A DNA stretch of 64,000 bases, taken from Noviherbaspirillum sp. Root189. GTDB taxonomy: Bacteria; Pseudomonadota; Gammaproteobacteria; Burkholderiales; Burkholderiaceae_D. The position numbers and the translations under genes were made by a program. Position 1 is the stretch's first letter. Each line of letters begins with the position of its first letter. The stretch lies in NCBI RefSeq assembly GCF_001428545.1, contig NZ_LMHZ01000022.1:1-64000 (forward strand), given 5' to 3'. The notes beneath the pieces were generated by a model that did not search any database, was not told where the DNA came from, and saw only the letters and a program-made list of their open reading frames with translations. Of this stretch, positions 1-64,000 are shown one piece after another.

Positions 1-1
1 T

Positions 2-127
2 TACCTCCACCGCTGCTCCGGTAGCTTCCGGCGGGAGCACTTCGCCGGGCGGGGCTTCCACCCGCTGGAACTACATCGCCTTATCACGGCGCACACCCGC
101 AGCAGCCAATCTTTGCGCGACTACTGA
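2..127 (+). CDS. Possible C-terminal end of a gene cut by the window edge
   Basis: An open frame runs from base 2 to a TGA at 125-127 and could be the last 41 residues of a gene that begins before the window. The translated stretch is rich in His and Arg (it ends ...SLRDY). I recognise no family in it. The downstream gene runs on the opposite strand, so convergent ends here would make sense. A chance open frame is equally possible. Confidence 0.2.
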   Translation, partial: YLHRCSGSFRREHFAGRGFHPLELHRLITAHTRSSQSLRDY

Positions 128-188
128 TTTGCTGAAAACGCCATCTGCTCGCTCGTCGGCAGATTTTCATCGGGCGCTCGCAAGCAAT

Positions 189-1502
189 TTACCGGTGCGC
201 AGACCATTCCAGAAGCATGTCGATCGCTATGGCAAGTTGCCCTGCAGAGCCCCGGTACTCGCCTGAACCCTGTGCTATCCCCTCGCGGGTATACCACTCG
301 AAAAACGCATCGTCTCGCAGCACACGGTCCAGCATTGGGGCAATCTCCTGGTAGGCAGCGGCCGCCTGTCCGTGTGCAACCATCTGTTGAATAATACGGC
401 CGCCGAACCATGGCCAGTCGCCACCGTTCTGGTACACATATTCTGCGCCCATGTAGTCTTTATTCTGAAAGAATCCTGCGGGATAGGATGGATAGAGAGA
501 GACGCCAACGGTCCCCGAGCCGGAGTCGTTCTTGTTTTTGATCATCCGGGTAAAAGCTTGTGTGACTTCCGCTGGCTCAAGCAGGCCAGCCTGGATCGCT
601 ACCGCTGTCCCCCCTTGGAAATAAATTCGGGACTCGTCAAAAGCCGACGGAAACGGCGATCCTCGATCAAGATAAATGTGCGGCACAAACTGCTTGCCGT
701 TCCACAGGTGAGTCCGCACCGCGGCGCGTAATTCACGCTCCCTGACAGCCCAGGCGCTGGCGTCGCGTCCCGCTTTACTTAATAGAGTTTGCAGGTCGGC
801 CAGTGCCAGCGTCAGCATTGCGTTGTCATAGATACTCAAGCTTGGATGGCTGGCCGCATTCAGGTAGACACCCGGGGTATCTTCGGGTTGTACGTCGCCC
901 CAATCCGCGCGCGTGCCGCCGAACACTAGACCGTAACCGTCGGCAAAGCGCTGCTTGTACAGGAACATGAGTGCGTGTTCGAGGCGCTCAATCACGGAAA
1001 CACCGCGAACATCTTCTACCAGAAACGCCGTGTCACCGGTCATTGCGATGTACTTTCCGACCGCCTGGACAAGCGAGCTTTCCTGGTCACTTTCGACCGT
1101 GGCTTTGAAGGTTGAACCGTCATGCACGGTGATTCCATCGACGACGTTTCCATCGTCTCCCTGATGCTCCAGGAACTGTTTGAGCTGGGATCGCACTTTT
1201 TGTGCTCCCTGCCCTTCGATTGCAATTTCAACAAATGTGTTGAGATCCCGGATAAACACGGCCGGATAACCACTGCCGGCGGTAAGCTCCCTGGCTGCAA
1301 GCTGCCGGGCCTTAGCGCGCACAAGAGGAAGTCGCGTATCGTTTCGTATGGAATTGGCGAGCCTTGACTCATCTGATATTTCCTCCCCTCCCCCACACGC
1401 AGAAAGTAAGAGCGTAAAAACAAAGGTCAAGAGACGAGGCGAGGCTGGCTTAAAAGAAAACATTGGCTTGAGCATGAGAAACGGCATTAAGAGCGTTTCC
1501 AT
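189..1502 (-). CDS. Lipoprotein, six-hairpin (alpha/alpha) glycosidase-like
   Basis: Predicted exported lipoprotein of about 437 residues with a catalytic domain resembling the (alpha/alpha)6-barrel glycosidases. The N-terminus has a hydrophobic stretch ending in a lipobox (LLLSAC) followed by GGGEE, so it should be lipidated and attached to a membrane. The body has the aromatic motifs typical of six-hairpin glycosidases: FIRDLNTF near the start, a central GGTRADWGD, and NGGDWPWFGGR near the C-terminus. I place the start at the ATG at 1502; ATGs at 1487, 1475 and 1463 are also possible and all keep the signal peptide. The open frame extends further upstream to 1673, but that part lacks signal-peptide character. 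The substrate is not predictable, though an oligosaccharide is likely. It stands alone, convergent to whatever ends at 127. Confidence 0.75.
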   Translation of the reverse strand: METLLMPFLMLKPMFSFKPASPRLLTFVFTLLLSACGGGEEISDESRLANSIRNDTRLPLVRAKARQLAARELTAGSGYPAVFIRDLNTFVEIAIEGQGAQKVRSQLKQFLEHQGDDGNVVDGITVHDGSTFKATVESDQESSLVQAVGKYIAMTGDTAFLVEDVRGVSVIERLEHALMFLYKQRFADGYGLVFGGTRADWGDVQPEDTPGVYLNAASHPSLSIYDNAMLTLALADLQTLLSKAGRDASAWAVRERELRAAVRTHLWNGKQFVPHIYLDRGSPFPSAFDESRIYFQGGTAVAIQAGLLEPAEVTQAFTRMIKNKNDSGSGTVGVSLYPSYPAGFFQNKDYMGAEYVYQNGGDWPWFGGRIIQQMVAHGQAAAAYQEIAPMLDRVLRDDAFFEWYTREGIAQGSGEYRGSAGQLAIAIDMLLEWSAHR

Positions 1503-1768
1503 GATGCAAAAGTTCAGTGTTTTATCTGTTTTACTTTTTATAGAACGAGTTGCGTTAATTCTGCCAATAACCTCGCATCCACACGGTGCGTTGAAGTACC
1601 TACCTCCAGGTTCTTTTAAAAAGTACGCCTTCTCTCTAATACCGACGATACTGGTAAGCAGGGGCGAGTCCATCGCGGAGGCAATGGCGGCTCGGCCGCA
1701 TCACTGGGTAGAAGCTCTATTGAGATAGCTGGCAAACGAAGTAAATATTGACGTTGTAAAATGCGCTG

Positions 1769-2164
1769 ATGACCAAGATCGATTCTCTACTTTCGGGCCT
1801 GAGAAACAACGGCTACGCTTACGCTGCCGATTACATTGAAGTACTTCAAGCCGAGATTAAGTTTCGCCAGGAGGCGGAAAAAACCTTGGCCGCCAGATAT
1901 CAAGAAGCACTTGGCGAGCAAGCTGCCCTACAGGAGCAGTTGGCTGTCTTGCAGCACCAGAACGCGGATGCCAGAGCCGCAGTGAACGCACTCATTTCCG
2001 CAAAACCGTATGAACGGACGAACGCAAGGCATGCCTTAGAAGATCCTGAGACGGCTCTCTATCACCTTAGGAAACTCCTCGCGGATGAAAATTACGCTGC
2101 GTCGTTTGAAGACACGGCATCCTATCGCGAAGCCCTACTGCAATTTATTCCAGATCCGGAATAG
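1769..2164 (+). CDS. Small coiled-coil protein of unknown function
   Basis: A 131-residue protein I cannot assign. Residues about 28-75 have strong heptad character (AEIKFRQEAEKTLAARYQEA, then EQAALQEQLAVLQHQNADAR), so it probably forms a coiled-coil dimer or trimer. It has no signal peptide or membrane segment. The C-terminal third is acidic and ends in IPDPE. The ATG at 1769 has no clear Shine-Dalgarno sequence. It lies alone between a minus-strand lipoprotein gene and a gene-free stretch, so context says little. Confidence 0.5.
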   Translation: MTKIDSLLSGLRNNGYAYAADYIEVLQAEIKFRQEAEKTLAARYQEALGEQAALQEQLAVLQHQNADARAAVNALISAKPYERTNARHALEDPETALYHLRKLLADENYAASFEDTASYREALLQFIPDPE

Positions 2165-2500
2165 GCGTCGAAAGCGCATTATTTCATCGGTATGTTTTTA
2201 AACTTGTCATCAGCATCCTCGAAAGTGATCCATGGTGCGCTAATGGACGCACGTGTCGCACCTATATCTACAGGAAGGTCAGATAGCTCAGCCGATCTTT
2301 CAAATTTTTTGTTCAAGCCATTCACAGCGGTTCAATTAAGAACCTGCCCGATACATGCTACGACTTGATCGCATTCATTCGCTTGGTCTAGCATTCCTGC
2401 TGAAGTCTTTCGGCAAGGGTGCCAATGGCAGCGCATGCGCGAACCTACGCATACCGTCCCGGCTAAGGATCGGCTAGCTTGGTGAAGATTGACGGTTGCA
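2165..2500. other. Gene-free stretch of about 336 bp
   Basis: I see no convincing gene in this interval. Open frames on either strand are short and lack Shine-Dalgarno sequences or recognisable motifs. It lies between the 3' ends of two convergent small genes. I saw no strong terminator hairpin. Confidence 0.5.
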
Positions 2501-2767
2501 TCAAGCAAAATCAGGCGGGGCTTGCACTGGATCGGGCGCATTGTATTTAGCCCGAAGACCCCGCACTGCATCCAAGATCCGATCTCGGCATACGCGTACG
2601 TCGTCGCGATCATCCGACCATGAATTGAGGTCCCAATTACAGCCATCTGCATCAGGTTCATGCACATATGCCGAGGCAATTTTTACGTCCCGACATTCCT
2701 CGTGCTTCTCCATCTCAGCAGCAATCAAGGCGTTGATTTGCTCGATTGAAACAATCTGACGTGTCAT
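2501..2767 (-). CDS. Small acidic hypothetical protein
   Basis: An 88-residue soluble protein of unknown function. The start is well supported: AAGGAGG lies 6 bases before the ATG at 2765-2767. The protein is acidic, with a cluster of Asp/Arg (WSDDRDDVRVCRDRI) and a Pro-rich tail. It has no signal peptide or membrane segment. It is followed in the same orientation by no close partner; the next minus-strand gene upstream starts at 3164. I recognise no family. Confidence 0.6.
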   Translation of the reverse strand: MTRQIVSIEQINALIAAEMEKHEECRDVKIASAYVHEPDADGCNWDLNSWSDDRDDVRVCRDRILDAVRGLRAKYNAPDPVQAPPDFA

Positions 2768-2960
2768 TCCGGCCTCCTTGGTTGGTCACGTTTCTGAGAG
2801 CCTCCCAGACAGCGACAACACTGATACGGTGTTCGACAAGGAAGGCAGCGAACCGGTCTGGTCGCGTTACCTCGACGGGCACATGTGACGTTATTCCGGC
2901 GGCATGCCAGCTCCACCCACGTACCGGGCGGTCCTTTCGTAAGGCCCGAGAGTGCAGTAT

Positions 2961-3164
2961 TTACTCACTGGGATTAAGGGACTGAAGCTGTGTGTACAAG
3001 TGCATTTTGCGGTCATGTACTTCCTCCATATGCTTAGTAGCTTCCATGGCTTGGGCCATACCAAGTTCCGCAGCAGGAATTACCGAATTGATGGCTTCAA
3101 GCTCCTCTTCTGTTGCCTTCCTGAATTCTTCCATCAAGGCCTTGAATTGGTCACTAATGATCAT
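2961..3164 (-). CDS. Small helical hypothetical protein
   Basis: A 67-residue protein starting MIISDQFKALMEEFRKA. The start is set by a GGAGG five bases before the ATG at 3162-3164; the in-frame TTG at 3176 lies on the Shine-Dalgarno side and is unlikely to be used. The sequence is mostly charged amphipathic helix (EEFRKATEEELEAINSV) and has no membrane segment. It is oriented the same way as the gene at 2501-2767 but about 190 bp away. Function unknown. Confidence 0.55.
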   Translation of the reverse strand: MIISDQFKALMEEFRKATEEELEAINSVIPAAELGMAQAMEATKHMEEVHDRKMHLYTQLQSLNPSE

Positions 3165-3470
3165 CTGTACCTCCAAAAAGAAGGGGAAATCCTAGCATGA
3201 AAGAACGCCTATCTTTTTAAGCCATTGAAGTGATCGCCTGGACGGAAAAATACAAATAAGTGAAAGCAAAAGGACTTCAGTAAAAACTTCGCATATCAAC
3301 ATCTTCAACTAAGCAAAGTTGCTGATTAAGGCAGCACTCCTTGTGATTTTCGGTTATTGCCTTATAGAAATACTCAGTTTTATAATATAACGGCTTTGCA
3401 ATTCGTCAATGACATCCCAGTGATTTGTAAATGCCTGTGCAAATCACTTCACCACAGAACAGGAGTAACA

Positions 3471-4412
3471 ATGGCGCTTACCAGCCAGCAGAATGAATTA
3501 GTTAAACTCTACGTCGCCGGATTTCTTCGAGCGCCAGAAAAAGGCGGCTTTGAATACTGGTCATCATTGCTTTCCGCAGGAAAGAGCATGGCGGAGGTGG
3601 CTGACATCATTTTCAAGTTACCGATCGTCGAGCAGGTATATCCGGCTGGACTGTCCAACGCCGATTTTGTGACCAAGATTTATCAGAATGTCTTCAATAA
3701 AGCCCCTGATGCGGGTGGCTTGGCATACTGGACTGATGGTTTAGATAAAAGCGGACAGCGTGGCCAACTGGTTCTCGACATGATCAATGCCGGGATGAAT
3801 TCGCCTGAAGGCACGCCTGGAAAAGCCTTTATCGTCAATCGTGTTTCTACTGCCAGCTTTGCTGCGGAAGTACAGATTTTGCAGCAAAAAGAGCTTGCAC
3901 CTGATACGCTCAAATCCCTTCTCGCCCAAGTGACGGACAGTATTAACTCCGTGCCGGCTGTCAATGCGGCTACGAATACCGAGCTGGCGAATGTGGTTGG
4001 CGCCGTTGCTAAAGCTTTCGCAATTGAGTTCATAGATGCCGCGATCCACTGGCAGATCGACAAAAAGTCGTACATCATGGAAGGTTTCGACGGTTTGGAA
4101 ATACAGCCGGGCACAACACATACGGGATTCGCAGATCTGTTTTCGATGGACCTTCATCCGGATGTGTCACCGACGACGCCGGGATACATCACGGTGCAGT
4201 TATACGGCGACAATAACCATAACTGGAAACTGACTGCGAGCGACATGGCGGAGTATGTACAAGTGCTGGAGACTGACGCCTACATCAATCGCTCCATTAC
4301 CTACCAAGAAACGCAAAATTTTGACGCCTACCTCCAAGATACCTTAGCGTCGGCCAGCGTCTACGATCTGCTTGTCGCACAAGGGCCGCAGTTGCCGGCT
4401 TTCTGGTTTTAA
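3471..4412 (+). CDS. DUF4214-domain protein
   Basis: A 313-residue protein with two DUF4214-type helical units (residues about 8-50 and 55-100). Each carries the signature of an aromatic residue, a R/KAP(D/E) turn and a GGxxYW motif (LRAPEKGGFEYW and NKAPDAGGLAYW). In other bacteria this domain occurs in secreted adhesins, S-layer-like and haemolysin-type proteins. The C-terminal 200 residues match nothing I know and end in LPAFWF. No signal peptide is visible; an aromatic C-terminus could fit a type I secretion signal, but that is inference. The start at 3471 is chosen from AGGAG seven bases upstream; the longer frame back to 3357 lacks a ribosome site. It stands alone and is followed by a hairpin. 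Confidence 0.75.
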   Translation: MALTSQQNELVKLYVAGFLRAPEKGGFEYWSSLLSAGKSMAEVADIIFKLPIVEQVYPAGLSNADFVTKIYQNVFNKAPDAGGLAYWTDGLDKSGQRGQLVLDMINAGMNSPEGTPGKAFIVNRVSTASFAAEVQILQQKELAPDTLKSLLAQVTDSINSVPAVNAATNTELANVVGAVAKAFAIEFIDAAIHWQIDKKSYIMEGFDGLEIQPGTTHTGFADLFSMDLHPDVSPTTPGYITVQLYGDNNHNWKLTASDMAEYVQVLETDAYINRSITYQETQNFDAYLQDTLASASVYDLLVAQGPQLPAFWF

Positions 4413-4438
4413 AGCCATTTCTTTCTGACCGTACTGTC

Positions 4439-4461
4439 GTCCCGGACGCATTGTCCGGGAC
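4439..4461 (+). terminator. Hairpin after the DUF4214 gene
   Basis: A perfect 9-bp stem (GTCCCGGAC / GTCCGGGAC) with a 5-base loop begins 27 bases after the stop codon at 4412. No T-run follows, so it is either a weak terminator or a 3'-end stabilising hairpin. Confidence 0.5.
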
Positions 4462-4805
4462 ACTAGATCACCGATGCCCGCACGCCGCGTTGAATAGGAT
4501 TCTTATTGCATTGTTGGTTCTTGGTCCATCAACTAGGCATCGCGGTGCAGATCAGATGGCCGACTCGCGTGGGGGTCTCGGCAAGCAACTCAGCACACGC
4601 CGTTTGATTTATTAAGAAATGAAGTGATTACGTCCAAGCAAAGTTTTGCAAAGTTGCAAAAGTGACGATTTGGGCGTAGTGCCAAACAGGAACGCGCGAT
4701 TTTACGCGGTGTCGTTTCGAACTTAGGCGAATAGAAAAGCCGGAAAGCCTTGAACTTAAATTTAGTGGCTTCACAGCAAACTGCGGGATAAATCGTGAAG
4801 CTATT
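4462..4805. other. Gene-free stretch upstream of tRNA-Leu 3' end
   Basis: This interval of about 340 bp has no gene I can support. The open frames that cross it on the minus strand start inside the tRNA-Leu gene and have no ribosome site. No integrase or attachment-site duplication of the tRNA 3' end is visible within the window. Confidence 0.4.
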
Positions 4806-4890
4806 TGGTGCCCAAAAGAGGACTCGAACCTCCACACCTTTCGGCACAGCGACCTCAACGCTGCGTGTCTACCAATTCCACCATCTGGGC
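4806..4890 (-). tRNA. tRNA-Leu (anticodon GAG)
   Basis: On the minus strand the sequence folds as a class II tRNA of 85 bases. The acceptor begins GCCCAGA and pairs with TTTGGGC; the anticodon stem CAGCG/CGCTG encloses loop TTGAGGT, giving anticodon GAG. A variable arm (TGCCGAAAGGTG) and the T-loop GGTTCGAGTCC follow. CCA is encoded (4806-4808). It reads CUC/CUU leucine codons. Confidence 0.96.
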
Positions 4891-4989
4891 ATTCCACAGA
4901 TTGTCATGTCCATGCGCATACAACAAAACCACATAGGACCAATAGAAAGGGATTGAGGAAATATCCACAATCCCTTTCCTGACAAATAC

Positions 4990-5066
4990 TGGTGCGGCTG
5001 GCAGGAATCGAACCCACGACCCCTTGGTTCGTAGCCAAGTACTCTATCCAGCTGAGCTACAGCCGC
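4990..5066 (-). tRNA. tRNA-Arg (anticodon ACG)
   Basis: On the minus strand a 77-base tRNA with acceptor GCGGCTG/CAGCCGC, D-arm GCTCAGCTGGATAGAGT, anticodon stem CTTGG/CCAAG with loop CTACGAA (anticodon ACG) and T-loop GGTTCGAATCC. CCA is encoded. It reads CGN arginine codons after A34-to-inosine editing. It lies 99 bp upstream of tRNA-Leu in the same orientation, so the pair may share one transcript. Confidence 0.96.
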
Positions 5067-5279
5067 AAAGCGCAGGAGTGTAGCACGCGGGCCGCAAAAT
5101 CGGAAGCCCAGTCATGGTGGCAATATTCCGAACTTGCCATGTCGTTGTACGAAGTCGAGCCAGCATGGCCGCAATAGCTATTCGTTTATGTAGCATTTAA
5201 CCGAGCCCTCCAGACATCGCCAGAATTTTGATCGGGACATAAACCGAGTCGCTGGTTGGCAAGCTCCAAGCGTGTTGTA

Positions 5280-6080
5280 TCAGGTTTTTCCTGCAACCAG
5301 TTCACCCGGCGTCATCCCCATCTGCTCGCGAAACGCGGCAACGAAAGCAGACATGCTTTCATATCCGCAGGCCAAAGCCACGTCGGTCACGCGCTCACCA
5401 CGTTCAAGCAACGGTAAGGAACTGAGCAGCCTTGACCGCTGCCGCCAGCGCCGGAAGCTCAAGCCTGTTTCCTGGACAAATAAGCGGCTGAGCGAGCGTT
5501 CCGACAGCTGCATTTGCCGGCTGTAGTTGGAGAGACTTTTGCGACTATCCGGTTTTGCCTGCAGTTCCTCACACAACTTTCGGAGACGCCGGTCATTCGG
5601 CCACGGTAGAGCGAGGTCGGCTTCCGGTGCCGCAGCTAGCTGATCAAGCAGGACGCGGACGAGCCGTCCATCGCTACCCTCTTCGTCGTATTCAACGCGA
5701 AGCTCGCTAAATGTGCGGATCAGTTCGCGCATCAATGGTGTTACCACGAGTACCCGGCACGCAGGATGACAGGCAACCGCATCCGGATCGATGTAAAGGC
5801 TTCTGATTTCTGTATCCGGCGCACTGCGCACGGCGTGCGATACGCGCGCGGGTATCCAGATTGCACGATGTGGCGGCGCGACGAAGCGCCCTGTTGCGGT
5901 GGATACTTCAATGACGCCACGAATTGCATATGACAGTTGGACCCACTGATGAGTATGCCGGTGTCCGATAGCAACGTTTGGGAGGCCCTGAGCACTCCCA
6001 AAGACCGGCCTAGGCAACGCAGTCAATGCTTCAAGCTCGGTCTGAGAAACAACGGGCGTGTCCGATTGGCGATGTTTCAT
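5280..6080 (-). CDS. AraC-family transcriptional regulator with cupin domain
   Basis: A 266-residue regulator. Residues about 15-110 form a cupin-type sensor (GHRHTHQWVQLSYAIRGV, with His residues of the metal or ligand pocket, and PPHRAIWIPARVSHAV). Residues about 165-262 hold the two AraC helix-turn-helix motifs (LSERSLSRLFVQETGLSF and VTDVALACGYESMSAFVAAF). The architecture matches the NimR/YeaM-type group, which often controls a neighbouring transporter. It is divergent from the carrier gene at 6130 across only 49 bp, so it most likely regulates that gene and itself. The ATG at 6080 has only a weak ribosome site. Confidence 0.9.
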   Translation of the reverse strand: MKHRQSDTPVVSQTELEALTALPRPVFGSAQGLPNVAIGHRHTHQWVQLSYAIRGVIEVSTATGRFVAPPHRAIWIPARVSHAVRSAPDTEIRSLYIDPDAVACHPACRVLVVTPLMRELIRTFSELRVEYDEEGSDGRLVRVLLDQLAAAPEADLALPWPNDRRLRKLCEELQAKPDSRKSLSNYSRQMQLSERSLSRLFVQETGLSFRRWRQRSRLLSSLPLLERGERVTDVALACGYESMSAFVAAFREQMGMTPGELVAGKT

Positions 6081-6129
6081 ATCAGTTTAGCGATAAACGT
6101 TCGCAAAACAACACGGTAATGTATTACTA

Positions 6130-7167
6130 ATGGCCCTGCAAGCAGGTTTTATATTTGATTTTATGGTTCTCATGTCACGTCTGCGTTCCTTGTTTGACAA
6201 CTTCACCGTGTTACTTATCGTGGTGATCGCTGCCGCCAGTTTCTTCCCGGTTTACGGTAACGGTGCGGTGATCTTTGAAGCCGTAACAAGCTTTGCCGTC
6301 GCTCTCCTCTTTTTCATGCATGGAGCCAAACTGTCACGGCAGGCGATTATTGCCGGCGCGATGCATTGGCGGCTGCACGCGCTGGTTTTTGGATTTACAT
6401 TTGTGCTTTTCCCCGCTATTGGATGGGCTCTTAAGCCTGTTCTGGAACCCTTGCTTGGCGCGGGCCTGTACATGGGGATCCTTTATCTGTGCGCGTTGCC
6501 GGGAACCGTTCAGTCCGCAATCGCATTTACCTCACTTGCCCGCGGCAATGTCCCGGCAGCCGTATGCAGTGCGTCCGCATCCAGTCTAATCGGGATTGTC
6601 GTTACACCACTTTTGCTGAGCGTCCTTCTTCACACAAACGGCACGGGGCGTTCTACCGTGGACGCCATCCTTCATATCGCGGTTCAGTTGCTGTTGCCTT
6701 TTCTGGCTGGTCATCTTCTACGGCCATGGATCGGGCAGTGGATCGAACGGCATCGTTCAACGCTGGCTCGCGTGGACCAGAGTTCAATCCTGCTTGTGGT
6801 CTATACCGCTTTCAGTGCATCCGTGATCGGTGGCCTTTGGCAAGTGGTGCCGCCTTTGGCGTTGATCTCATTGACGCTGGTATGCTGTTTTTTGCTTGGC
6901 CTACTGCTTTTTGTGACGGCGACCATCTCCCGCTCATTAGGGTTCAGCAAGGAAGACGAGATCACGGCCGTTTTCTGTGGATCGAAAAAGAGCATGGCCA
7001 CCGGTGTCCCCATGGCACACATGCTGTTTGCGGGTGCTTCGATCGGTCCGCTCCTGTTACCGTTAATGATTTTTCATCAGATCCAATTGATGGCCTGCGC
7101 GGTGCTGGCACAGAGATACGCGCGGCGCAATGATGCATCGGATGCCGGAGCGGCATTCGCCAAGTAA
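6130..7167 (+). CDS. Bile acid:sodium symporter-like carrier (YfeH/SBF-like family)
   Basis: A 345-residue integral inner-membrane protein with about ten hydrophobic segments. It resembles the YfeH / SLC10A7-like branch of the bile-acid/sodium symporter superfamily (SBF-like). Family-type motifs include FFMHGAKLS in the early third, LCALPGTVQSAIAFTS in the middle and FCGSKKSMATGVPMA late. The substrate is unknown; an organic anion is usual for the fold. The divergent AraC regulator suggests induction by the substrate. ATGs at 6163 and 6172 are alternative starts, because no candidate has a strong Shine-Dalgarno sequence and the first 14 residues are not needed for the fold. Confidence 0.85.
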   Translation: MALQAGFIFDFMVLMSRLRSLFDNFTVLLIVVIAAASFFPVYGNGAVIFEAVTSFAVALLFFMHGAKLSRQAIIAGAMHWRLHALVFGFTFVLFPAIGWALKPVLEPLLGAGLYMGILYLCALPGTVQSAIAFTSLARGNVPAAVCSASASSLIGIVVTPLLLSVLLHTNGTGRSTVDAILHIAVQLLLPFLAGHLLRPWIGQWIERHRSTLARVDQSSILLVVYTAFSASVIGGLWQVVPPLALISLTLVCCFLLGLLLFVTATISRSLGFSKEDEITAVFCGSKKSMATGVPMAHMLFAGASIGPLLLPLMIFHQIQLMACAVLAQRYARRNDASDAGAAFAK

Positions 7168-7242
7168 GTCGCTAAGTAAGTCCGGGTTGCCGGACAAGCC
7201 GCGTGTGCTGGCGACAGTCAGTTGTTTTCTGCGAGGTGAAAA

Positions 7243-8028
7243 ATGAAGCAGCTCCGAAAACGTCTGCCCGGGGAGAGCATTGTGGGAACCATCGAGTCCC
7301 CACCGACTGCAAAACATTTTTTACGAACAACGGATGGCAGGGTTCCGTTCAAGCTTCCCGCACAGCACGGAACTACGGTCTCAGAATTCATTATCCGACG
7401 AACAGGTAGTACCAATACTGTAGGCAAGTTCCTGCTTGACCGGTACAACGACCGGTTACTATGGACTGCGACGCGCCCCATACTTCTCTGCAGGGCAGAT
7501 AAACGCACTTACCATCGAAAGATCCTTGTCCCGGTTGATTTTACGGAGAGAGCGAGAATTGCAGCCGAGTTCGCTATCGCCTGTTTTCCTTGCGCCCAAA
7601 TTGTTTTTCTGAACGCGTTTCAGGGGCCTGAGAATTCCTTGCATGAGACTAGTCATGCATCAGGGGATGTTCGTTCGCAACGTCTGAGTTCTCATGAGCA
7701 GGCAATTGCGAAATTAGTGCACTTCACCGATCAACTTCGTCCATTTGACAACCTGGTATCTCACGTTGCACATTTTGGCTCTACTTTTTCTGTGATCGCT
7801 AATTACGCCACCAGGATGGACGCGGACCTGATACTTATCGGCCCTCAAGAACAGCTTTGCCTGAAGGATCTACTGTTTAGAAGTGCGGCATCACGTATCG
7901 CAAGCTGTACCAACGCGGATGTGCTGGTTGTGCCGCGCCGAATGAGCGAGCAAGGCATCTCTCCGGCGGTTCCCAATGGTACCGCACGCGAGCGCCAACG
8001 GATAATGCCCACGCTGTCCTCTTACTAA
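7243..8028 (+). CDS. Universal stress protein (UspA family), N-terminal domain incomplete
   Basis: A 261-residue cytoplasmic protein. Residues about 92-232 form a UspA domain starting KILVPVDFTERA and ending in a nucleotide-loop-like LILIGPQ... and DVLVVPRR. Residues about 45-85 (TTVSEFIIRR, then FLLDRYNDRLLWTATRPILLCR) look like the last third of a preceding Usp domain, so this appears to be a tandem Usp protein that lost most of its first domain, or uses a diverged one. The canonical G-2x-G-9x-G(S/T) ATP-binding pattern is not evident at the end of the intact domain. A ribosome site (GAGGTG) precedes the ATG. Likely role is stress tolerance; no partner gene is obvious. Confidence 0.75.
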   Translation: MKQLRKRLPGESIVGTIESPPTAKHFLRTTDGRVPFKLPAQHGTTVSEFIIRRTGSTNTVGKFLLDRYNDRLLWTATRPILLCRADKRTYHRKILVPVDFTERARIAAEFAIACFPCAQIVFLNAFQGPENSLHETSHASGDVRSQRLSSHEQAIAKLVHFTDQLRPFDNLVSHVAHFGSTFSVIANYATRMDADLILIGPQEQLCLKDLLFRSAASRIASCTNADVLVVPRRMSEQGISPAVPNGTARERQRIMPTLSSY

Positions 8029-8143
8029 CTCTAACCATCGTCCGCAAAACGCTGATGCAATCCCGGCGCATAATGACATTAGTATCGTGCAGATGCACTG
8101 CGACCATGCATTGCAAACATAGCAACTTCACAGAAAGGGTGGC

Positions 8144-8527
8144 ATGGACACGAAGAAGGCATTACTCGACTTGACGCGAGCACTGAGGAGTCTGCACCAG
8201 GCATTGGTGAAAGTTGTCCAGAAAGACTATGAGCGTGAATGGGGACAGGTCGACCCCAGCCAGTTGCTACAGCTGTTGACCCGCCATCCGCAGTTCGAAT
8301 GGCTGCATGGGCTTAGCGAATTTATGGTTGATGTCGATGCCCTGAGCGATGCTGAGATTATCGATGAACCGAGCGTTGTCGCAATCTACGCCCAAGCGCG
8401 CCGACTGATATCGTCCGACGATGATAGTCCCCTGGAATTCACCAGGCGCTACCTGGACGTTCTTCAAAACGATCCGGCACTGATAATCGAACATGCAACA
8501 GTACGGCGCATTCTTGATAGTCTTTAA
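8144..8527 (+). CDS. Conserved-looking hypothetical protein
   Basis: A 127-residue soluble helical protein beginning MDTKKALLDLTRALRSLHQA. A ribosome site (AAAGGG) precedes the ATG. It has no signal or membrane segment. It contains a short FEWLHGLSEFMVDVDAL motif and an acidic centre. I do not recognise the family with certainty. It follows the Usp gene by about 115 bp and precedes the DSF locus, so co-regulation with either is possible but unproven. Confidence 0.65.
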   Translation: MDTKKALLDLTRALRSLHQALVKVVQKDYEREWGQVDPSQLLQLLTRHPQFEWLHGLSEFMVDVDALSDAEIIDEPSVVAIYAQARRLISSDDDSPLEFTRRYLDVLQNDPALIIEHATVRRILDSL

Positions 8528-8779
8528 GACGGGTCGCCTATCTGATATATCGACGGTCGCACTTTTGCAACTCCGGCAACGCTTTTTGTTTTAGGAAGGT
8601 CCTCATATGGCATGATGTACGGGGGTGTCAATTAAAAAATACGTCTTATCAAGCTTTTGGCGGCGGCGTTGTGCCGTAGAATGCAGTAATATTGATGTAA
8701 AGCAACTTAGTGGTGTGTCGTCAGCGAATCCAGCAATCCAAGCAGATCCTGTCTACTGACTAACCAATTCACAATCGGC

Positions 8780-10009
8780 ATGACATCACAACCCGACGCA
8801 GTCGCCAACACCATATCAGGATTGAAAGTCCTGGTCCTTGAAGACCAATCCTTCCAGCGCAACCTGCTGGTTGGTGTCCTTCATCATCTCGGCATCACCG
8901 CCGTCGAAAGCGCGGGTGACGGCTCCGCAGCATTGGATGCGCTGAAACGAACGCAAGGTGAATTTGACGTTGCCATCTGCGACCTCCGCATGGAGGGCAT
9001 GGATGGCATCGAATTCATCCGCCGTGCGGCCAACTATAGCGTCAAGTCCTTTATTGTTACTTCTGCAATCGATACCGGTTTACTGGCTTCGGCCGAAGCG
9101 GTGCTGCGCAGCTATAACACCAGGTTGCTTGGCGTGCTTCCCAAACCGGTAAACATTGATTGTCTAAAAGGCATGCTGGCCGATTGCAAAAAGGCCAAGG
9201 TTCAGGAGATGGCGGCCCCTGCGAGTGCCGTCAAGGTGGTGCATACCACCTCAGAGATCCGTGAAGGATTGGCCAACAACCAGTTTATCCCCTACTTTCA
9301 ACCCAAGTTCTGTCTTGAAACCGGCATGCCTAGTGGGGTCGAAATGTTGGCAAGATGGGCACATCCGGGTTTTGGCATTCTGTCACCTGCTGCCTTTGTG
9401 CCGGCGATGGAAGAAGCTGGCCTGATCGATGCGTTAAGCGACAGCCTGTTTTCACATGCCTTAACGTGCGCCAGGGAGTGGTCGCAGATTGGTTGCGATA
9501 TCGGCATGGCAATCAACCTTTCGCCGTTAACACTGCAAAATACAGATATGCCGAACCAGATCGGCAGCCTCGTACGGCGCTACGGTATTGCTCCCGGCAG
9601 GATCACAATCGAAGTCACCGAGACCGCAGTGTCGCAGAACGTGTCAGGCCTGATGGAGTCGCTGACAAGATTGCGCATGCAAGGCTTCGCCATTTCAGTC
9701 GATGACTTCGGGACAGGATATTCGTCGCTGCTTCAATTGAGCGAAATGCCCTTTACCGAGATCAAGATCGACCGCAACTTCGTCTCCGGCGCAACCGAAA
9801 ACCGAAAAACGACGCTCATCGCCGAGTCGATTGTCGACCTGGCGAAAAAACTGGACTTGCACACTGTCGCGGAAGGCGTGGAAACCCGCGCCGAGCTGGA
9901 CTTCATCCGCAAGCTCGGTTGCGAGACCGGACAGGGTTACTTCCTTGCCAAGCCGATGAATCAGATGGACCTGATGAAGTTCCTCGCTTCGGCCCGGCGG
10001 CCTGGCTAG
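8780..10009 (+). CDS. REC-EAL response regulator, predicted cyclic-di-GMP phosphodiesterase
   Basis: A 409-residue two-domain regulator. Residues about 15-130 are a receiver domain with acidic pair E21/D22, phospho-acceptor D68 (AICDLRM) and K122 (PKP). Residues about 158-402 are an EAL domain. The signature is E188-M-L instead of EAL, which keeps the metal-ligand Glu; N246, E278, D308-D309 (DDFGTGYSS), K329 and E365 (AEGVET) are all present, so c-di-GMP hydrolysis to pGpG is predicted. It ends nine bases before the rpfC-like kinase and should be its phospho-relay target. In Xanthomonas the same job is done by RpfG, which carries HD-GYP rather than EAL. It should lower c-di-GMP when the kinase senses the signal. 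Confidence 0.92.
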   Translation: MTSQPDAVANTISGLKVLVLEDQSFQRNLLVGVLHHLGITAVESAGDGSAALDALKRTQGEFDVAICDLRMEGMDGIEFIRRAANYSVKSFIVTSAIDTGLLASAEAVLRSYNTRLLGVLPKPVNIDCLKGMLADCKKAKVQEMAAPASAVKVVHTTSEIREGLANNQFIPYFQPKFCLETGMPSGVEMLARWAHPGFGILSPAAFVPAMEEAGLIDALSDSLFSHALTCAREWSQIGCDIGMAINLSPLTLQNTDMPNQIGSLVRRYGIAPGRITIEVTETAVSQNVSGLMESLTRLRMQGFAISVDDFGTGYSSLLQLSEMPFTEIKIDRNFVSGATENRKTTLIAESIVDLAKKLDLHTVAEGVETRAELDFIRKLGCETGQGYFLAKPMNQMDLMKFLASARRPG

Positions 10010-10018
10010 TCGCGGCGG

Positions 10019-12181
10019 ATGACTACGGAATTTCGGGATTCGGGAAGCGGGTCCAGGACTGATTTTTCGGAAAGGGCGATCAAACGCCCTGAACTGGAAC
10101 AAGCGGTAATCAGACTGGCACTCGGTCTCCTCCTGATTAGTTATTACACCTTCGGCACTTGGGGTTCGCCTCAGCGGCAGGATGCATGGTGGCTGGTCAA
10201 CGACCTCATCATGGCGCTCTGGCTGGTTGTGTGTATCAGCATTATCGTCGCCATCCGTATCGGCAAGCCCTACAGCACCTTCCGCCGTATCGCCGCGGTC
10301 ACGACCGATGTCGCCAATACGACTTACTTTATCTACGCGACTCCGGACCTTGCCGCGCCGCTATTCTGTCTTTATCTGTGGTTCATCATCGGGCACGGAT
10401 TCCGGTTTGGCACGGCTTATCTGTATTACACACTGGCGCTGGCGTTTGCAGGATTTACAACCGTCGTGGCAACGCAGCCTTATTGGGATGACAAGCAGGC
10501 AGTCGGATTCGGACTGGCCATCGGCATGGTCGTGATTTCGCTTTACCTCGCTACGCTGGTTCGGAGACTGACGCAGGCACTCGCAACGGCAGAAGCGGCA
10601 AACCTGGCTAAACGTCGTTTCGTCTCGTCGGTCAGCCATGAAATGCGCACCCCACTGAATGCCATTATCGGCATGTCGGACCTGCTGCGGAGCACTGAAC
10701 TGAATCGAGACCAGAAAGAAATGGTGCGTAGCCTGGACAGTGCGTCCAAGCTCTTGTTGGCGTTGGTCGATGATGTGCTGGATTTTTCGAAGATTGAAGC
10801 GGGCAAATTGACTGTTGAGGTCACCGCATTTGATCTTGCCACGGTGATCGAAGATACGCGCAGGTTGTTCAGGCATCAGGCAGAAGAAAAGGGTCTCGAC
10901 CTGCGGATAGAAATACAGAGAGACGTACCATTGCAACTGTTAGGTGATCCGACTCTCCTGCGGCAGGTTCTGACAAATTTTCTGTCAAATGCAATCAAGT
11001 TTACAAGCCAGGGATCCGTGACCCTTCGCATTGCCGCACTGGCGGTGCAGGATACGCAAGCGCAGATCCTGTTCGAGGTCGAGGATACCGGTATCGGCAT
11101 CAATCCCAAGGCTAAGGCCCATATTTTTGAAAGCTTTACACAAGCAGACCCGTCAACGACACGCAAGTACGGTGGGACCGGACTTGGCACCACAATTGCA
11201 AAACAGTTAGTCGAGTTGATGGGTGGGCGCATCGGCTTTCGTAGCGTCGAAGGCATGGGAAGCACTTTCTGGTTTGACTTGCGCTTTGGGCGTCATGACG
11301 CTACACATGCCCCTGCTTGCATTGCTGAGCCATCGATGACGTCGACCTCGGCGTCGCTGACCAGCTTACGCACGCCTGATTCATTCAAGCGCTGCGCAAT
11401 CCTGATTGCCGATGATAACGAAACCAACCGCCGCGTGGTCGCTCAGATATTGAAACGCGCGGGACATCATGCAGAGTCGGTTGAGAACGGAGATGAAGTG
11501 CTCGAAATACTTGAGCAACGCACGTTCGATCTGGTAATCCTGGACATGAATATGCCGGACATGAACGGCATCGATGTCTTTCGCGCCTATCAGTACACGC
11601 GTCCCGCCGGTATTCGCTTACCCTTCATCATGCTGTCCGCCGACGTCAGCAACGAGCTTCAGCAAGAATGCCTGGACGCCGGTTTTGATGCATTCCTTCC
11701 CAAACCCATCCAGTCGGATGTCTTGCTCAAGACGATCGGTGCACTTGCCACTGCCATTCCGACCTCAATGCCTGAGCCTGCACTCGAACCGGGCACATCG
11801 GTGAGTAACTTTGTCGATTTTTCGACCCTGGATCAGCTTGACCGGATAAGTCACACCCGTGATTTTGTCGACGGCCTGATTGACGATTTTTCAACCGAAG
11901 CCGTAGTAATTATTTCGAAGATTGAAAAGGCACTGGCACTGCAGCGCCCCGCCGAAGCAAAACGCATTGCACATGCCCTGAAGGGCACCGCATTGGGTGT
12001 GGGCGCAATCGGCCTGTGCGCCGTCTGCGAACGCATAGATAAACTTGCCGTATCCGACCTTGTCGGGAACGCAGGACAGATCGTATCCGAACTGCGCAGT
12101 GCGCTCTCACGAACGGACGATTTGCTCGTTCCCTATCGCAGGACACGGCATGCCATGCCTTCATCGACGCGTCTTCATTGA
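10019..12181 (+). CDS. rpfC: RpfC-type hybrid histidine kinase (DSF sensor)
   Basis: A 720-residue hybrid kinase with the RpfC architecture. Residues about 25-185 hold five hydrophobic segments (including FCLYLWFIIGHGFRFG, a stretch typical of RpfC-type sensors). Next come a HisKA domain with H207 (SHEMRTPLN), a HATPase (about 310-425), a receiver domain with D509 (LDMNMPDM) and an HPt domain with H652 (AHALKGTALG). In Xanthomonas RpfC the equivalent residues are H198, D512 and H657, almost the same spacing. In that system RpfC senses cis-2-unsaturated fatty acids, relays phosphate to a c-di-GMP hydrolase and also restrains RpfF. The neighbouring REC-EAL gene and the rpfF-like gene support the assignment. 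Signal identity is not determined by sequence. Confidence 0.92.
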   Translation: MTTEFRDSGSGSRTDFSERAIKRPELEQAVIRLALGLLLISYYTFGTWGSPQRQDAWWLVNDLIMALWLVVCISIIVAIRIGKPYSTFRRIAAVTTDVANTTYFIYATPDLAAPLFCLYLWFIIGHGFRFGTAYLYYTLALAFAGFTTVVATQPYWDDKQAVGFGLAIGMVVISLYLATLVRRLTQALATAEAANLAKRRFVSSVSHEMRTPLNAIIGMSDLLRSTELNRDQKEMVRSLDSASKLLLALVDDVLDFSKIEAGKLTVEVTAFDLATVIEDTRRLFRHQAEEKGLDLRIEIQRDVPLQLLGDPTLLRQVLTNFLSNAIKFTSQGSVTLRIAALAVQDTQAQILFEVEDTGIGINPKAKAHIFESFTQADPSTTRKYGGTGLGTTIAKQLVELMGGRIGFRSVEGMGSTFWFDLRFGRHDATHAPACIAEPSMTSTSASLTSLRTPDSFKRCAILIADDNETNRRVVAQILKRAGHHAESVENGDEVLEILEQRTFDLVILDMNMPDMNGIDVFRAYQYTRPAGIRLPFIMLSADVSNELQQECLDAGFDAFLPKPIQSDVLLKTIGALATAIPTSMPEPALEPGTSVSNFVDFSTLDQLDRISHTRDFVDGLIDDFSTEAVVIISKIEKALALQRPAEAKRIAHALKGTALGVGAIGLCAVCERIDKLAVSDLVGNAGQIVSELRSALSRTDDLLVPYRRTRHAMPSSTRLH

Positions 12182-12236
12182 GCGTCCTCTCTGATCAAAC
12201 CACTCTTATCATCAACAAGAAACAACCGGGAACACC

Positions 12237-12878
12237 ATGTCATTTTTCATTGAACTGATAGAAGCAACCGACACCAGCCGCCGTGAAATGGAAGCATTGC
12301 CTAAAGTACAAGACATGCTAAACGGCCGCATGACCGAAGAGGCCTACAAGGCCTTCCTGATGGACCTTTACCATATCGTCTGGCACTTCTGCCCCATCAT
12401 GGCCACCGCGGCGAGCCGCTGCCCCGACGGGTTCATCGATGTACGTTATCATCTTTACCACAACATCGACGAAGAAAAAGGGCATGAGAATATGGTGCTC
12501 AGCGATCTGGGGCATTTCGATGTACCCGCCAGCATTGTAAAAGATGCAATGCCGTCTCCCAGCGTGCAAGCGATGATCGCTTATAACTACTACGTGTCGG
12601 AACGGGTCCATCCTTGCTGCGTACTCGGTATGTTGTACGTGCTCGAAATTATCTCGTCCGTATATGGCGGACAGGTCGCATCGTCGATAGCCAATGGTCT
12701 GAATAAACCCCTTCCGGATGGCTTTTCATTCCTCGAGTCGCATGCCTCAATGGATCTCGACCATATGGCCCGGCTCCGCGAACTGTTGCAAACCATCGAG
12801 GACGAGTCCGTGCAGAAGACGGTCATCAATTCGATTCATATGAATTTCTACCTGTTCAGCCAGTTCCTTTCGCAATAA
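12237..12878 (+). CDS. Heme-oxygenase-like diiron protein (HDO / TenA-PqqC superfamily)
   Basis: A 213-residue all-helical protein of the heme-oxygenase-like fold. It has a complete candidate diiron ligand set: E80-x2-H83 (DEEKGHEN), E137 (VLEIIS) and H169-x3-D173-x2-H176 (ESHASMDLDHM). From memory this order and spacing match UndA, CADD and SznF-type diiron oxidases, which act on fatty acids, amino acids or N-groups. It therefore is probably an O2-dependent oxidase, not a thiaminase or PqqC. It sits 55 bp after rpfC and 143 bp before rpfF, so a role in making, modifying or degrading the fatty-acyl signal is plausible but unproven. I know of no characterised member in a DSF locus. Start is the ATG at 12237; a weak GGGAA lies upstream. 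Confidence 0.8.
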   Translation: MSFFIELIEATDTSRREMEALPKVQDMLNGRMTEEAYKAFLMDLYHIVWHFCPIMATAASRCPDGFIDVRYHLYHNIDEEKGHENMVLSDLGHFDVPASIVKDAMPSPSVQAMIAYNYYVSERVHPCCVLGMLYVLEIISSVYGGQVASSIANGLNKPLPDGFSFLESHASMDLDHMARLRELLQTIEDESVQKTVINSIHMNFYLFSQFLSQ

Positions 12879-12898
12879 GGCTTTCAGGTTTTTCGCTC

Positions 12899-12934
12899 TG
12901 CTGCCGGCGCACGGCCATCAACCAGCCGGCAGCA
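12899..12934 (+). terminator. 10-bp inverted repeat between the diiron gene and rpfF
   Basis: A perfect inverted repeat (TGCTGCCGGC / GCCGGCAGCA) with a 16-base loop starts 20 bases after the diiron gene. It lacks a T-run. It could be a partial terminator, a processing hairpin or an operator, and would separate rpfF expression from the upstream genes. Confidence 0.45.
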
Positions 12935-13021
12935 CGATGGTAATTTAAACAACTGCATTCATTTAAGGCAAACTTCATTTACATTAGTCCCGCAGCACCA
13001 ATTCTTAAAAAGGACTAAATA

Positions 13022-13954
13022 ATGAATGCTTTAACTGATGTCAAATTCCTCCAGCCTCATCGTCACACTATCGGCAAACCTTACAAGCAGCTCGTCGTCG
13101 AATACGATCGCGAGACGAAGGCTGTGTGGACCTACCTGAACCCCACTGGCACTCCTTGCTTCAATCTGGGCCTGTTGAATGATTTGATCGATAACCATAA
13201 GTCATTTAATGCCAATGGCGGCAAGGCCATGTGCGAAGGCTCACTTGAGCCGATTGAGTACTTCGTCGGGGCGTCGAAAACGGAACACATCTTCAACTAT
13301 GGCGGCGACCTTGCGTTATTCGTCTTACTGATCAAGTCCCGGGATCGCCAGGCACTGCTGCACTACGCCAAGATGTGTATCGACTGCCTGCATGGGCGGC
13401 TGACCAGTTACGATACGAACGCGGTGACGATTTCGCTTATACAGGGCGACGCACTCGGCGGCGGGTTTGAATCGGCGTTAAGCAGCAACGTGATCATTGC
13501 TGAAGAAAGCAGTCGAATGGGTTTTCCGGAAATCCTGTTCAACCTTTTCCCGGGAATGGGCGCGTATAGCCTGCTTGCGCGTCGCCTCGGCGCAAAAATG
13601 GCCGAAGAAATGATCTTGAGCGGGAAAATTTACAGTGCATCCGAATTGCACCAGCTTGGCCTGGTGGACGTGCTGGTACCCGATGGGCAAGGCGAAAACG
13701 CAGTGTACGACTTCATTCATACCAACAACCGCAAGAAGAACGGCATGCGCGCAATGTATGAATGTCGCCGGCATACCAATCCTGTTACCTACGATGAGCT
13801 CATGAACATCACCGAAGTCTGGGTGGACGCCGCCCTAAGGCTCGAAGACCGGGATCTAAAGATGATGGGACGACTTGTACGGTCGCAGCAACGTCAGCTC
13901 GCTTCACGCAAGGAAGGACAAGCTATTAATCCAGCCAACGACTTTGTGGAGTGA
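13022..13954 (+). CDS. rpfF: RpfF-type DSF synthase (crotonase superfamily)
   Basis: A 310-residue crotonase-fold enzyme. In the RpfF family the protein acts as acyl-ACP thioesterase and 3-hydroxyacyl-ACP dehydratase, making cis-2-unsaturated fatty acid signals. The two catalytic glutamates are present as E150 (GGGFESALS) and E170 (GFPEILFNLFPGMGAYSL), 20 residues apart exactly as E141/E161 of Xanthomonas RpfF. The oxyanion glycine motif GDALGGG is intact. An AAAGGA ribosome site lies eight bases before the ATG. It follows rpfC and the diiron gene on the same strand. Ordinary enoyl-CoA hydratases lack the long N-terminal part (HTIGKPYKQLVVEYDRETK) and the FNLFPGMGAYS motif, so the RpfF call is firm. 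Chain length and branching of the product cannot be read from sequence. Confidence 0.93.
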   Translation: MNALTDVKFLQPHRHTIGKPYKQLVVEYDRETKAVWTYLNPTGTPCFNLGLLNDLIDNHKSFNANGGKAMCEGSLEPIEYFVGASKTEHIFNYGGDLALFVLLIKSRDRQALLHYAKMCIDCLHGRLTSYDTNAVTISLIQGDALGGGFESALSSNVIIAEESSRMGFPEILFNLFPGMGAYSLLARRLGAKMAEEMILSGKIYSASELHQLGLVDVLVPDGQGENAVYDFIHTNNRKKNGMRAMYECRRHTNPVTYDELMNITEVWVDAALRLEDRDLKMMGRLVRSQQRQLASRKEGQAINPANDFVE

Positions 13955-14296
13955 AATCCAGAAGATTTCCCCGTGTCGTATGCCTGAATTGGTCGACTGA
14001 GAACGCATACCAGTTTCAACCCGTAGCATAACCAGTAATATCGATGGTTCGCGTTATGGGTTGGGATTGGGCTTGGTATTGATATTGGTATTGCGTTCCC
14101 TGCAGCACGAGTTCTCGTCCCACCCACTTGCCGCAAGGAGCCGAAAGGCTTCGGCCCTTGCTTACTCATTCTGATCAATTTGACGCGGATCAAGCAAAAT
14201 CCCTTTTTGCCCACGTCCGTCAACATTCTTAGCCAGCAAGAGAGAGATACTGTTCATTCGTAATCCCCTGTCGTTGTGTACGCCGGAAGAAAACCT
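13955..14296. other. Intergenic region between rpfF and the PHA-synthase gene
   Basis: About 340 bp without a gene. It holds a decayed copy of the 172-bp repeat element (14007-14092, listed separately). The rest has no recognisable promoter. The PHA-synthase gene may be transcribed with rpfF or from its own promoter here. Confidence 0.5.
14007..14092. repeat. Repeat element R1, copy D (internally deleted, diverged)
   Basis: The first 40 bases align with the left part of the intact element at 24796 (ATACCAnTnnCAACCnGTA then ATCGATGG). They are joined directly to the right end (GCGTTATGGGTTGGGATTGG), so about 90 bp of the interior is missing. Two copies of TTGGTATT follow at the right end. Confidence 0.65.
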
Positions 14297-16090
14297 ATGG
14301 ACACATCAGCACATGAACCAGGCAAGACGGAACGTCTTGGCAGTGCCTGGCTTGGGACCATTCCGCACGATGATCCCTGGTACCACGGAACTGCGGACAG
14401 TCTTGATCGCGCATTCAACGCCTACATGGGACGTCTGACAGCAAATGTTTCACCGGCTTCGCTATGGTTGGCGTACTGCGACTGGATTATTCATTTACAG
14501 CTTTCCCCTTCCAAACAGCATCAGTTACTACTCGAAGCATGGAGAAAATATTGGCAGTGGCAGTCGCTCCATGCACACTCTTTCCTCCACCTGGAGGATA
14601 TGCACCGGCAGCGCGTGGAACCGCTGCCACAGGATAAGCGCTTCGCCGGCGAAGGATGGAAGCAATGGCCGTTTGACGTGTTTTCACAAGGTTTCTTGCT
14701 GACGCAGCAGTGGTGGCATCGTGCAACAACCGGCGTGGTCGGTGTGTCTCGTCACCACGAACAGGTCGTGACCTTCGTTGCACGCCAATTACTTGACACA
14801 CTGTCGCCATCCAATTATCTGCCGACCAATCCAGATGCGATTCAGGAGACCGTGCGCAGCAACGGAGCGAACCTGGTCCGCGGCGCGGTCAAGGAACGGA
14901 AAGATATTGAAGCTTTGATCACGGGCATTCCGCCGACCTCTGCGGACGGTCTTCGCGTCGGCAAGTCGCTGGGAATAACTCCCGGCAAGGTGATTTACAG
15001 GAACCGCCTCATTGAATTGATCCAGTACGCACCGACGACACCTGCGGTGCAGGCTCGCCCTGTCCTCTTTGTGCCGGCATGGATCATGAAATACTACATC
15101 CTCGATCTGTCGCCTGAAAACAGTCTGGTGCGCTACCTGGTCGGCCAGGGTTATACGGTATTCATGATCTCATGGAAAAATCCCGGGGTTAAAGACCGCG
15201 ATTTGTCCATGGAAGACTATCGTCAGCTAGGCATCATGGCGGCAATCGATGCCATCGCGGAAGTCACTGGCTGTGACAAGCTCAATGCAGTCGGCTACTG
15301 CCTGGGCGGAACCCTGCTGTCGATCGCGGCAGCAACCATGGCCCGTGACGGCGACGAGCGCCTGTCGAGTATTTCACTCTTTGCCGCCCAGGTGGACTTC
15401 ACCGAGCCGGGAGAACTGTCCCTGTTTATCGACGAGAGCCAGATCGCGCAGCTCGAAGCAAGTATGTGGGATCAGGGATTTCTCGATACCAAACAGATGG
15501 CGGGTGCTTTTCAGCTATTGCGCTCGAACGACCTGATCTGGTCACGCCGGTTAAACCAATATATTCTCGGGCAGCCGGAACGACGCAACGATCTCGCCGC
15601 ATGGAACGCCGATGCGACACGCATGCCGTACCGCATGCATTCAGAGTATTTGCGTCGCTTGTTTCTAGGAAACGACTTTGCGGAAGGAAGGTACCGGGTC
15701 CACGGAAGAACGGTCGCCATCACGGATATCCGTGTCCCGATTTTCGCGGTCGGTACATTAACCGATCACGTTGCACCGTGGCGATCCGTATTCAAAATCC
15801 ACTTGCTTGCAGATACCGAGGTGACATTCCTGCTGACCAGCGGTGGCCATAATGCGGGCGTGGTCTCGCCACCCGGGCAACCGAAACGAAGCTACCAAGT
15901 GGCCCGGCATCGGCACGACGACGCCTACATCGATCCTGATACGTGGGAAGCGACGGTGCCGACAACGGAAGGCTCGTGGTGGCCAGCGTGGGAGTCGTGG
16001 CTGAAAGCGAGTTCGGGTGAGTCCGTGCACCCGCCAGCCATGGGTAAAGCCCTATGCTCCGCACCCGGCACCTACGTGATGGTGACGTAA
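14297..16090 (+). CDS. Poly(3-hydroxyalkanoate) synthase-like alpha/beta hydrolase (PhaC family)
   Basis: A 597-residue protein of the class I PHA synthase type, about the usual length. The lipase-box-like motif has the catalytic cysteine (C335 in GYCLGGT). The catalytic Asp lies in VGTLTDHVAPW and the His in SGGHNAGVVSPPG. Residues about 75-170 match the PhaC N-terminal domain. PHA synthases polymerise 3-hydroxyacyl-CoA into storage granules. The ATG at 14297 is preferred; a GTG at 14276 would add seven residues. The gene lies downstream of rpfF with no phaA, phaB or phasin nearby, so it may be an accessory synthase. A link to fatty-acyl signalling through shared 3-hydroxyacyl precursors is only inference. 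Confidence 0.88.
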   Translation: MDTSAHEPGKTERLGSAWLGTIPHDDPWYHGTADSLDRAFNAYMGRLTANVSPASLWLAYCDWIIHLQLSPSKQHQLLLEAWRKYWQWQSLHAHSFLHLEDMHRQRVEPLPQDKRFAGEGWKQWPFDVFSQGFLLTQQWWHRATTGVVGVSRHHEQVVTFVARQLLDTLSPSNYLPTNPDAIQETVRSNGANLVRGAVKERKDIEALITGIPPTSADGLRVGKSLGITPGKVIYRNRLIELIQYAPTTPAVQARPVLFVPAWIMKYYILDLSPENSLVRYLVGQGYTVFMISWKNPGVKDRDLSMEDYRQLGIMAAIDAIAEVTGCDKLNAVGYCLGGTLLSIAAATMARDGDERLSSISLFAAQVDFTEPGELSLFIDESQIAQLEASMWDQGFLDTKQMAGAFQLLRSNDLIWSRRLNQYILGQPERRNDLAAWNADATRMPYRMHSEYLRRLFLGNDFAEGRYRVHGRTVAITDIRVPIFAVGTLTDHVAPWRSVFKIHLLADTEVTFLLTSGGHNAGVVSPPGQPKRSYQVARHRHDDAYIDPDTWEATVPTTEGSWWPAWESWLKASSGESVHPPAMGKALCSAPGTYVMVT

Positions 16091-16120
16091 GCGAAATTGC
16101 CTTGACCATGGACTCGTCTG

Positions 16121-16336
16121 TCACGTCACCGCGAAATGCACAGCGGTCAGAAGCACCCCGATAAACGCGCTGACCGCGATCAATGCGCAGCCGATGACGT
16201 AGACGTAATTAAATCCGCCTGCGACATCCTCGTCGAAATCCTTGCGTCGGCGAAGTCCGATGAATGACCACGCAATCGCAATCATCGTGCTCATAAACGA
16301 TCGGGTACGTGTTGTGTCGTTGTTCCTGTCGGTCAT
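16121..16336 (-). CDS. DUF2970 small membrane protein
   Basis: A 71-residue protein with the DUF2970 pattern: a segment IAIAWSFIGLRRRKDFDEDV followed by one hydrophobic helix (YVIGCALIAVSAFIGVLLTA). The family is common in beta- and gammaproteobacteria and has no known function. The start is the ATG at 16334-16336 because AGGAG lies eight bases upstream; an in-frame TTG at 16342 lies too close to that site. It is convergent with the PHA-synthase gene and follows the cytochrome genes on the same strand after 68 bp. Confidence 0.8.
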   Translation of the reverse strand: MTDRNNDTTRTRSFMSTMIAIAWSFIGLRRRKDFDEDVAGGFNYVYVIGCALIAVSAFIGVLLTAVHFAVT

Positions 16337-16404
16337 TGTCAATACTCCTTTTAGTGAATGCGCGCTCGGATAACAATCAAACCTCTGAATGCCTGATCGC
16401 AGGT

Positions 16405-17700
16405 CTAATCCGTGGGTATGCCACGAAAAAGCATGACGTCGATCGGGGTGACCATAGGACTGTCATTTCCCCAACTTGTCCGAGTATAAGAAACGACTGC
16501 GGCAATCTCGTGATCGTTCAGTGTTGTGCCAAATGGCGGCATGCCATAGGGTCGCGGATTGCCGCGTGTCACAGGCGCGAACCCTCCATTGAGGACGATG
16601 CGTATGGCGTTAACCGGAGAAGGCGCGCGCAATGTGGAACTGCCGGCTAACGGGGGGTAGGCAATGCCTGCCCCCTTCCCGTTCGCCTGATGGCATTCGG
16701 CGCAGTGACGTTCGTAAAGGCGCCCGCCGTCCCTGAGAACGGCAGTCGCTTCGGGTGATCTTTCGGCCGGAGCACTTCGTGCTACGGGCATGGCGCCGGT
16801 CGTTATGGATTTCAGATAGATGGCCATCGCTTCGATGTCCTCGCCCGACAGGTGCTGCAGGCTGGTGCTGACAACGCCCGCCATTGGACCAAAAGCGGCT
16901 CCGCGTGCCGACACGCCGGTATGCAGAAAGTCCTTCACATCCTTAACGCGCCAATCGCCAAGGCCTTCCTCGCCGCTTGAAGTCAACGCGGAGGCATACC
17001 AGTTCGACACCGGCATCATTCCTCCGGCCAAATCATTTTTCGGCGAGTTGGCACCCAGTGCGTTTCTTGCGGTGTGGCAGGCGCTGCAATGGCCAAGCCC
17101 TTTTACCAGATAGGCGCCGCGGTTCCATTGTGCAGTCTGGTGATCGGCCGGCACATATTCGCTTGGACGAAAGTACAGTGCGCGCCATGCGGCTAACAGA
17201 ATCGGTTGGTTATAGGGAAAACGCAAGGCATGTATCCGATTATCCTGCTGGACGGGAGGAACGGTTTTCAGATAAGCAAACAACGCATCCGAATCCGCGC
17301 GCGTGACGTTGGTGTAATTCGTATAAGGGAATGCGGGATACAGCAGACGACCGCTCTTCGATTTGCCATGATGCAGCGCTCTCCAGAAATCATCGGGCGA
17401 CCAGGTGCCGATCCCGGTCTCTGGGTCCGGGGTAATATTGGACGTATAGATGTCACCAAACGGCGTGCTGATCGCGCGCCCACCGGCGTACGCCATGCCG
17501 CCACGCACGGTATGGCATGCCATACAGTTACCTGCACGCGCAAGGTAGCGTCCACGCGAGGCCTCGCCAGCCATTTCGGTCGGCGCGCTGCGTGTGCTTG
17601 TGCTCAGCGGGTCGGTAAACATATCTCGCATCAATATGAAGGCCGGAATGGCAACAAGGATGAAAACACCGGCAACTATCGGCAATAAAAATCGTTTCAT
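16405..17700 (-). CDS. Triheme cytochrome c, membrane-anchored (alcohol-dehydrogenase cytochrome subunit type)
   Basis: A 431-residue exported protein with an N-terminal hydrophobic helix (FLLPIVAGVFILVAIPAFIL) and three CxxCH haem sites: CMACH, CSACH and CAECH. Length, haem number and motifs such as SNITPDPETGIGTW and FPYTNYTNVTRAD fit the cytochrome c subunits that pass electrons from periplasmic alcohol, gluconate or aldehyde dehydrogenases to quinone or oxidases. No dehydrogenase gene is adjacent. It starts at the ATG at 17700, giving an N-terminus of MKRFLLP, with AGGAA upstream. The diheme cytochrome gene ends 34 bp upstream in the same direction, so the two form an operon. Confidence 0.88.
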   Translation of the reverse strand: MKRFLLPIVAGVFILVAIPAFILMRDMFTDPLSTSTRSAPTEMAGEASRGRYLARAGNCMACHTVRGGMAYAGGRAISTPFGDIYTSNITPDPETGIGTWSPDDFWRALHHGKSKSGRLLYPAFPYTNYTNVTRADSDALFAYLKTVPPVQQDNRIHALRFPYNQPILLAAWRALYFRPSEYVPADHQTAQWNRGAYLVKGLGHCSACHTARNALGANSPKNDLAGGMMPVSNWYASALTSSGEEGLGDWRVKDVKDFLHTGVSARGAAFGPMAGVVSTSLQHLSGEDIEAMAIYLKSITTGAMPVARSAPAERSPEATAVLRDGGRLYERHCAECHQANGKGAGIAYPPLAGSSTLRAPSPVNAIRIVLNGGFAPVTRGNPRPYGMPPFGTTLNDHEIAAVVSYTRTSWGNDSPMVTPIDVMLFRGIPTD

Positions 17701-17734
17701 GTGGGTTCCTAAATTCCTGACTTCCTTGCGTCCT

Positions 17735-18562
17735 TCATGGATAAGGCACACTGCCGCAATCCAGCGGCAGTTTCATGCTCGCGGACGAAGCAGGCGTCAT
17801 ATCATCCGGAACGGGTTGGGATGCCAGCCATGCGGACACCGCCTGGATATCGGCCGGTTGCAGAACCCGGCTGATCTGTGCCATGCAGTCCGGCGCCGCG
17901 GCGTGCCTGGCTCCCGACTTCCATGCGCCGAACTGCGCATTCAGGTAGTCCCTCGGTAGTCCGACAAGGCTGGGAATAGTCGGCGTGGCGCCAGTCAGGT
18001 TCTTGCCGTGGCAAGCGATACAGGCCGGGATGTTGCGCGACGCGTCACCGTGGATGACCAGTCCGCGTCCATGCTCAAGCGTCGACCGGGAAAACGCCGA
18101 TCGCTGTGCTGGCGGATATGGCAGTTGCTGGTCAGCGAAATACTGAGCGATCTCCTTCAGGTAAGCATCCGACATGTGCGCAACCATCGCATTCATTAAC
18201 GGATACTGGCGCCGCCCTTCCCTGAAGTTGACAAGCTGGTTGTACAGGTAACCCGCCGGCTTGCCGGCAATACGTGGAAAAAATCCGTCCCGCGTTGCGC
18301 GTCCCTCCTTGCCGTGGCAAGTCGCGCATGCGGCGACGCGCTCGGCGGTTGTATCAATTTGCCGAACGGTAGGCTCGGAATTCGAGCCGCGTTGGATCAG
18401 AACGCTGGTGTCGTTCTCTGCCGCATGGCCAATACCGATCCATAGCAAAGGGAATAGAGTTGCAATAACGGTTGTTTTGGCTGTTGACCTGAGAGCTTGC
18501 CAGACATGGCTTTCTGTCCGAATGCAGGACGTCTGAAGGAAATTGCAAAAGGGTATGTGCAC
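17735..18562 (-). CDS. Diheme cytochrome c (c4-like), exported
   Basis: A 275-residue protein with a signal peptide (TTVIATLFPLLWIGIGHA followed by AEND) and two CxxCH sites (CATCH and CIACH) about 105 residues apart, each followed by a GK-rich loop, as in cytochrome c4-type duplicated haem domains. It would act as a periplasmic electron carrier. The start codon is GTG at 18560-18562 with GGAG nine bases upstream. It is the first gene of a two-cytochrome operon, so it may feed electrons from, or to, the triheme partner. Confidence 0.85.
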   Translation of the reverse strand: MHIPFCNFLQTSCIRTESHVWQALRSTAKTTVIATLFPLLWIGIGHAAENDTSVLIQRGSNSEPTVRQIDTTAERVAACATCHGKEGRATRDGFFPRIAGKPAGYLYNQLVNFREGRRQYPLMNAMVAHMSDAYLKEIAQYFADQQLPYPPAQRSAFSRSTLEHGRGLVIHGDASRNIPACIACHGKNLTGATPTIPSLVGLPRDYLNAQFGAWKSGARHAAAPDCMAQISRVLQPADIQAVSAWLASQPVPDDMTPASSASMKLPLDCGSVPYP

Positions 18563-19033
18563 TGTGCCGCTCCGCAGATGATGTAACGATCGGGAGCTGT
18601 TATGGCTCCCCGATACAGAGCGATTCTGAACCGGTCCAGGCGGAGAAAACAGATTCAGCCGGCGGTTTTTTTTGCAGATCAGATGCGCTCGAAAAGCTGC
18701 CTTGCGCAGGGATATCGGTAACCCTGATCACTTTCCTGAGTATCCGGTCTGAGATCCCTGCTCTGTTGCCGGCATAAGAAATTTGCGGAATCCGTCTATC
18801 TGCTATGCTGTTTTTGTCCCTGCCTGCATCTGTTCTTTGGGAACGATGTATCGCACACTTTGACGGGGTTTGACGACAGGCTCCGGAATGGTGCGCACCG
18901 TACACGCAACCGGTTTGCACACGGCTGCAGGATAAGGGTGATCAGCTTGAGGGAGCGGTCGACATGATTTGGCAAAGAGTCCGCCGCCTGCTGGCCGAAA
19001 CGGCGTTGCAACCAACTTGAAATAAAGCAATTG
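18563..19033. other. Intergenic region upstream of the MocR gene
   Basis: About 470 bp between divergent genes, the cytochrome operon and the MocR regulator. No gene is supported; small open frames have no ribosome sites. An imperfect GC stem (ATCGGGAGC...GCTCCCCGAT, 18588-18614) and a GC block followed by eight T (about 18658-18673) are visible. This region should hold the promoters of both flanking transcripts. Confidence 0.45.
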
Positions 19034-20467
19034 ATGAAACGTTACGAGGCATTAGCAGAGGAAATCGCGCAATCCATCCGCACCGGCGTGATGAAGCTGG
19101 GTGATCGCTTGCCGTCGGTGCGTCATGCCAGTGCAAGCCGCGGCGTCAGTCCGTCCACGGTGTTCGAAGCCTATTATCTGCTGGAGGCACGCGGGCTGAT
19201 TCGCGCGCGCGAACGTTCCGGCTATTTCGTGACCGCAGGCGGCAAGGTTCTGCCACCCGAACCGGGTATTTCGCGGCCAATCCACGGTGACGCGACAGTC
19301 GTCGATGTCAGCAAGCGGGTCTTCGATATCCTGCGCTCGACCAAGCTGCGGGATGTCGTCCCTTTCGGCTCGGCCTTTCCCAGCCCGCATCTGTTTCCTC
19401 TTCCGCGTCTGGCACGTGCCATGGCGTCAAGCATTCACCGCATGGACCCATGGAGTACGCTGGACGATCTTACGCCGGGCAATGCGCAGCTACGTCGCCA
19501 GATCGCCCTGCGTTATCTGGCGGACGGCCTGCATGTGCATCCTGACGACATCATTATCACGACAGGCGCGCTCGAAGCGCTGAACCTTTGCCTCCAGGCG
19601 GTTACGCGTCCCGGCGATGCCGTCATCATTGAATCGCCCACCTTCTATGCCGCGTTGCAGGCACTGGAGCGCATCGGGCTGCGTGCCATCGAGGTGCCAA
19701 CACATCCACGCGAAGGTGTGGACCTCGATGCGCTCGCGCTGGCAATCGCGCGACACAAGCCAAAGGCTTGCTGGCTGATGACCAATTTTCAAAATCCCCT
19801 GGGAAGCCTGATGCCGGACGATAAAAAAAAGGCACTGGTGGCTTTGCTTGCAGAACATAACGTGCCGCTCATCGAAGATGACGTCTATGGCGAACTATAT
19901 TTCGGCAACAAGCGCCCTGTTCCGGCCAAGGCGTTTGACGCCAAGGGACTGGTAATGCATTGTTCATCGTTTTCCAAATGCCTTGCCCCGGGATACCGTG
20001 TCGGCTGGACCACGCCGGGCCGGTATGTCGACGATGTCGTGCGTCTCAAGTTGACTATGACACTTGCAAGCTCTGCGCCTGCACAGGTCGCGCTGTCGGA
20101 GTATCTTGCCAAGGGCGGTTATGACAAACATCTGCGCCAGTTGCGGCACGCCCTGGAAGTCAACCAGACCGCAATGATGCAGGCCATCGTCCGGCACTTC
20201 CCGCGCGGCACCAAGGCAACGCGCCCGTCAGGCGGATATTTTCTGTGGATAGAACTGCCGGGCAAGCTGGACACGCTGGAAATTCAAAACAAGGCGATTG
20301 CGCTCGGCATCAGCGTGGCGCCGGGCCCGTTGTTTTCGGCGCATCGCGACTTCAACAACTGCTTGCGCCTGAATTACGGCCATGAATGGGATGCGCGTGC
20401 GGAGCAGGCTGTGGCGACACTGGGACGATTGATTACAACCTCAATGGAGAACGATCGATCGGGTTGA
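19034..20467 (+). CDS. MocR-family regulator (GntR HTH fused to aminotransferase domain)
   Basis: A 477-residue MocR-type protein. Residues 1-70 are a GntR winged helix-turn-helix (KLGDRLPSVRHASASRGVSPSTVFEAYYLL). Residues about 110-470 are a fold-type I aminotransferase with the PLP-binding lysine in SSFSKCLAPGYRVGW and the substrate-binding Asn in NFQNPLG. MocR proteins bind PLP and usually regulate genes of vitamin B6, amino acid or GABA metabolism. The start is the ATG at 19034, because 19031 is TTG. It is divergent from the cytochrome operon and may control it, but target genes are not evident. The lone WYL gene is convergent downstream. Confidence 0.93.
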   Translation: MKRYEALAEEIAQSIRTGVMKLGDRLPSVRHASASRGVSPSTVFEAYYLLEARGLIRARERSGYFVTAGGKVLPPEPGISRPIHGDATVVDVSKRVFDILRSTKLRDVVPFGSAFPSPHLFPLPRLARAMASSIHRMDPWSTLDDLTPGNAQLRRQIALRYLADGLHVHPDDIIITTGALEALNLCLQAVTRPGDAVIIESPTFYAALQALERIGLRAIEVPTHPREGVDLDALALAIARHKPKACWLMTNFQNPLGSLMPDDKKKALVALLAEHNVPLIEDDVYGELYFGNKRPVPAKAFDAKGLVMHCSSFSKCLAPGYRVGWTTPGRYVDDVVRLKLTMTLASSAPAQVALSEYLAKGGYDKHLRQLRHALEVNQTAMMQAIVRHFPRGTKATRPSGGYFLWIELPGKLDTLEIQNKAIALGISVAPGPLFSAHRDFNNCLRLNYGHEWDARAEQAVATLGRLITTSMENDRSG

Positions 20468-20584
20468 TCCCTGCGCTTTCTGATATAGGCGCGGGCAGAG
20501 TGCAACGTATGAGTGTCAATCATTGACGCTGCGATGTGCGTGAGCCGTGGTTCAAACCGCTAGAAACGTCAGCAAACGTCAGCG

Positions 20585-20923
20585 TCAAATTTGAGCGTAA
20601 ATGGTGACGATGTTTGACAGAAGGTGGTCATAGCCGCCACGCTCATGCACGAACCATTCGTCAAGTTCCGATACGCTGACCACCTCATAGAGTCTGAATT
20701 GCTGCCAACCCTTGTCGCGTTCGGCGTTGCCGGTGCCGCTTACCTGATAGCAAATCAGGAGCGCGTCGCCGAGCTTATCCAGGCCGTATACGCAGGGTTC
20801 AACAATCCGATCTCCACCGTAATACCTTAGCTTGAGTCGGCGTTTTGCCTCGATCGCTCGCACGATAAGTGGGTTCACTCGCTTCTCCCTGGCTTTGCCC
20901 ATGTTCTGCAGCATGGGTTTCAT
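20585..20923 (-). CDS. Stand-alone WYL-domain protein
   Basis: A 112-residue protein consisting almost only of a WYL-like ligand-sensing domain: LIVRAIEAKRRLKLRYYGG, EPCVYGLDK and QQFRLYEVVSVSEL. WYL domains bind nucleic acid or nucleotides and normally follow an HTH domain in regulators. Here there is no HTH, so it is a minimal or truncated form. It is convergent with MocR, and the MarR-MATE operon starts divergently upstream. The ATG at 20923 has a poor ribosome site; ATGs four and eight codons in are alternatives. Confidence 0.75.
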   Translation of the reverse strand: MKPMLQNMGKAREKRVNPLIVRAIEAKRRLKLRYYGGDRIVEPCVYGLDKLGDALLICYQVSGTGNAERDKGWQQFRLYEVVSVSELDEWFVHERGGYDHLLSNIVTIYAQI

Positions 20924-21011
20924 CGTATTGAGAATACAACAATTTCATACGGGAATCGATCTATTAATTAAATAAAATAAGACCGCCTTTCTGCTCCGGT
21001 GTCAAATTTTA

Positions 21012-21056
21012 CTTGCATATACAACTGTTGCATGTAATATGCTTGCATATGCATCT
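21012..21056 (+). promoter_or_regulatory. Probable MarR operator region
   Basis: An AT-rich stretch carries three copies of TTGCAT (TTGCATATAC, TTGCATGTAA, TTGCATATGC) with overlapping dyads (GCATATGC, GCATnnnATATGC). It lies 28 bp before the MarR start at 21084 and is likely the autoregulatory site and promoter of marR-MATE. Confidence 0.45.
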
Positions 21057-21083
21057 TTCGATGCACATGCACCGGACTTCGAT

Positions 21084-21539
21084 ATGACATCCAAACCAGC
21101 CCGACCCGAGGGTTGCACCAACTTCAAGCTGCGCCAGCTGATGCGCAGTGTGGGTCAACATTACGATGCAGCGATGCAACGTGCCGGCCTCAAAAGCACC
21201 CAGTATTCCCTGCTTTCACACATCTTGAAGCTCGGCCCAATCCAGCCGAACGTCCTTGCCCGATCCATGCGGATGGATGCGTCGACATTGACCCGTAATC
21301 TGCGCCCACTTGCCGATGCAGGCTGGATTGTCATCGGCGCAGGGGCAAACGACAGGAGTCGCAGCATCAGCATTACAGAGTCGGGGCGGCAGAAACGCGA
21401 AGAAGCGCAGCATCACTGGAAACAAGCACAGGAAACGCTTAATCGCACCCTGGGCGTGGAACGGGTGCTTGCCCTGCATGCACTGATCGATGATTCCCTC
21501 GATCTGCTTTCCACCCTCGATACGAAAACCGAAGAGTAA
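21084..21539 (+). CDS. MarR-family transcriptional regulator
   Basis: A 151-residue MarR regulator. The winged helix is clear: STQYSLLSHILKLGPIQPNV, LARSMRMDASTLTRNLRPL and the wing GANDRSRSISITESG. It should bind as a dimer and release DNA on binding a phenolic or similar ligand. I start it at ATG 21084 (MTSKPARPEG), because the upstream ATG at 21039 lies inside the repeated TTGCAT region that looks like its operator. The MATE exporter follows after 36 bp, so the pair is probably an autoregulated efflux operon. Confidence 0.9.
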   Translation: MTSKPARPEGCTNFKLRQLMRSVGQHYDAAMQRAGLKSTQYSLLSHILKLGPIQPNVLARSMRMDASTLTRNLRPLADAGWIVIGAGANDRSRSISITESGRQKREEAQHHWKQAQETLNRTLGVERVLALHALIDDSLDLLSTLDTKTEE

Positions 21540-21575
21540 ACACGCCGCATCGCGGCACAGAGACGGAAGCCCAAC

Positions 21576-22988
21576 ATGAACGAGACCCCCTCGCTGGATC
21601 CCCGCACCCGCCGTTTGCTCGAGGCTCCCATCCTGCCTACGCTGCTGCGCCTGGGGGCACCCAATGTCCTGGTAATGGTGGCCCAGGCATCGGTTGGTCT
21701 GATCGAAACCTATTTCGTCGGAAAACTCGGCACCCAAGCCTTGGCTGGCATGGCATTGGTCTTTCCTGTCGTCATGCTGATGCAAATGATGTCTGCTGGC
21801 GCCATTGGTGGCGGTATTGCATCCGCAATTGCACGCGCGCTGGGCGCCAAGCGTCGTGATGATGCCAATGATCTTGTTCTGCACTCATTGCTGCTCGCAG
21901 TGTTGTTTGGGCTGGCTTTCATGCTGATCGTTCTACCGGGCGGCTACTGGTTATACGGCAAGATGGGCGGCAGCGGCGAGGCACTGGACGCAGCACTGAA
22001 GTATTCAAACTGGGTGTTTGCCGGTGCGGTTATCGTATGGATTTTCAATTCTCTGGCGGCGGTAATCCGTGGTACCGGCAACATGGCGGTTCCGGCGATC
22101 GTTACCTGCGCCGGGTTGGTCATACTGGTTCCCCTTTCACCACTGTTGATTTTCGGCTGGGGACCAGTTCAGGGCATGGGCATCGCAGGTGGTGCAGCAG
22201 CTCTATTGTCGTATTACCTGGTGGGCAGTTTCGCTTTGGCTTGGTACCTGTGGTCGCCACACAGTCTGCTGCGTCCATCGTTCGAGGCAGTCCGGTTTCG
22301 CTGGACATTGTTCAAGGATATTCTTCGTGTCGGTCTGGCGGGCGCCATCTCGACCGTCGCCACCAATCTCGCGATCGGTATTACGACCATGCTGGTCGGC
22401 GGTTTCGGCACCGCCGCCATTGCCGGTTTTGGCACCGCCTCCCGTCTTGAATATCTTTTGGTACCGCTGGTCTTTGGTTTCGGCGGTCCGCTTGTTGCCA
22501 TCGTCGGCACCTGCATCGGTGCCGGCAAGCGTGAACGCGCGCTGCATGCAACCTGGATCGGGGCGGGCATGGCAGCAGTCATCACAGAGGCAATCGGTCT
22601 GTTGGCAGCGACTTTTCCCCATGCCTGGCTGACCTTGTTCGACAGCGATCCGGCCATGCTCGACGCCGGCACGCAATACCTGCAAGCCGTTGGGCCGGTC
22701 TATGGCCTGTTTGGCCTGGGGTTGACACTGTACTTTGCTTCACAAGGTGCAGGACGTCTCAAGTGGCCGGTCGCGGGCAATGCGGCGAGGCTGGCAGTCG
22801 CCGCTATCGGCGGCTGGCTCGCCCTGCGGTACGGCGGAACGCTGATGCATATCTTCGCCATGCAGGCGGTAGCGCTGGTGATCTATGGTCTGATTAACGC
22901 ATGGTCTATCGCGGGTGGAGCCTGGTTCGGTCCGATCGGGTGGCCGAGCAGCACTTCAACCCTGATGAAACGCATGCAGCAAAGCTGA
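21576..22988 (+). CDS. MATE-family multidrug efflux transporter
   Basis: A 470-residue inner-membrane antiporter with about twelve hydrophobic segments in two related halves. MATE-type motifs include SVGLIETYFVGKLG and GTQALAGMALVFP early and GFGGPLVAIVGTCIGAGK in the second half. The family exports cationic drugs or metabolites in exchange for Na+ or H+. It lies 36 bp after marR. It ends in a hydrophilic tail, MKRMQQS. The substrate is unknown; the MarR neighbour suggests induction by an aromatic compound. Confidence 0.93.
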   Translation: MNETPSLDPRTRRLLEAPILPTLLRLGAPNVLVMVAQASVGLIETYFVGKLGTQALAGMALVFPVVMLMQMMSAGAIGGGIASAIARALGAKRRDDANDLVLHSLLLAVLFGLAFMLIVLPGGYWLYGKMGGSGEALDAALKYSNWVFAGAVIVWIFNSLAAVIRGTGNMAVPAIVTCAGLVILVPLSPLLIFGWGPVQGMGIAGGAAALLSYYLVGSFALAWYLWSPHSLLRPSFEAVRFRWTLFKDILRVGLAGAISTVATNLAIGITTMLVGGFGTAAIAGFGTASRLEYLLVPLVFGFGGPLVAIVGTCIGAGKRERALHATWIGAGMAAVITEAIGLLAATFPHAWLTLFDSDPAMLDAGTQYLQAVGPVYGLFGLGLTLYFASQGAGRLKWPVAGNAARLAVAAIGGWLALRYGGTLMHIFAMQAVALVIYGLINAWSIAGGAWFGPIGWPSSTSTLMKRMQQS

Positions 22989-23053
22989 GCGTTCGCGCAA
23001 AGCCACGACTCTTCGTTGCCTGCGTACACACAGGCATGTCGCGCCACACATAA

Positions 23054-23180
23054 CTAGAGCGGATTTCATCGTGTGTACTGTCGCCTCGGTCCGCCTTGAC
23101 GCGCAGGACGGCGTTGCTTGTCGCTTGTGTGGCCCGCCACACGGCACTTTCTCCGTACACCACGATGAAATCCGCTCTAG
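23054..23180. repeat. Repeat element R2: 127-bp element with perfect 20-bp inverted ends
   Basis: The terminal 20 bases, CTAGAGCGGATTTCATCGTG, recur as an exact reverse complement at the other end, and the match extends to TGTAC with a one-base bulge. The 75-80 bp core contains no coding frame with a ribosome site. No flanking duplication longer than two bases is evident. This looks like a miniature inverted-repeat element or a large palindromic repeat; I see only one copy here. Confidence 0.7.
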
Positions 23181-23555
23181 ATGCTTCGGACGCATTCTTC
23201 TTCCGTCCACATTTCCAGTGGAAAACTATGTGGATATCTTTAAAGTCCTCTCATCCAGGCCTTGTGTTTAAAGGCTAAGGATACTTTGCTGAAAAATCAG
23301 GCAGTGCCATGGACGCCTGTCTCCTGGACTGCAATCGATCGGATTTATGTCCACAAATAGAGAATCCACAAAAACCAGACGGCAAACTGATGTTATTTTT
23401 GCCATGTATTCGCTACCGGCATTTTCAGGTTATATCGGTATGGCATCAGTCGCTTGCGTGCACACGCCGTTATTAATCGTCCGGCGTGATGTGCGGCACC
23501 GATCCATGATGGTATGTCTGGTCCGCTCAGGAAAGTTAAGCATCGGAGGAAAGCA
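23181..23555. other. Gene-free stretch after element R2
   Basis: About 375 bp without a supported gene. Open frames here lack ribosome sites and recognisable motifs. The last 15 bases hold the strong Shine-Dalgarno sequence of the next small gene. Confidence 0.4.
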
Positions 23556-23807
23556 GTGAGTTCCACTCAGGACAACGGAGAATCATGGACGACATCGAAT
23601 CAGATCAGGAAGATGCTTTTTCCTGATGTGGTTATTGAACGCGTCGATAAGGAAACCGAGGTAATCGTGGAGGAAGCCATCGCCTTGCTTGGAACGCGTG
23701 GCCTCCGTGAGGCGTCCGAGTTCATTAACGCAAGGAAGGTCCCGCTCCATGTTGCCAAGCGTGTGTTGTTGCATCCTGCAGAGCGCCGCCGGGCGAAACC
23801 TAGTTAA
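23556..23807 (+). CDS. Small hypothetical protein with GTG start
   Basis: An 83-residue protein of unknown function. The GTG at 23556 is chosen because GGAGG lies six bases before it; the in-frame ATG at 23514 has no site. The middle is acidic and helical (ERVDKETEVIVEEAIALLG) and the end basic (AERRRAKPS). No membrane segment or signal is seen. It has no close neighbour in the same operon. Confidence 0.5.
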   Translation: MSSTQDNGESWTTSNQIRKMLFPDVVIERVDKETEVIVEEAIALLGTRGLREASEFINARKVPLHVAKRVLLHPAERRRAKPS

Positions 23808-24102
23808 GTCACCTTCCGCTTTTACTTTTATTTCTCTGCGGCTCTTCTCGTGACTTGAAAATCTGCCTGCATCGCGCTCGAACCCTATCCTGCTGTGGCT
23901 GGTCGCGATCGGCTTCTTCATGCAAATTCATCGCTGCTTCGTATCGGCATTTTGAAATTTTTGATGCAGATCATGGTTTTGCAACATCCGAATGCATAGC
24001 ATCCGCATAGTGCATTAGCGATCCCTTGGCAGGCATGGTGAGCATGCGTTCACCACGGTGCGCTGTCAGCCCTTCAACACATCGAGACAAGTGAGCATCA
24101 GT

Positions 24103-24699
24103 ATGCGTTTGCGTTCTTCCCACGCCTCCGTCAGGTCGATACAGGCAGACCATGATCTGCTCAACGCTGTCATACAGGCCATGGTGCATATCGTGCGTGC
24201 CATTGACAAAGGGGGTAAAGCGCCGGACCTGAAGGTGTTTCGGGCGATGCTTTTTTACATCCGCGAATATCCGGAGAAAATGCACCATCCCAAGGAAGAC
24301 TATCTCTTGTTTCCGCTTGTGCGAAAGCGCACGCATGAAGTGGATCAGGCCATCGCGGAACTCGAAGCCCAGCATACACTTGGCGACCGACTGGTGCTGC
24401 AACTGGAGCATGCCCTTGCCCGCTACGAACTCGAAGGCAAGCCGGCGTTTGAGCCGTTCTATCTGATGGTCGAACAGTACGCCGGCTTTTACTCGGCGCA
24501 CATGCGTCTTGAAGAAGACAAGATACTGACGACCGCGATGGAAGTCCTGACCGACGAAGACTGGAAAAAGCTTGATGCCGCCTTTACCAATCATGAAGAT
24601 CCATTGATCGGCAGCCAGTACAAGGAGAGCATGGAAAAGCTATTCTCACTGATCGTCAATCTCGCCCCCTCTCCGATTGGAGTCGGTCCGGCGCTGTAG
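24103..24699 (+). CDS. Hemerythrin HHE-domain protein
   Basis: A 198-residue protein with a hemerythrin-like four-helix bundle in residues about 10-150. Iron-ligand candidates appear in order: QADHDLL, MHHPKEDYLLF, LEAQHTLGD and YSAHMRLEEDK. Such cytoplasmic proteins bind a non-haem diiron centre and are linked to O2, NO or iron-stress responses. The ATG at 24103 is preferred over 24058, because the extra N-terminal part is not conserved-looking. It stands alone; repeat element R1 copy A lies about 100 bp downstream. Confidence 0.85.
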   Translation: MRLRSSHASVRSIQADHDLLNAVIQAMVHIVRAIDKGGKAPDLKVFRAMLFYIREYPEKMHHPKEDYLLFPLVRKRTHEVDQAIAELEAQHTLGDRLVLQLEHALARYELEGKPAFEPFYLMVEQYAGFYSAHMRLEEDKILTTAMEVLTDEDWKKLDAAFTNHEDPLIGSQYKESMEKLFSLIVNLAPSPIGVGPAL

Positions 24700-24716
24700 C
24701 GCTGTAATTAAAAGGC

Positions 24717-24749
24717 AGGCGAGCGAGCCGCAGAGGTCGTGGCTCGCCT
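24717..24749 (+). terminator. Possible hairpin after the hemerythrin gene
   Basis: An 8-bp stem (AGGCGAGC / GCTCGCCT) with a 17-base loop starts 18 bases after the stop codon. It has no clean T-run. It is weak evidence for a terminator. Confidence 0.35.
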
Positions 24750-24795
24750 TGCGGCCGTTTAACAAGCGCATGTTGCGTATCTTGCCGCGCACCTT

Positions 24796-24967
24796 ATACC
24801 AATCCCGACCTGTAACGTGACAAATGAGATCGATGGATTTTTTTGACTGGCAAGGCGCAGGAGGAGTCAATAGCGAGCTATTGACGACGAGTGCAACGCA
24901 GCCAGGCGGCTCGGCGCCCCCGAAAAAAGACGCGATCTTATGTTGCGTTATGGGTTGGGATTGGTAT
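24796..24967. repeat. Repeat element R1, copy A (full length, 172 bp)
   Basis: The ends are 15-bp inverted repeats with one mismatch: ATACCAATCCCGACC at the left and GGTTGGGATTGGTAT at the right. Inside is a short hairpin (GTCAATAG / CTATTGAC) and a GC-rich segment with GGCGGCTCGGCGCC. The same arrangement recurs at 30162-30335, in truncated form at 50184-50287 and in decayed form at 14007-14092. No coding capacity is seen, so it is a MITE-like or REP/BIME-like element of unknown parent. Confidence 0.85.
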
Positions 24968-25022
24968 TACGTCCGTTCTAGCAGCGAGGATCGTTATACG
25001 TTCCTGATTTTCAGCTCGCTTT

Positions 25023-25226
25023 TCAGGCGCCACCTGCATCCCCGGCGTCGCTGGTTCCTGACGGTTGGGCAGGGCCTCTCTGCCCTGGGTTAAGCCCCTG
25101 ATCGCCGGGGTTATGTTGCTTTACAGGGGCTTCACCTGGTGGCGTGGTTTTCTCCCGTTCCGCTGCTTTAGTCGCCGCATCCCTTGTATCGGACTGCGCA
25201 TCTTGCTGTCGGGTACTTTCTGCCAT
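25023..25226 (-). CDS. Small disordered Pro/Gly/Gln-rich protein
   Basis: A 67-residue hydrophilic protein starting MAESTRQQDAQSDTRDAATK. A good ribosome site (GGAGAA) lies before the ATG at 25226. The second half is rich in Pro, Gly, Gln and Asp (NPGDQGLNPGQRGPAQPSG) and is probably unstructured. It resembles the small stress-associated hydrophilic proteins of soil betaproteobacteria only in composition; no family is recognised. Confidence 0.55.
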   Translation of the reverse strand: MAESTRQQDAQSDTRDAATKAAEREKTTPPGEAPVKQHNPGDQGLNPGQRGPAQPSGTSDAGDAGGA

Positions 25227-25469
25227 TACGTTCTCCGAAAATTTGAATCGACTCTATTCTCAATAGAACCATTCGGAGGTAGAAAGTTTGGACGATGAGC
25301 ACAATTAACGAGGATCGGTGCCGAAGCACAAGCTGCGGTAACGACACCATTACACCGACGGGATCCGGCGCAGCGCTTTCCAGGAAAGAATAATTCTCGA
25401 TTTCGCTGTCCTCGATAATCCAGGTAACCTTCCCGTGCCGCAGGCCGCACTGCCAGGGGATGTCAACAT

Positions 25470-26222
25470 TTAGAAGTTATAGGCGACGTTGACACCACCG
25501 CCCCAGTCAGGGCTGCCATCAGAAAAGCCTTTCGTCGCATAGGCCTGTAATTTGTAGCCGCCGCCAAGCTTGCGCGAATAGAACGCGGTCAGTTCACGTT
25601 GTGCGAAACCGGCGTCCGTAGATTTGGTGCGAAAGTCCAGCATCGCGCCAATATTTGCCTGCTGATCGAGCTTGTATGAGAGGCCTGCGTTGGCGCTGAT
25701 GACATCCTTGAGCTTCAGTACTTCTGATGATCCCAGCATGCCGTAGCCAATGCCGCCGAACCATGTCAGGTCGCCCATCCTGGTGTACGGGTCGATCATG
25801 ATCCAGTAATCGTTTTCACCGGTCCCAAGGCCTTTGTCGCTGTCGGCAGTACCAAACTTGATCTTTGCCGTGACATCGATACCAGTCTGCGATTTCGGGT
25901 CGAGCATGAAAGAATAGATTGCGCTCGTGGTCAGGTCTCCCATGCCGGAGTCCGTACGCGTCGTGGTCGAGGTCTGGCGCACGGCGCCCACGCCGGCGAT
26001 AACATTGTCAGAACCTGTGATGCGCACGTAGGGAATGGACGCTTTCAATGTCCAGTTGCCGCTCTCGTAGGTGCCGATAAACGGGATGGCTGTAATCTCG
26101 GTATGGGTATCGGTACCGTATTTGCCCGTGGTGTAGTCGTATCCCGTTTTGAAAGTGAAATTGCCTTCGGCGAACGCTGCATGGGACAGCAGCGCGGCTG
26201 CGAGGAGACTCAGTTTTTTCAT
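25470..26222 (-). CDS. Outer-membrane beta-barrel protein (MetA-pathway/phenol-degradation porin type)
   Basis: A 250-residue exported protein. The signal peptide is MKKLSLLAAALLSHAAFA, then EGNFTFKTGYDY. The rest alternates polar and aromatic residues in short strands and ends in a terminal Phe (NVAYNF), the usual signal for outer-membrane barrel insertion. The strand pattern (GNWTLKASIPYVRITG, GMGDLTTSAIYSF) fits the PF13557 group of phenol-degradation-associated barrels, whose substrates are mostly unknown. The Thr-rich secreted protein gene lies 90 bp upstream on the same strand, so the two may be co-transcribed. Confidence 0.8.
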   Translation of the reverse strand: MKKLSLLAAALLSHAAFAEGNFTFKTGYDYTTGKYGTDTHTEITAIPFIGTYESGNWTLKASIPYVRITGSDNVIAGVGAVRQTSTTTRTDSGMGDLTTSAIYSFMLDPKSQTGIDVTAKIKFGTADSDKGLGTGENDYWIMIDPYTRMGDLTWFGGIGYGMLGSSEVLKLKDVISANAGLSYKLDQQANIGAMLDFRTKSTDAGFAQRELTAFYSRKLGGGYKLQAYATKGFSDGSPDWGGGVNVAYNF

Positions 26223-26312
26223 GTTGATAACAATCGTTGTTTCAATAAAAAGCCGGGCAACGCTTGTTGCCCGGCTGGATAGAGCTAGTGAGTTTATGGC
26301 GGGCTTGACCGG

Positions 26313-26912
26313 TTAGTTGCGGCGAGTCTTCTCGACTTTTTCGGGGCGCTCGATTTTCTCGACCTTTGCGACTTTCTCCACCTTTTCAAGCTTTTCGACC
26401 TTTTCCACTTTTTCTATTTTGTCGACCCTGGCAGGTTTCTCTGCTTTGAACGCGGAGATGGCTTCACGTTTTTCTGCAGCTAAGGCCTTGTTCTCGGCCG
26501 CACGCGCTTGACCCGCCTGTGCCGATTCGGGCAGCACAACCGTAGCTCCATGGGTTTTCGCTGTTACGCCGGAGGGCACAGTTGCGCCGGCTTTGTAGAC
26601 GGTTGCGCCTTTTCTGGCAGTGGTTGTTGCGGGAGCCGTAGTGGTTGTCGTTGTTGCCGTCGTGGTTGTGGTCGGCGCTGTCGTAGCGGTTGCCGTTGTT
26701 GTGCCGGTTGCCGAATCGATGCTTGTCGTTGCGGTGACCTGCGTCGTCGTTGGTGTGGTAGTCGCCGTTGCAGGCGTGGTTGCGGTCGTAGTTGTTGTTT
26801 CTGTCGCAGATGTTGTCGATGCGGTCTGTGCAAATGCAGTACCGGCAGACAAGAGGGCTGCTGTGAGTGCGGTCAGGATAAGAGCAGGACGTGCAGTCTT
26901 AATACTTTTCAT
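26313..26912 (-). CDS. Exported low-complexity protein (Thr/Ala tract plus KVEK repeats)
   Basis: A 199-residue protein with a signal peptide (ALILTALTAALLSAGTAFAQ). Residues about 26-96 are almost only Thr and Ala with a few Ser/Pro/Val. Residues about 97-145 form a mixed segment, and the C-terminal 50 residues are Lys/Glu/Val repeats of the KVEK or KIEK type, ending KVEKTRRN. The start is the ATG at 26912 with GGAGA upstream; an in-frame TTG at 26924 overlaps that site. Such a protein may be periplasmic, O-glycosylated or cell-wall bound, but this is inference. The antisense frame at 26508-27008 is a shadow. Confidence 0.75.
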   Translation of the reverse strand: MKSIKTARPALILTALTAALLSAGTAFAQTASTTSATETTTTTATTPATATTTPTTTQVTATTSIDSATGTTTATATTAPTTTTTATTTTTTAPATTTARKGATVYKAGATVPSGVTAKTHGATVVLPESAQAGQARAAENKALAAEKREAISAFKAEKPARVDKIEKVEKVEKLEKVEKVAKVEKIERPEKVEKTRRN

Positions 26913-27071
26913 AGTGGTCTCCAAAGGCGGATATCAAGTAGGCATTGCCAGATGAATACTAACCATGGAGCGCTGAAACATGATCGCGTAAAGGTGTTTC
27001 AGCTGTAAGTGAATGTTAATACCTGGAAATATTATCTGTTCGCCACAATTGACGAATGACCTACGTCGTTC

Positions 27072-27105
27072 TATTCTGTCAGCTATCGTTTCATCTGACA
27101 GAATA
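27072..27105 (+). promoter_or_regulatory. Perfect 11-bp inverted repeat, probable IclR operator
   Basis: TATTCTGTCAG and CTGACAGAATA flank a 12-base spacer, ending 8 bases before the IclR start at 27114. The dyad fits an autoregulatory site for the downstream IclR-type protein and would also lie upstream of the CaiB-citrate-lyase-like genes. Confidence 0.65.
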
Positions 27106-27113
27106 ATATCCAT

Positions 27114-27881
27114 ATGGCAAGCAGGGCTCCTATACAGGTCATGGCCGATGAAGATGGCAGTTCCGACGAACCCGGCGTCGCCGCGGTAAATCGCGCGCTC
27201 AGTATTCTCGACGCATTCACTGAAGACGCGCCTATGCTGACACTAGCCCAACTCAGCCAGCGGACTGGTCTCTACAAAAGCACGATCTTGCGCCTGATGC
27301 AATCGCTCGAATCCTACGGCTACATCCATAGGCTCGACAGTGGCGTCTACATGCTCGGGCCTTCACCGATCCGGCTCGCCGCTCTCGCCACCAAGGCATT
27401 GCATCCTGCAGAGCTGGTCATGCCTGTATTGCGTGAACTGGTGCAGGCCACAAGTGAAAGCGCGTCCTTTTACGTGCGCTCCGGCACGATGCGTCTTTGC
27501 TCATTCAGGGTCGATTCTCCTCGTGCCGTACGGGACCACGTTCAAGTCGGTGAACTGCTGCCGCTGGACAAGGGCGCGGCAGGCCATGTACTCGTTGATT
27601 TCGAGCGCTTTGCGTCCGATGCCGACACACTCGGCGCCGAGAGCCTGATACGGATTACGCGCGGTGAGCGCGATGTGGAAACCGCTGCAGTTGCTTGCCC
27701 CGTATTCGGTGAAAAAAATGCGCTGCAGGGTGCACTCAGTCTGTCCGGACCCATTACAAGGTTTGGCGATGCAGAGGTAGCGGCGATGATTCCAGTCCTG
27801 ATTGCCGCGGCAAGGACATTGACCATACGCTTCAAAGGCAACCCGTCAGCGTTTTCATTTGCGAATGCGACTTTCGGATGA
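27114..27881 (+). CDS. IclR-family transcriptional regulator
   Basis: A 255-residue IclR regulator. The winged HTH occupies residues about 20-80 (VNRALSILDAFTEDAPMLTL, then YKSTILRLMQSLESYGYIHR); the ligand-binding GAF-like domain spans about 95-250 and ends FGDAEVAAMIPVLIAAA. It lies 40 bp upstream of the CoA-transferase gene on the same strand and probably controls both downstream genes. The perfect inverted repeat at 27072-27105 is its likely operator. The start is uncertain: ATG 27114 lies eight bases past the dyad, and ATG 27141 is an alternative. Confidence 0.9.
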   Translation: MASRAPIQVMADEDGSSDEPGVAAVNRALSILDAFTEDAPMLTLAQLSQRTGLYKSTILRLMQSLESYGYIHRLDSGVYMLGPSPIRLAALATKALHPAELVMPVLRELVQATSESASFYVRSGTMRLCSFRVDSPRAVRDHVQVGELLPLDKGAAGHVLVDFERFASDADTLGAESLIRITRGERDVETAAVACPVFGEKNALQGALSLSGPITRFGDAEVAAMIPVLIAAARTLTIRFKGNPSAFSFANATFG

Positions 27882-27921
27882 GATCTTCCATGTTGGATAG
27901 CAACACCAGTACAGGATATCA

Positions 27922-29124
27922 ATGACAACGCTACTTTCAGGAATCAAGGTACTTGACCTGACCAATGTCCTTGCCGGTCCCTTTACCGGCTATCAAATGG
28001 CACTGCTTGGTGCCGATGTCACCAAGGTGGAAACACCTGGCTCCGGGGATCTGGCGCGACAGCTCGGTGCCGATGCCGGTCTGAACCGGAAGAACATGGG
28101 CACCTCCTTCCTTGCCCAAAACGCGGGCAAGCGCTCCATCGCCTTGAACCTTAAATCCGCTGCGGGCAAGAAGGTATTTACCAGGCTGGTGCAGCAGGCG
28201 GATGTGGTTCTTGAAAATTTCCGCCCCGGCGTCATGGATCGCCTCGGCCTCGGCTATGACGCCCTAAAACTGATTAACCCCGGCTTGATCTACTGCGCAA
28301 TTTCAGGATTCGGACAGACCGGCCCACTGGCCAACGCACCTGCCTACGACCAGATCATTCAGGGCCGGTCCGGCGTGATGAGTATTACCGGAGACGAGGC
28401 GACAGCGCCACTGCGGGTCGGCTATCCGGTATGCGACACCATTGGCGGCATGACGGCGGCCTTCGCCATTTCATCGGCGCTGGTGCGGCGGGAACGAAGC
28501 GGCGAAGGGGCCTTTCTCGACGTATCAATGCTGGACTCGGCCATTGTCACCATGGGATGGATCGTTTCCAATCAGTTGATCGCCGGACAGGCGCCTGTGC
28601 CGATGGGGAATAACAATTTCACAGCAAGTCCGTCCGGGACCTTCCGTACCGGGTCCGGGCTGCTCAATATTGCGGCGAACAAGCAGGAGCAGTTTGAAAC
28701 GCTGTGCCAGGTCATCGGCCGGCCGCAACTCATCGCAGATTCGCGATTCGCAGCACGTGAGTCGCGCAAGCAGCATCGCGCCGCACTGACTCAGGCCATC
28801 GAAGACGCGCTGTCGGAAAACACGGCTGCCCACTGGGAAGACGTGCTGACTGCAGCCGGCGTACCCGCCGGACAGGTGCTCAGCGTGGAGCAGGCTTTGA
28901 ACCAGGAGCAGATTGCCCACCGCGAACTGCTGATGAGCCTGCCCTTCAACGACGGCATCAGAGACAGCATCACGGTAACGCGCAGCGGGTTCAAGGTAGA
29001 TGGTGATGTAACCCGCGTTGAACAAGGACCACCGCGCCTCGCGGAGCATACGACAACTATTTTGCAGGAAGCCGGCTACACGCCTGAGGAAATCGATCAG
29101 TTGCGATCGGAAGGAGCCATATGA
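27922..29124 (+). CDS. CaiB/BaiF family (type III) CoA-transferase
   Basis: A 400-residue family III CoA-transferase. The N-terminal part has the family start (LSGIKVLDLTNVLAGPFTGY, LGADVTKVE). The catalytic Asp is D172 (GYPVCDTIGG), in the same position as Asp169 of formyl-CoA transferase. NFRPG at about 99-103 and the glycine-rich C-terminal linker are present. These enzymes move CoA between acids such as oxalate, carnitine, succinate or citramalate. It overlaps the citryl-CoA-lyase-like gene by four bases (ATGA) and follows an IclR gene by 40 bp. The likely role is activation of a di- or tricarboxylic acid; the acid itself is unknown. Confidence 0.92.
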   Translation: MTTLLSGIKVLDLTNVLAGPFTGYQMALLGADVTKVETPGSGDLARQLGADAGLNRKNMGTSFLAQNAGKRSIALNLKSAAGKKVFTRLVQQADVVLENFRPGVMDRLGLGYDALKLINPGLIYCAISGFGQTGPLANAPAYDQIIQGRSGVMSITGDEATAPLRVGYPVCDTIGGMTAAFAISSALVRRERSGEGAFLDVSMLDSAIVTMGWIVSNQLIAGQAPVPMGNNNFTASPSGTFRTGSGLLNIAANKQEQFETLCQVIGRPQLIADSRFAARESRKQHRAALTQAIEDALSENTAAHWEDVLTAAGVPAGQVLSVEQALNQEQIAHRELLMSLPFNDGIRDSITVTRSGFKVDGDVTRVEQGPPRLAEHTTTILQEAGYTPEEIDQLRSEGAI

Positions 29125-29939
29125 CTATGACTACCGGAGCGGAAAGCAAGGACTGGCTTGCCAGGGCAAAGGATTGGTGGAGCACCAAAATTATCGATAT
29201 TCGCCCGGGCATCATCCGCGTCAAGGGCAAGCCTATCGAAGACCTGATCGGCAACATCAGCTATGCGCATATGGTGTGGCTGATGTGTCGCGACGACGAA
29301 CCGAGTCCGGCGCAGGCCAGACTGCTGGAGGCCGCGCTTGTTTCGGCTGTCGATCATGGTCCGCAGGCTCCTTCGATCGCTATTTCGCGCATGGCGGTGA
29401 CCTGCGGCCTTCCGCTTAATGGCGCGATGGCATCCGCGATCAACGTGCTGGATGACGTCCATGGCGGCGCGGGTGAACAATGCCTCGCGCTATTCGAGTG
29501 CATTCGTTCTTATGCTGCTTCAAAATCAGTGTCGGATGCGACCGAACAGGCACTGGATGAGTACAGCAACACGCATGGAAAAATAATTCCGGGATATGGA
29601 CACCGTTTTCATCCGGTTGATCCACGTGCGGTCAGGCTGCTTGCCCTCATCGACGAAGCCGCCGACGCCGGCGTTGTGACAGGACATTACGCCGAGATTG
29701 GCCGACAGGTAGAAACTTCTCTTGGCAAGCGAAGCGGACGCCACATCCCGATGAATATCGACGGTGCGACCGCCGTCGTCTACGGTGAACTCGGTTTCGA
29801 GCCGGAACTCGCGAGGGGCTTGTTTATCCTGTCGCGCTCGGTCGGCATCCTGGCGCACGCGTGGGAACAGAAACAACAGGGCGGACGTATCAAGGGACCG
29901 ATGCCACCCGATATGGGCTATCGCTATACCGGGAAATAG
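29121..29939 (+). CDS. Short citrate-synthase-family enzyme, citryl-CoA-lyase-like
   Basis: A 272-residue protein with the small form of the citrate synthase fold. The three catalytic positions are present: H114 (DDVHGGAG), H161 (GYGHRFHPVDPRA) and D214 (NIDGATAV). The usual citrate synthase is about 430 residues, so this short form fits the group annotated as citryl-CoA lyase or citrate-synthase-like. Together with the overlapping CoA-transferase it could activate an acid to its CoA thioester and cleave it to acetyl-CoA plus a 2-oxoacid. The four-base overlap with the CaiB gene indicates coupled translation. Substrate is not deducible. Confidence 0.85.
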   Translation: MTMTTGAESKDWLARAKDWWSTKIIDIRPGIIRVKGKPIEDLIGNISYAHMVWLMCRDDEPSPAQARLLEAALVSAVDHGPQAPSIAISRMAVTCGLPLNGAMASAINVLDDVHGGAGEQCLALFECIRSYAASKSVSDATEQALDEYSNTHGKIIPGYGHRFHPVDPRAVRLLALIDEAADAGVVTGHYAEIGRQVETSLGKRSGRHIPMNIDGATAVVYGELGFEPELARGLFILSRSVGILAHAWEQKQQGGRIKGPMPPDMGYRYTGK

Positions 29940-30315
29940 ACGCCCTTTAACAATATCCCAGAATATCCCAAGTATCAGCTTTGCTGTCTCAGCGCTCCTG
30001 AAACGACGACTTGAACTTGTTCGCTTAAATACATCAACCTGCTCGCCATGAAATGGAGCGTAGGTGCCGCATATTTCTTGCAACGGCACTCCAATCAGGA
30101 TAATTTCCTCAGCGACTGTTGCCAAAGAAGTCGTTCGGGCGTTCTTCAACCTGACCCTCTAATACCGATTCCAACCTGTAACGTTACGAATGACACCGAT
30201 GGATTTGTTTTGGCTGGCAAGGCGCAGGAGGAGTCAATAACGGGCTATTGACGACGAGTGCACCGCCGGCAGGCGGCTCGGCGCCCCCCGGAAAAAGACG
30301 CGATGTCATGGTGCG
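29940..30315. other. Convergent intergenic region with repeat R1 copy B
   Basis: About 375 bp between the convergent citrate-synthase-like gene and pncB. The right half is repeat R1 copy B. The left half has no supported gene or hairpin. Confidence 0.45.
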
Positions 30316-30335
30316 TTATGGGTTGGGAGTGGTAT
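30162..30335. repeat. Repeat element R1, copy B (full length, 174 bp)
   Basis: Starts ATACCGATTCCAACC and ends GGTTGGGAGTGGTAT, each end carrying one or two changes compared with copy A. The internal hairpin is GTCAATAACGGGCTATTGAC, differing from copy A at the loop. Its right end overlaps the last seven codons of pncB and supplies the stop codon (30316-30318). Confidence 0.85.
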
Positions 30336-31533
30336 AAGTGCGATTGAATTGCTGCCGCAGATAAGCAAGGAAGGTTTCGTCCACGGACATGGTCTTTCCT
30401 TCCGCATCGGCAAGCTTCGCTACCGGCTGTCCATTACACGTGATGAGCTTCATGACGATATTCAGTGTGTCGATACCCATATCATTGGTCAGGTTGGTTC
30501 CGATGCCAAAACCCATCTGTACGTAATCGGCAAATTCCCGATGCAATGCCAATGCCTTTGGCAGGTTCAGGCTGTCGGAGTAAACGAGTCTCTTCGTATG
30601 CGGATCGATGCGAAGCTTCGCATAATGGGCGAGTGCCTTCCTGGTCCATTCCGCAGGATCGCCGGAGTCGTGACGCAAGCCGTCGAAGAGTTTGGCAAAG
30701 TACAAGTCGAAATCATTCAGGAAAGCGTCCATACCAACCACATCGGTCAGTGCGATGCCAAGGTCGCCTCGATACTCCTGCACCCACGCCTCGAGCGAAG
30801 CCTTTTGGAACTGCTTGAGCTGCACACCGACTGCCTGGAATGTCTGCAGGTATTCGTGCGCCATCGTGCCGATAGGTACCAGGCCATATTTGCGCGCCAG
30901 GTGCACGTTGGAAGTGCCCTTGAAATAGGCAGGGAGCTCACGGCTCAGCGTAGCCACCGCTTCGTCATGCCAGCTCGCAGAAAACCGCCGGCGCGTGCCA
31001 AAGTCAAAGAACTGGAATGGATGTACGCGCTCGGCCGTTTCCGGTCCCTTCTGCCGCAGGAGCTCAACCTTTGCCTGCATGCGCCTTCGCCCTTCCGCCA
31101 TTGCGGCATCCTGGTCCACGCTGCGGAAGTAGAGCTCGTTGACGATTGACAGTACATAGACCTCAAAACCCATTACATGGATTTGCGGCCCTTGCGCAAC
31201 GATGACAAGATCATCACCGTCTTCCTCAATGCGGATGTAGCGTCGCTGAAAGTGGAAAATCCGCAGGAAATCGATGAAGTCCGATTTGAAGTACGGCCGC
31301 ATGCGGAGATATTCCAGATCATCATCCGTAAAGCGCATCGCACACAAAGCATCAAGCTGCGCCTCGACATCGTACCGAAGCGAGCTCAAGGGATACGCCG
31401 GCTTGTTGCGGCATTTGAAGCGATATTCGGACTGATTGGCCGGGAATGCATGCAGCAGTGACTGCCACATCGTGAATTTGTACAGGTCCGTGTCGAGCAG
31501 GCTCTGAATCACCGGCTGAAAGGGTTTTTTCAT
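30316..31533 (-). CDS. pncB: Nicotinate phosphoribosyltransferase
   Basis: A 405-residue nicotinate phosphoribosyltransferase. It converts nicotinate, PRPP and ATP to nicotinate mononucleotide in NAD salvage. The start MKKPFQPVIQSLLDTDLYKF carries the family signature SLLDTDLYKFTM. The phospho-histidine site lies in GTSNVHLARKYGLVPIGTMAHE (His near 213-234), and DGLRHDSGDP and YSDSLN belong to the PRPP-binding part. Length and order match the family. pncA-like gene ends 18 bp upstream on the same strand, giving a Preiss-Handler operon. The last residues (TTPNP) and the stop are encoded in repeat R1, so the C-terminus was probably altered by the insertion. Confidence 0.95.
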   Translation of the reverse strand: MKKPFQPVIQSLLDTDLYKFTMWQSLLHAFPANQSEYRFKCRNKPAYPLSSLRYDVEAQLDALCAMRFTDDDLEYLRMRPYFKSDFIDFLRIFHFQRRYIRIEEDGDDLVIVAQGPQIHVMGFEVYVLSIVNELYFRSVDQDAAMAEGRRRMQAKVELLRQKGPETAERVHPFQFFDFGTRRRFSASWHDEAVATLSRELPAYFKGTSNVHLARKYGLVPIGTMAHEYLQTFQAVGVQLKQFQKASLEAWVQEYRGDLGIALTDVVGMDAFLNDFDLYFAKLFDGLRHDSGDPAEWTRKALAHYAKLRIDPHTKRLVYSDSLNLPKALALHREFADYVQMGFGIGTNLTNDMGIDTLNIVMKLITCNGQPVAKLADAEGKTMSVDETFLAYLRQQFNRTYTTPNP

Positions 31534-31551
31534 GTCTATCGTTTTCCGTAT

Positions 31552-32367
31552 CTAGTCCAGTAGTTCAGCGGCCTCATTCGCCGTCAAGCGTTCTACGCCT
31601 TGTGCGCCTGCCCGTTCAAAGAATCCACGTTCCGCTGCGTCGAAACCCGTAACCGCACTCATGCAATCCCGCAGCAGAACCATGCGTGGCAGGCGCAGAT
31701 TTTTACCCCTGGCATAGCCGAGAAGTTGTTCGACGCTCGCCGCCACGCAGTGACTGGACGCTTCGCCGGCGATCAGCAGAAGATCCGTGTTCCTAAGCAG
31801 GTCTGTTGCGAGACGCTCATTGAATTTCGTCGCTTCCTCGTCTTCATGGGGCACTTCGGCTTCGAACACGCCATAGTGTTCCGACAGGGGATATTGCCCC
31901 TTCAACACCCTGGTAACCGGGCACTGACGGGCAAACTCCCAGGCATTCAGTTGTTGTGACAACGCCGTATGGATATTGTGACCCCATGTCCCGGTTACGC
32001 AGTGTACGGGCCAGGCAATCAACTGGTGCCTGCCAAGCTGTTCGAGTTTTTCCAGCATGGCGGTCACAGACGGCAGCAGGCTGCAATCGCGTGGAATATA
32101 TTCTCCGTTACGTAGGCTGTCGAGGGTGATGATGGTGAACGGCGGGACTTCGCCTCCATCGTGTGCAGCCCAGAAGGTGGTGCGCTCGACCGCGACGCTG
32201 GCGTGAGAATCGAGCGTCACCGTGATGGAGGACAGTGCTGATCCATGTCCCGCTATAAAAGCGGCAAGTCGTTTCATGTCTTCATCGGCACCCGTAACAG
32301 GCAGGGCGGCACCCAGGATATCGCAGAAATCATTCTGTGGGTCAATGATAAGCAGGTTGACGTTCAT
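31552..32367 (-). CDS. pncA: Nicotinamidase-like cysteine hydrolase (isochorismatase superfamily)
   Basis: A 271-residue amidohydrolase. The catalytic triad is D9 (IDPQNDF), K156 (VLKGQYP) and C207 (AGEASSHCVAA); D53-x-H55 (LDSHAS) is the metal site of nicotinamidases. It would convert nicotinamide to nicotinate, feeding PncB immediately downstream (18 bp). It is longer than the usual 180-215 residues of PncA, with extra segments in the middle and at the C-terminus, so a related amidase cannot be excluded. The pncB linkage supports the role. The ATG at 32367 has no strong ribosome site. Confidence 0.85.
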   Translation of the reverse strand: MNVNLLIIDPQNDFCDILGAALPVTGADEDMKRLAAFIAGHGSALSSITVTLDSHASVAVERTTFWAAHDGGEVPPFTIITLDSLRNGEYIPRDCSLLPSVTAMLEKLEQLGRHQLIAWPVHCVTGTWGHNIHTALSQQLNAWEFARQCPVTRVLKGQYPLSEHYGVFEAEVPHEDEEATKFNERLATDLLRNTDLLLIAGEASSHCVAASVEQLLGYARGKNLRLPRMVLLRDCMSAVTGFDAAERGFFERAGAQGVERLTANEAAELLD

Positions 32368-32511
32368 GGCAGATGCGTTTAAAAACGGTAAGTCTTTTGC
32401 GGAGGAGATCCAGTGTATCCTACTTGGACCGGCTTATATCCGCCAGATCGCCTCCCCAGGATCGCCTTCAGTCATAAAGCGATCCTCAAGACTGCGGTGA
32501 TACGGGACCTG

Positions 32512-32664
32512 CTAAACAATCGGTGTGAGCCAGTGGATAGACAGCGAGGCTGCGCTTATCGAACATACTAAAACGAGCACGACACACCTCGCGATGCGCC
32601 ATTTATCTTCAACAGGCAATGCATGTGAATCGGAAGTGGCATCAGAAGCAGGATTAGTGTTCAT
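32512..32664 (-). CDS. Small single-span membrane protein (50 residues)
   Basis: A 50-residue protein starting MNTNPASDATSDSHALPVED with one hydrophobic segment (CVVLVLVCSISAASLSIHWL) near the C-terminus. The start at 32664 is supported by GGAG six bases upstream. A longer frame back to 32799 overlaps the tautomerase gene out of frame and is unlikely. It lies 49 bp after the tautomerase gene on the same strand. Function unknown. Confidence 0.5.
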   Translation of the reverse strand: MNTNPASDATSDSHALPVEDKWRIARCVVLVLVCSISAASLSIHWLTPIV

Positions 32665-32713
32665 GGTTATCTCCATCGTAAAATAAAAGGTAAAAATATT
32701 CTTGAAGCTGCTT

Positions 32714-33094
32714 TCAGGCGTATTGCGCAATGCCGTCGCCAAACGACCAGTTTTCCTTTTTGACCTCGACCAGGTTGATGATGACGTCGGCCATCGCAAA
32801 GGCTCCGTTAATTGCGATCAGTTCTGCCATGTGCTGAAAAAGATCTTTTTTCGCCTGAACGCTGCGGCCTTCACTACAGGTGATCTGTACAAAGACGACC
32901 CGGGCCGAGTGCGCAATACCTAGATAAGCGGGTGTACAGACCAGGTCATCCGGACCATGCTCACTGATGACCTGAAAACGATCGTCCTCCGGAACCTTGA
33001 AGGTCTCGACCAAAGCCTGGTGAATTGCATCAGACACGTGCCGCTTGATCTCCGGCGCACTTCCTTGCGGCAAATAAATACGTACGAATGGCAT
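32714..33094 (-). CDS. Tautomerase-superfamily protein
   Basis: A 126-residue protein starting MPFVRIYLPQG, so the mature N-terminus is the catalytic Pro-1 of the tautomerase superfamily. Length and the segments APEIKRHVSDAIHQALVETF and KVPEDDRFQVI fit the malonate-semialdehyde-decarboxylase-like group more than 4-oxalocrotonate tautomerase. A strong AAAGGAG precedes the start. It is divergent from a LysR gene that most likely controls it. The exact substrate is unknown; an oxo-acid from aromatic or halo-organic degradation is typical for the group. Confidence 0.88.
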   Translation of the reverse strand: MPFVRIYLPQGSAPEIKRHVSDAIHQALVETFKVPEDDRFQVISEHGPDDLVCTPAYLGIAHSARVVFVQITCSEGRSVQAKKDLFQHMAELIAINGAFAMADVIINLVEVKKENWSFGDGIAQYA

Positions 33095-33185
33095 GATTTA
33101 CTCCTTTTCAATGTGATTCCGTTTTCGAATAATCGGGTGACAGGAGGACTATAGGCAGCTAATATACATTTGTAAAATTCGAAGT

Positions 33186-33204
33186 TTTAAAGAAATACTT
33201 TAAA
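33186..33204 (+). promoter_or_regulatory. Inverted repeat, probable LysR binding site
   Basis: TTTAAAG and CTTTAAA with a five-base spacer lie between the divergent tautomerase and LysR genes, 12 bases before the LysR start. This dyad is a candidate operator for the LysR protein. Confidence 0.5.
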
Positions 33205-33215
33205 TTTACTCATAT

Positions 33216-34136
33216 ATGAGCAAACATATGAGCAGACTTCTGTTGGACCTGGATTTGCTGAGGACGCTTGTGACCGGCATTAGCATGGGCAGCTTTGCGC
33301 GCGCCGCGGACAAGATTGGCCGCTCGCAATCGGCGTTAAGCCTGCAGATGAAAAAACTGGAAGAGCAGCTGGACGTCGAAATTTTCGAAAAGCAGGGTCG
33401 CTCGCTTACCCTGACCGCTGCGGGAAGAACCCTGCATGATTATGCCCAGCGCATGCTGGAGCTCAACGAGGAAACGGTCGCCGCAGTGCGTGGCTCGGCC
33501 GTTATGGGCAGTGTACGCTTCGGCATGTCGGTGGATTTTGAAAACACCTGGCTGCCCGCCACATTGGCAAGGTTTGCCCGCTCGCATCCCCAAGTTGCCA
33601 TCGAAATCCGCATGGACCGCAACTCCGCACTGGCCGTCCAGGTGGATCGCGGTGAAATCGATATCGCGCTGATCTTTTCCAATGAAAAAACGGAAGGCGC
33701 GGAGCCAATCGCCGAACTCGACATGGTGTGGATAGGTCGGCCGGATTTATCGCTCGCCCCGGATGAGCCGCTGCCGCTTCTACTGCTGGAACAACCCTGC
33801 GTATTCCGGCAGGCGGCCATCAAGTCACTGGACGATGCCGGTATCAAATGGCGTATCGCGGTGACCAGCCCCAGCCTCGGAGGGTTGTGGGCAGCAGCGG
33901 AAGCCGGCATTGGTGTCACAGTCAGATGCGCCGTAGCGGCGCCACGGGGCCTGACGAACGTTGGCATCGAACGCCGGTTGCCGACGCTGCCTGGCATTGG
34001 TCTGGTGATCCGTCACGGACACAAACCGATAACGCCTGCGATTGCACGATTGCGTGAAGTCATATTGGAGGTGTTGCATGAAAATCTTCCGCCTGAGGTC
34101 CTCCAGACACCGGCGGACGCGCTGTCTGCCAACTAA
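33216..34136 (+). CDS. LysR-family transcriptional regulator
   Basis: A 306-residue LysR regulator with the N-terminal HTH (LDLLRTLVTGISMGSFARAA, then KIGRSQSALSLQMKKLEEQL) and a periplasmic-binding-protein-like effector domain from about residue 95. It is divergent from the tautomerase gene across 121 bp, the typical arrangement for control of the neighbour and itself. Start at ATG 33216; a second ATG four codons in (33228) is possible. The effector is unknown. Confidence 0.92.
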   Translation: MSKHMSRLLLDLDLLRTLVTGISMGSFARAADKIGRSQSALSLQMKKLEEQLDVEIFEKQGRSLTLTAAGRTLHDYAQRMLELNEETVAAVRGSAVMGSVRFGMSVDFENTWLPATLARFARSHPQVAIEIRMDRNSALAVQVDRGEIDIALIFSNEKTEGAEPIAELDMVWIGRPDLSLAPDEPLPLLLLEQPCVFRQAAIKSLDDAGIKWRIAVTSPSLGGLWAAAEAGIGVTVRCAVAAPRGLTNVGIERRLPTLPGIGLVIRHGHKPITPAIARLREVILEVLHENLPPEVLQTPADALSAN

Positions 34137-34303
34137 GTGAGGTAAGGCTATACGTCAGCTTATTTAGCTGATGGAGTAATGATGGTGCAGTTGAAAAAAG
34201 CTTTTCCGCGTACGCCGCCGCACTGACCGAGGCAACTCAGACAGTTCTTTACCGGCTGGAACGTTTACGGTCTAATTGTCATTCTGAAAACCAAGAGGCT
34301 CCC

Positions 34304-34507
34304 ATGGCAAAGGCATCCTGCCCCCAATGCAAAGCAAAAACCGCTTCCAGCGCACATGTCTGCCCGGCCTGCGGTTTTCCGCTGACTCCGCCACAGCCTG
34401 TGCGCCATCGCCAGTGGCCAACGAAAAAGGAAAATATGAGTGGATTTTCCAAAGCCTTGCTGCTGATCGGTGGCGTGTTCGCAGCGCTCCTTTTCCTGAC
34501 CGATTAA
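34304..34507 (+). CDS. Small zinc-ribbon membrane protein
   Basis: A 67-residue protein with two CxxC knuckles (CPQC and CPAC, residues 6-23), a basic linker (RHRQWPTKKE) and one C-terminal hydrophobic helix (ALLLIGGVFAALLFL). It resembles the zinc-ribbon small membrane proteins found widely in proteobacteria. An AAGAGG ribosome site precedes the ATG. It is convergent with the deacetylase gene, with which it shares a terminator. Function unknown. Confidence 0.7.
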   Translation: MAKASCPQCKAKTASSAHVCPACGFPLTPPQPVRHRQWPTKKENMSGFSKALLLIGGVFAALLFLTD

Positions 34508-34597
34508 GCCGCCAAGCATTCAAAATCGCAATTGGCCATACGCCTGGATTACCAAGCCCTTGGTTGCATAAATTTAGCCTGATAGAGTTCACCCATT

Positions 34598-34626
34598 AAA
34601 ACGGGGCGCTGCATGCGCCCCGTTTT
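34598..34626. terminator. Bidirectional Rho-independent terminator
   Basis: A perfect 12-bp stem (AAAACGGGGCGC / GCGCCCCGTTTT) with a 5-base loop lies between two convergent genes. It has A-runs on one side and T-runs on the other, so it can end transcription from both strands. It starts 91 bases after the zinc-ribbon gene and ends 3 bases before the deacetylase stop. Confidence 0.9.
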
Positions 34627-34628
34627 GT

Positions 34629-35921
34629 TTACTTTGCAAATTTTGTAGCTGGCACAACTTGCAGCGATATCTTGTCACCCGGACGCAGGTTGAAGAAGGC
34701 GGTTCCCGCACTCACCCAGTTCGGGACCTCGGTACCGTCAGCAGTCTTAGTGTGCAGCGCGGCACCAGAGGGAATCGAAACAGGCACCGTAACCGTCAGA
34801 GGCGCATTGCATACCGCTGGGTCATAGGTCCCGGTCAGACGCACATAAGCCTGGGTTGACGACTGAAGCAGCACTTCCGCCTTGACCGTATCCCGGCAGA
34901 GCCTATAGCGCGACACGTTGGCAAACGTGTCTGTCCACAGCGTAGACGAATACTGCGCCGCATAGGCCAGGTGTTTCTGCAGGAATTCGGTCGTGACCGG
35001 GCTCCATCCGTCGCCGTCAATCCCATGTCCTCCGGCGACAAACCATCCTCCCGCCTTAACGACTTCGTCGAGTTGACGGTTCACTGTAACCAAGGTGCCA
35101 GCGAGGTCAGTTCCGTGATCCGTGTCAAAGAAAGCAAACTGATAACCTGGATCGCCCAGGTTCATCTTACGGACAGCAACGTGGTTCTGCTGTGCGACTT
35201 TCAATGCACGATCGGTATAGAGATGATACGGAAAAGCGAAAGTCTGCGGCCGGATGCCCAACTTTTGCTCAATCAGCCTTTGTGCACCATTGATCTCCGT
35301 GTCGAGCTGCTGGTCGCTCATCACCGTGTTCACAAAATCCGGATGGGTCATGGAATGATTTCCGATTTCATGACCCTTGTCCCTCAGTGCCTGCCACATC
35401 GACCAGCCATCGGCGGGTATGACGCCAGGGATGATGTAAAAGGTAGCGCGCAATCCGGCCTTTTCAAAGATGGAACCGATGGCGGTGCTGGTCGCATAAC
35501 CGTCATCGAAGGTATAGGAAGCCGCCGCCCGCTTGTTGTCCTTGTATTTCGCAATACGCAGTGCGGTAAAGTCTACACAGCGACTTAAGTCGGGACACGC
35601 TGCGTCGCCCGTGGTGGTTCCTCCATTGGAGCCGCTGCCACTGCTGATGCCGGTATCGGCAGTAGTGCTGGTGCCAGCACCTCCGCTATCTGCAGTTCCG
35701 CCGCCTGGAGCTACATTTGTATCCGTAGTTGTGCCTGAATTACCGCCGGTGCTGTTACCGGTACTCGCCCCCGCGTTCGTGCCAAGACTGCTTGCGACAC
35801 TGGTACCTGTATCTGTTGAGCTTAACCCATCGGCGGCTGGCCCTCCGCTTCCGCCGCCACATCCTGTCAATCCCAAAGCAGCTCCCAACACAACTACCGG
35901 CACTACGCTTGCACGCAACAT
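34629..35921 (-). CDS. Lipoprotein polysaccharide deacetylase (NodB domain)
   Basis: A 430-residue exported lipoprotein with lipobox LTGC at the signal-peptide end. A long Ser/Thr/Gly linker fills residues about 23-108. The NodB domain spans about 130-320: YTFDDGY (first Asp of the metal site), GNHSMTHPD (two metal-binding His) and a late FVAGGHGIDG. It probably deacetylates N-acetylated polysaccharide at the cell surface. A C-terminal 100-residue beta-type domain follows. The start ATG at 35921 is followed directly by the hydrophobic signal. It stands alone, convergent to the zinc-ribbon gene. Confidence 0.88.
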   Translation of the reverse strand: MLRASVVPVVVLGAALGLTGCGGGSGGPAADGLSSTDTGTSVASSLGTNAGASTGNSTGGNSGTTTDTNVAPGGGTADSGGAGTSTTADTGISSGSGSNGGTTTGDAACPDLSRCVDFTALRIAKYKDNKRAAASYTFDDGYATSTAIGSIFEKAGLRATFYIIPGVIPADGWSMWQALRDKGHEIGNHSMTHPDFVNTVMSDQQLDTEINGAQRLIEQKLGIRPQTFAFPYHLYTDRALKVAQQNHVAVRKMNLGDPGYQFAFFDTDHGTDLAGTLVTVNRQLDEVVKAGGWFVAGGHGIDGDGWSPVTTEFLQKHLAYAAQYSSTLWTDTFANVSRYRLCRDTVKAEVLLQSSTQAYVRLTGTYDPAVCNAPLTVTVPVSIPSGAALHTKTADGTEVPNWVSAGTAFFNLRPGDKISLQVVPATKFAK

Positions 35922-36323
35922 TTACTTTCCCCTGTTTGTTCTGATTGAATTTGGGAGCGGTCCTCCCTTATGCATATGATCGGGGGCATGGACATGGGCT
36001 GCCATGATCCATGTCGCCTGGGGAATTGTGACAAATCATGCGATATGCACTTGGTGCCGGACATGCATCAATTGCGGGCGCGCAGGGCATTCTTATATTG
36101 ATATACCAGCCGATGAAAACTTGTATCCTCGATGACTTGAGTAATTTCAGACAAAAGAAAAAGGTTTAGGCCGTATGCAAAGCCTGCATCTTCTTTCGGT
36201 CCACTGCGCCGGACAGAATGCCCCTCCGTGAAACCGGGGCCTCAAAGGTCCATAATACGAAGGTCGCAGTGCAACTTTCGTGCATGCCCTGGCGATCAAA
36301 CGAATCACACACAGGAAACCGAT
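35922..36323. other. Divergent intergenic region, deacetylase and flavin reductase
   Basis: About 400 bp with no supported gene. It must contain the promoters of two divergent genes. I see no clear palindrome apart from a short CCGGGGCC-like block near 36232. Small open frames here have no ribosome site. Confidence 0.4.
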
Positions 36324-36887
36324 ATGTCTCATCGCGTTGCAGTCGAACTATCCAAAGCCTATCGGCTGCTTAATCATGGTCCTACTGTATTAGTCAGCAG
36401 CGCATACGACGGAGCGGTCAATGTCATGGCTGCTGCCTGGTCGATGCCGCTCGACTTTTCGCCGCCCAAGGTGGCTGTTGTCATCGATCGCAACACATGG
36501 ACGCGCCGTCTGGTGGAAGGATCTGGAGAGTTCGCACTGAATGTGCCGTCAAGGGAGTTGGCCCAGCAAACCTTGGCGGTCGGCTCGCGGTCGGGGCGTG
36601 AGGTGAACAAGTTCGACGAATATGGCATTACCGCATTCTCTGCCGAGAAAATTGGCGCACCACTTATCAATGGCTGTCTTGGCTGGCTTGAATGCCGAGT
36701 CATCCCGGAGCCGCATATCCAGGAACGCTACGATCTTTTCCTTGCCGAAGTGATTGCTGCATGGGCCGATCCGGCAGCCTTCGTCGAAGGACATTGGTCA
36801 TTCGATGAAGGTAGCCCTCGCAGCATTCATTACATCGCCGGCGGAAATTTTTTCGAAACCGGGGAGGCTTTCGATGTAAAAAAATAG
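36324..36887 (+). CDS. Flavin reductase-like (FMN-binding split-barrel) protein
   Basis: A 187-residue flavin reductase-like domain protein. The start MSHRVAVELSKAYRLLNHGP with TVLVSSAYDGAVNVMAAAWSM is typical of the family, and PPKVAVVIDRNTWT and EFALNVPS follow. Such proteins reduce FMN with NAD(P)H for a partner monooxygenase or act as nitroreductase-like enzymes. The ATG at 36324 has AGGAAA seven bases upstream; the frame upstream to 36228 lacks a site. No partner monooxygenase is adjacent; the MhpA-like enzyme at 54-56 kb has its own FAD domain. Confidence 0.88.
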   Translation: MSHRVAVELSKAYRLLNHGPTVLVSSAYDGAVNVMAAAWSMPLDFSPPKVAVVIDRNTWTRRLVEGSGEFALNVPSRELAQQTLAVGSRSGREVNKFDEYGITAFSAEKIGAPLINGCLGWLECRVIPEPHIQERYDLFLAEVIAAWADPAAFVEGHWSFDEGSPRSIHYIAGGNFFETGEAFDVKK

Positions 36888-36958
36888 AGTCACAAGGGGA
36901 TTGCGCAGCCAGCCGGTCCAGTTTCAATGACGCGCTTTGCTACGCAATCTCCCAGGAC

Positions 36959-37960
36959 TTACTTCGAAATCACGGGCGAGTATTCCAGCGGCACCCAGGC
37001 GTACCCTTTCTTTTCCGCACGTACGTGACCTATCCCCGGAAAGGGAAGATGGGCCCCGGCGATCCAGAGCTTATTCTTGGCCGCGTCCGCAAACACCTTC
37101 TTGCGAGTTGCGATTGCCTTCTTGTTGTCGACGTCAAACTCGATCGCCACTTCAGGGCGCGCGAACTGTACGGCATGGCTATGCACGATGTCACCCCACA
37201 CCAGCAGTTGCTGGTCGCCTGACGAAAACATATAGCCCGCGTGGCCGGGTGTATGCCCTGGCGTGGGCACCGATACAACGCCTTCCATCAGCTTGTCGCC
37301 GGCAGCGAACTGCTTGAGCTTGCCGTCACGCGCGTAAGGTGCAACCGAGTCGTCGGCCATCTTGAAAAAACCTTGCGCTTCCTTCGGCGCCTTGGCGGCA
37401 ATATCCTTGTTGAGCCAGAATCCGGCCTCATCTCGCGACACGTAGACAGTCGCATTGGGGAACGCCGGCTTGCCATCTGCGGCGACGAGACCGCAAGCGT
37501 GGTCTCCATGCAGATGCGTCAGCAATACGGAATCGATTTGTGCAGGCTCGTATCCCGCCGCCCGGAGATTGTCGCCAATCACACCTAGTGTCGGGCCGAA
37601 GCATTTCGCAGCCCCGGTGTCGATCAGAATCAGGTTCTTGCCGGTATTGATCAGGAATGCGTTGACTGCCGTTTGCACCCCTTTGGACGACGCGATGAAC
37701 ATCCTGCCAATTAACTGCTGTATATCGTTGGCGCTGGCACCCTTGAGAAGCTTAGTGTCGAGCGCAACGTAACCGTCATACAGGGCGGTAACTTCAATGT
37801 CTCCAACATTCAGGCGGTAATAGCCGGGCACCTGGGTGGTTTGCCTGGCGGGAGGGGCCGCTGATGCCGTCGCGGGCAGGAGTGCGGTAACCGCGGCAGT
37901 TGCTGCAATCATGGCAGCGAGCAGAATTTTACGGGCATTTCTTGAATTGTTCTGAGCCAT
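36959..37960 (-). CDS. Exported metallo-beta-lactamase-fold hydrolase
   Basis: A 333-residue protein with a signal peptide (LLAAMIAATAAVTALLPATASA). The MBL metal motif is complete: HLHGDHACG, with later H in TPGHTPGH and D in WGDIVH, and a final GAHLPFPG. The fold and motifs resemble the quorum-quenching lactonase and hydrolase group, but motifs alone do not prove lactonase activity. The start at 37960 has GGAAAG upstream; the frame extends to 38104 without signal character. It lies 157 bp downstream of paaK on the same strand, so it may be read through from the paa operon. Confidence 0.85.
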   Translation of the reverse strand: MAQNNSRNARKILLAAMIAATAAVTALLPATASAAPPARQTTQVPGYYRLNVGDIEVTALYDGYVALDTKLLKGASANDIQQLIGRMFIASSKGVQTAVNAFLINTGKNLILIDTGAAKCFGPTLGVIGDNLRAAGYEPAQIDSVLLTHLHGDHACGLVAADGKPAFPNATVYVSRDEAGFWLNKDIAAKAPKEAQGFFKMADDSVAPYARDGKLKQFAAGDKLMEGVVSVPTPGHTPGHAGYMFSSGDQQLLVWGDIVHSHAVQFARPEVAIEFDVDNKKAIATRKKVFADAAKNKLWIAGAHLPFPGIGHVRAEKKGYAWVPLEYSPVISK

Positions 37961-38117
37961 ATCTTTCCATATCGTAGTGACGGAGTTTGCGATCATAACG
38001 CAAATGGATATGGCATTCAGGCGTAGGGACTCTGCGCTCCGGAGAAAGGGGTGCAGGAAGTGCAGAGAACGCATGGAGATGTGCGTTCTCTGCGCTGGCA
38101 GCAAGCCGCCGTTAACC

Positions 38118-39440
38118 TTACAGCTTTGCGCGCTTATCGACGACGCGTCGCGCCTTGCCGGTCGCCGTGCGCTCGATCGCCTCTGAATTCAGCACCCGAA
38201 CATCGGTCGTTACGCCGACATAGGTCTTGATCTGGTGTTGCAAGTCGCGTGCGACAGCGTCGACCTCATTGGCCGACAACCGGCCTGACATTTCGGGACG
38301 CAACTCGCTCAGCACTTCCAGTTTGTCAAGATGCCCGTCGCGCGTCAGGACAAGCTGGTATTGCGGTGCGAGTTTGGACTGCTTGAGGATCAGTTCTTCG
38401 ATCTGCGATGGAAAGACATTGACGCCGCGAATAATCAGCATGTCGTCCGAGCGGCCGGTAATCTTGGCAATACGGCGCATCGACCGCGAACTTGGTGGCA
38501 ACAGGCGCGTCAGGTCGCGCGTCCGGTAGCGAATGATAGGCAAGGCTTCTTTGGTCAGCGAGGTGAACACCAGCTCGCCCTCTTCACCGTCGGCAACCAC
38601 TTCACCCGTGTCGGGATTGATGATTTCAGGATAGAAGTGATCTTCCCAGATTACCGGGCCGTCCTTGCTTTCTATACATTCACTCGCTACGCCCGGACCC
38701 ATCACCTCAGACAGGCCATAGATATCCACAGCGTCGATGCCGGCGCGCTGTTCGATTTCCGTACGCATTGCGTCAGTCCATGGCTCCGCCCCGAAGATGC
38801 CGACCTGCAGCGAATTCTTCGCCGGATCCAGACCTTGCCGCTGAAACTCTTCAACGATATTCAGCATGTACGACGGCGTCACCATGATGATATCCGGCTT
38901 GAAATCCTGGATCAGCTGCACCTGCTTTTCAGTCTGCCCGCCGGACATGGGAATCACCGTGCATCCAAGACGCTCGGCGCCATAGTGCGCTCCCAGGCCA
39001 CCGGTAAACAACCCGTAACCATAGGCGACATGCACGATGTCGCCGGCACGGCCGCCCGCTGCACGGATCGACCTGGCGACGACATCGGCCCAGGTACCAA
39101 TGTCCTTCTGCGTATAGCCGACGACGGTCGGCTTGCCGGTGGTACCGCTGGATGCATGGACACGGACAACTTTTTCCCGTGGCACGGCGAACATGCCAAA
39201 AGGATAGTTGTCTCGCAAATCCTTCTTGGTTGTGAACGGAAACTTCGCAAGGTCGCCCAAGGTTTTCAAGTCGTCCGGATGTACCCCCACCGCGTCGAAC
39301 GATGCTCGGTAATGCGGCACATTGTCGTATGCGTGACGGAGCGTCCATTTCATGCGCTCGAGCTGCAACGCCTGAAGTTCGTCCTTGGTGGCGCGCTCTA
39401 TCGGGTCAAGGTCATTGTCTGTCGGATTGCGCTGTGGCAT
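38118..39440 (-). CDS. paaK: Phenylacetate-CoA ligase
   Basis: A 440-residue AMP-forming ligase making phenylacetyl-CoA, the first step of aerobic phenylacetate catabolism. The AMP-binding P-loop is HASSGTTGKPTVVGYT, and YGLSEVMGPG, RTRDLTRL and the C-terminal hinge lysine region (GKARRVVDKR) are present. Length and motifs fit PaaK closely. It is the last gene of the run paaABCDE-G-I-K on the minus strand, 58 bp after paaI. A ribosome site (AAGGAGA) precedes the ATG. Confidence 0.96.
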   Translation of the reverse strand: MPQRNPTDNDLDPIERATKDELQALQLERMKWTLRHAYDNVPHYRASFDAVGVHPDDLKTLGDLAKFPFTTKKDLRDNYPFGMFAVPREKVVRVHASSGTTGKPTVVGYTQKDIGTWADVVARSIRAAGGRAGDIVHVAYGYGLFTGGLGAHYGAERLGCTVIPMSGGQTEKQVQLIQDFKPDIIMVTPSYMLNIVEEFQRQGLDPAKNSLQVGIFGAEPWTDAMRTEIEQRAGIDAVDIYGLSEVMGPGVASECIESKDGPVIWEDHFYPEIINPDTGEVVADGEEGELVFTSLTKEALPIIRYRTRDLTRLLPPSSRSMRRIAKITGRSDDMLIIRGVNVFPSQIEELILKQSKLAPQYQLVLTRDGHLDKLEVLSELRPEMSGRLSANEVDAVARDLQHQIKTYVGVTTDVRVLNSEAIERTATGKARRVVDKRAKL

Positions 39441-39498
39441 GGCTGTCTCCTTGTATTCTGTTTTTCCGTATCTCGATGAATCTCTAACACCGCGACTC

Positions 39499-40008
39499 TC
39501 AGGTCTGCCGTTGGACCAGGCCTTCTACCACTTCGCCTTTGATCTGGTGCGATTTGCCGCGGAACAGTGCGATGCGCTCGCCGTTCTGGTTGGTCACGAT
39601 GACGTCGTACACACCCGACTTTCCGGAGCGTGCCTGCTCAACCGCTTCAGCGGTAAGCACGTCGCCTTCGCGTCCGGGGGCGAGGTATTCGATCGAACAT
39701 CCGGCCGCCACCGTATTGAGGTTATAGCTGTTACAGGAAAACGCGAACGCGCTATCCGCCAGCGCAAAAATGAAGCCACCGTGACAGGTCTTATGCCCGT
39801 TCAGCATGTCACGTCGGATAGGCATGCTGAGGCGTGCATAACCCGGGCCGATGCCGACGATTTGCATGCCAAGCGATTTTGTCGCCTCATCACGTTCGTA
39901 CATCGCGGCCGATGTGGCTACCGCCACTGCCTGTGCGGGACTTGCCTGATCAGCTTCGTGCATGGACCAGCTCTCCTGTGTGTCAGATTGTTGAGGTGCC
40001 GCTGTCAC
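39499..40008 (-). CDS. paaI: Hydroxyphenylacetyl-CoA thioesterase PaaI
   Basis: A 169-residue hotdog-fold thioesterase. PaaI releases CoA from dead-end ring-hydroxylated or epoxide-derived thioesters that trap CoA. The motif HGGFIFALADSAFAFSCNSY contains the catalytic Asp and is nearly as in known PaaI. It overlaps paaG by four bases, so translation is coupled. N-terminal residues up to about 30 are longer than in E. coli PaaI and contain no conserved motif. Confidence 0.93.
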   Translation of the reverse strand: MTAAPQQSDTQESWSMHEADQASPAQAVAVATSAAMYERDEATKSLGMQIVGIGPGYARLSMPIRRDMLNGHKTCHGGFIFALADSAFAFSCNSYNLNTVAAGCSIEYLAPGREGDVLTAEAVEQARSGKSGVYDVIVTNQNGERIALFRGKSHQIKGEVVEGLVQRQT

Positions 40009-40796
40009 TTTCCCTTGAATTTGGGCGCACGCTTTTCAATGAAAGCATTGACGCCTTCGCGATAATCTTCGCTGCGTCCGAGTTCACGCATGAAATCACG
40101 TTCGAGGTCGAGTTGCTGAGGAAGTGTGTTCGCCGGGCTCGCATAGATGGCCTGCTTGGTGCGCGCCAGGCCCAGCGTTGGCGCCGAGGCGAAGTGCTTG
40201 GCGAGTTTGTCGGTTTCGGAGACAAGCTGGTCATCGTCGACGCATTTCCAGATAAGGCCCCAGTTTTCGGCCTGCTCGGCGCTCAGCTTGTCACCCAGCA
40301 TTGCCAGTCCCATTGCACGCGCAGTACCGACAAGGCGTGGCAGGAAGTAGGTGCCGCCGGTGTCGGGGATTAATCCAAGACGGCAAAACGCTTCAACAAA
40401 CGAGGCCGACCTGCCGGCAATCACGATATCGGCGGCCAATGCGAGGTTCGCACCCGCCCCTGCGGCGACCCCATTGACGGCGCAGATCACCGGCACCGGC
40501 AGGCTGCGCAGCGTCAGCACCAGTGGGCCGTAATATTTTTGGATGGACTCACCAAGGTCTACCGCCTCCTGACCAGGCGCGACGGTGCGATCGCTCAGGT
40601 CCTGGCCGGCACAGAAGCCGCGGCCGGCCCCGGTCACGACAAGGACGCGCACTGACGGGTCAGACTTGGCCTGTTCCAGTGCCTCGCGCACTTCAACGTG
40701 CATGGCGGTCGTGAAGCTATTGAGCTTGTCCGGACGGTTGAAAGTCAGCTTCGCGACGCCTTCGCTGACGCTGAACAGGATATGTTGGAATGCCAT
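40005..40796 (-). CDS. paaG: 1,2-epoxyphenylacetyl-CoA isomerase PaaG
   Basis: A 263-residue crotonase-fold enzyme. In the pathway it isomerises 1,2-epoxyphenylacetyl-CoA to oxepin-CoA. Motifs: GAGRGFCAGQDLSD, AVNGVAAGAGANLALAAD and FCRLGLIPDTGGTYFLPR, the last with the catalytic Asp. The C-terminal tail ends KRAPKFKGK, as in PaaG. It follows paaE and overlaps paaI by four bases. Confidence 0.93.
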   Translation of the reverse strand: MAFQHILFSVSEGVAKLTFNRPDKLNSFTTAMHVEVREALEQAKSDPSVRVLVVTGAGRGFCAGQDLSDRTVAPGQEAVDLGESIQKYYGPLVLTLRSLPVPVICAVNGVAAGAGANLALAADIVIAGRSASFVEAFCRLGLIPDTGGTYFLPRLVGTARAMGLAMLGDKLSAEQAENWGLIWKCVDDDQLVSETDKLAKHFASAPTLGLARTKQAIYASPANTLPQQLDLERDFMRELGRSEDYREGVNAFIEKRAPKFKGK

Positions 40797-40890
40797 TGTC
40801 TGCTCCAGAAAGATGATGGTTATTATTGCGTGATTTTGTCAGTCGGTGTCGGCCTGATTTCCGATTCAACGGGATCAACAGATCCAGTAT

Positions 40891-41967
40891 TCAGTGATCC
40901 TGATCGAAGTCCATGACAACCTTGTCGCTGACCGGAAAACTCTGGCAGGAGAGCACGAAGCCACGTGCCACCTCATAATCTTCGAGGGCATAGTTGGCAT
41001 CCATGTCGACCTTTCCATCGACCAGTTTGCAGCGGCAGGTCGAGCAGACCCCGGCCTTGCAAGAATAACGCATATCGATACCCTGCTTCAGTGCGGCATC
41101 GAGCACCGATTCCTTATCCTTTTCCATTGTGAAGCTGACCTGATTGCCGTCGATAAGCAGTGTAACTTCGCAATCGTGACTGCCTGGAAGCGGCTGGGCG
41201 TGAGGTACGTGCTGCCGCTTCGGCACGCTGGCCGCAAACATTTCGATCTTGATTTTATCTTTGGACAGGCCGTGTTCCTGCAAGGCTTCTGACACTTCGT
41301 GCATCATCTGTTCCGGCCCGCAGATAAAGGCCATGTCGACATCATCGAGTGCAATCCAGCTTTGGAAAAAGCGGCTGCATTTTTCCTTGTTGATGCGACC
41401 ATTGAACAGTTCGATGTCCTGCTGCTCGCGACTCATCACATAGACAAGCTTGAAGCGATCCAGAAAGCGATCCTTCAGGTCGGAAAGCTCATCACGGAAA
41501 ATCACTGTCGACGACGCTCGATTTCCGTAAAACAAGGTAAAGCGACTCAGCGGTTCGGCAAGCAGCGTCGTCTTGATGATGGAAAGGATGGGCGTAATGC
41601 CGCTACCGGCCGCGAAAGCCAGGTAGTGCTTGCGATTATCAGCGGACAGCGGCGCTTGAAAATGCCCCATCGGCGGCATTACATCGATCACCATGCCGGG
41701 CTGCAGCGCCTCGTTTGCCCATGTTGAGAACTGGCCATTGGAAGTACGCTTGATCGCAATCCGAAGGCTATCGTCCTGCACGGCGGAACAGATCGAATAG
41801 GACCGTCGCACATCCTCGCCGTTGATGCCCGCCCGTAGCGTCAGGTGCTGCCCTTGCGAATACTTGTACGACTCCTTGAGTTCGTCCGGCACTGCGAAGG
41901 TCACGACTAGGGTGTCGCGCGCTTCCTTGCGCACGTCTGCTACGGTCAGCGGGTGAAACTTGCTCAT
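40891..41967 (-). CDS. paaE: Phenylacetyl-CoA 1,2-epoxidase reductase subunit PaaE
   Basis: A 358-residue electron-transfer subunit that passes NADPH electrons through FAD and a [2Fe-2S] centre to the PaaAC diiron oxygenase. The FAD site is RRSYSICS, the NADPH region is FAAGSGITPILSIIK, and the C-terminal ferredoxin domain has CKAGVCSTCRC plus a last Cys in SCQS. The start ATG at 41967 has GGGAG upstream; the longer frame to 42060 lacks a site. It sits between paaD and paaG on the same strand. Confidence 0.95.
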   Translation of the reverse strand: MSKFHPLTVADVRKEARDTLVVTFAVPDELKESYKYSQGQHLTLRAGINGEDVRRSYSICSAVQDDSLRIAIKRTSNGQFSTWANEALQPGMVIDVMPPMGHFQAPLSADNRKHYLAFAAGSGITPILSIIKTTLLAEPLSRFTLFYGNRASSTVIFRDELSDLKDRFLDRFKLVYVMSREQQDIELFNGRINKEKCSRFFQSWIALDDVDMAFICGPEQMMHEVSEALQEHGLSKDKIKIEMFAASVPKRQHVPHAQPLPGSHDCEVTLLIDGNQVSFTMEKDKESVLDAALKQGIDMRYSCKAGVCSTCRCKLVDGKVDMDANYALEDYEVARGFVLSCQSFPVSDKVVMDFDQDH

Positions 41968-42111
41968 GACTAACTGCTCCCATTTCCAGCGATCAACGAC
42001 TAGCTGCTTTATCGTGCAGCGTGACGGCACATTCGGCATTCCAGTTCGGACGCGGTCCATGCACCCTGCGCTGCAGTATGCGTTTCCGGCGTGCGTCAGA
42101 ACTTCAGTGGC

Positions 42112-42639
42112 TCAGTGACTCTTGAAATAATCGAAAGGCTCCAGGCAATCCTCGCAGCGATACAAGGCCTTGCAGGGTGTCGATCCGAACTGGCTGCTCA
42201 GCCGCGTATGCGCCGAGCCGCAGTTCGGACATGTCACCTGCAATTCCACCTTGTTCCGGCGGCTGAGGCTGCTGATGTCTATGACCCGCTCATTGACCGC
42301 CTGGTGAACCGGCGGAGCAATGCCATATGCCTTGAGCTTTTGCTTGCCGCTCTCGCTCATCCAGTCGGTTGTCCATGGCGGCGACAACTGCGACTCGACG
42401 CGAAAGCGTGTGATACCGTGGTTGGACAGGGCTTCGCCGATGGAGTCGGAGATGACTCGCATGGCGGGGCATCCGCTGTAGGTCGGCGTAAGCGTCACGA
42501 CGCATTCCTCGTCGGCAGTCCAGGCGACATTGCGAACGATGCCGAGATCGACCACCGAAATGACGGGAATTTCCGGATCGGGCACTTCGGACAGCCAGTG
42601 CCATACCTCTTCGACGGCAGCAGGCGAAGCGCTTACCAT
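42112..42639 (-). CDS. paaD: Phenylacetyl-CoA epoxidase assembly subunit PaaD
   Basis: A 175-residue MIP18-family protein needed for maturation of the epoxidase. Residues about 10-110 carry the DUF59 core (VPDPEIPVISVVDLGIVRNV and TPTYSGCPAM). The C-terminal part has a zinc ribbon (CPNC and CEDC). It overlaps paaC by seven bases, which indicates coupled translation. Length matches PaaD. Confidence 0.94.
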   Translation of the reverse strand: MVSASPAAVEEVWHWLSEVPDPEIPVISVVDLGIVRNVAWTADEECVVTLTPTYSGCPAMRVISDSIGEALSNHGITRFRVESQLSPPWTTDWMSESGKQKLKAYGIAPPVHQAVNERVIDISSLSRRNKVELQVTCPNCGSAHTRLSSQFGSTPCKALYRCEDCLEPFDYFKSH

Positions 42640-43388
42640 GATGCACCCGGATAGGCGCGTTGCAGGAACTGCATTTCAGCGAGAAGGTAGCCCAGGTGTT
42701 CGGTATGTACGCCCTGCTTCCCACCCTTTTGCATCCACGCGTCAGCAGGCGGCATCTTGAGTGTCGCTTCCGAGAAAATATCCCGCATGTGGTTCAGCCA
42801 GGGCTCGCGCAGGCTGGCCGGATCGGGTCCCACACCTTGTGCCGCCATGGCGTCATCCACTGCATCGGCACGGAACATTTCGCCGGTGTACATCCACAAT
42901 TCATCGAGCGCCGTCTGCATCATGGCATGACTCCTTTCGCTGCCGTCGCCAAGGCGAACGACCAGATCGGCGCTGCGGCGTGCGTGATAGCTGACTTCCT
43001 TCAGCGATTTTTCGGCAATGCCGGCAATCCGCTCATCGGTCGAGTGTGTCAATTGCTGCAGCAGCAGGAAATGCCAGGCATCGAAATAAAACTGCCGCGC
43101 CAGCGTATCGGCATAGCTGCCATTGGGCTGTTCAAGCAGCAACAGGTTGCGGTAATCATGCGCGTCACGCAGGAATGCGATGGCATCTTCGTCACGGCCC
43201 TTGCCTTCCAGTTCGCCCGCATAGGTGTACCAGAAGCGCGCCTGCCCGATCAGGTCCAGTCCGACATTGCTTAACGCCATATCTTCTTCGAGCGCTGGCC
43301 CCTTGCCGCACCATTCGCACAGTCGCTGACTCAATACCATAGCGTTATCAGCCAGGCGCAGCACATACATGAATTTTTGATCGGACAT
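42633..43388 (-). CDS. paaC: Phenylacetyl-CoA epoxidase structural subunit PaaC
   Basis: A 251-residue ferritin-like subunit that pairs with PaaA but lacks full catalytic iron ligands in the family. Motifs LRLADNAMVLSQRLCEWCGK at the start and DLIGQARFWYTYAGELEG follow the PaaC pattern. It lies 46 bp after paaB and overlaps paaD. Length is normal. Confidence 0.95.
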   Translation of the reverse strand: MSDQKFMYVLRLADNAMVLSQRLCEWCGKGPALEEDMALSNVGLDLIGQARFWYTYAGELEGKGRDEDAIAFLRDAHDYRNLLLLEQPNGSYADTLARQFYFDAWHFLLLQQLTHSTDERIAGIAEKSLKEVSYHARRSADLVVRLGDGSERSHAMMQTALDELWMYTGEMFRADAVDDAMAAQGVGPDPASLREPWLNHMRDIFSEATLKMPPADAWMQKGGKQGVHTEHLGYLLAEMQFLQRAYPGASW

Positions 43389-43434
43389 ACTGTCTCCGTT
43401 CGCCGCCGTAATACGTGACGCCTTGATGAATGAA

Positions 43435-43719
43435 TTACAGGTTCTTCACTTCTTCCGGCATGGGGAAGAACGTCGGGTGACGATACACCTTGTTGTTCGC
43501 CGGTTCGAACAGGGCTTCCTTATCGCCCGGACTGCTGGCGGTGATGTCGGCCGCTTTCACGACCCAGATGCTGACGCCTTCGTTGCGCCGGGTGTAGACG
43601 TCGCGCGCATTGTTAACCGCCATCTCGGCGTCGGGGGCATGTAGGCTGCCCACGTGCTTGTGCGCCAGTCCGTGCTGGCTGCGGATAAACACTTCCCAGA
43701 GGGGCCATTCCTTGCTCAT
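43435..43719 (-). CDS. paaB: Phenylacetyl-CoA epoxidase subunit PaaB
   Basis: A 94-residue subunit beginning MSKEWPLWEVFIRSQHGLAH with HVGSLHAPDAEMA and a C-terminal YRHPTFFPMPEEVKNL. PaaB is required to bridge the epoxidase complex. The ATG at 43719 has GGAGAA ahead of it; the in-frame TTG at 43731 overlaps that site. It lies 24 bp after paaA. Confidence 0.95.
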   Translation of the reverse strand: MSKEWPLWEVFIRSQHGLAHKHVGSLHAPDAEMAVNNARDVYTRRNEGVSIWVVKAADITASSPGDKEALFEPANNKVYRHPTFFPMPEEVKNL

Positions 43720-43743
43720 GTCATTCTCCAATCACGCGATGAT

Positions 43744-44736
43744 TCAGGCAGCCTTGGTTTTACGTTGCGCCTGCTTCTCGGCATGCGCAACCAGTCCGTC
43801 ACGAAACCATGCGCCATCCTCGTACGCCTTGACGCGGGTACGCAGGCGTTCACGGTTGCACGGTCCATTGCCTTTCAGTACGTTGTAAAACTCTTCCCAG
43901 TCGATCTCGCCAAAATCGTAATGCCCGCGTTCTTCGTTCCATTTCAGGTCAGGGTCGGGGACGGTCAGGCCGAGGTACTCCGCCTGCGGCACGGTCTGAT
44001 CCACCATCTTCTGGCGCAGTTCATCGTTGGAAAACAGCTTGATGCGCCACGCGGACGACTGTGCGCTATTGACGGATTCCGCATCCGAAGGACCGAACAT
44101 CATCAGCGATGGCCACCACCAGCGGTTGAGCGCATCCTGCGCCATCTGTTTTTGCTCTGGCGTGCCACGGCACAGCGACAGCATGATGTCGTAACCCTGG
44201 CGCGCATGGAAAGATTCTTCCTTGCAGACGCGAATCATCGCGCGTGCATAAGGACCGTAAGAGCAGCGGCACAACGGAATCTGGTTGATGATCGCCGAAC
44301 CGTCGACCAGCCAGCCAATGGCGCCCATGTCAGCCCAGCTTAGCGTCGGATAATTAAAAATGCTCGAATACTTGGCTTTGCCTGAATGCAAATCTGCAAG
44401 TAACTGGTCACGCGAAACACCAAGTGTCTCTGCCGCACTGTAGAGGTAAAGTCCGTGGCCGGCTTCGTCCTGAATCTTTGCCAGGAGGATGGACTTGCGC
44501 TTGAGTGTCGGTGCGCGCGTAACCCAATTACCTTCCGGTAACTGGCCGACAATCTCCGAGTGGGCATGTTGCGAAATCTGTCGTATCAGGGTCTTGCGGT
44601 ACGCTTCAGGCATCCAGTCCTTGGCTTCAATCTTTATGCCTTCATCGATGCGTTCCTGAAATGCGCGTTCCTCGGGTCCCAACTCCTCCATGGAGCGGAG
44701 CTTTTTGCTTCCGGTGTCGACCAGCTGTGCATACAT
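43744..44736 (-). CDS. paaA: Phenylacetyl-CoA epoxidase catalytic subunit PaaA
   Basis: A 330-residue diiron oxygenase subunit that inserts oxygen into phenylacetyl-CoA to form the 1,2-epoxide. Ligand-type helices appear as [17 protein letters not shown] and [13 protein letters not shown], and the body matches PaaA. It is the first gene of the operon, divergent from paaX over about 250 bp that contains an inverted repeat (44834-44881). Confidence 0.96.
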
Positions 44737-44833
44737 GGTTAAACCCTCTCATCGCTATGCGGCCTGGCCGAAGTTGGCTACGCCGCATGGTTGAAGCCGC
44801 GCAGGTTTGCCGCAGCCTCTTGGATTCTTTCAT

Positions 44834-44881
44834 AATATGATACGTAAATATTAATGTAAATAGCTTTTCTCGTATCATATT
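44834..44881 (+). promoter_or_regulatory. 11-bp inverted repeat between paaA and paaX (candidate PaaX operator)
   Basis: AATATGATACG (44834-44844) and CGTATCATATT (44871-44881) are exact inverted copies with a 26-base AT-rich spacer. A third partial copy, CTTGTATCG, follows at 44887-44895. The position between the divergent paaA and paaX genes fits a repressor site that blocks both promoters. Confidence 0.6.
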
Positions 44882-44989
44882 AAATTCTTGTATCGCATCT
44901 TGAGGTAACATTGCATGAAAGACCACATATTTCCTGTTCGCATCGAACATCCTCTTCATCCACATAATTACCATTGACCGGCTTTACCT

Positions 44990-45925
44990 ATGCCAACAAC
45001 AAAAAATCCGGCGATCAGAAAATGGATTGACCATTACATGGCGGACAATCCTCCGCGAGCAAAATCCATGGTAATGACCTTGTTTGGCGATGTCATCACG
45101 CCCCACGGTGGCCAGGTATGGTTAGGCAGCCTGATTGAATTGCTGGCGCCTTTCGGTATCAGCGACCGCCTGGTCAGGACCAGTGTCTTCCGTCTTGCCG
45201 AGGAAGGATGGCTGGAGGCGCAGCGCGAAGGGCGTCGTAGTCAATATGCCCTCAAGCAATCTGCGGCACGCCGCTTCGAGCGTGCGTATCAGCGCGTTTA
45301 TACGCCGTCTTATCGACCATGGGATGGCAAGTGGACCTTGCTGTTTGCCACGTCCGGCGCCATTACTGCGGAGCAGCGTTCCGGTTTGCGGAAGGAGTTG
45401 GTGTGGGAAGGTTTCGGCACGATCGCACCATCGGTGTTTGGCCACCCGGCGGCGGAGCCTGATACCGTAAAGGAAATCCTGGCGCGCGTCGGCGTCGAAG
45501 GAAATGTATTTGTCTGCCACGCCCAGGAATCCGGGCTGCCCTTTGCAAAACCGCTCAGCGATCTGGTGGGCCAGTGCTGGGAACTCGGCAACATTGTCAA
45601 AAATTATGAGCACTTCATCCAATGCTTCGCCGGTCTGGAAGAACTGCTGGATACCAAACGCCTGCTCGATAACGAACAGGCATTCATCCTGCGTACGCTG
45701 CTGATTCACGAGTTTCGCCGGGTGCAGTTGCACGATCCGCAGTTGCCGCTACAGTTGCTGCCGGATAGTTGGCCAGGAAAAACCGCTTACGAGTTATGCC
45801 ATCGACTCTATGCAGCGACGCATGCCGAGGCGGAGGCCTATATCACTGAGATTTTGCGACGCGAAGATGAAGTTGCGCCGGAGGCAGCTCCCTATTTCTA
45901 TCAACGCTTCGGTGGTCTCGCTTGA
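44990..45925 (+). CDS. paaX: PaaX-type repressor of phenylacetate catabolism
   Basis: A 311-residue PaaX-family GntR-like repressor. The N-terminal winged helix is SMVMTLFGDVITPHGGQVWL with ISDRLVRTSVFRLAEEGWL; the PaaX core (YRPWDGKWTLLF) and C-terminal domain follow. In gammaproteobacteria PaaX binds phenylacetyl-CoA and lets the paa operon be expressed. It is divergent from paaA across about 250 bp. A second paa regulator, a PaaR-like TetR, lies at 52.4-53.0 kb. No strong ribosome site precedes the ATG. Confidence 0.93.
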   Translation: MPTTKNPAIRKWIDHYMADNPPRAKSMVMTLFGDVITPHGGQVWLGSLIELLAPFGISDRLVRTSVFRLAEEGWLEAQREGRRSQYALKQSAARRFERAYQRVYTPSYRPWDGKWTLLFATSGAITAEQRSGLRKELVWEGFGTIAPSVFGHPAAEPDTVKEILARVGVEGNVFVCHAQESGLPFAKPLSDLVGQCWELGNIVKNYEHFIQCFAGLEELLDTKRLLDNEQAFILRTLLIHEFRRVQLHDPQLPLQLLPDSWPGKTAYELCHRLYAATHAEAEAYITEILRREDEVAPEAAPYFYQRFGGLA

Positions 45926-46008
45926 TACAAAAGGTGCCTCTGGCTACACCCAGCACGTCGAATCGAATCGCTGCTCCAAACACCAGTTCGAAATCTGCTC
46001 CAGGTGCT

Positions 46009-48177
46009 CTAGGCAACAGAGACGACTTCTACATTGCCGGACCGGCGCATGATATTGATGCCTACGTTATTCGTATAGCGCTGAAGCTGCAGGTCAACGA
46101 CGGCGTCGCCAACGGCAAGGCGATCAATCGTGGCGGATTCGAGGAATGGTGGCAGCTTTGGATGGCGGAAGCGTATTTCAGATTTCGCGCTGTCAAACGA
46201 CAGGCCCAGACAGGCTTGCAGCAGGTAGAACACGCTTGCCGCCGCCCACGCCTGCGGAGAACAAGCGACTGGGTACAGCGTGGGCCCCTCGTCCGGGCGC
46301 TTTGAAAAGCCGCAGAAGAGCTCCGGCATGCGGTACTGATCCATGTACTGAATGGTGTCCCATAAACCCGCAAATACTTGCATGGCATTGCCGGTCAGTC
46401 CATAGCGCGCCATGCCGCTGGCAATGATCGCATTGTCGTGCGGCCATACCGAGCCATTGTGATAGGCCATTGGGTTATAGCGTGCTTCGCCGGTCGGAAT
46501 GGTGCGCACGCCCCAGCCACAGAAAAATTTTTCACTGACCAGTTGAGCCGCTACCCGGGCTGCGCGCTCCGGCGTAGCAATACCTGACCAGAGCGCATGA
46601 CCGGCATTGGATGAGGGTACAGCGCATTGCTGTTTCTTACCGTCGAGAGCGAGTGCGTACATATTGATTTCTTCGCACCAGAACGCGTCGTTGAAATGCT
46701 TTTTCAGCGCCTGCGCCGCACGTTCCTGATCCTGCTTCAATGCATCGTCGCCTAACAGACCCGCGAGGCGCGCCGCCTGCAATCTCGCGTCATAAACATA
46801 ACCCTGTACTTCGCATAATGCAATCGGCGCTTCAGCAAATCGGCCATCGCGATGAAAGACCGAGTCCTGGGAATCCTTCCAACCCTGCTGCGCAAGACCT
46901 GCTTCGGTGTAGCGCGCATATTCGACAAACCCGTCACCGTCACGGTCGCCGTAGTTGTCGATCCAGTGCAGCGCGCGCAGAATGTTGTCCCAGATGCCAC
47001 GAATGAATTCGAGATCTCCAGTGCGCTCGTAGTAGGCGCCGGCCAGACCCACGAAGAGTGGCGTGGCATCCACGCTTCCGTAATACCGGCCGAACGGAAT
47101 TTCATTGAGCTCGGCCAATTCGCCGTTGCGCGCTTCGTGAAGAATCTTTCCCGGCTCCGCGTCGCGCGCGGGATCAAATTCCGCGGCTTGCGTTGAGGCC
47201 AGAAAGGTGAGTACTCCTCTTGCCATGCCAGGATCCAGCCACAGGTATTCATATGCCGTCAGGATCCCATCGCGGCCGAAGGTCGTTGAATACCAGGGCA
47301 AACCGGCATAGGGATAGGTGCCGTCCTTCATTACGGTTGTCAACATCACCAGATCGGCGGTGGAGCGATCAAGCCATTGGTTAAATCGGTCGTTGGACGT
47401 CGAAATCCTGCAGTGATTGGTCAAGCGTTCGGCCATGGCCTCATTATTTTTTGTGAAGGCCGAAAAATAGTCGACTGGGGCAGGCGTCATCTCGTTACCA
47501 ACTTCACAGCCGATACTGAAGTACAGATGGGTTTCTTCCTTGGGAAGAAGATGCAACTTATAGTCCGCACGTGATGATGAAAGTTTCTGCGGTGGCGGAT
47601 CGAAGTTAATGCGCGTCTTGCGCACGGTTCCGTCGAGACCGCGGTATCCAAGGAGCAGTTCGCGATCCGTCGACTTTGGAGCAAGGGTGTCGCCACGACG
47701 ATTGCGCCGGAACCCCCGCACCTCGAAAATATCGGCATAGCTTGCACCGAACTCGATAGATAGCGTGATCTCGACTGGATCGAGTCCAAAATTCGCGACA
47801 CGTATATGCTCCTGGCACACGTCGTTCCACAACAATTTTGCCCGGAACACATGCAGCGTGCCTTTCGGAACAGAATTCTTCCCTTCAGGATGCAAATCGG
47901 GATTCATCAGTTCTACAGTCAACAGCCCATTGTCGTCACGGACTGTCGAATTCAGAAACAGCGGCCGCACGCCCTCGATCAACAATTCCTGTTGCGAAAG
48001 AAAGCAGGTATCACCACGATAAATGCCTTCCTCGCTCACCCCGATCGGCTGAATGTCGCCGAAACGATCGAACATGGCGAAGGTGTCGTTTTCCTTGAGG
48101 ACGCGTCGCCTTTCATCGGGCGACGAAGACGTTGCGAGAATGTACCATTGCTCGCCAAGACGGATTTTCTCAACCAT
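46009..48177 (-). CDS. Amylo-alpha-1,6-glucosidase / glycogen-debranching-type protein
   Basis: A 722-residue protein. The N-terminal 200 residues form the beta-type domain found in bacterial debranching-type enzymes (WYILATSSSPDERRRVLKEN, then GDTCFLSQQELLI). Residues about 270-690 form an (alpha/alpha)6 glycosidase domain with TTFGRDGILTAYEYLWLDP, GRYYGSVDATPLFVGLAG, DGDGFVEY and NPMAYHNGSVWPHDNAII. The domain is related to GH63/GH133-like glucosidases. Start at ATG 48177 with GGAGAA upstream; the GTG at 48189 overlaps that site. A GT4 glycosyltransferase lies 357 bp upstream in the same direction. Together they may handle an alpha-glucan or a glycosylated storage compound. Confidence 0.88.
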   Translation of the reverse strand: MVEKIRLGEQWYILATSSSPDERRRVLKENDTFAMFDRFGDIQPIGVSEEGIYRGDTCFLSQQELLIEGVRPLFLNSTVRDDNGLLTVELMNPDLHPEGKNSVPKGTLHVFRAKLLWNDVCQEHIRVANFGLDPVEITLSIEFGASYADIFEVRGFRRNRRGDTLAPKSTDRELLLGYRGLDGTVRKTRINFDPPPQKLSSSRADYKLHLLPKEETHLYFSIGCEVGNEMTPAPVDYFSAFTKNNEAMAERLTNHCRISTSNDRFNQWLDRSTADLVMLTTVMKDGTYPYAGLPWYSTTFGRDGILTAYEYLWLDPGMARGVLTFLASTQAAEFDPARDAEPGKILHEARNGELAELNEIPFGRYYGSVDATPLFVGLAGAYYERTGDLEFIRGIWDNILRALHWIDNYGDRDGDGFVEYARYTEAGLAQQGWKDSQDSVFHRDGRFAEAPIALCEVQGYVYDARLQAARLAGLLGDDALKQDQERAAQALKKHFNDAFWCEEINMYALALDGKKQQCAVPSSNAGHALWSGIATPERAARVAAQLVSEKFFCGWGVRTIPTGEARYNPMAYHNGSVWPHDNAIIASGMARYGLTGNAMQVFAGLWDTIQYMDQYRMPELFCGFSKRPDEGPTLYPVACSPQAWAAASVFYLLQACLGLSFDSAKSEIRFRHPKLPPFLESATIDRLAVGDAVVDLQLQRYTNNVGINIMRRSGNVEVVSVA

Positions 48178-48534
48178 TGGATTCTCCACTCACCTTACAG
48201 TGCCGATCTGCTGCGACTCGCAGCCAAGACCATTCACCTCTTCTCTCGCACCATACCTTTTTGTTGCCGTTATCCAGGCGGATGACTTCCATTTCGCAGA
48301 AGTCGATGTTGTTCCGCAAGTCCGTGATGCGGCAGACAGTGATGATCACTGGAGTGGACTGAGCCGCGATCTGTATGTTCCTCTGTTGGTTAAAGCAACG
48401 CCCAAATTGCGTAAATCGCCTGGAGTGGTCGACGTCACGTCTACGCCGTCAGGCGATGTCCAAAATATTCATAGTTAAAAATTCGGCCTGTTTCACAGCT
48501 GCACCTGCTCCGGGTCCAACCTTTGCACATCTCA
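48178..48534. other. Intergenic region between the glycosyltransferase and glucosidase genes
   Basis: About 357 bp without a supported gene. A 141-residue plus-strand frame crosses it but overlaps the 5' end of the glucosidase gene and has no ribosome site. Probably holds the promoter of the glucosidase gene. Confidence 0.4.
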
Positions 48535-49647
48535 TCAAAGTCCGCCGGTGCTGATTCTCGAAGTTCCCTCGTTCAACTTGGCACGCCTGGGTGCGATCGG
48601 AAATAAGTCGCGCCTGCAGTCATGCATCACCATCACTTGCCTATACGCCTGCAGATACCCTGAAGCCATCTGCGAAACGGTAAACCGGCGCTCGAATGAT
48701 TCCCTGCATTGCTTCCTGTCTATCAGGTGAATGTTTCGGGCAGCTTCGATCGCCTCGTTTTCGTCACTGACCAGGAAGCCGGTAATGCCATGCTCCAACA
48801 CCTCAGGTGTCGATCCACGCCGATAGGCCACCACCGGTGTACCACAAGCAAGTGCCTCGATCAGGACAAGGCCGAATGGTTCGGGCCAGTCGATCGGGAA
48901 TAGCAGAGCACGCGCTTTTTGCAACAAGGCCTGTTTTTCCCCATCTCCAACTTCGCCTAAATAAGTGACCAACGGGCAATCCAGAAGCGGTTTGATGACA
49001 TGATTAAAATATCCCTGGTCGGCCCTGTCCACCTTTGCTGCGATGTAAAGCGGCACACCACACTGCCGCGCAATGGAGATCGCCCGGTCCGGGCGCTTTT
49101 CGGGTGAAATGCGCCCTAAAAAAAGAAAATAGCCTCCGTCCCCAGGTCCGTATGAATACAAATCGGGTGGCAGGCCGTGATATACCGTATTAACAAAGTT
49201 CGCCCAAGGCAAGGGCACCCGCTGGCTCGCGGAAATGGATACCAAGGGCGTGTCGGCAAAACGCTTGAATATCCACGTCAGTTCTGGCAAGTCAAGGCGT
49301 CCATGCATCGTGGTGAGATAAGGAACACGACAAAGGCGAGCGATCGGGAAATGCAGGTAATCCGTGTGGAAATGAATCACGTCGAAGCGGTCGGCCAGCT
49401 CTGAAACCATGTCCATTTGTATCGTGTGATAGCCCACCCATGCCTCGGGGTTCAGATTTTCACGTATATTTTTTGGAATGGCTGGTACAAGCTTTGCCGT
49501 GGTAATCGAATCGCCTGAGGCAAATAACGTAACGTCATGCCCGCACCGGACAAGCTCTTCGGTTAGATAGGAGACTATGCGTTCAGTGCCGCCATACTTT
49601 TTGGGTGGAACGCTCTCGATAAGCGGTGCTACCTGTGCGATTTTCAT
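48535..49647 (-). CDS. Glycosyltransferase, family 4
   Basis: A 370-residue GT-B fold glycosyltransferase. It starts MKIAQVAPLIESVPPKKYGG, the typical Gly-rich donor-loop start. Further motifs are HFHTDYLHFPIARL, YFLFLGRISPEKRPDRAI and the donor-site E-x7-E motif (EPFGLVLIEALACGTPVVAY). It probably transfers a sugar from a nucleotide donor in the cytoplasm. The acceptor is unknown. It lies upstream of the glucosidase gene, with about 350 bp between them, and could share its regulation. Confidence 0.92.
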   Translation of the reverse strand: MKIAQVAPLIESVPPKKYGGTERIVSYLTEELVRCGHDVTLFASGDSITTAKLVPAIPKNIRENLNPEAWVGYHTIQMDMVSELADRFDVIHFHTDYLHFPIARLCRVPYLTTMHGRLDLPELTWIFKRFADTPLVSISASQRVPLPWANFVNTVYHGLPPDLYSYGPGDGGYFLFLGRISPEKRPDRAISIARQCGVPLYIAAKVDRADQGYFNHVIKPLLDCPLVTYLGEVGDGEKQALLQKARALLFPIDWPEPFGLVLIEALACGTPVVAYRRGSTPEVLEHGITGFLVSDENEAIEAARNIHLIDRKQCRESFERRFTVSQMASGYLQAYRQVMVMHDCRRDLFPIAPRRAKLNEGTSRISTGGL

Positions 49648-50121
49648 AGCCTGTCACTCGGAAGTCATGTGGCCACTGGGCGTGATCAATTCATTTTGTT
49701 ACCTTGAATAAATGCTCCCCCCATCACTTCATTTGAAAATGAAAACAGTTACCGGGTACGGTACATGCCTATTCGAACGCCCAACATAGGCAGTATAGGC
49801 GCTCAGCTTGTGTAAGATTGATCTAATCAGGATTCCGTAAGTTTCATCTATCGGATGGTTCTTACCGGTCGCATCAAACGGGCTGGATCAATTAATTGTT
49901 ATGCAGGCGTCGCGGCTTTTACAATGCCGCAATAGTTGGCATCCCCGGCCCATTGCTGATGTTTTACATCTCGAAAATTGTATTTATATGGAGTATCAGA
50001 ACAAAAATCCAAGCTCATGTTCTGTCCGAGTATTTTTGGCATGCACTAGAGCGATTTACCAAAGAGTAAATAATTGGTGTGCTGAAAGTAGCAGCGGTGC
50101 CGCGGGTCGGGAGTGGGGAGC

Positions 50122-50158
50122 CTGCGAGCGAATGTGACTGAGTCACGTTCGCTCGCAG
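50122..50158. terminator. 16-bp stem hairpin, terminator-like
   Basis: CTGCGAGCGAATGTGA pairs with TCACGTTCGCTCGCAG with one G-T pair and a 5-base loop, followed by TTTGATT. It lies 130 bp beyond the 3' end of paaZ (minus strand) and could end its transcript or stand alone. Confidence 0.55.
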
Positions 50159-50183
50159 TTTGATTGAATGTTTATGACAACTT

Positions 50184-50287
50184 ATACCAATCCCAACCTG
50201 TAACGTGACAAATGAGATTGATGGATTTTTTTGACTGGCAAGGCGCAGGAGGAGTCAATAGCGGGCTATTGACGACGAGTGGGTATT
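50184..50287. repeat. Repeat element R1, copy C (internally deleted)
   Basis: The left 97 bases match copy A at nearly every position, from ATACCAATCCCAACC through the internal hairpin (GTCAATAGCGGGCTATTGAC) to GACGACGAGTG. They are then joined to the last bases of the right end (GGTATTA). The element stops five bases from the stop codon of paaZ. Confidence 0.8.
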
Positions 50288-50291
50288 AACT

Positions 50292-52340
50292 TTACGAACG
50301 CTTGGCGACGAGCGTCAGGATGTCGTAGCTCGCGACAAGCTCACCATCCTGATTGGTCACGGCAACATCCCATGCGACGACACCCTGCCCCACGCCTTTC
50401 GCATCCTTCTTGCGCCGGTCGATCTTGCGTTTCGCGGTGAGGCGGGCCTGTATCGTGTCACCTATCCCGACAGGCTTGACGAAGCGCAGCGTATCGAGGC
50501 CGTAGTTCGCCAGAACCGGTCCGGGGGCCGGCGAGACGAACAGGCCCGCGGCGGCGGACAAGACAAAGTAACCATGGGCGATGCGCTTGCCGAACTGCGT
50601 TTCCTTTGCCGCGATTTCATCGAAGTGCATGTAGAAGTAGTCGCCAGAAATGCCGCCGAAGTTGACGATGTCCGCTTCGGTCACCGTGCGGCGATGGGTC
50701 AACAGCGAGTCGCCGACCTGCAAGTCATCGAAATAACGTCGGAAAGGATGAATCTCGGATTCATTGACGGCCGCACCGCGCAAGTACTCGCCGGTCACCG
50801 CGGCGACCATTGTCGGGGAGCCCTGGATTGCGCTGCGCTGCAGGTAATGCTTGACCGCGCGGATACCGCCCAGTTCTTCGCCACCACCGGCGCGCCCCGG
50901 GCCGCCGTGCTTGAGCATGGGCAGCGGTGATCCGTGACCGGTTGACTCGACCGCGGCTTCGCGATCCAGCACCAGCATACGGCCATGCTGCATGGCCGCC
51001 ACCGGAATCATTTTCGCCGCGATTTTCGGGTCGCGCGTAACCAGCGTGCCGACCAGGCTTCCCTTTCCTTTTGCTGCCAGCGCAAGCGCCTCGTCGATGT
51101 CTTCGTAAGGCATCAGCGTGCTGACCGGGCCGAAGGCTTCGATGTCATGTACGCGCTCATCACGCATGCCGTCACGGCAGAGCAGCAATGTGGGCGCAAA
51201 GAAAGCGCCGCGCTCGACGCCATCACCGACTGGCGAAAAACCATCTCGCTCACCGAACACGACTTCATTGCCTTGCGCAAGCATGGCAACACGTTCGGCA
51301 ACGTCAGACTGCTGCGCCTTCGAAGCAAGTGCCCCCATCTTGACGCCCTCTCGCGACGGGTCGCCGATGACCGTCTTTGCCAGGCGCTCGCGCAAGCGTT
51401 GTGCCACTGCATCGAGATGCTGACGCGGAACAATTGCACGACGTATCGCGGTGCACTTCTGCCCTGCCTTGATGGTCATTTCGCGCGCCACTTCCTTCAC
51501 GAAAAGGTCAAACTCCTCGTCGTCGGGTGTAACATCCGGCGCCAGAATTGCACAGTTGAGCGAGTCGGCTTCCGCATTAAACGGAATGCCTTTCTGCAGC
51601 AGATTGGGATGCGCACGTAATTTGGCAGCCGTGTCGGCCGAGCCTGTGAATGTGACCACATCAAAACCGTCAAGCCGGTCGAGCAGGTCGCCGGTGCCGC
51701 CGATCACCAGTTGCAGCGCGCCATCCGGAAGAATGCCGGACTCGTGCACCATGCGCACCATCGCCTCGGTCAGGTAGCTGGTCGCCGTCGCCGGCTTGGC
51801 GATACAAGGCATGCCGGCAAGGAAAGTCGGGGCAAACTTTTCGAGCAGACCCCACACCGGGAAATTGAACGCGTTGATATGGATGGCAACGCCGCCGCGT
51901 GGAACAAGTATGTGTGAACCGAAAAACTTGCCTTGCTTGCCGAGCTGCACCGGTGGGCCTTCGTGAATGATGTTACCGGATGGGAGTTCGTTCGACCCCA
52001 TGCTCGCATAGGCGAACAAAGTACCGGTGCCACCTTCGATGTCGATCCAGCTATCCGCGCGGGTCGCGCCGGTATGGTGAGAGATTGCGTAGAGTTGTTC
52101 CTTGCGTTCTGCGAGATAGGCGGCGAGCGCTTTGAGTCGCGCGGCGCGTTCCTGGAAATCCATTGCGATCAATGCCTTTCCGCCACGGCGGGCGTAGGCG
52201 ACCGCTTCACCGAAATCGATCCGGTCTGCGTGCGTATTCGCGACGGCGCGACCGTCGATGGCGCTGGCCAGCATCTGACCGGCTTCGGCGCCGAACCAAC
52301 GGCCGCCGATAAAGCTTTGCAAGGTGGGTACGGCGCTCAT
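50292..52340 (-). CDS. paaZ: Oxepin-CoA hydrolase / 3-oxo-5,6-dehydrosuberyl-CoA semialdehyde dehydrogenase
   Basis: A 682-residue bifunctional enzyme that opens the oxepin ring and oxidises the resulting aldehyde. The N-terminal aldehyde dehydrogenase spans about 1-520, with INAFNFPVWGLLEKFAP, the catalytic Cys in AGQKCTAIRR and a following glycine-rich segment. The C-terminal MaoC-like hotdog domain spans about 530-682 (GDYFYMHFDEIAAKETQFGK, AHGYFVLSAAAGLF). Length matches PaaZ. It lies 62 bp downstream of the PaaR-like TetR gene, which may be co-transcribed. It is separated from the paaA-K operon by the glucan genes. Confidence 0.95.
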   Translation of the reverse strand: MSAVPTLQSFIGGRWFGAEAGQMLASAIDGRAVANTHADRIDFGEAVAYARRGGKALIAMDFQERAARLKALAAYLAERKEQLYAISHHTGATRADSWIDIEGGTGTLFAYASMGSNELPSGNIIHEGPPVQLGKQGKFFGSHILVPRGGVAIHINAFNFPVWGLLEKFAPTFLAGMPCIAKPATATSYLTEAMVRMVHESGILPDGALQLVIGGTGDLLDRLDGFDVVTFTGSADTAAKLRAHPNLLQKGIPFNAEADSLNCAILAPDVTPDDEEFDLFVKEVAREMTIKAGQKCTAIRRAIVPRQHLDAVAQRLRERLAKTVIGDPSREGVKMGALASKAQQSDVAERVAMLAQGNEVVFGERDGFSPVGDGVERGAFFAPTLLLCRDGMRDERVHDIEAFGPVSTLMPYEDIDEALALAAKGKGSLVGTLVTRDPKIAAKMIPVAAMQHGRMLVLDREAAVESTGHGSPLPMLKHGGPGRAGGGEELGGIRAVKHYLQRSAIQGSPTMVAAVTGEYLRGAAVNESEIHPFRRYFDDLQVGDSLLTHRRTVTEADIVNFGGISGDYFYMHFDEIAAKETQFGKRIAHGYFVLSAAAGLFVSPAPGPVLANYGLDTLRFVKPVGIGDTIQARLTAKRKIDRRKKDAKGVGQGVVAWDVAVTNQDGELVASYDILTLVAKRS

Positions 52341-52402
52341 GTGAACTCTCCTGATTACGTGTGGAAACGGGCGCGCATACTTACCCGCGCCAAATAAAAA
52401 GC

Positions 52403-53020
52403 CTAAGGTTGGATCGGTTGGATCGGCAATCTGACTGCGGGAATGCCGCCGAAGAAAAGATCGGCGACGACCGTCGCCATTGCCTCATAGGTTAGTTCGC
52501 CATCCGGCTTCAGCCAGGTAAACATCCAGTTGATCATGCCGAATAACAGCATGGTCAGTGGCGTGGCCATGCGTGCATCATCAATCTCGGGCCGGATCTG
52601 GCGAATCACTTTTGAAAACGCCGACACCACGCGGCGTTCGCGTTCAAGAATGCGTTCCCGATCGTCGTCGTTGAGAAAACGGATGTCTTCGGTCAGCACG
52701 CGGTGGGCGTGCTGCGCGTCCGCGTACTCTTCGACAAAGCAGCGAATCAGCTGACCGAGATGCTCTTGTGCGGGCAATTGTTGGTCGAGGACTTCATCGA
52801 CCACCGCTTCCAACCGCAACACATGGCCTTCAGCGATATTGACGAGCAACGCATACTTGTCCTTGAAATAGTGATACAGCGCCGGCTTCGATAATCCGCA
52901 GGCTTCGGCCACCTCATTCATCGAGGTCCCGGCATAGCCCCGCATGGCAAACAACTCCGCCGCGCGTGCGAGTATCGTTTCCCTTTGGCTGTCATATCCC
53001 GGCGCGCGTCCTCTGGCCAT
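52403..53020 (-). CDS. paaR: TetR-family regulator, PaaR-like
   Basis: A 205-residue TetR regulator. The HTH is ILARAAELFAMRGYAGTSMN with EVAEACGLSKPALYHYFKDK. The C-terminal part resembles the long ligand-binding domain of the TetR proteins that control phenylacetate genes in betaproteobacteria. The start at 53020 has AAGGA six bases upstream; the frame upstream to 53209 contains the operator and is not expected to be translated. It is divergent from paaY, and a perfect palindrome lies between them. Both PaaX and this protein would then act in one strain. Confidence 0.85.
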   Translation of the reverse strand: MARGRAPGYDSQRETILARAAELFAMRGYAGTSMNEVAEACGLSKPALYHYFKDKYALLVNIAEGHVLRLEAVVDEVLDQQLPAQEHLGQLIRCFVEEYADAQHAHRVLTEDIRFLNDDDRERILERERRVVSAFSKVIRQIRPEIDDARMATPLTMLLFGMINWMFTWLKPDGELTYEAMATVVADLFFGGIPAVRLPIQPIQP

Positions 53021-53117
53021 GCATAGTCCTTGTTGATTTGCAAATAACCGGGCGGACTCCAGACATTCGGGTTCGCGCTCACGATTTCTGCCGCGCGTTT
53101 CCCGTTTACATTCTTGA

Positions 53118-53129
53118 CCGACCGGTCGG
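53118..53129 (+). promoter_or_regulatory. 12-bp perfect palindrome, probable TetR (PaaR) operator
   Basis: CCGACCGGTCGG, an exact palindrome in the context GACCGACCGGTCGGAC, lies between the divergent paaR-like and paaY genes. It fits the palindromic sites used by PaaR-type TetR repressors, from memory. I did not find the same palindrome upstream of paaA, paaK or paaZ. Confidence 0.65.
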
Positions 53130-53224
53130 ACTAAATTATATTGAAACTCGTTTAAATTGCAAGGCGGGCAACGACATGCCCTAGCCAGTCCATTCACCAA
53201 GCGCAGCATCTACAGGAGCCCAGC

Positions 53225-53830
53225 ATGCCATGCTATGCCATTGAAGGCGTCGTGCCAGTGGTCGATCCGACCGCGTATGTTCACCCTAGCGCCGTACTGA
53301 TCGGTGACGTCATTGTCGGACCCGACTGCTATATCGGCCCTTGCGCGTCATTGCGTGGCGATTTCGGCCGGATTGTCCTGCACCGGGGTGCCAATGTTCA
53401 GGATACCTGCGTGGTCCATGGCTTCCCATCGGCGGACACCGTTGTCGAAGAAAACGGCCACATCGGCCATGGTGCGGTCCTGCATAGCTGCATGGTGCGA
53501 CGCGATGCCCTGGTCGGCATGAATGCGGTCGTGATGGACGAGGCGGAAATCGGTGAGAAAGCGATTGTCGCGGCCAGCGCCTTCGTGCGTGCCGGCATGA
53601 AGATTCCACCCCGCTCTCTGGTTGCCGGTGTGCCGGCGAAGGTGATCCGCGATCTGAGCGATGAAGAAATCGCCTGGAAGCTTGAAGGGACGCTGACGTA
53701 TCAGGATCTGACGAAGCGCTGTCTTGCGACCATGCAGGAAGTGCATCCACTCACCGTTGTCGAAGCAGACCGTCCCCGGTTGCGCGCCCCGGATGTGAAG
53801 CCTCTGATTGCTACCAAGCGGGATAAATGA
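53225..53830 (+). CDS. paaY: Hexapeptide-repeat protein PaaY
   Basis: A 201-residue left-handed beta-helix protein of the gamma-carbonic-anhydrase-like group. It shows repeated V-x-G-type hexads ([40 protein letters not shown]) and candidate metal His residues (VVHGF, HIGHG, VLHSC). PaaY is thought to help with thioester dead ends or regulation of the phenylacetate pathway. It is divergent from the PaaR-like gene across about 200 bp that holds the palindrome. Confidence 0.93.
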
Positions 53831-53881
53831 ATTAGCGCCCCGCAGTTGTTCCACAGGTTGCTAACTGATCCGGATTAATCG

Positions 53882-54058
53882 CTATACCTGCTGTGCATCA
53901 GCACGCGCAATATCCATCGCCTGCTGCAACACCGCGAGGTCGCCTACATGATTTGCCAGCAGCAGGATCAGGGCCACATTCGCAGCCTCGCTCTGCTGCG
54001 GCGTCAACTCGCGATGCATATCAATCAGACGTTCATAAAACTCGTCAGGTTGCGTCAT
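53882..54058 (-). CDS. DUF2783 small protein
   Basis: A 58-residue helical protein: MTQPDEFYERLIDMHRELT, then SEAANVALILLLANHVGDLA, the DUF2783 pattern. The family is usually linked to flavin monooxygenases and MBL proteins of aromatic degradation. It is the last gene of a minus-strand trio with the FAD monooxygenase and MBL gene. If it starts at 54091 instead of 54058 it overlaps the monooxygenase end by 19 bases; the shorter start leaves a 14-base gap and fits the family better. Confidence 0.8.
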   Translation of the reverse strand: MTQPDEFYERLIDMHRELTPQQSEAANVALILLLANHVGDLAVLQQAMDIARADAQQV

Positions 54059-54072
54059 GTTCGACGCGGTAA

Positions 54073-55791
54073 TCAATGTGTGACCAGGCATGATTGCTCA
54101 CTAGGAATCGGTTGGACACTCCGCCTGCCCGTCGCGCGCAAGACCGCCTGCGTGACGCGCGGCACCTCAAATTGACGCCACCTCCCACATACATGCTGGT
54201 CCGGACGCAACAGATAAAACGTTCCGGGCCGCGCGTCGTATCGTTTTGCCAGTAAGCCTTCCGTGTCGATGATGGTTTCGATACCATCCAGCTGTTGACC
54301 TGCTGCGTCGGCCGGCAGGACAACTATTGTTCGCACGGGTATCTCGGCTGCCACCAGCGAAAGCAGGCCTGATAGGGCGGCCAGTGACGCAGGCGACGCA
54401 TCGCAAAAATACACCCCTGTGAATTCGTTCCCCAACTGCGTACTGAACCATTGTGGACGGCCCGCAATCTGGATCGGCGCGTCGTCAGCCGGTGCTCCCG
54501 GCACCATCGCGCTGTCGAACATATCCTGATCGGGCGTGTTCAATGCGCTTTGCGCAAGGACCGAGGGACGCGACAGGCGGCCGCTGTTGACCAGCTTGCG
54601 CGCGAAATCATGGGTTTTAGACAAACGCAGGACAGCGTCCCGGAAGGTACGGCTGATGGCGCTCTTCGGCGTAATGAAATCAGTGGAACGCGTGGAGTTG
54701 AGGATGTTTTCATCTGCCGCAAATTCACGCTCATCGCAATAGGATTCAAGCAGCGCCTCCGGTGCTTTTCCTTCGATCACCAGGCGAAGTTTCCACGCCA
54801 GGTTGTCGGCGTCCTGCACGCCACTGTTTGCACCGCGTGCTCCGAAAGGCGATACGCCATGCGCTGCATCGCCGGCAAAGAAAATGCGGCCATGCCGGAA
54901 TTTCTCCATGCGCAGGCATGAGAAGGTATAGACGCTCACCCAGTCCAGCTCGAACTCGGCATCCTTTCCCAGAAGCGCACGTACCCGTGCAGTCACTTTC
55001 TCCGGATCCTTTTCCGCAACGGGGTCAGCGTCCCATCCGAGCTGGAAGTCGATGCGCCACACATTGTCAGGCTGGCGATGCAGCAACACCGACTGATTGG
55101 GATGAAAAGGCGGATCAAACCAGAACCAGCGCTCGGGCGGGAACTCCGCCTTCATGCGCACATCCGCGATCAGGAAGCGATCATGGAACGTGCGACCCTT
55201 GCTTTCGAGCCCACACAATTTTCGTACGGTGCTGCGCGATCCGTCTGCGGCAATCAGATAGTCGCAATCCAGCCGGTACTGGCCGTCCGGTGTTTCGATC
55301 ATCAGCTCGACCCGAGGGCCATCCTGTGACACGCCGACCACCTTGTTCTTCCAGCGCAGGTCGAGGTTGGACAGTTGCTGCGCACGTTCGAGCAGGTAGC
55401 CTTCAACATAATACTGTTGCAGGTTCACGAAGGCGGGACGGCGATGACCGGTTTCCGGCAGCAGGTCGAACGCGTACACCATTTCATCCCGGTAGAATAC
55501 CTTGCCGACATTCCACGACACGCCCTTCTCCACCATGCGGTCGCCGCAACCGAGCCGGTCGAAAATTTCCAGCGTTCGCTTGGCAAAGCAGATGGCGCGC
55601 GAGCCGTTCGACAGTACGCAATCGTCATCCAGCACCACGACCGGAATGCCCTGCTGCGCAAGGTCGATGGCGGCCGACAAGCCGACCGGGCCGGCGCCCA
55701 CCACCACGACAGGACGGCGAACCGGCGTGGCCGCGACTTCGTCCGGGGAGCGGACGTAGTCGAATTTCAGCTGCTGGTAATTTTTTTCCAT
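54073..55791 (-). CDS. MhpA-like FAD-dependent aromatic monooxygenase
   Basis: A 572-residue class A flavin hydroxylase. The FAD Rossmann motif is VVVVGAGPVGLSAAIDLAQQ at about 29, with the long DG motif CDYLIAADGSRSTVRK and the GD motif FFAGDAAHGVSPFGARGANS. The C-terminal 170 residues resemble the thioredoxin-like end of MhpA-type enzymes. It would hydroxylate an aromatic ring with NAD(P)H and O2; the substrate is probably a phenolic acid, but is not determined. It is the middle gene of the trio MBL - monooxygenase - DUF2783, with 24 bp between it and the MBL gene. Confidence 0.92.
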   Translation of the reverse strand: MEKNYQQLKFDYVRSPDEVAATPVRRPVVVVGAGPVGLSAAIDLAQQGIPVVVLDDDCVLSNGSRAICFAKRTLEIFDRLGCGDRMVEKGVSWNVGKVFYRDEMVYAFDLLPETGHRRPAFVNLQQYYVEGYLLERAQQLSNLDLRWKNKVVGVSQDGPRVELMIETPDGQYRLDCDYLIAADGSRSTVRKLCGLESKGRTFHDRFLIADVRMKAEFPPERWFWFDPPFHPNQSVLLHRQPDNVWRIDFQLGWDADPVAEKDPEKVTARVRALLGKDAEFELDWVSVYTFSCLRMEKFRHGRIFFAGDAAHGVSPFGARGANSGVQDADNLAWKLRLVIEGKAPEALLESYCDEREFAADENILNSTRSTDFITPKSAISRTFRDAVLRLSKTHDFARKLVNSGRLSRPSVLAQSALNTPDQDMFDSAMVPGAPADDAPIQIAGRPQWFSTQLGNEFTGVYFCDASPASLAALSGLLSLVAAEIPVRTIVVLPADAAGQQLDGIETIIDTEGLLAKRYDARPGTFYLLRPDQHVCGRWRQFEVPRVTQAVLRATGRRSVQPIPSEQSCLVTH

Positions 55792-55815
55792 GGATACACT
55801 CCTGCGGCCTGTCGG

Positions 55816-56769
55816 TTAACTTTCGAGTGCGTGCCACATTTCCTTGTCACGCTGGGCAGTCCAGATACGCGGGTCCGCATATTGGGTTGCCTCATCGTAG
55901 GCCCGGGTTACATCAAACGGCATGCAGTGATCAAAGATGACCCACTGCCCATACTTGGGACGCAGGGTATCCATTGTTTGCTTGTAGGCGCTGTTCAGGT
56001 CTTTACCTTCGGTCGCAGCTTTCTGTACCGCCTGGTATAGCTCACTGACAAAGGCGCGCGTTCCGTCGATGCCTTCCTTGACCATTGCCGGCGTGGTCAA
56101 TGCCGCCCCGCGGCCTGGAACCAGCTTTTCCGGCTTGAGGGCTTCAAGTGCGTCAAGCGTCTTTGGCCAGTCCTTGAAGTAGGCATCGCCCGCATACGGC
56201 GTGGCGCCGTATTCCACCAGGTCCCCGGAAAACAGGATCTTTTGCTGTGGCAGCCAGACGATGGTGTCGCCCTTGGTATGGCCTCTGCCAACCTGCATGA
56301 TCTTCACTTCCAGCTTGCCCAGCCACAAGGTCATTTCGCCGGTAAAGGCCATGGTCGGCCAGGTTAATCCAGGCACTGACTCTACCGAACGGAAAAGTCG
56401 CGGAAAGCGTTCGATCTCGCTCTTCATGTCCGCCTCGCCGCGTTCGCAGATCAGGTCATAGGTATCCTTGCTGGCGATGATGTGTTCCGGCTGGTACGCG
56501 GTGGCGCCGAGGACGCGCACTGCGTGATAGTGGCTCATGACCACGTATTTGATCGGCTTGTCGGTGACTTCGCGGATGCGGCGAATCACGTCCTGCGCCA
56601 TTACCGGCGTTGCCTGTGTATCGATCACCATGACCGCATCGTCGCCGATGACGATGCCGGTGTTCGGATCGCCTTCGGCGGTATAGGCATATGCGTTGTC
56701 CGACAATTTGTCGAAGCTCACTTTTTTCTCTTCGAGGTCGGCCTGTGATGCGAATTTCTTTTCGGACAT
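55816..56769 (-). CDS. MBL-fold hydrolase with altered metal motif
   Basis: A 317-residue MBL-fold protein. The usual H-x-H-x-D-H motif is changed to H80-Y-H82-A-V84-R85, so the Asp and His that bind the second metal are lost. Later parts of the fold are present (QVGRGHTKGDTIVWL, ILFSGDLVEYG) and a final FDHCMPFD. It is probably an enzyme with one metal or a non-classical site. It is the first gene of the minus-strand trio with the flavin monooxygenase, and it is divergent from an IclR gene. A role in opening or hydrolysing a product of the monooxygenase is inference. Confidence 0.85.
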   Translation of the reverse strand: MSEKKFASQADLEEKKVSFDKLSDNAYAYTAEGDPNTGIVIGDDAVMVIDTQATPVMAQDVIRRIREVTDKPIKYVVMSHYHAVRVLGATAYQPEHIIASKDTYDLICERGEADMKSEIERFPRLFRSVESVPGLTWPTMAFTGEMTLWLGKLEVKIMQVGRGHTKGDTIVWLPQQKILFSGDLVEYGATPYAGDAYFKDWPKTLDALEALKPEKLVPGRGAALTTPAMVKEGIDGTRAFVSELYQAVQKAATEGKDLNSAYKQTMDTLRPKYGQWVIFDHCMPFDVTRAYDEATQYADPRIWTAQRDKEMWHALES

Positions 56770-57102
56770 GTCTTTTCCTTTGATGAGTGAAAGGAACGGC
56801 TTATCGGAGCAGCAAGCTACTGTCGTTGCTGTTCATTCTCGCCGTTGCCAGTCTTAGCCTATGAACGCTGTGTTACCGGATCGCAGCTTTTTGCGAAAAA
56901 TGGGATTGCTACTTATATTGATGAGCGAAGTTTGTTTTAGGCGAACGCTTCTGTCAATAACTAATTATTAGATTTTTGTTGGACGCTGATAGAATTGCGC
57001 AAATAAGGTAATGCATGGCCGGCACAACCGTGCTGCAGCGCAAAATAAAAACAGTGAAAACCGAACGGCGTGTACACCGTGTCGCCGCTCATAAGGGACC
57101 TA
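56770..57102. other. Intergenic region between the MBL and IclR genes
   Basis: About 330 bp between divergent genes, AT-rich toward the IclR side. A short imperfect dyad AATAACTAATTATT lies near 56956-56969 and could be part of the IclR operator. No gene is supported. Confidence 0.4.
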
Positions 57103-57882
57103 ATGGAAAAGGAAAGACGGGGAATCCAGTCTGTCGAGGTTGGCGGACAACTACTAATCGCACTTGTCGATGAAGGTGCTCCCATGCTGCTGCGCGACCT
57201 TGCCCAGAAGGCAGGCATGACTTCCGCGAAGGCTCACCCCTACCTCGTGAGCTTCAGCAACATTGGCCTGATCCAGCAGGATCCCGTGTCCGGCCGCTAC
57301 GAGCTTGGCCGGTTTGCCCTGCAAATGGGGCTGATTAGCCTGCAGTTGCTCGATCCCGTAAAGATCGCGATACCGGAGGCGTCGGACCTGAGCGACCGCA
57401 TCGGACATACGGTGGCGCTGGCAGTCCTCGGTTCGCGCGGCCCTACCGTGGTGCACCTGAACGAATCACGGCAAGCGATCCATGTACGCATGCGCACCGG
57501 CACGGTGGTCTCGATCGGCAGTACCGCAACCGGCAGGGTGTTCTCGGCCTATCTCCCGCCCAAGCTGGTGGAGAAGCTGAACGCAAACGAAACCAGCGGC
57601 GATGGCATTGCCGGCTACACCGGAAAAAAACTGACAAAGAAAGAACTGGAAGCGCTGTTGACGGAAGTCCGGCGGCATGGCGTCGCGCGTGCCGTTGGTG
57701 AACCGATTGCCGGTATCAATGCGATGAGCGCCCCTGTATTCGACCATGCAGGCAACATTGTCCTGGCGATCACGGTAATCGGCCCGATGGGCACCCTGGA
57801 TCCTTCATGGACTGGTGATGTGGCGAGAGAGTTAAAACAGTCCGCGGCACGAGTTTCCGAGCGGCTCGGACATTCGGCGTAG
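57103..57882 (+). CDS. IclR-family transcriptional regulator (aromatic module)
   Basis: A 259-residue IclR regulator. The HTH is RGIQSVEVGGQLLIALVDEG, then APMLLRDLAQKAGMTSAKAH; the ligand-binding domain starts near residue 95 and ends with IGPMGTLDPSWTGDVAREL. I use the ATG at 57103, because AGGGA lies before it; the GTG at 57070 is an alternative. It stands between the flavin monooxygenase trio and the Liv-type importer, and is the likely regulator of both. Confidence 0.92.
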   Translation: MEKERRGIQSVEVGGQLLIALVDEGAPMLLRDLAQKAGMTSAKAHPYLVSFSNIGLIQQDPVSGRYELGRFALQMGLISLQLLDPVKIAIPEASDLSDRIGHTVALAVLGSRGPTVVHLNESRQAIHVRMRTGTVVSIGSTATGRVFSAYLPPKLVEKLNANETSGDGIAGYTGKKLTKKELEALLTEVRRHGVARAVGEPIAGINAMSAPVFDHAGNIVLAITVIGPMGTLDPSWTGDVARELKQSAARVSERLGHSA

Positions 57883-58264
57883 CTTGCACAGTCCGGGGGC
57901 GGCAATCAATGTGATACAAGTTTTTTTTAGCAAACAGATAGTGTGAATCATATAAAATTTCTGTATCCTAGCTTGCGTCGAAGCATGCTGAACGGTTTAC
58001 CCTTGATTGCACGTTGGGGCGCACAGCGTGGCAGCGGTAAAAAGTATCTCAATCAATAAAGGAGACGGCACAGATATCGATTCAACGAGGCAAGCCAGGC
58101 AACGAGATGCACGCAGAGGCATCCGGAAAGCGGTACGGCAAGCCGGTAACACCGCAGACCCCGCTGTCGGCGGCGGTCGAAGCAAGAACGAACGAGAGTA
58201 AGAATAAGCAGCTCGAAATGTCCACACTGTTGTAGATGCCACTAAATCGAGATTGGAGAAGACT
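57883..58264. other. Promoter region of the Liv-type operon
   Basis: About 380 bp between the IclR gene and the binding-protein gene. No gene is supported. GTGATACAAG (57911-57920) and CTGTATCC (57962-57969) form a loose dyad that could bind the IclR protein. A good Shine-Dalgarno sequence (GGAGAA) lies at the right edge. Confidence 0.4.
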
Positions 58265-59428
58265 ATGAAGACGAAACTCATTCACGCATTGCTGCCCGCT
58301 CTGCTGGCCGCCGCCTTTGCCAGCACTGCCCATGCGCAGATCAAAGTCGGTGTAACCGTGTCCGCCACGGGCCCGGCGGCATCGCTCGGCATCCCTGAAA
58401 AGAATACCTTTGCGTTGCTGCCCAAGGAAATTGGTGGCAAGACTGTCGAGTACATCGTGCTCGACGACGCTTCCGACACGACGACAGCGGTCAAGAACGC
58501 ACGCAAACTGATTACGGAAGACAAGGTCGACGTGCTGGTCGGTTCTACCGTCACGCCAAACTCGCTGGCGATGATCGATGTCGCTTCCGAATCGGAGACG
58601 CCAATGGTTTCGATGGCAGCCTCTGCCGCCATCGTTTCGCCGGTCGACAATCGCCGCCGCTGGGTATTTAAAACCCCGCAGAACGATTCCCATATGTCCA
58701 CGGCGATTACCAGCTATATGGCTGACCATGGCGTGAAGAACGTCGCCTTCATCGGCTTCTCCGATGCCTATGGCGAAGGCTGGTTCCGCGAATTCTCGAA
58801 GCTCGCCGAAGTGCGCAAGATCAATATCGTCGCCAATGAGCGCTTCGCCCGTACCGACACGTCGGTGACCGGCCAGATCCTCAAGATCATGGGCAGCAAT
58901 CCGGACGCGATCCTGATCGCCGGCTCGGGCACCCCGGCCGCGTTGCCGCAGAAGACGCTCAAGGAGCGTGGTTACAAAGGCGTGATCTACCAGACCCACG
59001 GCATCGCAAATAATGACTTCCTGCGCGTCTGCGGCAAAGACTGCGAAGGAACATTGCTGCCCGCAGGCCCACTGCTGGTCGCAGAGCAACTGCCCGACAG
59101 CAATCCGGTCAAGAAGTCAGCCCTGACCTATAAGGCAGCCTATGAGAAGGCCTATGGCGCAGGCAGCGTGTCCACCTTCGGCGGCCATGCGTGGGATACC
59201 GGCGTGCTGTTGTCGGCTGCTATTCCGGAAGCACTGAAGAAAGGCCAGCCTGGCACCAAGGAATTCCGCGTCGCCCTGCGTGATGCGCTGGAAAACCTGA
59301 AAAACGTCCCGGCATCGCACGGCATCTTCAATATGGGTCCGACCGATCACCTCGGCCTCGACCAGCGTTCACGCGTGATGGTGCAGATCGCCAACGGCAA
59401 ATGGAAACTGGTCGGCAACGCGAACTGA
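58265..59428 (+). CDS. Periplasmic binding protein of a branched-chain-type ABC transporter
   Basis: A 387-residue exported substrate-binding protein. Signal peptide LIHALLPALLAAAFASTAHA then QIKVGVTVSATGPAASLGI. Type I periplasmic-binding fold of the Leu/Ile/Val-aromatic family; DDASDTTTAVKNARKLITED and GFSDAYGEGWFREFSKLAE are typical. Given its neighbours the ligand is probably an aromatic or dicarboxylic acid, not an amino acid. ATG at 58265 has GGAGAA upstream; an in-frame TTG at 58253 overlaps the site. A terminator-like hairpin follows before livH. Confidence 0.93.
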   Translation: MKTKLIHALLPALLAAAFASTAHAQIKVGVTVSATGPAASLGIPEKNTFALLPKEIGGKTVEYIVLDDASDTTTAVKNARKLITEDKVDVLVGSTVTPNSLAMIDVASESETPMVSMAASAAIVSPVDNRRRWVFKTPQNDSHMSTAITSYMADHGVKNVAFIGFSDAYGEGWFREFSKLAEVRKINIVANERFARTDTSVTGQILKIMGSNPDAILIAGSGTPAALPQKTLKERGYKGVIYQTHGIANNDFLRVCGKDCEGTLLPAGPLLVAEQLPDSNPVKKSALTYKAAYEKAYGAGSVSTFGGHAWDTGVLLSAAIPEALKKGQPGTKEFRVALRDALENLKNVPASHGIFNMGPTDHLGLDQRSRVMVQIANGKWKLVGNAN

Positions 59429-59447
59429 TTGCGGCCGGTACCTGATC

Positions 59448-59474
59448 AAGGCGCGGCACCGTCCGCGCCTTTTT
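59448..59474 (+). terminator. Hairpin with T-run between the binding protein and livH
   Basis: AAGGCGCGG and CCGCGCCTT form a perfect 9-bp stem with a 6-base loop, followed by TTT. It lies 20 bases after the stop codon of the binding protein and 27 bases before livH. It would act as a partial terminator, making binding protein in excess over the membrane parts. Confidence 0.75.
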
Positions 59475-59500
59475 AAACGACATTCATTGCCGGGATCAAC

Positions 59501-60556
59501 ATGGATTTATCGATAGCTGCCATTCTTGCGCAGGATGGCATTACCAGTGGCGCAATCTATGCGCTGCTGGCACTGGCCCTTGTGCTGGTGTTTTCCGTTA
59601 CGCGCGTCATCTTTATTCCCCAGGGTGAATTTGTTGCTTTCGGCGCCCTCACCCTTGCCGCCATTCAGGCGGACAAATTTCCGCATTCCGCCACCCTGCT
59701 GGTCGGACTTGGCATACTCGCTTTTATCCAGGAAGTGTATTTTGTGTTGAGGAATCCGCAGAGCCGGCTCACCGCCCCACGGGCGGTAATGATCAGCCTG
59801 GTCAAGTTCGTTCTGCTGCCCGTCGCAATTTACTTCCTGACACGCAGCGTTGCGTCGCCTACCCTGCCGCTTCCGCTTCAGGTCTTGCTGACGCTGCTGA
59901 TCGTCGTGCCGATGGGACCGATTATCTATCGCCTTGCATTCCAACCGCTGGCGGAAGCCACTACCCTGGTATTGCTCATCGTATCGGTCGGCGTGCATTT
60001 CGCCATGATGGGACTCGGCCTGGTGATGTTCGGCGCGGAAGGATCGCGTACCACACCGTTTTCCGATGCCCGCATCGAAATCGGCACCATGACGATTTCC
60101 GGCCAGAGCATTGTGATCGTCGGTGTCTCGATCGCGCTGATCGCTGCTCTCTATCTTTATTTCGAACGTACGCTGACCGGCAAGGCCTTGCGCGCGACTG
60201 CCGTCAACCGGGTGGGTGCGCAATTGGTCGGCATCGGCACGACGCAGGCCGGCCGTCTCGCATTTACACTGGCTGCCGCGATGGGCGCCCTGTGCGGCGT
60301 ACTGATTGCACCGCTGACCACCGTGTATTACGACAGCGGATTTCTGATCGGCCTGAAAGGCTTTGTTGGTGCCATCATCGGCGGACTGGGAAGCTACCCG
60401 ATTGCCGCCGCGGGCGCCGTGCTGGTCGGTTTGCTGGAATCGTTTTCTTCTTTCTGGGCCAGTGCCCTGAAAGAGGTCATCGTATTCACACTGATTATTC
60501 CCGTTCTGCTATGGCGCTCCCTGACTTCCAAGCATGTCGACGAGGGAGATGAATAA
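59501..60556 (+). CDS. ABC transporter permease, LivH type
   Basis: A 351-residue inner-membrane permease of the LivH family with about eight hydrophobic segments. It starts [20 protein letters not shown] and has the LivH motif [20 protein letters not shown] near the end. It pairs with LivM to form the channel. Its stop overlaps the LivM-LivG start by one base (TAATG). Confidence 0.93.
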
Positions 60557-62337
60557 TGCGTAAATCCTTCATCGCCTTCATTGTCGTCGTTGCGCTGCTT
60601 CCCATCCTGCCTACGCCGGAATTCTGGATTACGCTGGCCAACTATATCGGCCTCTATTCCATCGTTGCGCTGGGACTGGTTCTCCTCACTGGCGTTGGCG
60701 GCCTGACCTCATTCGGCCAGGCGGCGTTTGTCGGCCTCGGAGCCTATGCCACCGGTTACCTGACAACCCAGTTCGGCATATCGCCCTGGATCGGTATGCT
60801 GACCGGCATAGTCATTACGGCTGCAGTCGCCTTCCTGATCGGCATGCTGACCATGCGCCTGTCCGGTCATTATCTGCCGCTTGGCACCATCGCATGGGGC
60901 TTGTCGCTTTACTACCTTTTCGGCAATCTGGATTTCCTCGGTCGCTATGACGGACTGACCGGTATTCCGTCGATCAATCTGTTCGGCTATACCCTCAACA
61001 CCGGGCGCGAGATGTATTTCCTGATCTGGCTGGTTGTGCTGCTGGCAGTCATCGCCATTCAGAATTTGCTGAATTCCCGACCCGGGCGGGCAATCCGCGC
61101 GCTGAAGGGAGGCGGCGTGATGGCCGAGGCGATGGGCGTCAATACCGCCTGGATGAAGATTGTCATCTTCGTCATGGCCGCCGTACTCGCTTGCGTATCG
61201 GGCTGGCTGTATGCGCATCTCCAGCGCACCGTCAACCCGACACCCTTCGGACTCAATGCCGGTATCGAATATCTGTTCATGGCGGTCGTCGGTGGCGCTG
61301 GTTACGTCTGGGGTGCAATTCTGGGTGCCACATTAATCACCCTGCTCAAAGACCAGTTGCAATTCATTCTGCCAAAACTGCTGGGTGCCAACGGCAACTT
61401 TGAAATCATCGTGTTTGGCGTGATGCTGGTGCTGCTATTACAAAATGCGCGTGAAGGTCTGTGGGCCTTCGTGCGCAAGTTGCTTCCGCAGAAACCACAG
61501 GCCATCGCCCCCGACAGCGCCGCCCCGCTGCCGACCCGTGCCAAGCATGCGCGTGGTGAAACCGTGCTGCAGGTCATCAATGCACGAAAGCAGTTTGGCG
61601 GACTGGTGGCGGTCAATGATTTGAACTTCGAAGTCAAGGCAGGGGAAATCATTGGCCTGATCGGTCCAAACGGCGCCGGGAAATCGACGATGTTCAATCT
61701 TGTCACCGGCGTGCTGCCGGTCACCAGGGGCGAAATCCGCTTCCGTTCCCATGGCGAACTGAAGCGCATCGATAACCTGAGTTCGCGCGAGATCGTCAAA
61801 CTGGGTATCGCGCGTACCTTCCAGCATGTACGGCTCATGTCTACCATGAGCGTGCTGGAAAACGTTGCCATCGGCGCCCATCTGCGGGGCGCGCATAATG
61901 ACGTCACCGGTATCGCAACCAGTATCGCGCGCCTCAACCGCGGTGAAGAGCAGGCGCTGCTCTTTGAAGCGAAGAAGCAACTGGAACGCGTTGGTCTGGG
62001 CAACATGCTGTATGAAGAAGCCGGCAGTCTCGCCCTTGGGCAGCAGCGTATTCTGGAAATCGCACGCGCGCTGTGCTGCGATCCGACCTTGCTGCTGCTC
62101 GACGAACCTGCGGCCGGCCTGCGCTACAAGGAAAAGCAGGCACTGGCCGAGTTGCTCAACAAGCTGCGTGGCGAAGGAATGAGCGTGCTCATCGTGGAAC
62201 ACGACATGGACTTCGTGATGAACCTGACGGACCGCCTGGTGGTGATGGAATTCGGCACCAAGATTGCCGAGGGACTGCCACTTGAGGTGCAGCAGAATGA
62301 AGCCGTCCTCGAAGCCTATCTTGGGGGCGTCGAATGA
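60556..62337 (+). CDS. Fused LivM-type permease and LivG-type ATPase
   Basis: A 593-residue fusion. Residues about 1-310 are a LivM-type permease with hydrophobic helices ([37 protein letters not shown]). Residues about 340-590 are an ABC ATPase of the LivG type: Walker [10 protein letters not shown], signature [10 protein letters not shown], Walker [12 protein letters not shown], and the H-loop EHDMDFV. In E. coli the two functions are separate genes; in aromatic-acid importers of betaproteobacteria the fusion is seen often. It couples one permease and one ATPase half. It is followed by LivF after 19 bases. Confidence 0.93.
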
Positions 62338-62356
62338 TTACGACAGGAAGAGTGCA

Positions 62357-63103
62357 ATGACGACCCCCATACTGGAAATCAAGGACCTGCACGTTGCCTA
62401 CGGCAAGGTGGAAGCGCTGCACGGCGTCAATCTCAAGGTCGGCAGTGGCCAGATCGTCACCGTCATCGGGCCCAATGGCGCCGGCAAATCCACCATGCTG
62501 AACGCCATCGCGGACGCGTTGCCGACGACCGGCACCATGCGCGGCGCGGTGTCATTGATTGGACGCGACATGAACGGCGTGCCGGTTGAAACTCGTGTTG
62601 CCCACGGCATGTGCCTTGTGCCTGAAAAACGCGAGCTGTTTTCTTCAATGTCGGTGGAAGACAATCTCCATCTCGGCAGCTACCGTCGCTACAAGGCGCG
62701 CGAGAAGGGTTATGCGGACCAGCTTGAGGTGGTCTATGAACTTTTTCCACGGCTGAAAGAAAGGCGCAAGCAGGATGCCGGCACCTTGTCAGGCGGAGAG
62801 CGTCAGATGCTCGCACTCGGACGGGCGTTGATGGCCAAGCCGCAGTTGCTGATGCTGGATGAACCCAGCCTTGGCCTTGCGCCATTGATCGTCAAGGAAA
62901 TCTTCAACATCATTGTGAGGCTGAAGGCAACCGGCGTGGCGATCCTGCTCGTCGAGCAGAATGCACGTGCCGCGCTGCAGACAGCGGATTACGCCTATGT
63001 GCTTGAAACGGGCGATATCGTCCTCGAAGGTCCGGCCTCGCAGCTCGCGCATGACCAGAAAGTGATGGATACGTATCTGGGATTGGCGAAGAAGGCGAAC
63101 TGA
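62357..63103 (+). CDS. ABC transporter ATP-binding protein, LivF type
   Basis: A 248-residue ATPase of the LivF family. Walker [10 protein letters not shown], signature LSGGERQML, Walker [15 protein letters not shown]-loop VEQNARAAL. The ATG at 62357 has AGGAAG seven bases upstream; the frame further back to 62264 overlaps LivM-LivG. It is the last gene of the import operon. A decayed transposase lies just beyond. Confidence 0.93.
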
Positions 63104-63153
63104 CCAAGGTCAATTTGCAGTTTTGTATCGATAATGTTCTTCGGTAGGCAGCA

Positions 63154-63436
63154 ACGATAGATAGCATTAAGGACTTCAGGCATTCCTTTCAAGCCATCGG
63201 TCACAGCAATCAGAATGTCGTTGCAGCCACGCGTATTCAAGACGTTGAGCACCTTCATCCAGAATTTCGCGCCCTCGGTGTCCTCGATCTTAAGCAGGAA
63301 ATGCCAGCACTTTGCGTGCCGTCATGTCACGTGCGTACATGGCAATGATCTGGCCGTCAAAGGCGGCAAAGCGCCATTCATGCGTACTGATCAGTTGCGA
63401 GCCGAACGATCCCTGGCGGTCACGCGGGATGGCGAT
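63154..63436 (-). pseudogene. Decayed IS256-family transposase
   Basis: Two minus-strand blocks match the IS256 transposase style. 63314-63436 reads IAIPRDRQGSFGSQLISTHE followed by WRFAAFDGQIIAMYARDMTA. 63154-63291 reads KIEDTEGAKFWMKVLNVLNT followed by RGCNDILIAVTDGLKGMPEV. Between them a frame change and an in-frame stop occur, and about 100 residues of the family are missing. The catalytic Asp in the block VTDGLKG (canonical VDGLKGF) is still there. Only a fragment of one element remains and no terminal repeats are recognised. Confidence 0.75.
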
Positions 63437-64000
63437 GCGCAGCGCGCCTTCTCATGCGGCGCCATGTCAAGCACACCGGCGTTGCGCGCGGCCCGTTGCG
63501 CAAGGGGCAAAAACGCAATGAAAAATCCCCGAGCAACTCATGGAAACTCAAGCTCAACCAGAACGCGTACGCTCATTCTCTGACGTTTCCTCTGTTGCCT
63601 ATAGCTGCGTCTGCCAGGTAATAGGAGCGTCCTTGACAGAAAATTTCAAGACACCGCCACCGGAAGATATATCAATCCACCCCGAGCTTTTCCCAAAAAT
63701 GACATGGCGAACCCCAGTAAGGAACCACAAACCCTCTTCTAACCACATACCAACATTCGCATACAGGCGGAGCTGCATGCTCCCTGGGTTCTGTCGCGCC
63801 ACCCGTTTAAGAGGTACTCATGAACTTTTCTCAAATATTTTCACGCTTATGTTCGTGCGTCTCAACTCATCACCTGAATGACTCTGATGGCTCCGTACCA
63901 AGGGTGGCTCCGCCAGAAAATCCTGCAAATCCCATCGCCGGGGAATCGTTAACGCCAGCGCTGTCAAGCCGCGCTTCGACCGCGAACCAAATAAATAGAC
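63437..64000. other. Right-end region with no supported gene
   Basis: About 560 bp at the right edge. Several short open frames exist on both strands. One minus-strand frame (63599-63802, 67 residues, containing VIFGKSSGWIDISSGGGVLK) has a protein-like composition but no ribosome site and a GTG start, so it might be a real small gene or part of a larger decayed one. The transposase 5' part may extend into the left of this interval. Confidence 0.35.

Follow-up and report, generated by a model that had tools for sequence, protein, structure and literature searches.

The window analysed here, a 64,000-nucleotide stretch of DNA from Noviherbaspirillum sp. Root189, contains a gene predicted to encode a heme-oxygenase-like diiron oxidase (HDO) just ahead of a homologue of the DSF synthase gene rpfF. 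Genes of the same type adjoin rpfF, or are fused to it, in other genomes, which suggests that bacteria with a linked or fused HDO oxidise their own DSF signal after its synthesis. The locus comprises the following features.

8780..10009, + strand: response regulator with an EAL domain, in the place of rpfG (PF00072 and PF00563; a 66% identical gene in locus L022)
10019..12181, + strand: rpfC-like hybrid histidine kinase, 720 aa (HisKA, HATPase_c, receiver and Hpt domains; the homologue adjoins the HDO gene in relatives)
12237..12878, + strand: HDO gene, 213 aa, predicted diiron oxidase
12474..12485, + strand: codons of ligands E80 to H83 (E-x2-H; E80 in 37/37 and H83 in 37/37 loci)
12645..12647, + strand: codon of ligand E137 (37/37 loci)
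12741..12764, + strand: codons of ligands H169, D173 and H176 (H-x3-D-x2-H; H169 in 36/36, D173 as 34 D and 1 E of 35, H176 in 35/35 readable loci)
13022..13954, + strand: rpfF homologue (DSF synthase-like crotonase), 310 aa (RpfF structures PDB 3m6m at 5.8e-61 and 7zq7 at 5.5e-62; NF006452 at 382 bits)

Translation of the HDO gene gives 213 residues with Glu at position 80, His at 83, Glu at 137, His at 169, Asp at 173 and His at 176, exactly the E80-x2-H83, E137 and H169-x3-D173-x2-H176 arrangement that an initial annotation had read from the sequence, and the protein thus has the HDO set of three His and three carboxylate ligands. Across the readable sequences of 37 related loci all six ligands are invariant save for one D173-to-E replacement. 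The AlphaFold model of the protein is all-helical, as the initial annotation had also proposed, with 10 helices, a mean pLDDT of 94.2 and a pTM of 0.89, and predicts a heme-oxygenase fold. In this predicted model E80 ends helix 64-80 and H83 starts helix 83-92, while E137 lies within helix 126-154 and H169, D173 and H176 within helix 164-184. A fold search with the model did not discriminate among HDO, TenA and heme oxygenase.

The protein matches PF14518 ('Iron-containing redox enzyme') in Pfam at 6.4e-17, its 62.4 bits exceeding the cut-off of 28.9, and because this match is joined by six near-invariant ligands, the HDO call is not a chance one. PF01126 (Heme_oxygenase) was narrowly exceeded at 24.5 against 23 bits, a weaker match than the 62.4 bits of PF14518. 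Canonical heme oxygenases carry the proximal heme His in their first helix, and residues 1-45 of the window HDO contain no His. A profile search with the HDO returned CADD (7.6e-06), MboA (1.2e-4) and UndA (0.004), and in it the UndA ligands aligned with those of the window protein, in keeping with the UndA-like ligand order first proposed. The NCBIfam CADD model TIGR04305 gave a weak 25.4 bits, missing its cut-off of 200. Taken together, the ligands, the predicted fold and the profile matches to CADD, MboA and UndA support the assignment of the window gene as encoding an HDO, and we infer from its sequence that the protein binds iron.

Assignment as a thiaminase or PqqC, the grouping that the initial annotation had named as one that would refute its reading, is not favoured. 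PF03070 (TenA / PqqC, TENA_THI-4) fell just under its cut-off for the window protein, at 21.8 against 22 bits, and thiaminase and PqqC were absent from the matches listed by the profile search. In a single-sequence search one thiaminase, 2gm7, appeared at an E-value of 0.48, far below the Shewanella protein 3dde and below MboA and CADD as well. One related protein, the fusion in locus L040 described below, exceeds the PF03070 cut-off at 23.8 bits. The nearest named relatives of the HDO gene are from Noviherbaspirillum galbum (76%) and N. massiliense (75%). Ten pairs of related HDO genes, compared with a purpose-written counting script, gave a pS of 0.60-1.02 and a pN of 0.12-0.22; with synonymous sites at or near saturation while pN is this low, the gene is under purifying selection.

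The HDO gene begins 55 bp past the kinase gene and ends 143 bp ahead of the rpfF homologue. It had been placed between rpfC and rpfF in the initial annotation, and this holds for the hybrid kinase before it, which has about five to six predicted N-terminal membrane spans by hydropathy scan, and for the RpfF homologue after it; the adjacent response regulator, however, is of the EAL type and lacks the HD-GYP domain of RpfG. The window RpfF has its two catalytic Glu residues, E150 and E170, 20 residues apart and invariant in 17 alignment rows. It scores over the broad NF006452 model (382 of 177 bits) but under the strict equivalog NF053515 (252.3 of 550 bits). Since an HD-type, RpfG-like regulator precedes the kinase in 6/6 relatives scanned (L026, L100, L025, L029, L035 and L090), the gene order rpfG-rpfC-HDO and then rpfF, the last mostly on the opposite strand, seems to be the usual one. 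EAL regulators occupy the rpfG position in the window (8780-10009) and in L022:2506-3729, so that two kinds of c-di-GMP phosphodiesterase are swapped in the same locus.

A promoter and terminator scan of positions 8500-14400 yielded nothing clearly above shuffled sequence. Beyond rpfF lies a PhaC-like polyhydroxyalkanoate synthase gene (14276-16090, +), for which the only tblastn match among 182 loci was in the window genome's own, and two cytochrome c genes (16405-18562, -) lie further on, past the locus and on the opposite strand. Elsewhere, in a locus without HDO, a beta-ketoacyl synthase gene sits between RpfF and the RpfC-like kinase (L096:3875-5140, +).

The genome-neighbourhood survey put forward in the initial annotation showed that HDO and rpfF co-occur: RpfF lies beside the HDO in 36 of 37 distinct loci, four of them as fusions, and in the 37th (L039) the contig breaks off within the HDO gene. 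These loci were deduplicated by sequence, and as L026 and L039 are 98% identical, the total would be 36 if the two were merged. By orientation, RpfF is on the opposite strand in 28 loci, on the same strand in four, fused in four and untestable in one. Both catalytic Glu residues are kept in 33 of the 36 HDO-linked RpfF proteins, the other three being partial sequences. A pattern scan of genome contigs gave 20 relatives; 19 were at least 39% identical, and of these 18 had RpfF in the locus, the 19th being L039 with its truncated contig, and the 20th (L041, 28%) was without RpfF. Two loci have peculiarities of their own. L030:326-2176 carries a tandem pair of HDO copies, the second spread over two frames, with RpfF in pieces too. 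L039 is from a MAG titled Bordetella parapertussis; over 158 residues its HDO shares 98% identity with the one in the betaproteobacterial MAG L026, and the label is probably wrong.

The linkage was also measured in genome samples, which overlap one another and the pattern-scan set (G000 and G018, at least, are common to the order and family samples). Window-type HDOs (group 1) were defined by bit score against alignment A1, the rows of which were picked by identity to the window protein and not by linkage, with L041 (28%) excluded; the lowest group 1 place is at 237 bits (family sample) and the highest of the other group at 181 (phylum sample). Among 399 genomes of the order, 58 had an HDO match; RpfF was adjacent in 7/7 at 260 bits or more and in 0/51 at 175 bits or less, and 8 of these 51 low-score genomes do carry RpfF, far off or on a different contig, and so act as an internal control. 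The family sample of 195 genomes held 31 HDO matches, 14 of high score (14/14 beside RpfF) and 17 of low score (0/17). Only the best candidates of each genome were scored, up to 7 / 5 (order) and 15 / 11 (family), and weaker second copies can be missed. In the phylum sample, 77 of 398 genomes gave HDO matches, two of the window type by score (the window genome and one other) and 75 of the other type. Accidental neighbourhood is ruled out by RpfF in 36/37 loci and by the lack of an adjacent RpfF for the related HDO group in the order as well as the family sample. The observed linkage supports a real tie of the HDO to DSF synthesis and not an accident of position.

In L040, a MAG titled Alphaproteobacteria, RpfF and HDO are joined in one frame. 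Ninety-nine genomes drawn as relatives of L040, L040 included, contained nine HDO matches, four of them RpfF-HDO fusions and five of the other type by score. All four fusions are stop-free frames of 632-698 codons with both domains over their Pfam cut-offs (4/4), and an artefact of one bad assembly is ruled out, as they come from four separate genomes and differ in their linkers. The model of one fusion shows two ordered domains and a low-confidence linker of about 70 residues (340-408); its overall pTM is 0.53, and the mutual placement of the domains is therefore not given by the model. A PAS-containing hybrid kinase lies beside 4/4 fusions; two also have an RpfC-like kinase next to them, while the contigs of the other two end too soon to judge. 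After one fusion lies a gene for an MMPL-family transporter (L156:7011-9380, +), which could export a lipid product.

Fusion and adjacency would be expected of a binding partner as well, and one alternative is that the HDO fold is non-catalytic and binds DSF or RpfF to regulate it. There is precedent in RpfR and similarly RpfC, which are described as restraining RpfF (PMC8357829), but the near-invariance of six metal ligands points to a working metal site, and we consider this alternative very unlikely. Least probable of all, in our estimate, is an HDO of other chemistry, such as CADD-like pABA synthesis or amino-acid oxidation, that shares only regulation with the DSF genes. The higher profile similarity to CADD (7.6e-06) than to UndA (0.004) and the weak NCBIfam CADD match of 25.4 bits would fit such a role; the 200-bit CADD cut-off, however, is not approached, and neither the fusions nor the RpfF linkage would be expected.

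The HDO tree places the RpfF-linked family, fusions included, apart from a related HDO group across a branch with SH-aLRT 100; this was a quick tree of 81 rows that omits the second copy of L030, L142 and L163-L169, and, having no outgroup, it shows a two-group split and not a rooted clade. Members of the related group are about 30% identical to the window HDO and have nearly the same ligands, but they carry Tyr at position 165 in 51/51, where window-type loci have Phe, and they are not adjacent to RpfF in the order and family samples. The residue table for this group omits the second copy of L030, L142, L163-L169 and L039. Their own gene set, as found in L102, L103 and L104, consists of a PF12261 'thermostable hemolysin' gene, an AMP-binding acyl ligase, the HDO, an SDR and a TPR protein; L104 shows the whole set, with the HDO fused to the ligase, and L102 and L103 show parts. 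HDOs of this score class are those in 75 of the 398 phylum genomes. The RpfF tree holds 58 rows, 27 with HDO and 31 without, and the HDO label needs nine changes on it, at least four of them forced by well supported branches, a rough count given that the tree was quick and has several long branches. Dependence is thus one-way: RpfF is often found without HDO, while among the loci surveyed there was no readable case of a window-type HDO without RpfF. Such a pattern is expected of an enzyme that acts on the product of RpfF.

We consider it probable that the HDO is dedicated to RpfF and that, with a carboxylate-bound diferrous cluster, it oxidises a fatty acid released by RpfF, tailoring the DSF signal. 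RpfF would free a C10-C14 acid, the cis-2-enoic form together with saturated and 3-hydroxy by-products; the enzyme is described as forming cis-2-enoic acid plus, through thioesterase action, saturated and hydroxy free acids (PMC4504480). The substrate class of the HDO is, by analogy, presumably this released acid. Characterised HDOs mostly act on fatty or amino acids, and in five substrate-bound HDO structures the substrate itself is on Fe1, laurate in UndA through its carboxylate (PMC13108848). The carboxylate of the released acid may likewise bind the diferrous cluster, as lauric acid does in UndA, whereupon O2 would give a peroxo-diiron species able to abstract a hydrogen close to the carboxyl group. 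The obvious target in a cis-2-enoic acid would be C4-H, which is allylic and weak, and attack there would lead to a further desaturated or 4-oxygenated DSF. By analogy with UndA, C4 would be the likelier attack site: of the two positions put forward for UndA, one is C3-H, and in DSF that hydrogen is vinylic. What the sensor kinase perceives would then be a form of the signal that depends on O2 and iron. Desaturation, hydroxylation, decarboxylation and clearance are all candidates for the reaction type.

Modification of fatty acids at these loci is an idea that also fits a further gene of the fatty-acid-hydroxylase family, which lies between kinase and HDO in 4/37 loci (tblastn; PF04116 in L032 and L035).

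L032:5045-5974, - strand: fatty-acid-hydroxylase-family gene
L034:5092-5958, - strand: fatty-acid-hydroxylase-family gene
L035:5075-5953, - strand: fatty-acid-hydroxylase-family gene
L090:1902-2771, + strand: fatty-acid-hydroxylase-family gene

The HDO could instead destroy DSF by oxidation or oxidative cleavage, as a turnover arm replacing an RpfB-type acyl-CoA ligase. This explanation shares the RpfF linkage data (36/37 loci), removal of the signal is a known need given that RpfB-dependent DSF turnover has been described, and no acyl-CoA ligase was found among the genes scanned next to the window rpfF. Nevertheless, a synthase-destroyer fusion, present in four genomes, would amount to a futile cycle; UndA-type decarboxylation may, on chemical grounds, begin at the C3-H that is vinylic in a cis-2-enoic acid; and RpfB is described as having little activity on BDSF (PMC4504480). 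We judge clearance unlikely. Fusing a synthase to an enzyme that destroys what it makes would be wasteful, so clearing the signal seems less likely than changing it, and we favour tailoring.

A role closer to that of UndA was considered as well, in which the HDO turns laurate or 3-hydroxylaurate freed by RpfF into 1-alkenes or other oxidised products, for by-product disposal or as a volatile co-signal. The E-x2-H, E and H-x3-D-x2-H motifs align with UndA, crystals of UndA with lauric and beta-hydroxydodecanoic acid are recorded in structure titles, and RpfF is described as a broad thioesterase (PMC4504480). Against this stand the low identity to UndA and the replacement of its Trp190 by Phe in 36/36 readable loci. 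Free saturated acids arise also without RpfF, and a strict linkage to RpfF would be unexpected for an enzyme using them. We regard this role as decidedly improbable.

Under the tailoring model, we propose more tentatively, as something possible but short of probable, that RpfF and HDO form a two-step factory, needing both O2 and iron, for an undescribed DSF-derived signal such as a 2,4-dienoic, acetylenic or 4-oxygenated acid. A butenolide could form from a 4-hydroxy-cis-2-enoic acid by ring closure, since the cis bond would keep the chain in a suitable conformation.

DSF signals are regarded as coming straight from a single enzyme, RpfF. If the model is true, some DSF systems produce an oxidised form of the signal, which could escape bioassays that rely on other receptors, and DSF signalling can be oxygen- and iron-dependent. 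Of more than 10,000 HDOs, about a dozen are functionally validated (PMC13108848); for the HDO family described here there is a strong prior as to the substrate, and RpfF plus HDO make a directly testable enzyme pair.

Among known HDOs, CADD / pABA synthase (1rcw, 8va9) has Tyr where the window HDO has Phe165, and a longer gap between its presumed first Glu and His ligands. The Shewanella protein 3dde is 23% identical to the window HDO. The fatty-acid decarboxylase UndA (PDB 4wwj, 6p5q), which turns C10-C14 fatty acids into 1-alkenes, shares the E-x2-H / E / H-x3-D-x2-H spacing at 17% identity, but its Trp190, to which a radical relay role is ascribed (PMC13108848), corresponds to Phe165 in the window HDO, a Phe in 36/36 readable loci. 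The acetylenase MboA (9ypi) has E86-x2-H89, E143 and H172-x3-D176, like the spacing in the window HDO (PMC13185094); it differs in its peptide substrate, its mangotoxin cluster and its last His, D176-x4-H181 as against a gap of two.

The rpfF-rpfC-rpfG systems of Xanthomonas and Leptospirillum have in common with the window an RpfF with both Glu residues and an RpfC-like hybrid kinase with Hpt. Their HD-type RpfG is matched in the 6/6 window relatives scanned, whereas the window itself has the EAL regulator, and the window locus has the extra HDO gene between rpfC and rpfF. The portions of PMC8357829 and PMC4504480 dealing with rpf layouts make no mention of an HDO gene, and a full-text search of the open-access literature, a scope that leaves subscription papers and preprints outside, gave no description of a DSF-locus HDO or an RpfF-HDO fusion among the matches listed. 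Both the HDO and the DSF locus are of known kinds; their pairing and their fusion are, to us, new.
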